This document shows, piece after piece, positions 1-39,199 of a stretch of DNA of 39,199 nucleotides. Below the pieces are notes generated by a model. That model was not told the DNA's origin, did not search any database, and was given only the letters and a program-made list of their open reading frames with translations. The stretch spans positions 1-39,199 of the forward strand of contig CAMGDG010000006.1 of NCBI GenBank assembly GCA_946041635.1, written 5' to 3'. The first letter of the stretch is position 1. Each line of letters opens with the position of its first letter. The translations under genes were made by a program, and so were the position numbers. This DNA is from an uncultured Clostridia bacterium. Lineage in GTDB: Bacteria; Bacillota; Clostridia; Oscillospirales; Acutalibacteraceae.

Positions 1-487
1 TAAGCTGTTCTTTTGTAACATTTGTAAGCGCCATTTTGGTCTGGAATTTCAGGAGTGTTTCGGTGTAGCCGAGTTCTCTCTGTTCCAAAGTTTCACCAAC
101 GCAGATAATTGCTTTCAAACCGGCATTAAGTGCGGCAAGAGAACGAAGGTTAACGGTCTGGTCGGTTTCGCCGAAATATGTTCTTCTTTCGCTGTGGCCG
201 ATAACCACATACTCAACGCCTGCTTCTTTGAGCATATCGGCGGAAACTTCACCTGTATATGCGCCCGACGCTTTGAAATGGACATTTTCCGCGCCGATTT
301 TAATGTTGGAGCCTTTTGCAGCCTCAACAGCGGCGGGAATGTCAATAAAGGGTACGCAAAGTACTACATCACATTTGGCATCTGCAACCAAAGGTTTCAT
401 TTCTTCGATAAGTACCTTTGCTTCTGACGGGGTTTTGTTCATTTTCCAGTTACCTGCGATAACTGCTTTACGAAGTTCTTTTTTCAT
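1..487 (-). CDS. tpiA: Triosephosphate isomerase, 3'-truncated by contig edge
   Basis: Interconverts dihydroxyacetone phosphate and glyceraldehyde-3-phosphate in cytosolic glycolysis. Reading the minus strand from the ATG at 487 gives 162 codons without a stop before the contig begins. Visible family motifs are AGNWKMN (residues 11-17, substrate-binding Asn13 and Lys15), the catalytic-histidine motif GHSERR (97-102, His98) and ICVGE (128-132). About 90 C-terminal residues, including the catalytic Glu of the EPVWAIGTG region, lie off the contig. A GAGGAG ribosome site sits about 10 bases upstream. It follows pgk in the same direction after 65 bases, the usual glycolytic gene order, so co-transcription is likely. 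Identity is certain; only the end is missing. Confidence 0.97.
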
Positions 488-511
488 GAAATTTTACTCC
501 TCTTTACAAGT

Positions 512-542
512 TTACAGGTGAGTACAAAATACCCACCTGTAA
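512..542 (-). other. Intercistronic stem-loop between pgk and tpiA
   Basis: A 9-bp perfect inverted repeat (TTACAGGTG at 512-520, CACCTGTAA at 534-542) extends inward by three further pairs past one A-C mismatch, leaving a CAAAA loop. It lies just after the pgk stop. No T-run follows on the minus strand, so it is unlikely to be a full terminator. An RNA-stability or processing hairpin between the two glycolytic cistrons is more likely (inference). Confidence 0.55.
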
Positions 543-552
543 CCGTGATTTC

Positions 553-1746
553 TTATTTATCGTTCAATGCCGCAATACCGGGCAGTTCTTTACCTTCAAG
601 ATATTCAAGGGAAGCGCCGCCGCCTGTGGAGATATGGGACATCTTATCGGCAAAACCGAGTTTCTGAATCGCCGCAGCAGAGTCGCCGCCGCCGATGATG
701 GAAATTGCGCCGCTGTTTGCAATCGCAGTTGCAACTGCAACAGTACCTGCCGCAAAGTTTTCCCACTCGGAAACGCCCATAGGTCCGTTCCAAATAACAG
801 TACCTGCGTCTTTTACGGCGTCAGCAAAGATTTCCTGTGTTCTCGGTCCGATGTCTAGTCCCATCCAACCGTCGGGAATTTCGTCGGAATTCACAACCAT
901 TGCCTCGGTATCGGGCTTGTATTCCTTGCCCACCTTATTATCAACAGGGATTAAGAACTTAACACCTTTTTCCTCTGCTTTCTTCATCATTTCAGAAGCA
1001 AGCTCAACTTTGTCAGCCTCTAAAAGAGAATTGCCGATGCTGTGGCCCAAAGCCTTCATAAAGGTATAAGCCATACCGCCGCCGATAATCAAAGTATCGC
1101 ACTTATCGATCAAGTTTGTGATAACGCCGATTTTATCGGAAACCTTTGCACCGCCGAGAATAGCAACAAGGGGTCTCTTGGGATTTTCAAGCGCACCGCC
1201 GATAAACTGAATTTCTTTCTGAATAAGATAACCGCAAGCCGCAGGAAGGAATTCTGCAACGCCTGTTGTTGAAGAGTGTGCTCTGTGTGCAGAACCGAAT
1301 GCATCGTTTACATACAAATCTGCAAGAGCGGCGAACTTCTTGGAAAGTTCAACATCATTTTTGGTTTCGCCCGGCTCAAAGCGAACATTTTCGAGCAACA
1401 GCACTTCGCCGTCTTTAAGCTCTGCGGCAAGCTTCTGTGCGCTTTCACCTACAACATCGTCAGCCATTTTTACTTCCTGACCGAGAAGCTCAGAAAGTCT
1501 TGCTGCAACGGGCTTCATTGAAAACTCGGGATTAACCTCACCCTTCGGACGGCCGAGGTGTGAGCAAAGGATAACCTTTGCGCCGTTGTCAATAAGATAT
1601 TTGATTGTGGGCAATGAAGCGACAATTCTCTTATCGCTTGTAATTACCCCGTTTTCCATTTTTACATTGAAGTCACAACGGACAAGGACTCTTTTGCCCT
1701 TAACCTGAAGGTCTTCAACAGTTTTTTTGTTTAATGCACTGCTCAT
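553..1746 (-). CDS. pgk: Phosphoglycerate kinase
   Basis: Transfers phosphate from 1,3-bisphosphoglycerate to ADP, the first ATP-forming step of glycolysis; cytosolic. The 397-residue product has the normal length and both Rossmann-like lobes. Visible motifs: VRCDFN (22-27) and SHLGRPKG (62-69) for 3-phosphoglycerate, [22 protein letters not shown], the GPMGVSEWE hinge region, and the C-terminal nucleotide loop IGGGDSAAA followed by [16 protein letters not shown] chose the ATG at 1746 because AAAGGATG lies a normal distance upstream; an in-frame TTG at 1764 would swallow that site. It is followed by tpiA. A promoter-like TTGACA/TATGGT pair lies upstream. Confidence 0.98.
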
Positions 1747-1780
1747 TGAAATACATCCTTTCAATTTGTTTTATAAATTT

Positions 1781-1808
1781 ACCATAATATATTTTATACT
1801 ACTGTCAA
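1781..1808 (-). promoter_or_regulatory. Putative sigma-A promoter of pgk-tpiA
   Basis: On the minus strand a perfect -35 TTGACA (1808-1803) is followed after 16 bases by TATGGT (1786-1781), four of six matches to the -10 consensus. The expected start point would leave a leader of about 30 bases before the pgk ATG. The surroundings are very AT-rich, so the exact -10 is uncertain. Confidence 0.5.
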
Positions 1809-1854
1809 GCATTTTTCAAGAGTAAAGAACAGATTTGTTAAAAAAATATCATTT

Positions 1855-2862
1855 TTACCGATTATATAAGTCCAAAATGGAATTAGTTTTGTCAATAATC
1901 ATATTTTTAAGCTCTTTCGGCGCTTTAACCTTTACATTTTTTCCATACTGCATAATCCAGGAAACAAGTCCGTCAGTTACCGCTGTATCAACCTTGGCGA
2001 GAAAGGTTTTGTCATCATAGGGGCGCATATAACATTTTTCTCCGAATTTATCTATAAATTCCTCGATAATTTCATTATTGCATATAAGCTCCACGGGCTT
2101 AATATCCCCCGAAAACATTGAAAGATGCTTCTTGGCGTAATCGGCAACATCAAAAGATGTTCTGTAAGGCGAGACCTCGGAAAAATGTCGTGCAGGCACA
2201 TCTGTAACGGTTACGCTTTTCAGTCTGTCGATACGCAGATGAATCAGATTATCGTATTTGCTGTAATTCCCCACAAGATAATAGTGATCATTTGACCAAA
2301 GAAGCGCATAAGGATTGACCGTCATACTCTTTTCTTCAAAAACAGCCTTTCCGCCGTCTGTAACCTTTCTTCGGCGGTAAACAACTTCAACTTGCAGTTT
2401 TTTTACAACTGCATTGTTAAGTTCATCAATGATATAAAAGATATTCTCATTGGCGCACTTATTACGGTTGTCAATATAAACCTGTTTTAGAATACGCTTA
2501 TAATTATATTCACTTGCAAACGCCGAAAACTTTTCCAGAAGCATTTTTGTCTTTTTAGCGGATATGAAATCAGCCGCTTGAACTGCATCTATCATCAGGC
2601 GAAGCTCGGGGATTTCAAAGCGGTTTGACGCCATAAAATACCCTCTGGGCGATTTGGATTTAATTATATCGTAGCCGTATTCAATAAGGCAGTCAATTGA
2701 ATCATATACAGTTTTTCTTTCGCAGGCAATACCGTAATCATTGTTAAGATAATCAATAATGTCAAACGCTGACAACGGGTGCTCCTCATCAGATTTTTTG
2801 CTGAGAATATCTATAATATACAGTAACCGTAATTTTTGTTTTGATGCACTTTTCATATTCAT
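1855..2862 (-). CDS. WYL-domain helix-turn-helix transcriptional regulator
   Basis: Predicted DNA-binding regulator of 335 residues. The N-terminal 80 or so residues form a winged helix of the HTH_11 type (KLRLLYIIDILSKKSDEEHP..., with a second recognition segment near GIACERKTVYDSIDCLIEYG). The middle and C-terminal part is a WYL domain, marked by NPYALLWSNDHYYLVGNY and HLRIDRLKSV. WYL domains are generally thought to sense ligands, often nucleic-acid related; the ligand here is unknown. The ATG at 2862 overlaps the TGA of the upstream GH2 gene as ATGA, so the two are translationally coupled. That makes control of its own operon, perhaps in response to a glycoside product, a reasonable but unproven guess. 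Confidence 0.9.
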   Translation of the reverse strand: MNMKSASKQKLRLLYIIDILSKKSDEEHPLSAFDIIDYLNNDYGIACERKTVYDSIDCLIEYGYDIIKSKSPRGYFMASNRFEIPELRLMIDAVQAADFISAKKTKMLLEKFSAFASEYNYKRILKQVYIDNRNKCANENIFYIIDELNNAVVKKLQVEVVYRRRKVTDGGKAVFEEKSMTVNPYALLWSNDHYYLVGNYSKYDNLIHLRIDRLKSVTVTDVPARHFSEVSPYRTSFDVADYAKKHLSMFSGDIKPVELICNNEIIEEFIDKFGEKCYMRPYDDKTFLAKVDTAVTDGLVSWIMQYGKNVKVKAPKELKNMIIDKTNSILDLYNR

Positions 2863-4613
2863 TTTACAAAATCCAACTTCTTGTTAATTTCAATGATAAC
2901 ATCTTCGTCCATTTTTATATGCTCACGGTCGTATGTAAGTATTCCGTTAACTTCATTTTCCACATCGCTGACCTGAGTATAAATTGTAACGCTCAATCCC
3001 CTGTCAATCAAGGGAATTATCTGCTTTTCGTGAAGCTTTTTATATGCCGCAGTCAATTTGTCTTTGTATTTATACATCATATAACCGAAGCTTTTGCGTT
3101 CGTCCCATGTATGATCGCTGACAATTCTGCTGTATCCGCCGAATTCGGTCAATGCAAAAATTCTGTTATCGGTTTTAGGCATACGAACCGGCAAAACATA
3201 CTTATGCATACTGTTAAAGTCCCCTGCGCCGTGGTCATACCAGCCGCTCGCATGGTCAACAAGGCGTGTGGGATCGAAATTTTTAACACTCGTTGCAATT
3301 TTTGCCGAGTCAAACTGCCCCCATCCCTCGTTAAAGGGAACCCAACAGCAAATTGATGTGTGATTAAACAACTGATTTAGCATTTCGTTCAGCTCACGCT
3401 TATAGTCATCACGCCATTTCTTTTCGGTACGCTTAAAAGTTTTATATTTACTGTCATTCACCTTGATATGCAGCAACGGCAGAACGCCCGCAACAAGAGT
3501 ACCGATATATTCGCCGCCGCTTACCATATCCTGCCAAACAAGCATTCCCAAACGGTCGCAGTGATAATACCAGCGGTCAAGTTCAACTTTAATGTGCTTT
3601 CTCAACATATTAAAGCCCAACCGCTTCATTGTTTGAATATCGTAAATCATTGCGTCGTCACAGGGAGGCGTCATACCGCCGTCCGACCAATAGCCCTGGT
3701 CAAGAAGGCCTTTTTGGAAATACGGCTCGTTGTTTAGGAAAAATCTCGGTACGCCGTATTTATCCTTTTCTATTGAATATTTGCGCATACCCACATAGCT
3801 TTTTACCGTATCAACCGTTTTACCGTCTTTTAAAAGTTCAAGCTTTAAATCATAAAGGAACGGATCTTCAGGCGACCAAAGCTTGATTTTGTCAAACTTA
3901 ATTTCACCGTCGAGAGAGATGATGTTTTCGGAAATGCTTTCACCGTTATCATACACGGTAACCTTTACTTCGCAATTCTCATCAGTAGCAAAAGTTTTGA
4001 TTTTCAAAAGCTTTTCGTCAATATCGGGAATCATTCTGAGCTTTTTTATATGACATTCATTTACAGCTTCAAGCCATACGCTCTGCCAAATACCGGAGGT
4101 TGCGGTGTACCAAAAGCCGTGGATATTAAGCACCTGCTTGCCTCTTTGCTGCCAACCTTTTTCTGTCGGGTCATAAACGCATACAATAAGTTCGTTTTCG
4201 CCGTCTGTCAGTAGGTTTGTAATATCAAAGGAAAAGGAGCAATATCCGCCCGAATGTGTACCTGCAAGGGCTTTGTTCACAAAAACCTTACATTGCCAAT
4301 CAACAGCCGCAAAATTGAGGATTATATGCTTGTTTTTCATTTCATCGGGTATAGTGAAAATCTTTTTATACCACAACCTCTGATTAGGCATAAGCGGCTT
4401 CTGAACACCTGAAAGCATGGATTCAACCGCAAAGGGAACAACAATTTCCCCGTCAAACTCCTCTGCCCATTCACATCCTGCCGATTTTATTGCATATTCA
4501 TATATTCCGTTTAAAGACATCCACTGCGCCCTTTCAAGCTGAGGTCGGGGATATTCAGGCAACGGATTATTTTTGTCAACACCGTCAGTCCATCTTGTTT
4601 TCAAAAAACCCAT
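2859..4613 (-). CDS. Glycoside hydrolase family 2 protein (beta-galactosidase/beta-glucuronidase-like)
   Basis: Predicted retaining beta-glycosidase of 584 residues. Domain order fits GH2: an N-terminal jelly-roll sugar-binding domain (about 25-185), a short Ig-like domain (about 190-280) and a C-terminal TIM barrel. Barrel motifs are GFNMLRKHIKVELDRWYYHCD (333-353, the family's GxNxxRxxH region), WVPFNEGWGQ (424-433, general acid/base Glu429 after Asn428) and ALTEFGG (487-493, nucleophile Glu490). No signal peptide, so it is cytoplasmic and should act on imported glycosides. Substrate cannot be read from sequence; beta-galactoside, -glucuronide and -mannoside are all possible. The ATG at 4613 has GGAGGAATATGT directly upstream. 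It heads a two-gene unit with the WYL regulator. A weak TAGACA/ATAAAA pair near 4646-4672 may be its promoter, back-to-back with that of tRNA-Leu. Confidence 0.92.
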   Translation of the reverse strand: MGFLKTRWTDGVDKNNPLPEYPRPQLERAQWMSLNGIYEYAIKSAGCEWAEEFDGEIVVPFAVESMLSGVQKPLMPNQRLWYKKIFTIPDEMKNKHIILNFAAVDWQCKVFVNKALAGTHSGGYCSFSFDITNLLTDGENELIVCVYDPTEKGWQQRGKQVLNIHGFWYTATSGIWQSVWLEAVNECHIKKLRMIPDIDEKLLKIKTFATDENCEVKVTVYDNGESISENIISLDGEIKFDKIKLWSPEDPFLYDLKLELLKDGKTVDTVKSYVGMRKYSIEKDKYGVPRFFLNNEPYFQKGLLDQGYWSDGGMTPPCDDAMIYDIQTMKRLGFNMLRKHIKVELDRWYYHCDRLGMLVWQDMVSGGEYIGTLVAGVLPLLHIKVNDSKYKTFKRTEKKWRDDYKRELNEMLNQLFNHTSICCWVPFNEGWGQFDSAKIATSVKNFDPTRLVDHASGWYDHGAGDFNSMHKYVLPVRMPKTDNRIFALTEFGGYSRIVSDHTWDERKSFGYMMYKYKDKLTAAYKKLHEKQIIPLIDRGLSVTIYTQVSDVENEVNGILTYDREHIKMDEDVIIEINKKLDFVK

Positions 4614-4672
4614 ACATATTCCTCCAATTCAAACATTATTTTCATTTTATAACAGATTTATGATTTTGTCTA

Positions 4673-4701
4673 TTGAAAACAGATATTTTTTTTGCTATAA
4701 T
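4673..4701 (+). promoter_or_regulatory. Sigma-A promoter of tRNA-Leu
   Basis: TTGAAA (4673-4678), a 17-base spacer and TATAAT (4696-4701). The predicted start is about 7-10 bases upstream of the mature tRNA 5' end, which is typical for a single tRNA transcription unit. Confidence 0.8.
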
Positions 4702-4716
4702 TCAAAAGAAATATAT

Positions 4717-4801
4717 GCGGGTATGGTGGAATTGGCAGACACGCAAGATTTAGGATCTTGTGCCGAGAGGTGTACAGGTTCGACCCCTGCTACCCGCACC
4801 A
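4717..4801 (+). tRNA. tRNA-Leu (anticodon UAG)
   Basis: An 85-nt class II tRNA. The acceptor GCGGGTA pairs with TACCCGC, and discriminator A and CCA are encoded. The anticodon stem CAAGA/TCTTG encloses TTTAGGA, giving anticodon TAG, which reads CUN codons. The extended variable arm TGCCGAGAGGTGT is typical of leucine tRNA. The T arm contains GGTTCGACCCC. Confidence 0.98.
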
Positions 4802-4803
4802 GA

Positions 4804-4844
4804 AAAGAAACCGCTTTTGTCTATCAGACAAAGGCGGTTTCTTT
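4804..4844 (+). terminator. Rho-independent terminator of tRNA-Leu
   Basis: Starting just after the tRNA CCA, a nearly perfect 19-bp stem (4804-4822 with 4826-4844, loop ATC) built around GAAACCGC...GTCT ends in TTTCTTTT. Its 3' arm runs directly into the 19-bp direct repeat at 4836-4854. Confidence 0.9.
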
Positions 4845-4854
4845 TCAACGAAAT
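4836..4854 (+). repeat. 19-bp direct repeat, copy 1
   Basis: GGTTTCTTTTCAACGAAAT occurs here and again, exactly, at 5523-5541. Each copy immediately precedes a modular palindromic repeat. The first half is also the 3' arm and T-run of the tRNA-Leu terminator. Confidence 0.85.
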
Positions 4855-5019
4855 TTGCCCTGACGGGCAAATGAAATAGCTCCGCTGTGAAATATTTACT
4901 TCGTAAATGTGAAATATTCGCTGACGCGAATGTAGACAAATTTCATTTCACATTGCGGCAAAGACGCAATATTTCACAATGACCGCAGGTCATTATTTCA
5001 CATCCGAAGGATATTTCAC
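4854..5019. repeat. Modular palindromic repeat (fishbone element), full copy
   Basis: Seven short hairpins are strung on 6-7-base linkers. In the left half the linkers read TGAAAT or GTGAAAT (near 4872, 4887, 4909); in the right half they read the reverse complement ATTTCAC (4945, 4971, 4995, 5013). The hairpins are TTTGCCC/GGGCAAA (4854-4871), AGC/GCT (4878-4886), ATTTAC/GTAAAT (4894-4908), ATTCGC/GCGAAT (4916-4931), ATTGCG/CGCAAT (4952-4970), AATGACC/GGTCATT (4978-4994) and ATCC/GGAT (5002-5012). The whole element is therefore a large dyad whose linkers can pair while each arm carries side hairpins. I do not recognise a named family. It fills the gap between tRNA-Leu and the VOC gene, where there is no coding sequence. 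Confidence 0.85.
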
Positions 5020-5048
5020 TTCACAATCCGTCCTTTCTGCTGTATAAT
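5020..5048 (+). promoter_or_regulatory. Putative sigma-A promoter of the VOC gene
   Basis: TTCACA (5020-5025), 17 bases, then TATAAT (5043-5048) preceded by TG (extended -10). The -35 hexamer abuts the last linker of the palindromic repeat, so the repeat edge appears to supply part of this promoter (inference). Confidence 0.65.
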
Positions 5049-5085
5049 CAGTTCGATAAATAAGAATTTGACGAGGAGAACGTAT

Positions 5086-5448
5086 ATGAAATACAAAGGA
5101 ACGCTTATAGTTGTTAAAGATTGTAACCGTGCGTTAAAGTTCTATAGTGATATGTTTGGATTTCAACTGCTTCAAGACAACGATGGGAATATGGAATTGA
5201 CGAATAATTTATATTTACAGGAATCGAGATACTGGGAACAATTCACAAAAAGAAGTGTAATTCCAAACAGTAATCAGTCTGAGCTGTATTTTGAAGAGCC
5301 CAATATAGAGCAATTTGTAGAGCGTCTTGAAACACTTTACCCTGAAATCGAATATGTCAATCACCTGATGACACACAGTTGGGGACAAAAGGTGGTCAGA
5401 TTCTACGATTTGGATGGTAACTTAATTGAAGTTGGAACACCGATATAA
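5086..5448 (+). CDS. VOC-superfamily (glyoxalase/bleomycin-resistance-like) protein
   Basis: A 120-residue single-module vicinal-oxygen-chelate fold protein. The pattern GTLIVVKDCNRALKFYSDMFG (5-25) followed by the C-terminal VVRFYDLDGNLIEVGTP (103-119) is the characteristic beta-alpha-beta-beta-beta pair of this superfamily. The first usual metal-ligand position (beta-1) is not His or Glu here, while Glu115 is kept, so metal dependence is doubtful. The superfamily includes lyases, dioxygenases and drug-binding proteins; no specific substrate can be assigned. The ATG at 5086 is chosen because GAGGAG (5073-5078) sits 7 bases upstream; an earlier in-frame TTG at 5068 has no such site. The gene stands alone, flanked by palindromic repeats and 19-bp direct repeats, which suggests acquisition as a small cassette (inference). 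Confidence 0.85.
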   Translation: MKYKGTLIVVKDCNRALKFYSDMFGFQLLQDNDGNMELTNNLYLQESRYWEQFTKRSVIPNSNQSELYFEEPNIEQFVERLETLYPEIEYVNHLMTHSWGQKVVRFYDLDGNLIEVGTPI

Positions 5449-5522
5449 TCAACAAATTCCAATTTGTCGAACAGAGCAGTCACACTACTTTTGCTTACTT
5501 TTACCTCTATTCTGCTCCGTTT

Positions 5523-5541
5523 GGTTTCTTTTCAACGAAAT
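5523..5541 (+). repeat. 19-bp direct repeat, copy 2
   Basis: Exact second copy of the sequence at 4836-4854, placed 75 bases after the VOC stop. The bases between, 5449-5522, hold no gene; GAGCAG at 5474-5479 and CTGCTC at 5512-5517 could pair across a long loop ahead of T-rich sequence, possibly a weak terminator for the VOC gene. Confidence 0.85.
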
Positions 5542-5641
5542 AAATCCCTTGCGGGATTTGTGAAATGCTCTCCGGGCGTGAAATATGCCTGTGTCATATG
5601 AGGGAACGAGTTTTATTTCATATTGCGGCAGAAATATTTCA
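5542..5641. repeat. Modular palindromic repeat, degenerate copy
   Basis: Same architecture as the element at 4854-5019 but eroded: hairpin AAATCCC/GGGATTT (5542-5559), linker GTGAAAT (5560-5566), weak hairpin GCTC/GGGC (5567-5577), linker GTGAAAT (5578-5584), then inverted linkers TATTTCAT near 5614-5621 and 5635-5642 around ATTGCGGCAG. The stretch 5449-5696 contains no credible gene. Confidence 0.7.
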
Positions 5642-5651
5642 TAAAACAGTC

Positions 5652-5681
5652 AAAAACCCCCTCGCAGTAATGCAAAGAGGT
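5652..5681 (-). terminator. Probable terminator of the glycosylation operon
   Basis: Downstream of the GtrA-like stop, on the minus strand, a 10-bp stem with G-U pairs (ACCTCTTTGC with GCGAGGGGGT, loop ATTACT) is followed by TTTTTG. In the opposite orientation the same arms contain A-C mismatches, so it is directional toward the minus strand. Confidence 0.65.
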
Positions 5682-5696
5682 CTTTTTTTCATACAG

Positions 5697-6122
5697 TTAT
5701 TTCTTTTTTCTGAACACAATCAATTTACTGAAAACATAATTCAAAACAATTACGAGCACGCTTACAAAAGCCTTCGCCCAAAAGCCGTCTATACCCAAAA
5801 AGCTTTGATTTAAGCCGAATTTAAAAAGCAAGGTAGGCAAAAGAATTTCAAGCGCACCCGTCGTAGCTCTTGAACCGATAAACGACACGCCCTCTTTAAG
5901 TACGGTACCGATGGACTTGTCCTTACTTTCAAATACAAAGATTTTATTTGTTACAAAAGCAAAAAGTACTGCAACAATCCATGCAAGTGCATTGCTCAAA
6001 GTCATTTCAAAAGAAAAAACTTTTATGCAAACTGTATACACAATCCAATTTACTGCCGTTGTTGCAACGCCGAAAATAATGTAGAGAATTATTTCCTTAT
6101 ATTTTTTAATTAAGTTAATCAT
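5697..6122 (-). CDS. GtrA-family membrane protein (putative polyprenyl-linked sugar flippase)
   Basis: A 141-residue protein with four predicted membrane segments (about 8-28, 35-55, 75-97, 110-132). The opening LIKKYKEIILYIIFGVATTAVNWIVYT and ALAWIVAVLFAFVTNKIFVF match the GtrA/DPMS-like Pfam family. Family members are thought to flip undecaprenyl-phosphate-linked glucose or similar lipid-sugars across the membrane. The ATG at 6122 overlaps the end of the GT2 gene by 8 bases and has GGAGAG upstream; a longer in-frame reading into the upstream gene is not favoured. It is the last gene of a three-gene operon, so this product would supply the lipid-linked sugar to the polytopic transferase encoded at 7071-8375. 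Confidence 0.88.
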   Translation of the reverse strand: MINLIKKYKEIILYIIFGVATTAVNWIVYTVCIKVFSFEMTLSNALAWIVAVLFAFVTNKIFVFESKDKSIGTVLKEGVSFIGSRATTGALEILLPTLLFKFGLNQSFLGIDGFWAKAFVSVLVIVLNYVFSKLIVFRKKK

Positions 6123-7077
6123 CTTTTCTCTCCGCAGAATCAAGATATTCTTTTGCAATATAAATAGGACGGCGTTTTCCTTCAATATACATTTTCGAAA
6201 TATACAATCCGATAATACCCAACAAAATCATTTGAATTCCGCCGATAAACAGAATGAGAACAATTAAAGTTGGATAACCGGGAATATCAATTCCGAACGC
6301 CAGCTTTTGGATTATAACAACAACCATATAAAGCAAAGAAAGAAAAGAACATATACCGCCTGCATAAGTTGCAAGTTTCAATGGGAATGTAGTAAAGGCA
6401 AGAATTCCCTCCATAGCATATTTAAAGAGTTTTCGGAAAGACCAGGAGGTTTTGCCCGCATTTCTTTCCTCGGCGATATACGGCATATAGTGGACATTAT
6501 ATCCTACCCATGAAAAAATACCTTTTGAAAATCTGAAATATTCTTTCATTTCCAATATCGACTCAACCATATTATGCCTGAATGTGCGGAAATCGCTGGC
6601 GCCTGACCGAAAATCAATTTCGCACACGGAATTTATGAACTTGTAAAAAGCCTTTTTGAAAAATGAGAGCACCTTTCCCTCACGCCTGTCCTGTTGGAAA
6701 GCGGCAACGCAGTCAAAATCATCGTTATTATCGAGAAAATCGACCATTTCAACTACAAGCTCGGGGCGTTGCTGCAAATCGGCATCAATAATTGTTACGT
6801 AATCGCCGACAGCTTTTTGAAGACCTGCATACATTGCCGCTTCTTTACCGAAATTACGCGAAAAGTTTACAAGCTTCAAATTATCTTCTTTTTCATAAAG
6901 CTTTTTTAATTTCCGCCATGTATTGTCCTTGCTGCCGTCATTGATAAATATAATTTCATAATTATCAACTTTTCCGTCAAAAGCTTTTTTACAAGCGGCA
7001 AGGAATAATTCAACATTGTCCTGCTCATTATAGCATGGAACAACCAAAGATAGTTTTACCTTACTCGTACTCACCAC
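6115..7077 (-). CDS. GT2-family polyprenyl-phosphate glycosyltransferase (GtrB/DPM1-like)
   Basis: A 320-residue membrane-bound transferase expected to move a sugar from a nucleotide donor to undecaprenyl phosphate at the inner face of the membrane. The N-terminal GT-A domain shows SLVVPCYNEQDNV (10-22), INDGSKDNT and IIDADLQQRPELV (96-108, metal-binding Asp98/Asp100), then ERNAGKTSWSFRKLF, a hallmark of the GtrB/bactoprenol glucosyltransferase group. Two C-terminal membrane helices follow (about 230-255 and 265-292). The start is GTG: 7077 is the longest form, while the GTG at 7074 overlaps the upstream stop as GTGA and is better spaced from AGGGGA (7083-7078). The donor sugar is not predictable. 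Confidence 0.92.
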   Translation of the reverse strand: MVSTSKVKLSLVVPCYNEQDNVELFLAACKKAFDGKVDNYEIIFINDGSKDNTWRKLKKLYEKEDNLKLVNFSRNFGKEAAMYAGLQKAVGDYVTIIDADLQQRPELVVEMVDFLDNNDDFDCVAAFQQDRREGKVLSFFKKAFYKFINSVCEIDFRSGASDFRTFRHNMVESILEMKEYFRFSKGIFSWVGYNVHYMPYIAEERNAGKTSWSFRKLFKYAMEGILAFTTFPLKLATYAGGICSFLSLLYMVVVIIQKLAFGIDIPGYPTLIVLILFIGGIQMILLGIIGLYISKMYIEGKRRPIYIAKEYLDSAERKDD

Positions 7078-8375
7078 TCCCCTAAAATCGTGTTCACTTC
7101 ATAGTATCTTGACATATGCACATTCGGCCAAGTATCCGGAGTATCAGCAGATAAATATCTCAATCCGTATACTGCACTGTATTTTGTTTTAGGTTTGGGC
7201 ATAGGAACAGTTATATCCAAATTGCCCTGGTCCTTGCATTGATAAATATACTGTTCATTTGATTTAATAACAGCATTTGAAACATAAATATCATTTACAG
7301 CAATCGGAACATAATAAGCGGTATAAAGTAAAATTATTGACAAAAGGCAGGTTGAAAGCATTTGATACTTTTCTTCAAAGGTACTTGCCAATAATATCCC
7401 GTCCGCAATAATCAACATTATTACGCTTCCCAGTAAGCAACGTTCAGGATAATATGCAGCGGCACTCATTAAGAAATTAGAGCAAAGAGAACCTGCTACG
7501 AATATAACTGACAAAATCAATCTTTCTTTTTGCACCTTAATGGCACAGGCAACAATAAGCAAAATAACAAATGTTACTAAAAGGATATCAATCGTCTTAT
7601 ACATTTCGAGAGCTTCAATAAAATTGCCTCTCAGCTCTCCCAAAGTAAGTTCAATGCCCTTATGGGCACGCTCCGCCGGAGCTAAAACCATAGAAAGATA
7701 ACCTAAAAACGAAAATCCGATACAAACAATATAATAGATAGGGAATTTCTTATGCTGAACAAAAATAAGTGCAAGCACAATCAGTCCTGCTATAAACATG
7801 GAAGCCGCAGAAACATTTTCGGAAAAAGCACCGGCCACAAAAGAAAATATAACAAAAAGTATTTTTAAAAATATATTTTTGATTTGTTTATTATACAAGA
7901 ACTCATTTACAAAAGGAATTAAAAAGATAAGCCCGAAAACAACACTCCATGAATAATTGCACGCACCGTCTAACCATAAAAACACTTGACCGAAAGCAGG
8001 AACGAACAGCCAAACTGAACCGAACAATCCTAAAATTAACAAATTATTCTTCTTTTCAGTTTTGGAAAATTTATACATCAAATATATGAGTAGAACAAAA
8101 AGAGCAGCATTTACCACATTGAAAAAAACTTTTGGTAACATTTCAAATACTTGTACAAAAAAATGAGCAACCAATCTACCGTTCATTTTCTCAGCATGTG
8201 CGGCAATTGAAGGAAAAATCTGTATAAAACTTGTTATTTTTTCACCTGTATCCCAGCTGTACATATAGGCAAAATCGTCAACGATTTTTTGGGTAAGCAT
8301 ATTGCAAACAAAAAGCAGAGAAAAAATTAAGAAAAATATAAAACATGAGACTTTTGATGAACGGTTTATCCGCAT
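7071..8375 (-). CDS. Polytopic membrane protein, DUF6056/GT-C-like, putative surface glycosyltransferase
   Basis: A 434-residue protein with about ten membrane helices. Just after the first helix an acidic pair occurs (Asp33-Asp34 in IVDDFAYMYSW), followed by EKMNGRLVAHFFVQ (62-75). An acidic motif in the first outer loop is what GT-C-fold transferases using polyprenyl-phosphate sugars have; I believe this matches DUF6056, though the family name is from memory. The ATG at 8375 is preceded by GGAGG at 8-base spacing. It is the first gene of an operon with a GtrB-like transferase and a GtrA-like flippase, the layout of three-component Gtr systems, where the first or third gene encodes the acceptor-specific transferase. 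I infer that it attaches a sugar to a cell-surface polymer; the polymer is unknown. Confidence 0.7.
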   Translation of the reverse strand: MRINRSSKVSCFIFFLIFSLLFVCNMLTQKIVDDFAYMYSWDTGEKITSFIQIFPSIAAHAEKMNGRLVAHFFVQVFEMLPKVFFNVVNAALFVLLIYLMYKFSKTEKKNNLLILGLFGSVWLFVPAFGQVFLWLDGACNYSWSVVFGLIFLIPFVNEFLYNKQIKNIFLKILFVIFSFVAGAFSENVSAASMFIAGLIVLALIFVQHKKFPIYYIVCIGFSFLGYLSMVLAPAERAHKGIELTLGELRGNFIEALEMYKTIDILLVTFVILLIVACAIKVQKERLILSVIFVAGSLCSNFLMSAAAYYPERCLLGSVIMLIIADGILLASTFEEKYQMLSTCLLSIILLYTAYYVPIAVNDIYVSNAVIKSNEQYIYQCKDQGNLDITVPMPKPKTKYSAVYGLRYLSADTPDTWPNVHMSRYYEVNTILGEW

Positions 8376-8410
8376 ACTAAATCCTCCAAAATTATTCAAA
8401 AACTAACATA

Positions 8411-8439
8411 ATTATAACAATCAATGGAAATACTGTCAA
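8411..8439 (-). promoter_or_regulatory. Consensus sigma-A promoter of the glycosylation operon
   Basis: On the minus strand TTGACA (8439-8434), a 17-base spacer and TATAAT (8416-8411): a perfect twelve-of-twelve match. It lies about 36 bases upstream of the ATG at 8375, giving a leader of roughly 30 bases. Confidence 0.88.
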
Positions 8440-8510
8440 GATAAAAACAAGGCAACTGTCCGTATTTGTGACGATTGAATTTTATTAGGAAAGAAAATGC
8501 AAAAAAGTAC

Positions 8511-8539
8511 TTGATTTTATCAAAAGTATCATATATAAT
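8511..8539 (+). promoter_or_regulatory. Sigma-A promoter of tRNA-Ser
   Basis: TTGATT (8511-8516), 17 bases, TATAAT (8534-8539), placed 16 bases before the mature tRNA-Ser 5' end. Confidence 0.75.
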
Positions 8540-8555
8540 ATTGAACTGTTGACGA

Positions 8556-8648
8556 GGAGAGTTGTCCGAGCTGGTCGAAGGAGCACGATTGGAAATCGTG
8601 TAAGCCGCCAAAACGGCTTCGAGGGTTCGAATCCCTTGCTCTCCGCCA
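8556..8648 (+). tRNA. tRNA-Ser (anticodon GGA)
   Basis: A 93-nt class II tRNA. Acceptor GGAGAGT pairs with GCTCTCC, discriminator is G, and CCA is encoded. The anticodon stem CACGA/TCGTG encloses TTGGAAA, giving GGA for UCC/UCU codons. The long variable arm AAGCCGCCAAAACGGCTT is typical for serine tRNA. The apparent protein-coding frame antisense to it (with GEQGIRTLEAV) is the well-known artefact of translating tRNA-Ser. Confidence 0.98.
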
Positions 8649-8649
8649 T

Positions 8650-8702
8650 AACCGGAAACCGATTTTGATATGTTGATTATCATTATGGGTGTCCGGTTTT
8701 TT
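8650..8702 (+). terminator. Terminator of tRNA-Ser
   Basis: AACCGGA (8650-8656) pairs with TCCGGTT (8692-8698), followed by TTTTTT. The long loop region adds inner pairs CCGAT/ATGGG (one mismatch) and TGATA/TATCA, making a bulged but long stem. Confidence 0.75.
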
Positions 8703-8781
8703 GTTGCAGAATTATGAAAATGAAAAATGGCTCGACAAATCGGATTTTTCCGTTCTAATAAATTGGGGGTTGTATTTGCAC

Positions 8782-8856
8782 GGTAGGGCGGGGGCTCGCC
8801 CCCGCCGTTGTTGGTTGACCTGTTGTTTATCGGCGGGAGCAAGCCCCCGCCCTACC
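8782..8856. repeat. GC-rich intergenic inverted repeat
   Basis: Two 25-base arms (8782-8806 and 8832-8856) are reverse complements with only two differences, each with a core of GGGCGGGGGC / GCCCCCGCCC, separated by 25 bases. Two smaller hairpins follow: GCGGGC/GCCCGC (8885-8902) and GGGTGG/CCGCCC around 8925-8946. Local GC is far above that of the surroundings. It looks like a dispersed palindromic element; reading through it yields only Gly/Pro/Arg-rich spurious frames. The rest of the 8703-9090 gap contains no gene I can support. Confidence 0.7.
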
Positions 8857-9090
8857 CTGTAAATTGTATTTTGTGCGCGTAGTGGCGGGCTTCCACGCCC
8901 GCATAAGATAACATCAGAATCCACGGGTGGCCGAGGTCAACCGCCCTTGAATATGCAAAAACATATTTAAAAATTGATTAGTGAATACGGATTTCATTGC
9001 GGAAAATCACATAAATAAACTTCTGTTAAAAATTGAAGAACCGACCGAAAAGAAATAGATGTGCGGATAATAGACAAATAACAAAAAGGA

Positions 9091-9130
9091 AAACCAAGGC
9101 TGTTCAGAGAAAGCCGAACAACCTTGGTTT
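9091..9130. terminator. Bidirectional terminator downstream of cotJC
   Basis: AAACCAAGGCTGTTC (9091-9105) pairs with GAACAACCTTGGTTT (9116-9130) with one mismatch. On the minus strand TTTTCCTTTTTG follows, closing the cotJ operon 12 bases after the cotJC stop; T-rich sequence is present on the plus side too, but no plus-strand gene needs it. Confidence 0.8.
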
Positions 9131-9141
9131 TATTTATGGTT

Positions 9142-9777
9142 TTATCTGTTTTTTCTGTTATTGTTCATATTTTTCATACAATGCTTATCAAAGCTTGGGT
9201 TAAAGGCATAGAAATTCTTGCTGTCAAGCTTATCTGTTGCTATCTGCAAGCCCTCACCGAATCTTTGATAATGCACAATTTCCCGTTCACGCAGGAATTT
9301 TATCGGGTCACGCACATCGGGGTCATCTACGAGTCGCAAAATATTATCATAGGTTGTTCTCGCCTTTTGCTCTGCCGCCAAATCCTCATGCAAATCGGTA
9401 ATCACATCACCTTTTGACTGCAAATATGTTGCTGTAAAAGGCATGCCGCTTGCGGCAAGAGGATACACTCCCGTGGTATGGTCAACAAAGTAGGTATCAA
9501 AGCCTGATTTTTTGATTTCGTCAATAGTCAGATTTCTCGTAAGCTGATACACAATAGCACCAATCATTTCAAGATGCCCCAGTTCTTCTGTACCTATATC
9601 CGTCAGCAATCCTTTAAGCTCTGCGAAAGGCATTGAATACCGCTGTGAAAGATAGCGAAGTGACGCACCTAATTCCCCGTCGGGACCGCCATATTGGGAA
9701 ATAATTATTTGAGCATATCTCGGATTGGGGTTTTTGATTTTTACGGGGTACTGTAATTTCTTCTCATATTGAAACAT
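9142..9777 (-). CDS. cotJC: Spore coat protein CotJC, manganese-catalase-like
   Basis: A 211-residue ferritin-like four-helix protein of the manganese catalase family found in the inner spore coat. All positions expected for the di-manganese site are visible: Glu35 (GGPDGELGA), Glu65 and His68 (EELGHLEM), Glu136 (AAEQKART) and His169 (EREIVHYQRF). Catalase activity of the spore protein is therefore possible, although its cellular role is mainly structural or protective in known spores. The ATG at 9777 overlaps the cotJB stop as TGATG; AAGGAG lies slightly far upstream (11 bases). It is the third gene of a cotJABC operon, which should be expressed in the mother cell during sporulation. I could not identify a clear sporulation-sigma promoter. 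Confidence 0.95.
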   Translation of the reverse strand: MFQYEKKLQYPVKIKNPNPRYAQIIISQYGGPDGELGASLRYLSQRYSMPFAELKGLLTDIGTEELGHLEMIGAIVYQLTRNLTIDEIKKSGFDTYFVDHTTGVYPLAASGMPFTATYLQSKGDVITDLHEDLAAEQKARTTYDNILRLVDDPDVRDPIKFLREREIVHYQRFGEGLQIATDKLDSKNFYAFNPSFDKHCMKNMNNNRKNR

Positions 9778-10025
9778 CAGCAATCACACTCCTTATATTC
9801 CCACGGCCACGGATTTTTAAGCCATTGAGCACCGCTTTCGGTATTGTGTGTAAGAGGTCCGAAACGCTCCTCGTATTCTGCCGAGAGTTCTGCTGCTCTA
9901 TCAGAATATTTTCTGTGCATTTCTGCCGCTTTTTCATCACATTTATGGGTATCAAGATAAAGATGAAGTTCCCATGCGGCAAACTGCGCACTTGAAAGTT
10001 CTCTTAAAAGTTTACATTTATCCAC
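9777..10025 (-). CDS. cotJB: Spore coat protein CotJB
   Basis: An 82-residue protein with the CotJB pattern LLRELSSAQFAAWELHLYLDTH...NPWPWEYKECDC; the LDTHP-like and NPWPWE segments are the most diagnostic. The GTG at 10025 is preferred because GGAGGT precedes it at 7-base spacing; a TTG at 10055 would place that ribosome site inside the gene. It overlaps cotJA by 8 bases upstream and cotJC by one base downstream, so all three are translationally linked. It acts in spore coat assembly with CotJA and CotJC. Confidence 0.93.
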   Translation of the reverse strand: MDKCKLLRELSSAQFAAWELHLYLDTHKCDEKAAEMHRKYSDRAAELSAEYEERFGPLTHNTESGAQWLKNPWPWEYKECDC

Positions 10026-10206
10026 AGCACTTACCTCCGTAGAATTTTTTATCAAGCTCCGGGAAAAGGGTTCCGTTATTTAAAGCCTCTGCGCATGTGT
10101 AGGTTAAAAGCTCTGTTTGAAAAGGAACATATGCCATTGTCACCGTCATATCGCACGGAAGCTTAGGCAAATCCTCGCAAACGCATTTACATACTTTTTC
10201 TTCCAT
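10018..10206 (-). CDS. cotJA: Spore coat associated protein CotJA
   Basis: A 62-residue protein in the first position of the cotJ operon. The segment TVTMAYVPFQTELLTYTCAEALNNGTLFPELDKKF matches CotJA, including the conserved MAYVPxQ and GTLFPELDxP-like ends. An unusual cysteine-rich N-terminus (CKCVCED) and C-terminus (GGKCCG) are present, perhaps for disulfide or metal cross-linking in the coat. The ATG at 10206 is preceded by AAGGAGATTTGCAA. The 123-base gap upstream (10207-10329) is shared with the divergent deo operon. Confidence 0.9.
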   Translation of the reverse strand: MEEKVCKCVCEDLPKLPCDMTVTMAYVPFQTELLTYTCAEALNNGTLFPELDKKFYGGKCCG

Positions 10207-10329
10207 TTGCAAATCTCCTTAATTTTATTTTGAGCATTCACTCAATTCATATTATTCATTATGCGGACAATTTGTTATTGATATTGAAAATAATAAAAAA
10301 AGTGATAAAATATAATGTGAGGTGTAATA

Positions 10330-10920
10330 ATGAAGGAAAATAAACTGATTGAATTTTTTAAAAAAATCACAACAAGTGAAGCCGCCCTCAAACGGGTTCC
10401 CGTATATTTTTTCGTAATTTGCGTTTTGCTTACCGTACTTGTAGTTAAAATATCAAAAACCAATATTTATTTGCAGCGTATTGCACAAAACGGTACTGAT
10501 TCCATAGAATATCAAACTCGAAACGCAAACTCATCTTTCGATGTGTTTACGGAAACTACCAAAAATATTGAGGATATTATCCCGATGTTTGAAGAGGACG
10601 ATACAACAGCGAGCGAATCACAAACACAGGGAAGCACCGTCGTCAACAGCGAAAAGCCGTCGGGAAATGCGGTTCAATCTTCGTCACAAGCCGTTACGGA
10701 GGCAAAAACAACTGTTTCCAACAGTAAATCCACTACTGTGAACAATGCGGCAAAAACTACATATGTGATTAACAAAAACAGTAAAAAGATACACAGATAT
10801 GATTGTTCCTTTGTAGACAGGATGAATGAGAAAAACAAGCAAATTGTTCAGCTTACAGACAGCGAATTGCAGGAATATTTGCAAAACGGATATACTAATT
10901 GCAGTAAATGCGGAGGTTAA
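10330..10920 (+). CDS. Membrane-anchored protein with C-terminal His-Cys3 putative metal-binding domain
   Basis: Function unknown. The 196-residue product has a short basic cytoplasmic end, one membrane helix (about 24-41), a Ser/Thr/Asn-rich low-complexity outer stalk (about 90-143) and a compact C-terminal domain (144-196) with TYVINKNSKKIHRYDCS and NGYTNCSKCGG. His155, Cys159, Cys191 and Cys194 would form a zinc site. This resembles the small Ada-type or excalibur-like domains found at the end of secreted nucleases and surface proteins in Firmicutes, from memory. GAGGTG precedes the ATG. deoC begins 3 bases after its stop, so it appears to be the first gene of the nucleoside catabolism operon. 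A TATAAT at 10311 is too near the ATG to be a convincing promoter. Confidence 0.8.
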   Translation: MKENKLIEFFKKITTSEAALKRVPVYFFVICVLLTVLVVKISKTNIYLQRIAQNGTDSIEYQTRNANSSFDVFTETTKNIEDIIPMFEEDDTTASESQTQGSTVVNSEKPSGNAVQSSSQAVTEAKTTVSNSKSTTVNNAAKTTYVINKNSKKIHRYDCSFVDRMNEKNKQIVQLTDSELQEYLQNGYTNCSKCGG

Positions 10921-10923
10921 AAT

Positions 10924-11589
10924 ATGAATATTAACGATATACTTTCAAAAGTTGACCACACTCTTTTAACACAGACGGCAGATATTCAAGATATTTACGG
11001 AATATGCGATGACGGCGTAAAATACGGTACAGCATCGGTTTGTATTCCCGCCTGCTATGTTAAGGAGGCAAAAGAATATGTCGGAGAAAAGGTAAAAATA
11101 TGCACGGTTATCGGATTTCCAAACGGATATTCAACCACGGAAACGAAATGCTTTGAAGCGTCTGACGCCGTATCGAAGGGTGCGGACGAAATTGATATGG
11201 TTATAAATATCGGTTGGCTTAAAGGAAAACGATACGATGATATTCTCAATGAGATAAACGCAATAAAAAAATCGTGCCGCGGCAAGCTTTTAAAGGTTAT
11301 TATTGAAACTTGTCTTTTAACCGACGAGGAAAAAATCAAGATGTGTGAAATTGTTTCCCTTTCAGATGCGGATTATATAAAAACCTCCACAGGATTTTCA
11401 ACAGGCGGAGCAACGAAGTCGGACATTGAGCTTTTTGCACAGCATATGACCAACGGTAAAAAGATTAAAGCCGCAGGCGGAATATCCTCCATTCAAGACG
11501 CCGAGGAATTCATTAAACTCGGAGCAGACAGGCTTGGAACAAGCAGAATAGTAAAAATAGTTAAGAACGAAGAAAGCGGCGGTTATTGA
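10924..11589 (+). CDS. deoC: Deoxyribose-phosphate aldolase
   Basis: Splits 2-deoxy-D-ribose-5-phosphate into acetaldehyde and glyceraldehyde-3-phosphate in the cytosol. A class I aldolase TIM barrel of 221 residues, normal length. The Schiff-base lysine is Lys153 in YIKTSTGF, helped by Asp91 (DEIDMVIN) and Lys182 (IKAAGG); [11 protein letters not shown] precedes. GGAGG lies at proper spacing before the ATG. Its stop overlaps the deoB start as TGATG. As the last enzyme of deoxynucleoside breakdown it receives the DeoB product and delivers a glycolytic intermediate. Confidence 0.97.
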
Positions 11590-12719
11590 TGAAATACAAA
11601 CGGATTTTTCTAATTGTGCTTGACAGCTTCGGTATCGGCAACGCTCCCGATGCCGAAATGTTCAATGATACAGGCGCAAACACACTTAAAAGTATATCAG
11701 CCTCCCCCTTTTTCAAAATTGACAGTATGAAAAATTTAGGCTTATGCAATATAGATACTGTTGATTATCTTAACAAAGTTAAATCGCCGTCAAGTAAATT
11801 CGGAGCGCTGACAGAGCTTTCCGCAGGCAAGGATACAACAACAGGTCATTTTGAAATTGCGGGTATTATCTCAAAAGAGCCCTTTCCCACTTTCCCCGAA
11901 GGCTTTCCCGATGAAGTAATAAAGGAATTTGAAAAGCAAACGGGGTGCGGTGTGCTTTGCAACAAGCCCTATTCAGGCACAAAAGTCATCGCAGATTACG
12001 GCGAAGAGCATTTAAAAACAGGCAAGCTGATTGTTTATACCTCAGCCGACAGCGTTTTTCAAATTGCGGCGCACACGGATATTGTACCCCTCGAAAAGCT
12101 TTATGAATATTGCAGCATTGCAAGGAAAATTCTCACAGGTAAATATGCCGTGGGCAGAGTAATTGCAAGGCCGTTTAACGGAGAGCACCCGTTTGTGCGT
12201 ACCGCCGACAGACATGATTTTTCCGTTGAGCCGCCCGCCGAAACAATGCTTGATAGATTAAAATTCAACGGATACGATGTAATTTCGGTAGGTAAAATTG
12301 CAGATATTTTCGCTCACAGAGGTATAACGGAGGAATTCCTCTCACATTCCAATGCGGAGGGTATGAATATCACATACAAAATGCTTGAAAAAGATTTTAA
12401 AGGACTTTGCTTTGTGAATTTGGTTGATTTTGATATGCTTTACGGTCACAGGCGTGATATTGACGGTTATGCAAAAGCAATAAGTGAATTTGATAATTGG
12501 CTGAGTGTCTTTACACCGAAAATGCAAGATGACGATTTGTTAATTATTACTGCCGACCACGGATGTGACCCTGCTTACAGCGGAACAGACCACACCCGTG
12601 AGCAAGTTCCGCTTCTCATATATTCAAAAGGCATTGAGCCGCATAATTTAGGCATTATAAACGGTTATAATTATATCAGTAATGTTATCTTGGATAATTT
12701 TGCAATACAAGGTGATTGA
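11589..12719 (+). CDS. deoB: Phosphopentomutase
   Basis: Converts (deoxy)ribose-1-phosphate to the 5-phosphate, linking nucleoside phosphorolysis to DeoC. A 376-residue alkaline-phosphatase-superfamily metalloenzyme with the DeoB cap domain. Metal-site motifs visible are IVLDSFGIGNAPDA near the N-terminus (Asp, di-Mn site), GKDTTTGHFEIAG (phosphorylated Thr region), DMLYGHRRD and ITADHGCDPAYSGTDHTREQVPLL at the C-terminus. The ATG at 11589 overlaps the deoC TGA; a TTG one codon earlier is less likely. The ribosome site is weak, fitting translational coupling to deoC. Confidence 0.97.
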   Translation: MKYKRIFLIVLDSFGIGNAPDAEMFNDTGANTLKSISASPFFKIDSMKNLGLCNIDTVDYLNKVKSPSSKFGALTELSAGKDTTTGHFEIAGIISKEPFPTFPEGFPDEVIKEFEKQTGCGVLCNKPYSGTKVIADYGEEHLKTGKLIVYTSADSVFQIAAHTDIVPLEKLYEYCSIARKILTGKYAVGRVIARPFNGEHPFVRTADRHDFSVEPPAETMLDRLKFNGYDVISVGKIADIFAHRGITEEFLSHSNAEGMNITYKMLEKDFKGLCFVNLVDFDMLYGHRRDIDGYAKAISEFDNWLSVFTPKMQDDDLLIITADHGCDPAYSGTDHTREQVPLLIYSKGIEPHNLGIINGYNYISNVILDNFAIQGD

Positions 12720-12720
12720 A

Positions 12721-13131
12721 ATGACGGAAAAAGAATTGTATTTTGCCGCAGAAAGCGCAATGGCAAAGGCATATGCGCCGTATTCGGGATATTTTGTAGG
12801 AGCGGCACTGCTTTGCAAAAACGGCAAAATTTACACAGGGTGTAATGTGGAAAATGCTTCATATCCTGCCGGTTGCTGTGCTGAAAGGACTGCTGTTTTT
12901 TCGGCTGTTGCAGACGGTGAAAGAGACTTTGTATCAATAATGATTGTAGGCGGCAAAAACGGCGAAATTGAAGATTATGCCATGCCTTGCGGCATTTGCA
13001 GACAGGTGCTTTCAGAATTTTGCGGTGCGGATTTCAAAATATTTGTCGGTATCAGTGAAAACGATATAAAGGAATACACTTTGGGTGAACTTCTCCCCTT
13101 TTCATTTGACAAATCAAGATTAGGTGAATAA
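12721..13131 (+). CDS. cdd: Cytidine deaminase
   Basis: Deaminates cytidine and deoxycytidine to (deoxy)uridine, so that the next gene's phosphorylase can use them. The 136-residue length and the zinc pattern Cys53-Ala54-Glu55 (GCCAERTA) plus PCGICRQ (Cys90, Cys93) indicate the small homotetrameric type with three cysteine ligands. NVENASYP contributes to substrate binding. The ATG at 12721 lies one base past the deoB stop, with AAGGTGAT upstream inside deoB. A longer reading from 12682 would overlap deoB needlessly. Confidence 0.97.
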   Translation: MTEKELYFAAESAMAKAYAPYSGYFVGAALLCKNGKIYTGCNVENASYPAGCCAERTAVFSAVADGERDFVSIMIVGGKNGEIEDYAMPCGICRQVLSEFCGADFKIFVGISENDIKEYTLGELLPFSFDKSRLGE

Positions 13132-13132
13132 T

Positions 13133-14434
13133 ATGAGAATTTACGATATAATCGAGAAAAAGCGTGACGGACATAAGCTTACAAAAGAAGAAATTGATTT
13201 TTTCGTGCAAGAATATACAGCAGAAAGAATTGAAGATTATCAGGCTTCGGCTCTGCTTATGGCAATTTTTATTAACGGAATGGACGAAGAAGAAACTGTC
13301 AATCTTACAGAAAGTATGGCAAAATCCGGCGATATGCTTGATTTGTCCGCCATTGACGGAATTACTGCCGATAAGCATTCAACGGGTGGCGTTGGTGATA
13401 AGACATCACTTGTCGTTGCGCCTATTTGTGCTTCCCTTGGTATAAAAATGGCAAAAATGAGCGGTAGAGGCCTCGGACATACAGGCGGTACAATTGACAA
13501 ACTTGAAAGTATTGAAGGTTATAACACTTCTATTGATACCGACGCTTTTTTCAAACAGGTCAACGAAATCGGTATTGCTTTAATCGGGCAAACGGGCAAT
13601 CTTGCCCCTGCGGACAAAAAAATATATGCTCTGCGTGATGTTACGGCTACTGTCGATAACATTTCTCTTATTGCTTCAAGTATTATGAGTAAAAAAATAG
13701 CCGCAGGCGCTCAAAACATTGTGCTTGATGTTAAGTGCGGCAGCGGTGCATTTATGAAAGACGAGCAGAGTGCCGTAGAGCTTGCCGAAATGATGGTTAA
13801 AATAGGCAAAAAATGCGGACGAAATATGGCGGCTGTCATTACAAATATGGATATTCCGTTAGGCTCTAATGTGGGAAATGCACTTGAAATTAAAGAAGTT
13901 GTTGATATTCTCAATAACAAGGGTGACGAGCAGCTTCGTGAACTCTGCCTTGTGCTTTCGGCAACGATTTTAAGCATTTCTTATGGTTGGGATTATGAAG
14001 ACGCATACATCAAAGCCGAAAACACTTTAACAGATGGTTCAGCGCTAAACAAACTAAAAGAATTAGTATCTGCACAAGGCGGAAACACTCAAATGATTGA
14101 CAATACAAGTCTTTTACCTAAATGCGATAATTCCCTTGAAATCAAGACGAATCAAGACGGTTTTATTCAAAGCATTGATTCAAAAATTGTGGGTGAAAGT
14201 GCAGTTTTACTTGGTGCAGGCCGAGAAAAGAAAACTGACACAATCGACTACGGTGCCGGAATTATTCTTTACAAAAAGACGGGAGATAAAGTTTCGGTCG
14301 GTGATACTGTTGCTATTCTTTATGCAGACAGCGATGAAAAGCTCAAAAATGCAGAAAAACTTTTCAACACTTCATATAAAATCGGTGCTGAAAAACCGTG
14401 TGAGCAAAAACTAATTTATCAAACAATAAGATAA
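13133..14434 (+). CDS. pdp: Pyrimidine-nucleoside phosphorylase
   Basis: Phosphorolyses uridine, deoxyuridine and thymidine to base plus (deoxy)ribose-1-phosphate. The 433-residue product shows the family signature SGRGLGHTGGTIDKLE (110-125) and the phosphate-binding KHSTGGVGDKTS (81-92). A C-terminal domain follows. Its close relative thymidine phosphorylase (DeoA) cannot be excluded; the Firmicute context favours the broad Pdp type. The ATG at 13133 has AGGTG 6 bases upstream; a GTG at 13124 is an alternative. It slightly follows cdd and ends the operon at a strong stem-loop. No purine nucleoside phosphorylase gene is present in this cluster. Confidence 0.95.
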   Translation: MRIYDIIEKKRDGHKLTKEEIDFFVQEYTAERIEDYQASALLMAIFINGMDEEETVNLTESMAKSGDMLDLSAIDGITADKHSTGGVGDKTSLVVAPICASLGIKMAKMSGRGLGHTGGTIDKLESIEGYNTSIDTDAFFKQVNEIGIALIGQTGNLAPADKKIYALRDVTATVDNISLIASSIMSKKIAAGAQNIVLDVKCGSGAFMKDEQSAVELAEMMVKIGKKCGRNMAAVITNMDIPLGSNVGNALEIKEVVDILNNKGDEQLRELCLVLSATILSISYGWDYEDAYIKAENTLTDGSALNKLKELVSAQGGNTQMIDNTSLLPKCDNSLEIKTNQDGFIQSIDSKIVGESAVLLGAGREKKTDTIDYGAGIILYKKTGDKVSVGDTVAILYADSDEKLKNAEKLFNTSYKIGAEKPCEQKLIYQTIR

Positions 14435-14439
14435 AAAAC

Positions 14440-14467
14440 GGCTGTTACCTTTAATAAGGTAACAGCC
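14440..14467. terminator. Bidirectional terminator between the deo operon and bioY
   Basis: A perfect 12-bp stem GGCTGTTACCTT / AAGGTAACAGCC with loop TAAT. On the minus strand it is followed by GTTTTTTAT, a strong terminator for birA-bioY; on the plus strand by TGATTTATTT, adequate for the deo operon. Confidence 0.9.
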
Positions 14468-14481
14468 TGATTTATTTGCAG

Positions 14482-15036
14482 TTATTTTATTTTAGCCAAC
14501 AGAGGTCTTAATTTATATGACACGAGGATTGCCGCCACAGTTGATATAATCTCTTTCGGAATAAACGGAACAAGAAGTGCCTGTATAAACCATATTGCGG
14601 ATTTATCGCCGCCCTTATATCCGTTCGTAATCAAAGCAAAATACGGTATACCTACAAGATAAATGATTATAATTCCCGCCAAGGCAACAAGTGATAAAAG
14701 CCAAAGCGGCTGTTTTTTTGCTTTATGTAATATAAGGCTCATAACAGTAGCCGCAACTACAAAACCGATAATAAATCCGAAGCTGGGAATGAAAACATAC
14801 CCTATTCCGCCGCCTCCTGTAAAAATAGGCAAACCGATAAGTCCTAAAAACATATATGTAAAAGACGCAAAAAATGCAGTTTTAGGTTCTAACACAAGTC
14901 CTGCTAAAAGCACAAAGAACACCTGCATCGTAATCGGCAAATTCGGTATGGGAATTTTGATAAATGCGCCTACACAAATCAAAGTGCAGAAAAGTCCTGC
15001 CAAAGCAATGTTAAAAATCATTTTTTTTCTTTTCAT
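14482..15036 (-). CDS. bioY: Biotin transporter BioY (ECF S-component)
   Basis: Membrane substrate-binding subunit for biotin uptake, working with a shared ECF energy-coupling module that is not in this window. The 184-residue protein has about six membrane helices. Diagnostic segments are IPIPNLPITMQVFFVLLAGLVLEP (28-51), FTGGGGIGYVFIPSFGFIIGF (72-92) and the C-terminal PFIPKEIIST. The ATG at 15036 overlaps the birA TGA as ATGA, preceded by GAGGG. Pairing with birA fits joint control of biotin supply and use. Confidence 0.95.
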   Translation of the reverse strand: MKRKKMIFNIALAGLFCTLICVGAFIKIPIPNLPITMQVFFVLLAGLVLEPKTAFFASFTYMFLGLIGLPIFTGGGGIGYVFIPSFGFIIGFVVAATVMSLILHKAKKQPLWLLSLVALAGIIIIYLVGIPYFALITNGYKGGDKSAIWFIQALLVPFIPKEIISTVAAILVSYKLRPLLAKIK

Positions 15037-16001
15037 TTTACCCTCACACTTACATCTCCGGAAGATAATGTTTTTATCTCCCCGTTTTCCTTTTTGACAA
15101 CAAGTCTGCAGTTTTCGTCAATTCTTATGACTACAGCGGGCTCAATGGTGTCGGAATTTATTATATTAACAGCCTTACCGTCAAGAAAAGACATTTTTTG
15201 ATAGCGGCTGATATAATCGGTATCCTTACCGTAATACATATCGAGGATACGGTTAACTACCTCGCCTGCAATTCTGCTTTTAGCGTCCCCCGGTGCTCTG
15301 TTTCCCGGGAAAACGGCAGTTGCAGTATTTTTAATATCATCGGGAAATCCGCTCTCGGGCTCAGTAACATTCACACCTATGCCGATAACCGCATAATCAA
15401 GTCCGTTATTTTCAAGGCTTACAGAGCCTTCTGTCAATATTCCGCAAAGTTTCTTACCGTCTGCATAAACATCGTTCACCCATTTTATCTTTATTTTCGC
15501 ATCGGAATAAACCATCGCTGTTTCCGCAACGGCAACAGCCGCCATAACTGTTAAAAACAGTGATTTTTCGGCAGAATATTTAGGTCTTAACAGCAATGAA
15601 AAGTATATTCCCGTGTTATCAGGGGAATAAAAGCTTCTGCCCATTCTACCCTTGCCCTTAGTCTGCTTACAGGCTACAACAAGTTTTCCCTCTTTCTCGC
15701 CGTCGGACGCAAGTTTTTTCAAATAATTGTTTGTAGAATCAATTTCCGAGAGAACAGTTATATCAAGATTATATTTTAAATATTTGCTTATACTTTCCGC
15801 AGACACAATATCCGTGTCCGCAGAAAGCATATAACCCTTATTTGTAACGGAATTTATGGTATAACCATCATTTTTCAGCCCATTAACGGCTTTCCATACC
15901 GCATTTCTGCTTACAAAAAGCTCTTTTGCAATATCGTTTCCGGAAATGTAGCAATCTCGGTTGTTTTCAAGTATTTTTAAAACCTGTTTTTTTACCGTCA
16001 T
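15033..16001 (-). CDS. birA: Bifunctional biotin-[acetyl-CoA-carboxylase] ligase / biotin repressor
   Basis: Forms biotinyl-AMP and attaches biotin to carrier proteins such as the acetyl-CoA carboxylase BCCP. The 322-residue form carries an N-terminal winged helix (about 1-60: ISGNDIAKELFVSRNAVWKAVNGLKNDGY), so it may also repress transcription, followed by the catalytic domain with GKGRMGRSF (116-124) and KIKWVNDVYADGKKLCGILTE, and an SH3-like C-terminus. Of several in-frame starts the ATG at 16001 has GGTGA 5 bases upstream. The TTG at 16013 lies about at the predicted transcription start, so it is unlikely. The leader is only about 10 bases. Confidence 0.94.
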   Translation of the reverse strand: MTVKKQVLKILENNRDCYISGNDIAKELFVSRNAVWKAVNGLKNDGYTINSVTNKGYMLSADTDIVSAESISKYLKYNLDITVLSEIDSTNNYLKKLASDGEKEGKLVVACKQTKGKGRMGRSFYSPDNTGIYFSLLLRPKYSAEKSLFLTVMAAVAVAETAMVYSDAKIKIKWVNDVYADGKKLCGILTEGSVSLENNGLDYAVIGIGVNVTEPESGFPDDIKNTATAVFPGNRAPGDAKSRIAGEVVNRILDMYYGKDTDYISRYQKMSFLDGKAVNIINSDTIEPAVVIRIDENCRLVVKKENGEIKTLSSGDVSVRVK

Positions 16002-16017
16002 TCGCATCACCAATGAT

Positions 16018-16045
16018 ATTATACAATCAAATTCTAAATTGTCAA
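16018..16045 (-). promoter_or_regulatory. Strong promoter of birA-bioY with overlapping dyad
   Basis: Minus strand TTGACA (16045-16040), 16 bases, TATAAT (16023-16018). The sequence between and around contains ACAAT-N10-ATTGT, a dyad spanning the spacer, which could be an operator. It does not match the GTTAAC-type biotin operators I know, so the regulator is unassigned. Confidence 0.75.
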
Positions 16046-16071
16046 CTCAAAAACTAAAAAAGGTGACAATA

Positions 16072-16095
16072 AAAGACGAACCGAAGTTCGTCTTT
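16072..16095 (-). terminator. Terminator of the maltodextrin operon
   Basis: Ten base pairs, AAAGACGAAC / GTTCGTCTTT, close on the minus strand around a C(TTCG)G tetraloop, an especially stable loop, and run into TTTTATTGT. It lies 9 bases after the glgP stop. Confidence 0.88.
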
Positions 16096-16104
16096 AAATA
16101 GATA

Positions 16105-18453
16105 CTATATATGCCAGATATCTTTTGCATACTCGGCAATCGTTCTGTCAGAAGAAAACTTGCCTGCGTTACACATATTAAGCCAGCACTTTTTGTAAAA
16201 CTCCCGTTTGTTTTTAAAGGCTTGGTTTACCTTGATTTTTTCATTGAGATAATCATTGAAATCAAGAAGCAAATAGTATTGGTCGGGAGCGTGCCAGGAC
16301 GCACCTTTTATTATTGAATCATAAAGCTCTTTGAATATTTTTGTTCTTCCGTCTTTCAGGGTTCCGTCTGTTAATGCGTCAAGCACACGGTGAATTTTTT
16401 CATCGTTTTCATAAAGATTTTCGGCTGAATAGTAATCCTTTACCTTTTCAATGTCCTCTACTCTTGCACCGAAAATGAAGTTGTTCTCCTCGCCTGCTTC
16501 TTCTACAATTTCAATGTTTGCGCCGTCATAAGTTCCCAAAGTAACAGCACCGTTAAGCATAAGCTTCATATTGCCCGTTCCGCTGGCTTCCGTTCCCGCA
16601 GTTGAAATCTGCTCGCTCACATCAGCCGCCGCAACAAGCTTTTCCGCATAAGAAACATTGTAATTCTTAATAAATACAACCTTGATATACTTTGAAACCG
16701 TTTTATCCTTTTCAACGAGTTTTGCAACTTCGTTAATAAGCTTTATAATCCCCTTTGCCCGTGCATATCCGGGAGCGGATTTTGCACCGAAGATAAATGT
16801 TGTGGGCGTAAAATCTTTAAGCGTTCCTTCTTTTATCTCAAAATAAAGTTCCAAAATCGCCAAAGCGTTCAAAAGCTGGCGTTTATACTCATGAAGGCGT
16901 TTAATCTGAATATCAAAAATGCTTTCTGTATCAATTATCACGCCGTCATGCAAGCGGATATAATCGGCAAGCTGTTTTTTCTTTGTTTCCTTGATTTTTA
17001 TAAACTTATCAAGAACACAGTCATCATCTGCATAGCGTTCAAGCTCTTTAAGTTTTGTTAAATCGGTTATCCAATCGTCTGTTCCCAATAGTTCCGTAAT
17101 AAGGGCGGATAATTCCCTGTTGCACAAAAGAAGCCACCGCCGCTGTGTAATTCCGTTTGTTTTGTTTTGGAATTTCCCGGGGAATAACCGATACCAATCC
17201 TTTAACACATCGTTTTTCAGTATTTCGGTATGGATTTTTGCAACGCCGTTAACATATTTTGAACAGAAAACGGCAAGATACGCCATATGAATCCGCTTAT
17301 CCTGAATTATCATCATTTTTTCCGCGGTTTCTTTGCTGACATTTTGGGCTTTTAATTCTCTTTTCAGCTTTTTATCAATTTTTTTGATAATATCCAGCAC
17401 CTGCGGTACGGTGTCCTTAACCACCTTAATATCCCATTTTTCCAAAGCCTCCTGCATAATGGTGTGATTTGTGTAATTAAACACCTTGCAGGTTATTTCA
17501 AAGGCTTCCTCGAAATCCAAGCTCTCATTTTCCGTCAAAAGCCTTATAAGCTCGGGTATTGATATAACGGGGTGAGTATCGTTGAGCTGAACGGTAATAT
17601 AATCGGCAAAGCGAGAAAAATCATTACCGTGTATCTTTTTGAATTTTCTTATTATATCCTGCAAGGAAGCGCTTGAAAAGAAATACTGCTGTTTTAATCG
17701 CAGTTTTTTCCCCTCGAAATTATCGTCATTAGGATACAAAACTCTTGATATATCCTCTGCCCTATTCTTTAATACAACGGATTTATCGTATTTTTGCTCA
17801 TTAAAAAGTTCAAAATCAAAAGGCACCAAAGCCTCGCTCTGCCAAAGGCGCAGGGTACCTATGTTATCGGTGCCGTAGCCTATTATCGGCATATCGTAAG
17901 GCACCGCTTTAACGGTCATATCCTTAAAGCTTACCTCAACGCTGTCACGCTCGCACCGTATTGACCATGGGTCGCCCCATTTTGTCCAATCGTCGGCACT
18001 TTCAACCTGAAATCCGTTTTGAATATCCTGCTTGAACAATCCGTATTTGTATCTTATTCCGTAGCCTTCAAGAGGGATATTAAGCGTTGCGGCGCTGTCA
18101 AGAAAGCATGCGGCAAGCCTGCCTAAGCCGCCGTTGCCCAAGGCGCTGTCTTCAATCTCTTCAAGCATTTTCAATGAAACGCCGTACTCATTCAAAGCCT
18201 TTTCCGTTTCATCATAAAGATTTTTAGAAATAAGATTGTTGTATATTGCTCTTCCGACTAAAAATTCGGCAGAAAAATAAAATGCCGTTCTCTTTAAAAC
18301 ACGCTGTTCACGGCTTTTCATCCAGTCATCCGCAATCATCTCCATAAATGACGCCGAAACAACATCGTGCAGTTCATAGGGCTCTAAATCTTTCAGCTCT
18401 CTTTGGTATTTATATTTTGCAGCAGCAGCCGCCGTCTTAACAATTTCGTTCAT
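16105..18453 (-). CDS. glgP: Glycogen/maltodextrin phosphorylase
   Basis: Releases glucose-1-phosphate from alpha-1,4-glucans by phosphorolysis; cytosolic, PLP-dependent, GT35. At 782 residues it is a standard-length bacterial enzyme. Motifs: EDSALGNGGLGRLAACFLDS (near 100-119), GYGIRYKYGLFKQ, QLNDTHPVISIPE, and the PLP site TEASGTGNMKLMLNG with the Schiff-base lysine at 630. The ATG at 18453 overlaps the malQ stop as TAATG, with GAGAGGGA upstream. As the last gene of the transport-malQ-glgP unit it probably degrades imported maltodextrins rather than only stored glycogen (inference). Confidence 0.97.
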   Translation of the reverse strand: MNEIVKTAAAAAKYKYQRELKDLEPYELHDVVSASFMEMIADDWMKSREQRVLKRTAFYFSAEFLVGRAIYNNLISKNLYDETEKALNEYGVSLKMLEEIEDSALGNGGLGRLAACFLDSAATLNIPLEGYGIRYKYGLFKQDIQNGFQVESADDWTKWGDPWSIRCERDSVEVSFKDMTVKAVPYDMPIIGYGTDNIGTLRLWQSEALVPFDFELFNEQKYDKSVVLKNRAEDISRVLYPNDDNFEGKKLRLKQQYFFSSASLQDIIRKFKKIHGNDFSRFADYITVQLNDTHPVISIPELIRLLTENESLDFEEAFEITCKVFNYTNHTIMQEALEKWDIKVVKDTVPQVLDIIKKIDKKLKRELKAQNVSKETAEKMMIIQDKRIHMAYLAVFCSKYVNGVAKIHTEILKNDVLKDWYRLFPGKFQNKTNGITQRRWLLLCNRELSALITELLGTDDWITDLTKLKELERYADDDCVLDKFIKIKETKKKQLADYIRLHDGVIIDTESIFDIQIKRLHEYKRQLLNALAILELYFEIKEGTLKDFTPTTFIFGAKSAPGYARAKGIIKLINEVAKLVEKDKTVSKYIKVVFIKNYNVSYAEKLVAAADVSEQISTAGTEASGTGNMKLMLNGAVTLGTYDGANIEIVEEAGEENNFIFGARVEDIEKVKDYYSAENLYENDEKIHRVLDALTDGTLKDGRTKIFKELYDSIIKGASWHAPDQYYLLLDFNDYLNEKIKVNQAFKNKREFYKKCWLNMCNAGKFSSDRTIAEYAKDIWHI

Positions 18454-19949
18454 TACTTTTTCCCTCTCTTTTCAGGCAATCTTTTATAAAGCTTTGTATA
18501 ATATCTGACCTTTACCGCAAGCTCCTCAGAAAGATAGCCGTCCTTAGCCCGCCACTGCCAATTATCCTTAACTGTTGACGGAAAATTCATTCTTGCCTCA
18601 CTGCCAAGCCCCAGCAAATCCTGCATTGTGACGATTGCCGTATCGGAATTACTTGACCAAATTGCTTTCATCATACCCCAATTATAACCCTCACGGCGGT
18701 TGAGGCGCAGATATTCCTTTGCTCTTTTCACCGTTTTTCTTGGGGATTTTTTGATATAACCGATAACTGTGTCATTATCGTGTGTACCTGTGTATGCAAC
18801 GGAATTCTTTGTAAAATTATGCAATGTGTAATCGTTATCGCCGTCGCTGTCAAAAGCAAACTGCAAAACCTTCATACCCGGATATTTGCTTTGTCTTAAC
18901 ATTTTTTTGACGGCAGGAGTTAAAAATCCCAAATCCTCCGCTATTAAATTCATTTTGCCCAAATCACTCTCAATTTCACGGAAGAATTCAATTCCCGGAC
19001 CTTTCCTCCACTCGCCGATTTTAGCCGTTTTTGCACCTGCGGGAATAGCGTAAAACGACTCAAATCCCCTGAAATGGTCGATGCGCACAACATCGCACAA
19101 ACCGCACATATGCTTTATACGGCTTTTCCACCAGGAGTAACCGTCGGAATTCATATAATCCCAATCGTACAAGGGGTTTCCCCAAAGCTGACCGTCGGCT
19201 GTAAATGCGTCGGGCGGGCAACCCGCAACTTCTGTGGGATTACATTCACCGTCAAGCAAAAAGTTCTGAGGATTAGCCCAGACATCGGCGCTGTCGCCTG
19301 CAACATATATGGGAATATCTCCGATGATTTTTATACCGTTGCTGTTTGCATATTCTTTTAATGCGAACCATTGTTTGAAGAAAAAGAACTGAACGGTTTT
19401 CCAAAAATCCACTTCATTACTGAGTTCCTTTTCTGCACTTTGTAATGAAGCGTTTTCACGAAGCTTGATTGATTTTTCCCAATCAGTCCACGGTTTGCCG
19501 CTGTTCTCATACTTTAACGCCATATACAGCGCATAGTCTTTCAGCCAAAATTCGTTATCACGGCAAAAAGCTGCATAATCCTCATTATCGGTTGTTGAAA
19601 AACGCTCAAACGCCTTATAAAGCACCTTAAATCGGTTATCAAAAAGCTTTGTAAAATCTACTTTTTCGGGATTTTTTCCCCAATCAATCTTTTCATAATC
19701 CTCTTTTTTCAAAAGCCCTTCGTCACAAAGCAAATCGAAATCAATAAAATACGGATTGCCTGCAAAGGTGGAAAAAGACTGATAAGGCGAATCGCCGTAC
19801 CCTGTGGGGCACAAAGGTAACACCTGCCAATAGCTTTGACCTGCCGCCTTTAAAAAGTCCGCAAATTCATATGCATTTTTGCCAAGTGTTCCTATGCCTG
19901 TATTTCCCGGCAAAGAAGAAATATGCATTAAAACTCCGCTTGTTCTCAT
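18453..19949 (-). CDS. malQ: 4-alpha-glucanotransferase (amylomaltase, GH77)
   Basis: Transfers alpha-1,4-glucan segments between maltodextrins, releasing glucose and making chains long enough for GlgP. 498 residues, full length. Catalytic signatures: RIDHFRGFESFYAIP (nucleophile Asp), LIAEDLGFLTP (acid/base Glu) and THDNDT (transition-state Asp); GDSPYQSFSTFAGNPYFID near the N-terminus is also diagnostic. The start ATG at 19949 has only a weak AAGTGAT site. It lies 57 bases after the ATPase gene and overlaps glgP by one base. Confidence 0.97.
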   Translation of the reverse strand: MRTSGVLMHISSLPGNTGIGTLGKNAYEFADFLKAAGQSYWQVLPLCPTGYGDSPYQSFSTFAGNPYFIDFDLLCDEGLLKKEDYEKIDWGKNPEKVDFTKLFDNRFKVLYKAFERFSTTDNEDYAAFCRDNEFWLKDYALYMALKYENSGKPWTDWEKSIKLRENASLQSAEKELSNEVDFWKTVQFFFFKQWFALKEYANSNGIKIIGDIPIYVAGDSADVWANPQNFLLDGECNPTEVAGCPPDAFTADGQLWGNPLYDWDYMNSDGYSWWKSRIKHMCGLCDVVRIDHFRGFESFYAIPAGAKTAKIGEWRKGPGIEFFREIESDLGKMNLIAEDLGFLTPAVKKMLRQSKYPGMKVLQFAFDSDGDNDYTLHNFTKNSVAYTGTHDNDTVIGYIKKSPRKTVKRAKEYLRLNRREGYNWGMMKAIWSSNSDTAIVTMQDLLGLGSEARMNFPSTVKDNWQWRAKDGYLSEELAVKVRYYTKLYKRLPEKRGKK

Positions 19950-20006
19950 AATATCACTTACCCATATAAAAGCTACAAATAAATATATTATTTTTCCGCC
20001 GAAATG

Positions 20007-21113
20007 TCAATCACATATAAGGTTTTCGCTGATTTTGTCAAATATATGGATTTTATCAATATCAACCGCCAACTTGCAAACGGTATCGTTTTTTATTTCT
20101 TCTGCGGCAGAAATTTTTGCAACAATTCTCTTTTTTCCTGCCGTGCCGAACAAAAAGTAATCGGAACCCGTCATTTCCGCAATATCCACATGTAGATTTA
20201 CGGTGTTTGCTCCGTCAGGTTTGAAATAAAAGCTTTCGCTGTGCATATCCTCGGGGCGGATACCTATTATCACCTCTTTGTCGGTATATAGTGAAAGAGG
20301 TCCGTTCATTCTTTCGGGCAGAAGATAATCATATTCCTCAAAAACGGCGTGGAATCCGTTTTTATCCCGACGCACGGTACATTCAATGAAATTCATCTGC
20401 GGAGAGCCTATAAAGCCTGCAACAAACATATTCTGCGGATGGTTATAAAGCATTTGAGGAGTGTCGTTCTGCATTATTACGCCGTCTTTCATAACAACTA
20501 TTCTGTCGCCCATTGTCATAGCTTCGGTCTGGTCGTGTGTGACATATACAAAAGTTGTTTTAAGCTCTTTATGAAGCATTGAAATACGGCTTCTCATTTC
20601 CGTTCTCAGTTTTGCATCAAGATTTGAAAGAGGCTCGTCCAATAAGAACACGGCAGGATCACGCACCATTGCTCTGCCGAGAGCCACTCGCTGACGCTGA
20701 CCGCCTGAAAGCGCACGGGGCTTTCTGTGCAGATATTTTTCAATATCGAGCATTTTTGCCGCCGCCCTAACTTTTTTGTCTATCTCATCTTTCGGAGTTT
20801 TTCTGTTTTTAAGTCCGAAAGCCATATTTTTATATACACTCATATGAGGATATAAGGCATAGCTTTGAAAGACCATTGCTATATCCCGATCTTTCGGTGA
20901 CACATTATTTACAAGACGGCTGCCGATATAAAGTTCACCCTCCGTTATCTCTTCAAGCCCTGCTATCATTCGAAGAGTTGTGGATTTTCCGCATCCCGAA
21001 GGTCCCACGAGAATAACAAATTCCCTATCTTTAATTTCAAGATTAAGATTATCAATAACGGTTACTCCGTCTTCATAGGTTTTTTTGATATTTTTCAAGC
21101 TGATTGACGCCAT
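20007..21113 (-). CDS. Sugar ABC transporter ATP-binding protein, MsmX/MalK/UgpC type
   Basis: Energises carbohydrate import. 368 residues: ABC domain with Walker A GPSGCGKST (37-45), Q-loop Gln83, signature LSGGQ (135-139), Walker B FLLDE (156-160) and switch His in THDQTEAMTMGD, then a TOBE-like regulatory domain typical of CUT1 ATPases (IGIRPEDMH). GGAGGT lies before the ATG. Proteins of this class often serve several CUT1 systems; here the gene sits inside the operon, 14 bases after the second permease, so it should at least serve this importer. Confidence 0.95.
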   Translation of the reverse strand: MASISLKNIKKTYEDGVTVIDNLNLEIKDREFVILVGPSGCGKSTTLRMIAGLEEITEGELYIGSRLVNNVSPKDRDIAMVFQSYALYPHMSVYKNMAFGLKNRKTPKDEIDKKVRAAAKMLDIEKYLHRKPRALSGGQRQRVALGRAMVRDPAVFLLDEPLSNLDAKLRTEMRSRISMLHKELKTTFVYVTHDQTEAMTMGDRIVVMKDGVIMQNDTPQMLYNHPQNMFVAGFIGSPQMNFIECTVRRDKNGFHAVFEEYDYLLPERMNGPLSLYTDKEVIIGIRPEDMHSESFYFKPDGANTVNLHVDIAEMTGSDYFLFGTAGKKRIVAKISAAEEIKNDTVCKLAVDIDKIHIFDKISENLICD

Positions 21114-21127
21114 TGCATTTTACCTCC

Positions 21128-21967
21128 TCAGCCCTTGACGGCGCCGTCAATAACGCCTTTGATTATATATTTCTGACAAATCAGATAAAAAACTATTATG
21201 GGGATTATCGCCAATACAAGCATTGCCATAAATCCGCCCCAATCTATTGAGCCGTATGCGCCCTGCATTGCAATTTGAATTGCAACGGAAAGTGTTTTAT
21301 CGGTTGTTCCCAACAGCAGATACGGTAAAAGAAAATCGTTCCATATCCACATTGCATTGAGAATTGCCACCGTTATTGCGGTGGGTTTTAATATGGGGAA
21401 AACAACCAAAAAGAATGTTTTTAACGGACTGCAACCGTCAATCATCGCCGCTTCTTCTATTTCACGGGGCATACCCTTTACAAATCCGCTGAACATAAAC
21501 ACGGACAATCCTGAGCCAAAGCCGAGATAAACGGGAATAATACCGAATATATTATTCAAATTCAGTTTAATGCACACAGCGGTCATCGTGAACATTACCA
21601 TTTGGAAAGGAACAATCATACTGAACAGAAAGAGATAATATATTGCCTTGTTGAATTTGCTTTTTACACGCACTATATACCACGCTGTCATTGATGTAAA
21701 GATAATTATTGCAATTACAGAGCCGACAGTTATAAACGCTGTTCGCAAAAAAGCGTCGATTATTCCCGAGCTGTTTATTCCGTTAATATAGTTTTCAATG
21801 CCTACAAAGGTTTCGCCGTTGGGAAATTCAAAGGGAGTGCCCACAATGTTGAATTTCGATTTAAAAGAGTTCATTAAAACGAGATATATGGGAAAAAGAA
21901 AAATTACGGAAAGCAAGAGAAGTAATGCAAAATAAAATGAGTTTGCAGTTTTCCTTTTGGTGTTCAT
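21128..21967 (-). CDS. Sugar ABC transporter permease (MalG type)
   Basis: 279-residue inner-membrane subunit with six predicted helices. The EAA loop EEAAMIDGCSPLKTFFLVVFPILKP, which docks to the ATPase, is visible in the second half. The ending KYIIKGVIDGAVKG, as in MalG proteins, supports assignment to the CUT1 second-permease family. The ATG overlaps the stop of the preceding permease (TGATG). Forms the heterodimeric channel with it. Confidence 0.95.
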   Translation of the reverse strand: MNTKRKTANSFYFALLLLLSVIFLFPIYLVLMNSFKSKFNIVGTPFEFPNGETFVGIENYINGINSSGIIDAFLRTAFITVGSVIAIIIFTSMTAWYIVRVKSKFNKAIYYLFLFSMIVPFQMVMFTMTAVCIKLNLNNIFGIIPVYLGFGSGLSVFMFSGFVKGMPREIEEAAMIDGCSPLKTFFLVVFPILKPTAITVAILNAMWIWNDFLLPYLLLGTTDKTLSVAIQIAMQGAYGSIDWGGFMAMLVLAIIPIIVFYLICQKYIIKGVIDGAVKG

Positions 21968-22812
21968 CAGCTTTCCACCTCTTTTCGGCTTGTTATTTTA
22001 AGCTGGATAAATGTTATTGTGGCAACGATTATGAAAAACACAACCGCTTTTGCCTGACCTACACCCTGCCAGCCCGTTCTGCCGTAAAATGTGTTGAAAA
22101 TATCCAGAGCAAGCATTGATGTTTCCCGAGCAGGTGCACCGCCTGTCAATGCAAGGTTTTGGTCAAAAAGTTTAAATGAATTTGTCAATGTCAGAAACAG
22201 ACATATGGTTATTGACGGCATTACCATTGGTATTGTTATATTTCTCAAAATTGAAAAAGAAGATGCGCCGTCTATTCTTGCCGCTTCATTCAGTTCGTGG
22301 GGTATATTTTGTATTCCGGCAATATAAATTACCATCATATATCCTATTAACTGCCAATTCATTAAGAAAACAAGTCCCCAAAAACCGTATCTTGCATCAT
22401 AGGTTATATCAAGACCGACTATCCCCAAAATTGCGTTGATAAGCAAGTTCCAAATATATCCCAAGACGATTCCGCCTATTAAATTAGGCATAAAAAACAC
22501 TGTTCTGAAAAAAGATGTTCCCTTTATGGCTCTTGTTAATAACAGAGCAAGCAAAAAAGCGAAAAAATTTATTGTTATAACGGAAACTACCGTAAATTTT
22601 ACGGTAAACCAAAGGGCATTTATAAAATTTTCATCTTGCGTAAACGCTTTAATGTAATTATCAAAGCCTGTCCATTTTGCATTGTCAACAGTAGTAAATT
22701 TTGTAAACGACAAATATATTCCCATTATAAACGGAATTAGAAAAACCGTTACAAAAGATACCAATGTGGGCAAAACAAAGACAGGAAAATATCTTTTTAT
22801 ATTTTTTTCCAT
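21967..22812 (-). CDS. Sugar ABC transporter permease (MalF type)
   Basis: 281-residue membrane subunit with about six helices, including LPTLVSFVTVFLIPFIMGIYLSFT at the N-terminus. The EAA motif HELNEAARIDGASSFSILRNITIPMVMP is clear. AGAGG precedes the ATG at 22812. It follows the binding-protein gene across a 64-base gap that holds a strong stem-loop, and is coupled to the second permease by a one-base overlap. Confidence 0.95.
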   Translation of the reverse strand: MEKNIKRYFPVFVLPTLVSFVTVFLIPFIMGIYLSFTKFTTVDNAKWTGFDNYIKAFTQDENFINALWFTVKFTVVSVITINFFAFLLALLLTRAIKGTSFFRTVFFMPNLIGGIVLGYIWNLLINAILGIVGLDITYDARYGFWGLVFLMNWQLIGYMMVIYIAGIQNIPHELNEAARIDGASSFSILRNITIPMVMPSITICLFLTLTNSFKLFDQNLALTGGAPARETSMLALDIFNTFYGRTGWQGVGQAKAVVFFIIVATITFIQLKITSRKEVES

Positions 22813-22831
22813 ATATTACAGCCTCTTGCGA

Positions 22832-22870
22832 CATAATCGCCCTGCCAAAACCGGCGGCGGGGCGATTATG
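22832..22870 (-). other. Intercistronic stem-loop between binding-protein and permease genes
   Basis: CATAATCGCCC (22832-22842) pairs perfectly with GGGCGATTATG (22860-22870), with extra GCC/GGC pairing inside the loop. There is no T-run downstream on the minus strand, so it should stabilise the upstream binding-protein mRNA or only partly terminate, as at the well-known malE-malF junction. Confidence 0.8.
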
Positions 22871-22876
22871 CTTTAT

Positions 22877-24217
22877 TTATTTACTTTCGCTTTCCCAACG
22901 CTTGACAACAAGCTCTTTTACATCGTTCCACGACTTTGTTCCCTGTGCATATTGAAGCAGAGCGGCTCCGAAATCGTCTTTAAAGGTTTGACTCGGAAAT
23001 ACGGTAAAGTTCCACGGTATTGTATATACTTCTGAATTGTTCATCCATTTTATTACCTCCTGAGCCAAGGGGTCAGTCGGGCGTTCGTCCTCTGAAAAAG
23101 TATCAAACGGTGCAATAAGTTCAAGCTTATTTATTACAAAATCCTTGCCGGTTTTACTCGAAAACAGCCAATAGATAAAATCAGCCGCCGCCTTTTGTTC
23201 TTCCTGTGAAGCCTTTGAATTTATTGCAAAGAAGTTTTCGGTACCGATGCATATTCCCTGATTTTCCTCTCCGTCAACACCCATATAAATCGGCAGGTAC
23301 TTTACATTTTCAGCTTTAACCGTATTACCTTTAACATCGCTTATCTGTCCCCATGCCCAGTTGCCGTTCTGCACCATTGCGCATTGTCCCAAAGCAAATT
23401 CCGCCATAGATTCATCAACGATTTTTGAACCGAGCACCTTTTTGTCGGTTGTGGAATTATTTATATAAAGGTCAAAAATATTTTTGAAATTTTCTGCATA
23501 TTCAAATGAGATTTTATTAGTTGCGTCGCTTGTAAGGTCAACATTATTTTTTTTGAATTCATAATAAACGGGAATATTTGCCAGATGAGTTTGCCAGCGC
23601 CAATCCTCACCTGTTTTCAAAGATGTTGACGCAAATACGCCTTTTATTCCCAAGGCGGAAGCGTTCTTCTGCATATCCTCAACAAGTGCTTTCAATGCGG
23701 AAAAGCTTTTTATCTCGTCCATTGATTTATATTCCGTTGCTTTGCTTTTGAGTGCAAAATACTTATCGGTAATCTCTTTGTTATAGATTATTCCGTAACC
23801 CTCAACAACATAAGGAATACCGTAAACCTTACCGTTAGAGGTTACGGCAAGTGACTTATCGGTGAGATGCTTATAAAGCTCCGTTCCCGATAAATCGGCG
23901 CAGTAATCCTTCCAGTTTGCGTAGCCCTTAGGTCCGTTAATCTGAAACAGCGTCGGCGCCTCTTTCGTTCCCATTTTGGCGGTAAGTGTTTGCTCATAGT
24001 TTCCGCTTGCGGCAGTTTCAACCATGAGTGTTACCCCCGTTTCCTCTTTGTATGCTTTTGCAATTTCATCATATACCTGCGCAACCTCCGGCTTGAAGTT
24101 CAAAAAGCGAACCGTTGCGGCTCCGTTGTTCGGGGTATTCTCCTTTTCCTTGGTACATGCGGACATAAATGTTGCAAAAAGACACACCACCATAAAAATT
24201 GATAAAAACTTTTTCAT
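22877..24217 (-). CDS. Sugar-binding lipoprotein of the CUT1 ABC importer (probable maltodextrin binding)
   Basis: 446-residue extracellular solute-binding protein, family 1. A lipoprotein signal ends in the lipobox FMSAC with Cys21 as the lipid anchor. Typical features: WRWQTHLANIPVYYEF, EFALGQCAMVQNGNWAWGQI and IGTENFFAINSKASQEEQKAAADFIYWLFSS. AGGAGG is 5 bases before the ATG. The sugar is not readable from the protein, but the downstream malQ and glgP make maltodextrins the best guess. It is the first gene of a six-gene operon ending with glgP. Confidence 0.93.
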   Translation of the reverse strand: MKKFLSIFMVVCLFATFMSACTKEKENTPNNGAATVRFLNFKPEVAQVYDEIAKAYKEETGVTLMVETAASGNYEQTLTAKMGTKEAPTLFQINGPKGYANWKDYCADLSGTELYKHLTDKSLAVTSNGKVYGIPYVVEGYGIIYNKEITDKYFALKSKATEYKSMDEIKSFSALKALVEDMQKNASALGIKGVFASTSLKTGEDWRWQTHLANIPVYYEFKKNNVDLTSDATNKISFEYAENFKNIFDLYINNSTTDKKVLGSKIVDESMAEFALGQCAMVQNGNWAWGQISDVKGNTVKAENVKYLPIYMGVDGEENQGICIGTENFFAINSKASQEEQKAAADFIYWLFSSKTGKDFVINKLELIAPFDTFSEDERPTDPLAQEVIKWMNNSEVYTIPWNFTVFPSQTFKDDFGAALLQYAQGTKSWNDVKELVVKRWESESK

Positions 24218-24280
24218 AACAGCCTCCTGTATTTTAAATTCTTCTGAATTTTATCAGCAAATTGATTTCGCGCTTCTTTT

Positions 24281-24308
24281 TATATATTTTTAACAAATAA
24301 ACTGTAAA
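24281..24308 (-). promoter_or_regulatory. Possible promoter of the maltodextrin operon
   Basis: Minus strand TTTACA (24308-24303), 16 bases, TATATA (24286-24281). Matches are five and four of six. The leader would be about 55 bases. I saw no convincing CcpA (cre) site or MalR-type operator in the 180-base divergent gap shared with xpt. Confidence 0.45.
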
Positions 24309-24337
24309 AAATTCCACGAAATTCAAGTTAAAAAACA

Positions 24338-24366
24338 TTGTTTTTTATTTCGTTTTGTCTTATAAT
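24338..24366 (+). promoter_or_regulatory. Promoter of xpt and the nucleoside importer
   Basis: TTGTTT (24338-24343), 17 bases, TATAAT (24361-24366). Start of transcription should be near 24373, leaving only about 25 bases before the xpt ATG. That leaves no room for the purine riboswitch often found before xpt genes. Confidence 0.7.
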
Positions 24367-24397
24367 TAGTAGTATATTGACGACAGAGGGAAAAAAC

Positions 24398-24973
24398 ATG
24401 CGGAAATTAGAAGAGCGTATTTTAAAAGACGGCAAAGTTTTCAAAGGAAATGTATTGAAAGTTGACAGTTTCCTTAACCATCAGCTCGATGTAGGACTTC
24501 TCTCTGACATCGGTAAAGAACTGAAAAGATTATACAATGACTGTGACATCACAAAAGTGCTTACAATCGAGGCTTCGGGTATAGGTGTAGGCTGTATGGT
24601 GGCGCAGTTTTTTGATTGTCCCCTGCTTTTTGCAAAGAAAACCAAAACAATAAATATTAAGGGCGATGTTTATAAAAGTCAGGTTGAATCCTTTACTCAT
24701 CAATGTGTATATGATATAATCGTTTCAAAGGATTTTATTACAAGCGACGACACAGTTCTTATTGTTGACGATTTCCTCGCTAAGGGAAACGCCCTGAACG
24801 GTCTTATCGACATTGTTAATCAGGCAGGCGCCAAGCTTGCAGGCTGCGGCATAGCCATTGAAAAAGGTTTCCAGGGCGGCGGCGACAAATTAAGAGAGCA
24901 AGGTATCCGTGTTGAGTCAATGGCAATTATTGATAAAATGGACGATGCCACGGGTGAAATAGTTTTCAGATAA
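24398..24973 (+). CDS. xpt: Xanthine phosphoribosyltransferase
   Basis: Salvages xanthine to XMP using PRPP; cytosolic. 191 residues, the usual size. The PRPP loop TVLIVDDFLAKGNA (119-132) and the family segments EASGIGVGCMVAQFFDCPLLFAKK (58-81) and IAIEKGFQGGGDKLREQGIRVESMA near the C-terminus match Xpt rather than adenine or hypoxanthine enzymes. The ATG at 24398 has AGAGGGA upstream; an in-frame start at 24338 falls in the promoter. The BMP-family importer starts 51 bases on, separated by a small stem-loop (TAACAGC/GCTGTTA, 24979-24996), suggesting a purine salvage and uptake unit. Confidence 0.95.
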   Translation: MRKLEERILKDGKVFKGNVLKVDSFLNHQLDVGLLSDIGKELKRLYNDCDITKVLTIEASGIGVGCMVAQFFDCPLLFAKKTKTINIKGDVYKSQVESFTHQCVYDIIVSKDFITSDDTVLIVDDFLAKGNALNGLIDIVNQAGAKLAGCGIAIEKGFQGGGDKLREQGIRVESMAIIDKMDDATGEIVFR

Positions 24974-25024
24974 GTATATAACAGCGTTTGCTGTTAAAAT
25001 ATTAAAAACAAAGGAGAAAAACAC

Positions 25025-26320
25025 ATGAAAAACTTTAAGAAGATTCTTGCAGTTGTCATGGCAATCGCTTTGATTGCAACCGTTTTTGCCGCTTGCGGTA
25101 ATAAGGATAACGGTGGAACAACTAACGAGAAAAAGGGCGAAAGCGCTGATATTATTGCGCGTAGTGAGATTAAATCAGATGTTACCGTTCCGGACACATT
25201 CAAAATCGGTCTCATTTGCCTCCATGATGAAAACTCTACTTATGACAGCAACTTCATCAACGGTCTTAAATCCGCTGCCGCAGGTATGGGGCTCAAAGAC
25301 GAGCAGGTTATCATCGTAAAGAACATCGGTGAAGACACAGGCTGCTATGACGCCGCTGTTGACCTTGCAAAGAACAAGGGCTGCTCCGTAATTTTTGCTG
25401 ACAGCTTCGGTCATGAATCATTTATGAAGCAGGCTGCTCAGGAATTCCCCAATGTTCAGTTCTGCCATGCAACAGGTACTTCATCAAAGACTGCGGGCAT
25501 TCCTAACTTCCACAATGCATTTGCAGCTATCTATGAGGGTCGTTATCTTGCAGGTATTGCAGCAGGTATGAAGCTTAACGAAATGATTAAAGACGGAAAA
25601 ATTACTGCTGAGCAGGCTATTATCGGTTATGTTGGCGCATTCACATATGCAGAAGTTATTTCCGGTATGACATCCTTCTTCCTTGGCGCTCGTTCGGTTT
25701 GCCCGACAGCAACAATGAAGGTTCGTTACACAGGTTCTTGGTATGATCAGGCAAAAGAGCAGGAAGCTGCTACTGCGCTTATCCAGAAAGACAACTGTGT
25801 TCTTATCAGCCAGCACGCTGACTCACTCGGTGCTCCCACCGCTTGTGAGCTTGCAGGTGTTCCCAATGTTTCATACAACGGTTCAACTTATTCAGCAGGT
25901 GAAAACACCTTCATCGTTTCCTCCGCTATTAACTGGGCTCCTTACTTCCAGTACATTATTGAGCAGACAGTTAAGGGCGAAGCTATTGATACAGACTGGA
26001 CAGGTACAATCGCTACAAACTCTGTTGTAATTTCCGGTGTTAACCTTGACGCTTGTGCAGAAGGCACTGTTGAGGCTCTCAACAAGGCTGTTGAAGAGTT
26101 CAAGGCAGGTACACTCCATGTATTTGACACAAGCAAATTCACAGTTGAGGGCAAGAATCTTACTGAGTATCTTGCGGATGTTGACGGCGACTTCAAGGGC
26201 GAAACAAATGTTATCCATGACGGTTACTTTGACGAGTCCAACGCAAAAGACTTCCGTTCAGCTCCTTACTTCGACATCATCATTGACGGTGTTGAGAACC
26301 TTAACACTAATTTCGGCTAA
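25025..26320 (+). CDS. BMP-family nucleoside-binding lipoprotein
   Basis: 431-residue extracellular lipoprotein of the BmpA/PnrA/Med family; lipobox VFAAC with Cys24. Family features: FKIGLICLHDENSTYDSNFINGL, GCSVIFADSFGHESFMKQAAQEFPNVQFCHATG, and NAFAAIYEGRYLAGIAAGMKL. Characterised relatives bind purine or other nucleosides, and the downstream genes match the B. subtilis NupNOPQ-type importer. AAAGGAG precedes the ATG. Codon use differs from neighbours: more C- and G-ending codons (AAG, GAC, TTC, CTC), as in highly expressed genes. A strong stem-loop follows its stop. Confidence 0.93.
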   Translation: MKNFKKILAVVMAIALIATVFAACGNKDNGGTTNEKKGESADIIARSEIKSDVTVPDTFKIGLICLHDENSTYDSNFINGLKSAAAGMGLKDEQVIIVKNIGEDTGCYDAAVDLAKNKGCSVIFADSFGHESFMKQAAQEFPNVQFCHATGTSSKTAGIPNFHNAFAAIYEGRYLAGIAAGMKLNEMIKDGKITAEQAIIGYVGAFTYAEVISGMTSFFLGARSVCPTATMKVRYTGSWYDQAKEQEAATALIQKDNCVLISQHADSLGAPTACELAGVPNVSYNGSTYSAGENTFIVSSAINWAPYFQYIIEQTVKGEAIDTDWTGTIATNSVVISGVNLDACAEGTVEALNKAVEEFKAGTLHVFDTSKFTVEGKNLTEYLADVDGDFKGETNVIHDGYFDESNAKDFRSAPYFDIIIDGVENLNTNFG

Positions 26321-26356
26321 TAGTAATATGAATCCGATTTAGTCGGCAAAATAAAT

Positions 26357-26381
26357 GCAAGGGGGCATTTTGTCCCCTTGC
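26357..26381 (+). other. Stem-loop after the BMP gene (attenuator or mRNA stabiliser)
   Basis: GCAAGGGG (26357-26364) pairs perfectly with CCCCTTGC (26374-26381) around a nine-base loop, followed by GTATTTTA. The T-run is short, so partial termination after the binding-protein gene is likely, lowering expression of the ATPase and permeases. Confidence 0.75.
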
Positions 26382-26404
26382 GTATTTTACAGGGGGATTC
26401 TAAT

Positions 26405-27934
26405 TTGAACGCATTAGAATTAAAAAACGTAACTAAAAAATTCGGTAAAGTCGTTGCCAACAAAAATGTAAATCTAACGGTTAAATCCGGAGAAATTCTT
26501 GCTGTACTCGGTGAAAATGGCAGCGGCAAAACTACTCTTATGAATATGATTGCGGGTATTTACTACCCCGACGAGGGAGAAATCTTTGTAAACGGAAATC
26601 CCGTTACCATTGCTTCTCCCAAAGATGCTTTTGATTTACACATCGGTATGATTCATCAGCATTTTAAGCTTGTGGATATTTTTACTGCTACTGAAAATAT
26701 TGTTTTAGGTATTAAAGATAAAAAGCGTTTCAACCTTAAAGATGCTGAAAAAAAGGTTATTGAAATTTCTTCTAAATACGGATTTGAAATTGACCCGAAG
26801 AAGAAAATATACGAAATGTCTGTTTCCGAAAAGCAAACCGTTGAAATTGTAAAGGTTCTTTACAGAGGAGCAGACATACTGATTTTGGACGAGCCCACTG
26901 CGGTGCTTACTCCCCAGGAAACCGAAAAGCTTTTCAAAGTGCTTAAAAAAATGAGAGATGACGGAAAATCCATCATCATTATCACTCATAAAATGCACGA
27001 GGTTTTGTCTGTTTCCGACAGAGTTACAATTCTGCGCCGCGGTGAATATATAGATACTGTTGCAACCGCCGAAACAAACGAGGCAGAGCTTACAGAAATG
27101 ATGGTCGGCAAAAGGGTATCTCTCAATATTGACCGATCCGAGCCGAAAAATCCTGTTGACAGACTTGTTGTTAACCATCTCAATCTTAAAAATTCCGAAA
27201 ATGTAAAAATACTCGATGATGTTTCGTTCACAGCAAAAAGCGGCGAAATTCTCGGTATTGCGGGAATTGCGGGAAGCGGTCAAAAGGAACTGCTGGAATC
27301 AATCGCAGGTCTTCACACTTCTGCCCAGGGCGAGATAACATACATCGACCCTCAGAATAAGGAAATTAACCTTATGGAGAAAACTCCCGTTCAGATAAGA
27401 GAGCTTGGCGTTCGACTCTCTTTTGTCCCCGAGGACAGACTCGGAATGGGACTTGTAGGAAATATGGACATCATTGATAATATGATGCTCCGCAGTTACA
27501 AAAAAGGAAAATCCATGTTCCTTGACAGACAGCCCCCGAAAAAATTGGCAAAATCAATTATTGATGAGCTTGAAGTTGTTACTCCGAGCGCTACAACACC
27601 TGTCAGACGGCTCTCCGGCGGTAATGTTCAAAAGGTACTTGTCGGCCGTGAAATTGCTTCTTCCCCCACAGTTTTGATGGCCGCATACCCCGTTCGCGGA
27701 CTTGATATAAACTCATCTTACACAATCTACAATCTTCTTAACGAGCAAAAGGAAAACGGTGTAGCTGTTATTTTTGTAGGTGAAGATTTGGATGTTTTAC
27801 TTGAACTGTGTGACAGAATACTTGTTATCAGTTCGGGTACCGTTTCCGGAATTGTTGACGGACGAACCGCAACCAAAGAGGGCGTCGGCCTCTTAATGAC
27901 AAAGGTGAAAGGAGCAAAAGAGAATGAAGAATAA
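26405..27934 (+). CDS. Nucleoside ABC transporter ATP-binding protein (double ABC domain)
   Basis: 509-residue ATPase with two fused ABC domains, as in RbsA and NupO. First half: Walker A GENGSGKTT, signature region MSVSEKQTVEI, Walker B ILILDEPTAVLTPQE. Second half: GIAGSGQKELLESIAGL, LSGGNVQKVLVGREI and VLMAAYPVRGLD; the second Walker B lacks the usual Asp-Glu pair, which is normal for this family. The start is the TTG at 26405, 8 bases after AGGGGG; an in-frame TTG at 26378 lies inside the upstream hairpin. Its end overlaps the first permease by 11 bases. Confidence 0.94.
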   Translation: MNALELKNVTKKFGKVVANKNVNLTVKSGEILAVLGENGSGKTTLMNMIAGIYYPDEGEIFVNGNPVTIASPKDAFDLHIGMIHQHFKLVDIFTATENIVLGIKDKKRFNLKDAEKKVIEISSKYGFEIDPKKKIYEMSVSEKQTVEIVKVLYRGADILILDEPTAVLTPQETEKLFKVLKKMRDDGKSIIIITHKMHEVLSVSDRVTILRRGEYIDTVATAETNEAELTEMMVGKRVSLNIDRSEPKNPVDRLVVNHLNLKNSENVKILDDVSFTAKSGEILGIAGIAGSGQKELLESIAGLHTSAQGEITYIDPQNKEINLMEKTPVQIRELGVRLSFVPEDRLGMGLVGNMDIIDNMMLRSYKKGKSMFLDRQPPKKLAKSIIDELEVVTPSATTPVRRLSGGNVQKVLVGREIASSPTVLMAAYPVRGLDINSSYTIYNLLNEQKENGVAVIFVGEDLDVLLELCDRILVISSGTVSGIVDGRTATKEGVGLLMTKVKGAKENEE

Positions 27935-29033
27935 AAGCAAAAGAACTCACGAGCCCCTGTTTCATATTTCAAAAAGAACCGATGTTTCCCTTAAAACCGG
28001 TATCATTATCCGAATAGTGGCAATAATACTTGCACTGATTGTTTGCGGTATTGTTACAAAGATTTTTACCGGCGACAACCCGATTTCAATTTATAAAACT
28101 ATTTTTGACGGTGCTTTCGGCAAAGGCAGAACGCTTGTCACTATACACGAAATTGCAATTCTGCTTTGTGTTTCATTGGCAGTTACGCCCGCATTCAGAA
28201 TGAAATTCTGGAATATCGGCGCTGAGGGACAGGTGCTTATCGGTTGTCTTTCAACCGCTATGTGTATGTTTTATCTCGGCGGAAAAATCCCCGACGGACT
28301 TTTAATGCTGATTATGGCGATTTTTGCCATAGTCTCCGGCATAATCTGGGGAATTATTCCTGCGTTTTTTAAGGCGCAATGGGGAACAAACGAAACGCTG
28401 TTCACACTGATGATGAACTATGTTGCAATTCAGCTAATTGAGTATTTTCTTAAAATTGCTGACAAGAGCGGTTCCAATGTTGTTGGTCCCGACCTTTTAA
28501 CACACGGTTGGTTCCCCACATTGTTCGGCACAAACTATCTGCTGAATATTCTCATTGTTGCGGTTCTCACTGTTGTTTTATACATCTATCTGAAATATAG
28601 CAAACACGGATATGAAATTTCCGTTGTAGGTGAAAGTGAAAACACGGCGAGATACATCGGCATAAATGTTAAAAAAGTAATTATTAGAACAATGGCTCTT
28701 TCAGGTGCCATCTGCGGTTTGGCAGGATTGCTTTTGGTGGGCGGCGCATCCCACTCCATTGACTCAAATCTGGCGGACGGCCGCGGATTTACTGCAATTA
28801 TGGTATCCTGGCTTGCTAAATTTAATCCGTTTACAATGATTTTAACAACTCTTCTCATTGTATTCCTTGAAAGAGGCGCAGACGAGGTTTCGTCGAAGTT
28901 CGGATTGAACTCTGATTTTGCTCAAATACTCACAGGTATTATTTTGTTTTTCATAATAGGCTGTGAATTTTTCATCAACTACAAAATCAATTTCAATCAC
29001 AAAAAGAGAGCACAAGTAAAGGAGGAAAAATAA
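27924..29033 (+). CDS. Nucleoside ABC transporter permease 1
   Basis: 369-residue membrane protein of the BPD_transp_2 (branched-chain amino acid/sugar/nucleoside) permease family, about nine helices. FRMKFWNIGAEGQVLIG is the family hallmark, and YIGINVKKVIIRTMALSGAICGLAGLLLVGG is the conserved later region. Corresponds to the NupP-type subunit. AAGGAG lies upstream within the ATPase gene. Followed one base later by the second permease. Confidence 0.94.
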   Translation: MKNKSKRTHEPLFHISKRTDVSLKTGIIIRIVAIILALIVCGIVTKIFTGDNPISIYKTIFDGAFGKGRTLVTIHEIAILLCVSLAVTPAFRMKFWNIGAEGQVLIGCLSTAMCMFYLGGKIPDGLLMLIMAIFAIVSGIIWGIIPAFFKAQWGTNETLFTLMMNYVAIQLIEYFLKIADKSGSNVVGPDLLTHGWFPTLFGTNYLLNILIVAVLTVVLYIYLKYSKHGYEISVVGESENTARYIGINVKKVIIRTMALSGAICGLAGLLLVGGASHSIDSNLADGRGFTAIMVSWLAKFNPFTMILTTLLIVFLERGADEVSSKFGLNSDFAQILTGIILFFIIGCEFFINYKINFNHKKRAQVKEEK

Positions 29034-29034
29034 A

Positions 29035-30021
29035 ATGGATGTAAATATGGTAGCTCAGTTTATTTCCCGTGCGGTTTTACAAGGCACTCCCCTTCTTTAC
29101 GGTGCAACAGGCGAAATAATTACAGAAAAATCGGGCAATCTTAACTTAGGTATTCCCGGAATTATGTATATCGGCGCTATTTCCGGCGTTATAGGCGGAT
29201 TTTTCTATCAAAACTCAGGCAGTGAGGTTGTTCCTTTCCTTGCTGTGCTGATTCCGCTGTTATGCTGTTTGTTAGGTTCACTTTTAACCTCTCTCTTATA
29301 CTGTTTCTTAACGATTACTCTTAAAGCTAACCAAAATGTTACAGGTCTTGCAATCACTACCTTCGGTGTTGGTTTCGGTAACTTTTTCGGCGGCTCTTTA
29401 ATTAAAATTCTCAAAAGCGATGTGCCTTATCTTTCTTTGGTTAAGATTGCAAAAGCATTTAAAACAACCTTTGATTTCGGCAGCGACATGGGAGTTTTCG
29501 GAAAAATTTTCCTCTCGTACGGTTTTATGGTTTATTTGGCAATTATCATTGCCGTGATTTCCGGTTTTGTACTCAAACGCACAAAAATCGGACTTCATTT
29601 AAGAGCGGTAGGCGAAAATCCCGCAACTGCCGACGCCGCCGGTATCAGTGTAAATACATATAAATATCTGGCAACATGTATAGGCGGTATGATTGCCGGA
29701 CTCGGCGGACTTTTCTACATTATGGATTACAGTAACGGTATCTGGTCTAATAACGGCTTCGGCGACAGAGGATGGCTTGCTATTGCTATTGTAATTTTCT
29801 CAATTTGGAAGCCCGGACTTTCTATTGTAAGTTCATATCTGTTCGGCGCATTATACATTTTGTTTAACTACATCAATGTGCCGATGGCTTATTTGCCGCT
29901 TATTCAAATGCTGCCGTATGTTGTTACGATTATCGTTTTAATCGGAACAAGCGTTCGCAAAAAGCGTGAAAACCAGCCGCCGCAAAGCCTTGGACTGACA
30001 TATTTCAGAGAAGAAAGATAA
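29035..30021 (+). CDS. Nucleoside ABC transporter permease 2
   Basis: 328-residue partner permease, shorter as usual for the NupQ-type subunit, with eight or nine helices. TPLLYGATGEIITEKSGNLNLGIPGIMYIGA and ADAAGISVNTYKYLATCIGGMIAGLGGLFYI are the conserved blocks. AAGGAGGAAAAATAAA precedes the ATG. It should form the channel with permease 1. Confidence 0.94.
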   Translation: MDVNMVAQFISRAVLQGTPLLYGATGEIITEKSGNLNLGIPGIMYIGAISGVIGGFFYQNSGSEVVPFLAVLIPLLCCLLGSLLTSLLYCFLTITLKANQNVTGLAITTFGVGFGNFFGGSLIKILKSDVPYLSLVKIAKAFKTTFDFGSDMGVFGKIFLSYGFMVYLAIIIAVISGFVLKRTKIGLHLRAVGENPATADAAGISVNTYKYLATCIGGMIAGLGGLFYIMDYSNGIWSNNGFGDRGWLAIAIVIFSIWKPGLSIVSSYLFGALYILFNYINVPMAYLPLIQMLPYVVTIIVLIGTSVRKKRENQPPQSLGLTYFREER

Positions 30022-30054
30022 ACGGTATTGACTATTATTTAACGGAGTTGTATT

Positions 30055-31449
30055 ATGAATAACAAATTTGATGTAATTATCATAGGAGCAGGACCTTCGG
30101 GTATTTTCTGCGCATATGAGCTTCTGAAAGAAAAGCCTGATATAAATATTCTTATGATAGAAAAAGGGCGTTCTATTGAAAAAAGAATGTGCCCCAAAAG
30201 AACTACCAAAAAGTGCGTAGGCTGTCAGCCATGCTCAATCACAACGGGGTTTGCAGGGGCAGGCGCTTTTTCGGACGGTAAGCTTTCCCTCTCTCCCGAT
30301 GTTGGCGGAACTCTGCCCGATATTCTCGGATACGAGGAAACAATGGAACTTTTAAAAGAAGCTGACAGCGTATATCTCGATTTCGGCGCCGATAAAAATG
30401 TTTACGGCGTTGATAAGCGTGCGGAAATTGAGGAAATCCGCCGCAAAGCAATTAACGCTAATTTGAAGCTGATTGAATGCCCTATCCGTCATTTAGGTAC
30501 CGAAGAAGGATACAAGATTTACGCCAAGCTTCAGCATCATCTTGAAGAAAAAGGCTGCAATATCATCTTTAACACAATGGTAGAGGATATTATCATTGAG
30601 GATAACAAGGTTAAAGGGATTGTAGCAGGCGGAAACACCTATTATTCCGACAGAATCGTGGCGGCGGTAGGCCGTGAGGGTGCAGAATGGCTCAGCCACA
30701 TATGCAAGGACCACGGAATTGAAACCCAGGTGGGAACTGTTGATGTAGGCGTGCGTGTTGAAGTTCGCGACGAGGTTATGAAATTCCTCAACGAAAACCT
30801 TTATGAAGCTAAATTGGTATATTATTCACAGACCTTTGACGATAAGGTTCGTACCTTCTGCTCCAACCCCTCAGGTGAGGTTGCAACCGAATATTATGAT
30901 AACGGATTGGCTGTTGTTAACGGTCACGCTTACAAATCGGCTGAATACAAGACAAATAACACCAACTTTGCGTTACTGGTTTCAAAGAACTTTACAAAGC
31001 CTTTTAAGTCCCCCATTGAATACGGCAAGCACATCGCACAGCTCAGCAATATGCTTTGCGACGGTAAAATACTTGTTCAGACCTACGGTGATTTTAAAAG
31101 AGGCAGAAGAACAACACCCGAAAGACTTTGCAGAAACAATCTTATTCCCACATTAAAGGACGCGGTTCCCGGGGATTTGTCCCTTGTATTCCCCCACCGT
31201 ATTATGGTGGATATTCAGGAAATGCTTGAAGCTCTTGACAAGGTAACTCCCGGTATTGCAAGCGATGAAACTCTCCTTTACGGTGTTGAGGTTAAGTTCT
31301 ATTCAAACAAGGTTGTTGTTGATAAGAATTTTGAAACGAGCGTTAAAGGCCTTCACGCAATCGGCGACGGTGCATCTGTTACAAGAGGTCTTATGCAGGC
31401 TTCATCAAACGGAATAAGCGTTGCAAGAAGTATTCTTAAAACTTTATAA
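30055..31449 (+). CDS. FAD-dependent dehydrogenase-like protein (COG2509 type) with cysteine cluster
   Basis: 464-residue flavoprotein of unknown substrate. N-terminal dinucleotide fold IIIGAGPSGIFCAYEL (8-23, GAGPSG at 11-16) with the acidic ribose-binding Glu36. It is followed by a four-cysteine pattern, Cys46, Cys54, Cys57 and Cys60 (KRMCPKR...KKCVGCQPC), and TTGFAGAGAFSDGKLS, a block I associate with the COG2509 group. The C-terminal GLHAIGDGASVTRGLMQASSNGISVA completes FAD binding. GGAG precedes the ATG. It lies 33 bases after the importer and ends at a terminator, so it is probably in the same operon. The cysteines could hold a metal or Fe-S cluster (inference). Confidence 0.85.
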   Translation: MNNKFDVIIIGAGPSGIFCAYELLKEKPDINILMIEKGRSIEKRMCPKRTTKKCVGCQPCSITTGFAGAGAFSDGKLSLSPDVGGTLPDILGYEETMELLKEADSVYLDFGADKNVYGVDKRAEIEEIRRKAINANLKLIECPIRHLGTEEGYKIYAKLQHHLEEKGCNIIFNTMVEDIIIEDNKVKGIVAGGNTYYSDRIVAAVGREGAEWLSHICKDHGIETQVGTVDVGVRVEVRDEVMKFLNENLYEAKLVYYSQTFDDKVRTFCSNPSGEVATEYYDNGLAVVNGHAYKSAEYKTNNTNFALLVSKNFTKPFKSPIEYGKHIAQLSNMLCDGKILVQTYGDFKRGRRTTPERLCRNNLIPTLKDAVPGDLSLVFPHRIMVDIQEMLEALDKVTPGIASDETLLYGVEVKFYSNKVVVDKNFETSVKGLHAIGDGASVTRGLMQASSNGISVARSILKTL

Positions 31450-31456
31450 AAATATG

Positions 31457-31480
31457 GGGCGTCCTTGACGCCCTTTATTT
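31457..31480 (+). terminator. Terminator after the nucleoside-importer operon
   Basis: GGGCGTC / GACGCCC with a three-base loop CTT, followed by TTTATTT, 8 bases after the flavoprotein stop. Confidence 0.85.
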
Positions 31481-31574
31481 CTGTACAAAATTTTTCGTAA
31501 AATATCGGAAAATCCGTTTAAGATTTATCTTTTATCAGTTTTTTCAAAGTGATATACTATACAGCGGTGATAAA

Positions 31575-32918
31575 ATGGTTAAGGATATGACAAAAGGCAA
31601 TCCGGGAAAGGTATTAACAGCCTTTACGGTTCCTATTTTAATAAGCGTTGCATTTCAGCAACTCTACAATATAGCCGACAGTATAATCGCAGGCAAGCTT
31701 TTGGGCGGAGGCGCACTGGCGGCTGTGGGTATTTCATATACAGTTACAATGATTTATATGGCTGTTGCCAACGGCTCAAATATCGGCTGCTGTGTTGTGA
31801 TTTCGCAGTTTTTCGGCAGTAAAAACTACCGAAAAATGAAAACCTGCATTTACACATCGCTTATTTCTTCGGCGGCAATAAGTATTATCCTCAGTGTCGG
31901 AGGTTTGCTTCTGTCCCCCGCTCTTTTAAAGGCTTTAAACACTCCGGAAAGCCTTTTTACAGACTCCGGAATTTATCTCAACATATACACAGGCGGTCTT
32001 ATTTTCCTGTTTTTATATAACATATGCAACGGTGTTTTTACTGCGTTGGGGGACTCCAAAACTCCCCTGTATTTTCTTATTTTTTCATCGGTTTTTAATG
32101 TGCTTCTTGATTATGTGCTTGTAAGATTCACTTCCTTGGGTGTTGCAGGCGTTGCGTGGGCAACCTTTATTGCACAGGGCATAGCCTCAATTCTATCCTT
32201 TGGATTTTTAATGCTGAAAATCAGCAAAATCGAATGTGAAAAGCCGTCTTTGTTTTCCTTTGAAATGCTTAAAAAAATACTGTTCGTGGCAATTCCCAGT
32301 ATTTTACAGCAGAGCTTTGTATCGGTTGGTAACATTTTTATTCAGGGACTTGTTAATAAATTCGGCGATGTAGTTGTAGCAGGTTTCTCGGCGGCGGGCA
32401 AGCTGAACACGTTTACTATAACAACGCTGTGCGCTTTGGGGAACAGTATGTCAAGCTACACAGCACAGAATGTAGGTGCAGGAAAAATCGAGCGCATAGG
32501 AAAAGGCGTTAAATACTCATACATTATGTCCTTTATTATTACCGTGCCGCTGTTTGTTTTATTCTTTTTCTGCCCGCAATATATGATGAGGATTTTCGTA
32601 AACAGTTCCAATACCGATATAATAGAATCGGGAACAGCATTTTTAAAAATCGTATCTCCCTTTTATCTTTTCATATCGATGAAGCTTATTGTTGACGGTG
32701 TGCTCAGAGGCAGCGGTGCTATGAAAATGTTTATGATTTCCACTTTTTCCGACCTGCTTTTGAGGGTTGCGCTTTCATTTGCGCTGGTGCCCTACTTAAA
32801 CGAAAAAGGCATATGGTACTCCTGGCCCGTCGGTTGGCTTTTAGCTACCGCAATTTCCTGCTTCTTTTATTTTTCAGGCATCTGGAAGAAAAATATAAAT
32901 AATTTGACTCAAAAATAA
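31575..32918 (+). CDS. MATE-family efflux transporter
   Basis: 447-residue cation-coupled drug/metabolite antiporter with twelve predicted helices. The opening MTKGNPGKVLTAFTVPILISVAFQQLYNIADSIIAGKLLGGGALAAVGISYT is characteristic of the Firmicute MATE group, with a second repeat beginning near IPSILQQSFVSVGNIFIQGLVNKFG. GGTGAT lies upstream of the ATG. TATACT at 31553-31558 may be its -10, without a good -35. No regulator is adjacent and substrate is unknown. Confidence 0.94.
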   Translation: MVKDMTKGNPGKVLTAFTVPILISVAFQQLYNIADSIIAGKLLGGGALAAVGISYTVTMIYMAVANGSNIGCCVVISQFFGSKNYRKMKTCIYTSLISSAAISIILSVGGLLLSPALLKALNTPESLFTDSGIYLNIYTGGLIFLFLYNICNGVFTALGDSKTPLYFLIFSSVFNVLLDYVLVRFTSLGVAGVAWATFIAQGIASILSFGFLMLKISKIECEKPSLFSFEMLKKILFVAIPSILQQSFVSVGNIFIQGLVNKFGDVVVAGFSAAGKLNTFTITTLCALGNSMSSYTAQNVGAGKIERIGKGVKYSYIMSFIITVPLFVLFFFCPQYMMRIFVNSSNTDIIESGTAFLKIVSPFYLFISMKLIVDGVLRGSGAMKMFMISTFSDLLLRVALSFALVPYLNEKGIWYSWPVGWLLATAISCFFYFSGIWKKNINNLTQK

Positions 32919-32926
32919 AATATATC

Positions 32927-32955
32927 TTTAATTTTTATGATATTTGATGTATAAT
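32927..32955 (+). promoter_or_regulatory. Putative promoter of the ktr-ABC-F genes
   Basis: TTTAAT (32927-32932), 17 bases, TATAAT (32950-32955) with TG immediately before it (extended -10). No ydaO-type (c-di-AMP) riboswitch fits in the roughly 25-base leader. Confidence 0.6.
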
Positions 32956-32985
32956 GTTTAAAATTTGTTTTTCAGGTGTACTTTA

Positions 32986-34338
32986 ATGAAGGATAAGAAG
33001 TTTAAGTCAAAATTCAGTCCCACAAAAATAATTGCACTGGGGTATTTGTGTATAATTGCAATAGGCACTCTGCTTTTAACCATGCCCTTTTCTTCAAGAA
33101 GCGGAGAAATTACACCGTTTATTGATTCCCTGTTTACTGCTACAAGTGCAACTTGTGTTACCGGATTGGTTGTTTATGACACATACACCCATTGGTCAAT
33201 ATTCGGTCAGCTTGTGATTTTAACTATGATTCAACTGGGCGGAATTGGATTTATGACGCTTTCCGTACTTGCTTTATCGGTGACAAAGCGTAAAATAGGC
33301 TTGCGGCAGCGCTCGATTATGCAAGAATCGGTATCGGCTAATCAGGTTGGCGGCATTGTCAGAATGACAAGATTCATTTTTGTCACTACCGTTATTTTTG
33401 AAGTATTCGGAGCAATTTTGCTTTCCACGCAGTTTTGCAAAGAATTCGGCATAATTAAAGGACTGTATTTTTCGGTTTTCCACTCCGTTTCGGCATTTTG
33501 TAATGCAGGATTTGACCTTATGGGCGGATATTCGGGTGAGTTTTCATCGCTTACGGGTTTTGCCGATAATTATGTAGTGAGCTACTCGATTTGCTTTTTA
33601 ATAATCGTAGGCGGTTTAGGCTTTTTTGTGTTGGCGGATTTATATAAGCATAAATTTAAAATTCGCAGATATGCACTCACTACAAAAATCGTTTTAACAT
33701 CAACTGCATTTTTACTGATTCTTGGTACTGTTGTCATTGCTGTGGCAGAAGCAGACAACAAAAATTTTGAAAATCTGCCGTTGATGCAAAGAATAACAGC
33801 GGCATTTTTTCAATCCACCACCACCCGTACGGCAGGATTTAACACGGTCGATTTGAATTTGCTTACTGATGCGTCAATTCTAATCATGATTCCCCTTATG
33901 CTTATCGGCGGTTCGCCCGGTTCTACGGCGGGCGGACTTAAAACCACTACAATTACCTTAATGCTTTCAAGCATTATTTCAACATTTAAAAGAAAAAAGG
34001 CTGTTGAATGTTACAAGCGCCGCATTTCCAACGACCTTCTTTTACATTTAACCGCTCTTGTTGCGTTGTTTACCGTTTTGCTTATATCATCAAGTATCCT
34101 TATATCAATCGTTGATGATACGCCGATTAAAAGTGTTTTATTTGAGACTGCGTCGGCACTGGGTACAGTAGGCTTATCACTCGGTATAACTCCGTCGCTC
34201 AGCAGCTTTTCCCACATTATTCTTGCCCTGTTGATGTATCTGGGCAGAGTTGGTTGCTTTACTGTTTTATTCGCAATAAAAGACAATGTTAAGGGATATG
34301 TTTCAAAATATCCCGTTGAAAATGTAACAATCGGATGA
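32986..34338 (+). CDS. ktrB: Potassium uptake channel subunit KtrB/TrkH
   Basis: 450-residue membrane subunit of K+ (or Na+-coupled K+) uptake. Four channel repeats each with a filter glycine: SATCVTGLVV (54-63, Gly60), SVSAFCNAGFDLM, TTTRTAGFNTVD and TASALGTVGLSLG. Length and the short N-terminus favour the Ktr rather than the Trk type. The ATG at 32986 has CAGGTG upstream; an in-frame start at 32965 has none. The regulatory subunit gene follows 9 bases later. Confidence 0.95.
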   Translation: MKDKKFKSKFSPTKIIALGYLCIIAIGTLLLTMPFSSRSGEITPFIDSLFTATSATCVTGLVVYDTYTHWSIFGQLVILTMIQLGGIGFMTLSVLALSVTKRKIGLRQRSIMQESVSANQVGGIVRMTRFIFVTTVIFEVFGAILLSTQFCKEFGIIKGLYFSVFHSVSAFCNAGFDLMGGYSGEFSSLTGFADNYVVSYSICFLIIVGGLGFFVLADLYKHKFKIRRYALTTKIVLTSTAFLLILGTVVIAVAEADNKNFENLPLMQRITAAFFQSTTTRTAGFNTVDLNLLTDASILIMIPLMLIGGSPGSTAGGLKTTTITLMLSSIISTFKRKKAVECYKRRISNDLLLHLTALVALFTVLLISSSILISIVDDTPIKSVLFETASALGTVGLSLGITPSLSSFSHIILALLMYLGRVGCFTVLFAIKDNVKGYVSKYPVENVTIG

Positions 34339-34347
34339 GGTGTTAGT

Positions 34348-34995
34348 ATGAAATCTGTACTTATAGTAGGCTTAGGCCGTTTCGGTCGCCATATCGCAAA
34401 AGAATTTTACGAGAGAGATGTTGACTGTTTCGGAATTGATAGCAAAGAAGATCTTGTGGATATGGCAATGCCGTATCTTACAAATGCACAAATAGGAGAT
34501 GCAACAGACGAACAGTTTATGTCCTCTGTGGGTGTTGACAATTTTGACTGCTGTATTGTAACTACAGGAGATAATTTTCAAAGCTCCCTTGTTATTACAA
34601 ACCTCTTAAAAGAGTTGGGCGCATCTAATGTTATTTCAAAGGCAGGCAATGATGTTCACGCTAAATTTTTGCTTAAAAACGGCGCCGATGAGGTTATCTT
34701 TACAGAAAAAGAAACAGCGGAGCGTCTTGCTACAAGGCTCAGTTACGATAACATATTCGACTGCATTGAGCTTACTGATAAATATTCAATATTTGAGATT
34801 GCCGTTCCGAAAAGTTGGGCGGGAAAAAGCATTATTGAGCTTGATGTACGCTCAAAGTATAATGTTAATATTCTTGCAACCCTTAACGAAGGAATTTTGT
34901 CCCCTATGCCCTCACCCAGCCACATTTTCACGCCTTATGAGAGACTTATGGTGCTGGGAGAAATAAAAGATATTAAAAAGGTAACAAAACTGTAA
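34348..34995 (+). CDS. ktrA: Potassium uptake regulatory subunit KtrA (RCK)
   Basis: 215-residue cytosolic gating ring protein. RCK_N nucleotide fold: GLGRFG (8-13) with Asp31 at the end of strand 2, an NAD/ATP-binding pattern. The C-terminal RCK_C domain (about 135-215, ending in FTPYERLMVLGEIKDIKKV) often binds c-di-AMP in Firmicutes. GAGGTG precedes the ATG. Forms the uptake system with KtrB. Its stop overlaps the ABC-F start by one base. Confidence 0.95.
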   Translation: MKSVLIVGLGRFGRHIAKEFYERDVDCFGIDSKEDLVDMAMPYLTNAQIGDATDEQFMSSVGVDNFDCCIVTTGDNFQSSLVITNLLKELGASNVISKAGNDVHAKFLLKNGADEVIFTEKETAERLATRLSYDNIFDCIELTDKYSIFEIAVPKSWAGKSIIELDVRSKYNVNILATLNEGILSPMPSPSHIFTPYERLMVLGEIKDIKKVTKL

Positions 34996-36887
34996 TGCTT
35001 GTTTCTTTAAACAATATTTGTAAAAGCTTTCTTGATAAAAAGGTACTCAACAATATTACTCTATCCGTAAACGATAAAGACAGAATCGGACTTTTGGGAA
35101 TAAACGGTGTTGGTAAAACCACTCTGCTCAACATAATCTCCGGCAAATTGGATTATGATGAGGGCACCGTTTCCCGAAAGCCCGATTTACGCATTGGGTA
35201 TTTAAAGCAAAATGAGGCGCTGAACACCTCAAACACATTGCAGGAGGAAATAAACGATTCCTTAAAAGAAGTTTTTGAAACAAGAAAAATCCTTGAAGAC
35301 ATTTCGGCAAAGATGGCGGTTGCAACAGGTGAACAGCTTGCAGAGCTTTCCCGTCTTTACGATAAATACACGAATATTTACAACGCCGCAGACGGATATA
35401 ATGCGGAAGTGAGAATAAAAACCGTATTAAACGGTATGGGATTTGCAGAATTCGACCTGAACAGCCGTGTATCTGTTCTTTCTGGCGGAGAAAAAACGAG
35501 GTTTGCCCTTGCAAAAATTCTTGTTGAAAACCCCAATCTGCTCATTCTTGACGAGCCTACAAACCATCTTGATTTTTCTATGCTTAACTGGCTTGAACAA
35601 TATCTTTCCGAATACAAGGGTGCGGTTATTACAGTTTCTCATGACCGCTATTTTCTCAATGCCGTTGCCTCGGATATTTGCGAAATAGAAAACGGCGAGC
35701 TTGTTCGCTACAAAGGCGGCTATTCTTCATTTTTAACGCAAAAGGAAGAAAGAATAAAGGTTCTCACAAAGGAATATGAAAAACAACAGCGTGAGATAGC
35801 GCAGCTTCGTGATTATGTGCAGAAAAACTTGGCAAAATCCAGCAGTATAAACAGCGTAGGTTCCCGTGTTAAGGCTCTTGAAAAAACGGAGCTTGCGGCA
35901 AAGCCCAATCCAACGGTCAAAGAGCTTTATATTTCTTTCCCATTTGATATTGAACCGCACAAGACTATTCTTGAATGTAAAGGTCTTAAACTCAGCGTGG
36001 GCACGGGTATCAACAAACGAACTCTTTTTGAAAATCTGGATTTAACGGTTTCCAGAGGCGAAAAAATCGCCATTGTGGGTAAAAACGGCGTGGGAAAATC
36101 CTCGTTTTTAAAGGCCATTTTGAAAAAGACGCCCTATGAGGGCGTTGTTAAGTGGGGCGGCAATGTTAAAATATCGTATTTTGACCAAGAGCTTACCTCT
36201 CTTGACCTTAATATGACTGTGCTTGAAGCGGTACACCGCAAATTTCCCACAAAAACCGAATATGAAATTCGCAGTATGCTTGCCCGCTTTCTTATTGAGG
36301 GTGAAGATGTTTTTAAACGCATAAAAGAAATGAGCGGTGCTAACCGTGCTAAAACGGCGCTCTGTATTATTGCGTTTGAGCGTTCAAATGTGCTTGTACT
36401 CGACGAACCTACAAATCACCTTGACTACAAGGCAAAAGAGGCTTTGGAAAAGGCGCTGAGAGAATATGAGGGAACTGTTATTGCCGTATCTCACGACAGA
36501 TACCTTTTAAATTCGGTACCCGATAAAATCGTGGAAATGACGCCCGAAGAGGTTGTTATTTATAACGGCAACTACGATTATTACAAGGAGCATTTAAAGC
36601 AAACAGATACGGCGAAAGCGTATAATAATGCAGAAAAAAGCGAAAATGCCGCCGCTTACGATGAATCGAGAAAAAATAAGGCTCTTGACAGAAAACGGCG
36701 TGCAAAGCTTTTAAATACAGAAAAAGAAATAAACGCTCTGCAAAGCGAAATTAACGAGTTAAAAATGCTCTGTGAAGACCCCGAGGTTTCAAGCGACTAT
36801 CAACGGTTATCCGACCTTTTGACTGAAATCGGCGAGAAAGAAGCGTCCCTTGAAGACCTTGAAAACTTATGGCTTGAACTTGCTTAA
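34995..36887 (+). CDS. ABC-F family ATPase with non-canonical second signature motif
   Basis: 630-residue soluble twin ABC protein; ABC-F members act on the ribosome (translation factors or antibiotic resistance) rather than in transport. ABC1: Walker A GINGVGKTT (35-43), LSGGEKTR (162-169), ILDEPTNHLD. A basic linker of about 75 residues (245-320) joins to ABC2: Walker A GKNGVGKSS (362-370), then MSGANRAK (446-453) where LSGGE is expected, and VLDEPTNHLD. A charged coiled coil fills 565-630, as in Uup and YdiF relatives. Start TAATG overlaps ktrA. A small hairpin (CCACG/CGTGG, 36895-36910) lies in the convergent gap before dinB. Confidence 0.92.
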   Translation: MLVSLNNICKSFLDKKVLNNITLSVNDKDRIGLLGINGVGKTTLLNIISGKLDYDEGTVSRKPDLRIGYLKQNEALNTSNTLQEEINDSLKEVFETRKILEDISAKMAVATGEQLAELSRLYDKYTNIYNAADGYNAEVRIKTVLNGMGFAEFDLNSRVSVLSGGEKTRFALAKILVENPNLLILDEPTNHLDFSMLNWLEQYLSEYKGAVITVSHDRYFLNAVASDICEIENGELVRYKGGYSSFLTQKEERIKVLTKEYEKQQREIAQLRDYVQKNLAKSSSINSVGSRVKALEKTELAAKPNPTVKELYISFPFDIEPHKTILECKGLKLSVGTGINKRTLFENLDLTVSRGEKIAIVGKNGVGKSSFLKAILKKTPYEGVVKWGGNVKISYFDQELTSLDLNMTVLEAVHRKFPTKTEYEIRSMLARFLIEGEDVFKRIKEMSGANRAKTALCIIAFERSNVLVLDEPTNHLDYKAKEALEKALREYEGTVIAVSHDRYLLNSVPDKIVEMTPEEVVIYNGNYDYYKEHLKQTDTAKAYNNAEKSENAAAYDESRKNKALDRKRRAKLLNTEKEINALQSEINELKMLCEDPEVSSDYQRLSDLLTEIGEKEASLEDLENLWLELA

Positions 36888-36928
36888 ATCCGAACCACGG
36901 TTTCTCGTGGCAGATTATTACCGTTACC

Positions 36929-38164
36929 TTAAAACGATGCCGGCGGCAAAGAGGAATGTTCCGATTTACCCGTCGGCATTTTTGTGCCGAAAAGCCGACA
37001 ACCGCAGAAAACCGTATCATTTCCGTATTTATTGCGAATCTGCGTTAATGTATCGTCAATCGCACCTATTTTATCGTGCTCTTCTATGTCATAATCAACC
37101 GTCAACTGCTGAAAGCTTGTGTCTGAAATAAGGTTATACGCCCTGACCGTTATTGAACGCACATTGTTTTTCCATCGGTGATTTTTTGACAAAACACAGC
37201 AAGCTTCAATAAAGAGCTCCTTGGCGTTATGAGTCGGGAAATCCAGATTTGACGAATATTGCTGAACGGTCAGGCTCTCGTTCTTTACCGCAACCTGCAC
37301 TCCTGTTGCCAACAGGTGCTCCTGCCTCAAACTTTTGGATACCTTGACGCACAGCTCTGAAATCACCCTTTCCGCTTCCGCAACGGACACAAGGCTTTCA
37401 ACACAGGTTATTCCCCTGCTGACACTTTTAAGCGTTGGCTGTATATTCATATGAGACACGGGAGATGTATCTGCTCCGTTGGCATAAAGCCAAAGGTCAA
37501 AACCGTTTTTACCAAGTATTTTACGCATAAAGGAAGGGCTTGCATTTGCTATATCCCCTATGGTTTCCACGCCGTATTTCTGCAAGGTTTTAAAGGTTTT
37601 TCTTCCTACAAACAAGAGCGCGTCGGCGGGAAGACGCCATATCTTTTCTTTGAAATCCTTGCGGGAAATCACAGTTGTGGCGTCGGGCTTTTTCATATCG
37701 CTGCCAAGCTTTGCAAACACCTTGTTAAAAGATACGCCTACGGAAATCGTAAGCCCAGTTTCTTTTTGTACTGTTTTTCTTAATTCATCCGCAATATGTT
37801 CGCCGTTGCCGAAAAGCATTTCGCTGCCGCTTACATCCAGCCAGCACTCGTCCATTCCAAAAGGCTCAATTAAATCTGTATATCTTTTATATATATCTTT
37901 AACCTGCTCCGAATAATTGTAATACGATTCAAAATCGGGGTGCACTATTATAACATCTTTACACTTTCTTTTCGCCTCAATAACCGTATCCCCTGTTTTT
38001 ATACCGCACTCCTTTGCAGGCTGTGATTTTGCCAGCACTATGCCGTGACGGTCGTCTTCATTTCCGCAAACCGCCACAGGTCTGCCGAAAAGCTTGGGAT
38101 TTTTTGCACATTCAACAGACGCATAAAAATTGTTTAAATCACAGTGAAGTATAGTTCTGTCCAT
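36929..38164 (-). CDS. dinB: Y-family DNA polymerase IV (DinB)
   Basis: Error-prone translesion polymerase, 411 residues. Palm/finger motifs: ILHCDLNNFYASVE (5-18, metal Asp9) and PFGMDECWLDVSG (catalytic Asp-Glu; canonical SIDE is GMDE here), then SVGVSFNKVFAKLGSDMKKPDATTV and a little-finger domain near 240-365. The ATG at 38164 is chosen: the longer in-frame form from 38245 would run through the SOS box and promoter. GGGGCGA lies upstream. The operator at 38194-38207 implies LexA control. The last 25 residues (TKMPTGKSEHSSLPPASF) carry no recognisable domain. Confidence 0.95.
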   Translation of the reverse strand: MDRTILHCDLNNFYASVECAKNPKLFGRPVAVCGNEDDRHGIVLAKSQPAKECGIKTGDTVIEAKRKCKDVIIVHPDFESYYNYSEQVKDIYKRYTDLIEPFGMDECWLDVSGSEMLFGNGEHIADELRKTVQKETGLTISVGVSFNKVFAKLGSDMKKPDATTVISRKDFKEKIWRLPADALLFVGRKTFKTLQKYGVETIGDIANASPSFMRKILGKNGFDLWLYANGADTSPVSHMNIQPTLKSVSRGITCVESLVSVAEAERVISELCVKVSKSLRQEHLLATGVQVAVKNESLTVQQYSSNLDFPTHNAKELFIEACCVLSKNHRWKNNVRSITVRAYNLISDTSFQQLTVDYDIEEHDKIGAIDDTLTQIRNKYGNDTVFCGCRLFGTKMPTGKSEHSSLPPASF

Positions 38165-38186
38165 AATGTCGCCCCGTTTCGGTATT

Positions 38187-38215
38187 ATTATACCGAACAT
38201 TTGTTCTTTTGTCAA
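38187..38215 (-). promoter_or_regulatory. Consensus sigma-A promoter of dinB
   Basis: Minus strand TTGACA (38215-38210), 17-base spacer, TATAAT (38192-38187): a perfect match. The LexA box lies wholly inside the spacer. CGGTAT/ATACCG (38180-38195) forms a small palindrome over the -10. Confidence 0.9.
38194..38207. promoter_or_regulatory. LexA (SOS) operator of dinB
   Basis: CGAACATTTGTTCT matches the Gram-positive LexA/DinR box CGAAC-N4-GTTYG with one end difference. Location between -35 and -10 gives direct repression by LexA and release upon DNA damage. Confidence 0.88.
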
Positions 38216-38224
38216 CATGAAAAA

Positions 38225-38252
38225 AGCGGAAATGCGTTTTTGCATTCCCGCT
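38225..38252 (-). terminator. Terminator of the EEP-family gene
   Basis: Minus strand AGCGGGAATGC / GCATTTCCGCT (one mismatch), loop AAAAAC, followed by TTTTTT. It sits between the upstream gene's stop and the dinB -35 hexamer, insulating dinB. Confidence 0.85.
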
Positions 38253-38263
38253 GCATATGAAAT

Positions 38264-39156
38264 TTATGAGAGCAGAAGGCTTACAGAAAGCGGAAAATGG
38301 TCGCTGGGATAAACACCGTCATATGTATCTCTTACAACCTTATAGGAATTCACCGTAAATCCTGTTTTGGAAATTAAAACATAATCTATACAGTTTCGGT
38401 TAAGGGCTTTTCCCCAATTCTGATATGTACAGCTTGTCATTGTATTTTGTGTTTCATATTTCACATCAAGGAAGCTTTGAGTAGCACTTTTATATGTTTC
38501 TGAGCTTTCCTCCGCATTCAAGTCACCCATAAGGATTGCAGGCTTTTCGCCAAATTCGGAAATTTTGTCAAGTACAACTCCGATGCCGTTGATACGGGCT
38601 TCATCGCTCACATGGTCAAGGTGAGTATTAAACACAACGAATTCCTTTAATGTGGCTTTATCTCTCAAAATAGCATAACTGCAAATACGGTAGCAAGCGG
38701 CGCCCCAATCCTTGCTCATCTCGTCGGGAGTTTCGGAAAGCCAGAATGAACCCTTATCGGTAAGGTCATACAAATCGGTTCTGTAAAACACGGGACACCC
38801 CTCGGAATTAAATGTCTTATCACGGTAGGTTATGATTGAATCATAGCCTTTAAGCGTATCGCAAAGATAGCCGTACTGCCACTTGGTAGCCTCCTGAAAA
38901 CCGATAATGCCCGGTTGCTCCTTCTCAATATTTTTCATTATAAGGTCGGCACGGTAAAACCAGCTTTTTTTGCCCAAATCCTGAGGGTTAAGACAACGCA
39001 GATTGCAGCTCATTATCCTTACCTCGCCCGGAGCGGTGTTTTCATCAAGGACTATATCCGTTTTAAACTTTCGGTAATGCGGATAATACCAAAACACTGC
39101 GGCTCCGAATACAATAACCAAAACAAGAAGCACGGAAAATAATGATAATATAATTC
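38264..39156 (-). CDS. Membrane-anchored endonuclease/exonuclease/phosphatase-family protein, 5'-partial
   Basis: DNase I-like metal-dependent phosphodiesterase fold. Motifs in order: RIMSCNLRC (Asn), IGFQEATKWQYG (metal Glu), FVVFNTHLDHVSDEAR, LMGDLNAEESS (Asp/Asn) and PSDHFPLSV (catalytic Asp/His). A GTG at 39133 gives 289 residues, but the frame stays open upstream to the last genomic base (39156), adding hydrophobic residues IILSLFSV that join LLVLVIVFGAAVFWYY into one membrane helix. So the true start lies off the contig. The domain would be outside the cell. Nuclease, phospholipase or sugar-phosphatase activity cannot be told apart. The adapter after 39156 must not be translated. Confidence 0.88.
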
Positions 39157-39199
39157 CTGTCTCTTATACACATCTGACGCTGCCGACGAAGGCTTAGGT
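39157..39199. other. Illumina Nextera adapter and i5 index (artificial sequence)
   Basis: 39157-39175 is the transposase mosaic-end sequence CTGTCTCTTATACACATCT, and 39176-39189 (GACGCTGCCGACGA) completes the reverse complement of the Nextera read-1 adapter. 39190-39197 reads AGGCTTAG, the reverse complement of the Nextera i5 index CTAAGCCT (S508/N508 as I remember it), followed by GT, the start of the P5 primer region. This is library construct, not genome. Confidence 0.97.

Follow-up and report, generated by a model that had tools for sequence, protein, structure and literature searches.

In the REP/BIME family, a short tag is joined to a palindrome in inverted arrangement and copies are scattered between genes; the palindromes within one REP element do not differ freely. 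CRISPR arrays are built from repeats of some 21-48 bp with non-palindromic spacers. Gut-1 (RF01706), an orphan RNA of Rfam, was placed among the likely noncoding RNAs and is listed as 'Human gut only' in the table of Weinberg et al. 2010 (PMC2864571). Proteins of the family PF05635 (S23p, the 23S rRNA intervening-sequence protein) are encoded in intervening sequences (IVS), short selfish elements inside 23S rRNA genes that are cut out by RNase III. According to PMC4990558 these proteins have no known function, and in the Coxiella 23S IVS tandem heptamers (GACAGAT) stand just upstream of the S23p start (PMC4990558). The family is homologous to Avd, the reverse-transcriptase partner in diversity-generating retroelements (PMC10053308), and a reference title in PMC10053308 describes the 2gsc protein as five four-helix bundles.

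The window analysed here, a 39,199-nt stretch of DNA from an uncultured Clostridia bacterium of the Acutalibacteraceae (contig CAMGDG010000006.1 of GCA_946041635.1), contains one copy of a dispersed element of about 175 nt, the fishbone, whose left part is already in Rfam as Gut-1. The complete element occupies 4845..5019 on the plus strand, on the evidence of sequence, fold and a tag-hairpin finder. A tRNA-Leu gene (anticodon tag; 4717..4801, plus strand; ARAGORN and Rfam tRNA model) with a CCA encoded at 4799-4801 precedes it, and directly 3' of this CCA a terminator-like hairpin, composed of an A-tract, a stem and a T-tract, was recognised by eye (4803..4845, plus strand). This hairpin is probably the left end of the mobile unit. 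An initial annotation, made from the window's letters, had placed the element at 4854..5019; the end was retained, and the start was moved to about 4845, with the terminator-like hairpin and tRNA-Leu directly before it.

The seven short hairpins it had described were all located on the plus strand, with stems of 3-8 bp: H1 (8 bp, 4853..4872), H2 (only 3 bp, 4878..4886), H3 (6 bp, 4894..4908), H4 (6 bp, 4916..4931), H5 (6 bp with a 7-nt loop, 4952..4970), H6 (7 bp, 4978..4994) and H7 (4 bp, 5002..5012). Covariation supports H5 and also a closing stem, P1, in which GAAATTTG (4850..4857, plus strand) pairs with CAAATTTC at the centre of the element (4937..4944, plus strand); the 5' strand of H1 has this same segment, 4937-4944, as an alternative partner. 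The linkers had been given as GTGAAAT on the left and ATTTCAC on the right. This is exact at two left sites (4887 and 4909) and four right sites (4945, 4971, 4995 and 5013), but the first linker reads ATGAAAT (4871), and at the left end the sequence is CGAAAT (4849). The left half matches Gut-1 at 62.5 bits, against a gathering threshold of 50 (4846..4920, plus strand), and the right half gives a match on the opposite strand at 48.6 bits, below gathering (4940..5021, minus strand). Downstream are a glyoxalase-like gene (5086..5448, plus strand; PF12681, E 1.4e-25), which is not the PF05635 partner gene described below, and a second, truncated copy (5533..5609, plus strand; Gut-1, 54.5 bits). 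Beside this second copy, the stretch CTTTTGCTTACTTTTACCTCTATTCTGCTCCGTTT (5488-5522) has a close match that adjoins an element in another genome (locus L032).

Both strands were folded, as the initial annotation had suggested. The strand from 4830 to 5040 folds at -63.9 kcal/mol (z -5.6; none of 200 shuffles as good), and the opposite strand over the fishbone gives z -5.1. A generic, linker-agnostic finder for a tag, a hairpin and an inverted tag returned the fishbone as its sole match in the window; ten windows resampled with a first-order Markov model gave no match. The window fishbone is therefore beyond chance, since its fold beats the shuffles and the resampled windows yield none. The 7-nt linkers and palindromic spacers rule out a CRISPR array, and the annotation's statement that the element is neither CRISPR, nor a tandem repeat, nor a simple REP was upheld. 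Its further expectation, that the modules are dispersed in relatives, agrees with the distribution of Gut-1, which was matched in 90 of 200 genomes of the family (71 above the curated cut-off) and in 81 of 197 genomes of the order (68 above the cut-off). Among 14 control genomes, a single match, in E. coli, was found, and it fell below the cut-off. Matches are many per genome, up to at least 22 in one. The window's own genome has 11, several of which (C6, C2, C20) form pairs of plus and minus arms; further copies there carry different words, such as TGATATA and GTGATAT.

The pairing of several matches in this genome as opposite arms shows Gut-1 to be one arm of a mirrored element. The 77 positions of the Gut-1 model (Weinberg et al. 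2010, PMC2864571) correspond to the left part, H1-H3 with GUGAAAU linkers. Unlike the fishbone, the model stops before H4. It does not cover the partner strand of P1, the inverted second half or linker words other than its own, nor does it take in the surroundings of tRNA and terminator or the gene of the partner protein. No description of the unit as a whole, or of the mirrored right half, the tRNA setting or the partner gene, was found in the open-access literature searched. The Gut-1 identity of a part, the tRNA 3' end, the terminator and the four-helix-bundle gene all lie outside the picture drawn by the initial annotation.

In relatives, the fishbone architecture stands directly upstream of a gene for a four-helix-bundle protein of the family PF05635. 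To the right of the fishbone there is often a promoter-like sequence (by eye) and then a gene, several of which are PF05635. The partner proteins are about 115 aa long, all 19 that were aligned match PF05635, and their homologues of known structure, 2rld and 2gsc, have 5 chains each. An automatic detector found a fishbone upstream of 53 of 123 distinct PF05635 proteins (127 protein matches, of which 2 were dropped because the motif was absent and the rest merged to distinct sequences) and in none of the shuffled upstream regions. Because 14 of these 123 rows were loci obtained via Gut-1, the detection was repeated on 80 loci fetched from genome contigs by protein alignment alone. These were the best 80 of 578 relatives, a sample that leans towards the GTGAAAT clade, and 75 of them had a fishbone directly upstream (automatic detection). 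Four of the remaining five have fishbone parts by eye, and the fifth, L288, has an array in the other order. Six relatives are on viral contigs, of which five were read; L322 has a GTGAAAT fishbone and in L323 none was seen. At the level of genomes, Gut-1 and PF05635 occur together in 74 of the 200, Gut-1 alone in 16, PF05635 alone in 21 and neither in 89 (odds ratio 19.6). No PF05635 gene was found in the window's own genome, which is 83% complete and is one of the 16. Taken together, the array and the gene almost certainly form a partnership within one full unit, as far as comparison of sequences can tell. The order of the unit is a terminator-like hairpin, an inverted array of a heptamer specific to the element with small hairpins in the gaps, a promoter-like sequence (by eye) and the PF05635 gene.

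The initial annotation had also proposed that the linkers of the two halves can pair. The halves are mostly reverse complements, though the word itself differs between clades: GTGAAAT, GTGAAGC, GTGATGT and GTTATATT were all seen. Upstream of PF05635 genes, the fishbone words include GTGATAT, GTGAAGC, GTGATGT, GTTATATT, GTTTTATT, GCTAAATT, GAATTG and ATCGTT; in most cases the right half reverse-complements the left, and L149 and L160 have a left half only. Left and right tags were also found independently in 200 element regions, 75 of which gave no pair of tag chains. In the other 125, the two tags were identical in 2 and, when a loose match of 3 nt sufficed, reverse complements in 106. A strict match (at least 4 nt), the one to which the control with redealt tags was applied, gave 67 against 49 in that control, a small margin because most elements share one word. 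In one genome (G174; L079, L082-L084, L086-L089), many near-identical GTGATAT left halves are mixed with right halves of other words (CAATTC), an arrangement of either mosaics or tandem arrays of half fishbones.

The words follow the protein tree. In a tree of 123 proteins, built by a quick method without bootstrap, a single 70-row clade (SH-aLRT 95) holds all 64 labelled fishbone owners. On this tree the linker class requires 15 changes against a shuffled mean of 59.7, with none of 200 shuffles as low. This comparison overstates the significance, because the elements share ancestry and near-copies make any label cluster; near-copies do not account for separate clades with separate words. Fifty of the 64 labels were also assigned automatically and 14 by eye; at L224, L232 and L238 the detector fired and the label by eye was 'none'. 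One discordance was seen, L218, whose protein lies in the GAAAT clade and whose word is GAAGT. As read from these sequences, heptamer word and protein evolve together.

The unit is found mostly behind tRNA or tmRNA genes, in the same direction, in the loci compared. Among 56 distinct oriented elements, from loci taken as best matches and not at random, 33 have their start 29-45 nt past a tRNA or tmRNA gene of the same strand, and 11 more have it at 222-319 nt; those of the 11 that were read have another repeat in between. A same-strand tRNA or tmRNA lies within 420 nt upstream of the gene in 55 of 73 named loci, representing 15 kinds of RNA (best 80 of 578, 7 of them too short to judge), and in 39 of 60 labelled units (4 too short). 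The other 18 of the 73 named loci and 21 of the 60 units have no tRNA in reach, and a tRNA on the opposite strand only was seen in none of either set. For other PF05635 genes, the counts were 13 of 54 on the same strand and 1 on the opposite strand.

Near-identical copies at unrelated sites, a mark of MITEs and transposable elements, are present: two elements that are almost identical over 180 nt (L012 and L042), both running to contig ends, lie behind tRNA-Tyr and tRNA-Ser of the same genome, G176. At the orthologous tRNA-Leu locus in the window's genus, seven relatives were caught by a pattern. Four (L104, L105, L107 and L109) have neither the fishbone nor a second repeat in the roughly 240 nt viewed, L108 has a TGATAT-type remnant, and L106 and L110 have the second repeat. 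A tmRNA locus gives a further comparison, with 89% identity over the tmRNA region between genomes G098 and G212. The former has the whole unit and the latter its own terminator and a tRNA (Val by eye), and homology resumes 17 nt past the gene's stop codon. This bounds the unit, on the alignment of these two genomes, at about 0.6 kb, a length with no room for a recombinase or a reverse transcriptase. The locus is not a clean insertion, because the other tRNA is missing too, and no insertion with a target-site duplication was caught. The fishbone unit probably moves or is exchanged, a view well supported because near-identical copies lie behind different tRNAs and orthologous loci either lack the unit or hold a different type.

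The idea of a classic integrase that targets tRNA genes and leaves attL/attR was set aside, since no general downstream repeat of the tRNA 3' end was seen in 42 rows. The best local alignment within 1.5 kb downstream did not rise in any row above the 95th percentile obtained with mismatched tRNAs, a value that one row reached exactly, and L035 is the one exception with a downstream copy. The terminators partly move with the element and partly do not: those of near-identical elements often differ, and in some cases the element has an identical or similar hairpin at more than one kind of tRNA gene. In this comparison of 115 rows, 21 were trimmed wrongly, which makes some identities too low; at least 56 of the 115 start GAA directly after CCA.

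Other repeats share these surroundings. The second repeat, about 200 nt long, lies behind tRNA and tmRNA genes and has hairpins of its own (CAGTCC..GGACTG in several); after it, in most cases, roughly the final 17-21 nt of the tRNA appear again. It was seen at L106 and L110 (tRNA-Leu), L345-L348 (tmRNA), L017, L024, L030 and L041 and in the window's own genome on C2 at about 26600-26760, and it seems to be an element in its own right at tRNA ends, one that does produce a duplication. To the right of some fishbones, and before unrelated genes, stands an array of about four to five ATCGTT words at a spacing of about 20 bp (own genome, C20 at about 12000-12085; L022, L025, L039); it was rejected as a part of the unit because the genes after it are unrelated. 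A right flank around GAGTTCGAATTCATACGCAAAAACGGCAAAAATATCTTTTTTGTAGCCCAT, containing a tRNA T-loop-like TTCGAA, is common to elements in different genera (L013, L014, L017, L024, L048, L091).

That the stems vary with pairing kept, as the initial annotation had claimed, was examined in a survey of 200 element regions, comprising the 80 named loci (best 80 of 578), 64 labelled proteins and 56 Gut-1-selected elements, with overlaps kept. Of 607 distinct modules, 568 were hairpins, and 274 different stems were counted among them. Stem positions are Watson-Crick with their own partner in 95.4% of cases and in 47.1% with the partner redealt, and 473 of the 568 hairpins have no mismatch. Thirty-four of the 80 loci (best 80 of 578) that fit a strict pattern were aligned with the window copy (35 elements, alignment A2). 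In this alignment both-side changes occur in 7 of the 11 pairs of P1, which is 98.2% paired, and in 6 of the 6 pairs of H5, which is 86.2% paired; the joint covariation score of P1 and H5 is 0.583 against 0.179 when shuffled (0 of 500). H1 is 96.2% paired, also with both-side changes in 6 of 6 pairs. Because H1 and P1 use the same 5' strand, covariation links three strands, and only one of the two helices can form at a time. Halves and stems are, in the sequences surveyed, kept complementary. The two outcomes that the initial annotation had named as speaking against it, an absence of further copies and stems without compensatory changes, were both looked for and neither occurred.

We consider it reasonably likely that the window fishbone represents, as an isolated copy, a small selfish element composed of a terminator, a heptamer/hairpin array and the gene of a heptamer-recognising four-helix-bundle protein. 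The protein, pentameric in solved relatives, would bind the heptamers displayed by a folded strand, and many heptamers would give avidity; binding of the heptamers by the four-helix-bundle protein is somewhat favoured. H1 and P1, as alternative helices, could switch the array between two folds. A unit carrying its own terminator would do little harm on landing behind a gene. The window copy, being without the gene, would be either moved by relatives or a relic.

An alternative with a minor share of the probability is that the element is a structured noncoding RNA, Gut-1 as described, read through from the tRNA operon and performing a cellular job in cis or in trans; the neighbouring gene would then be a regulator or a target, and nothing would be mobile. 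The strong covariation agrees with this reading, as does the placement of Gut-1 with likely noncoding RNAs by Weinberg et al. 2010 (PMC2864571). The wobble pairs bear on it in both directions. Stems contain 32 G.T against 8 A.C (right half 29 against 4, left half 3 against 4). At the foot of P1, 19 elements have G-C, 11 G-U, 3 U-G and 2 U-A, and none has A-C. This G.T excess and the wobbles at the P1 foot point to folding of the top strand. However, the remainder of P1 has 5 A-C/C-A cells beside 2 further U-G, and G.T makes up only 1.0% of stem pairs, far below the 4.6% (27/588) of tRNA acceptor stems and the 9.3% (39/420) of T-arms at the same loci. An RNA rather than a DNA intermediate is thus possible, at somewhat less than an even chance. 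Further against a noncoding RNA, the terminator-like hairpin separates the array from the tRNA with little promoter room there (by eye), the promoter-like sequence of the partner gene lies beyond the array (by eye), some congeners have the tRNA locus without the element, and matches are many per genome.

Mobility by other machinery was also weighed. Retro-mobility, which we regard as unlikely, and slightly more so than the noncoding RNA, builds on reverse-transcriptase template switching to CCA ends. A reverse transcriptase would copy the element RNA and then jump onto a mature tRNA or tmRNA at its CCA end. Recombination of the chimaeric cDNA into that gene would place the element directly behind the CCA of any tRNA in one orientation. 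The position close behind CCA, the many isotypes together with tmRNA, and the fixed orientation are what this would produce, and PF05635 proteins resemble Avd, the partner of a reverse transcriptase (PMC10053308). But RVT_1 has no genome-level association with Gut-1 (odds ratio 1.41, p 0.29), 9 of 11 units of the TATT class have no tRNA in reach upstream, and tRNA terminators may begin near CCA anyway. Although Avd is a homologue, the roughly 0.6-kb unit, as bounded at the one tmRNA locus, has no room for the reverse transcriptase, template or variable repeat of a diversity-generating retroelement, and no RVT_1 was found in the window's genome or in G098. It is improbable that the fishbone is a REP/BIME-like array of DNA palindromes moved by an IS200-like Y1 (RAYT) transposase, although the logic is the same, with a short tag beside a palindrome, inverted order, dispersal between genes and few wobble pairs. 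Y1_Tnp is not associated with Gut-1 at genome level (present in 46 of the 90 genomes that have Gut-1 and in 50 of the 110 that do not; odds ratio 1.25, p 0.48), the tags follow PF05635 proteins, the partner is a four-helix-bundle protein, the site behind tRNA genes is constant, and the palindromes differ freely within one fishbone. Most remote is a mutational by-product, in which template switching at hairpins makes perfect palindromes without selection; it fits stems that are almost perfect and vary fast, but leaves the complementarity of the halves, the agreement of the word with the protein tree and the constant gene and tRNA setting unexplained.

Upstream words were also examined in the wider family. 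For PF05635 genes outside the fishbone clade, the highest count of an upstream 6-mer averages 3.33 (n=55), compared with 2.37 for 211 other genes of the same loci, and inverted upstream arrays were found for 17 of these 55 genes; among other genes 8 of 176 had one, and among shuffles 4 of 275. These upstream words, together with the heptamers of the Coxiella IVS, suggest that PF05635 elements commonly bear an array of short words, and that in the fishbone branch hairpins came to stand between the heptamers. Short degenerate tandem words were seen directly upstream of non-fishbone PF05635 genes at many of L132-L145, L147, L150, L151, L153 and L158, and short tandem words lie upstream of PF05635 genes at the viral-contig loci L324-L326. 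In the portions of PMC4853749 and PMC4679880 that concern TAACTGA heptamers, no link to S23 or four-helix proteins was found.

The fishbone resembles the 23S rRNA IVS in its protein family, in being a short selfish element and, in the case of Coxiella, in its upstream heptamers. A PF05635/S23p gene accompanies the units in relatives but not the window copy. The two differ in location, since an IVS lies inside a 23S rRNA gene, whereas fishbone units are mostly behind tRNA genes and the window copy is behind tRNA-Leu. Two further differences are the promoter-like sequence that precedes the gene in fishbone units and the layout of the fishbone heptamers, which are inverted and have hairpins between them. 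We tentatively propose, at a little under even chances, a so far unrecognised class of PF05635 genes, each with its own upstream heptamer address array, often inverted, homing to the 3' ends of tRNA, tmRNA or other genes. Hairpins would stand between the heptamers in gut Clostridia, the 23S rRNA IVS would be the best-known branch and Gut-1 a fragment.

If this is true, PF05635/S23p proteins would gain a specific nucleic-acid partner and an orphan Rfam RNA would be explained. The heptamer-protein pairs across clades would be a ready-made specificity series, from a kind of mobile element with an address word readable from its own sequence and with tRNA 3' ends as landing sites. The pairing of the fishbone with the gene of a small protein, ring-forming by homology, suggests a kind of mobile element that has so far gone largely unrecognised.
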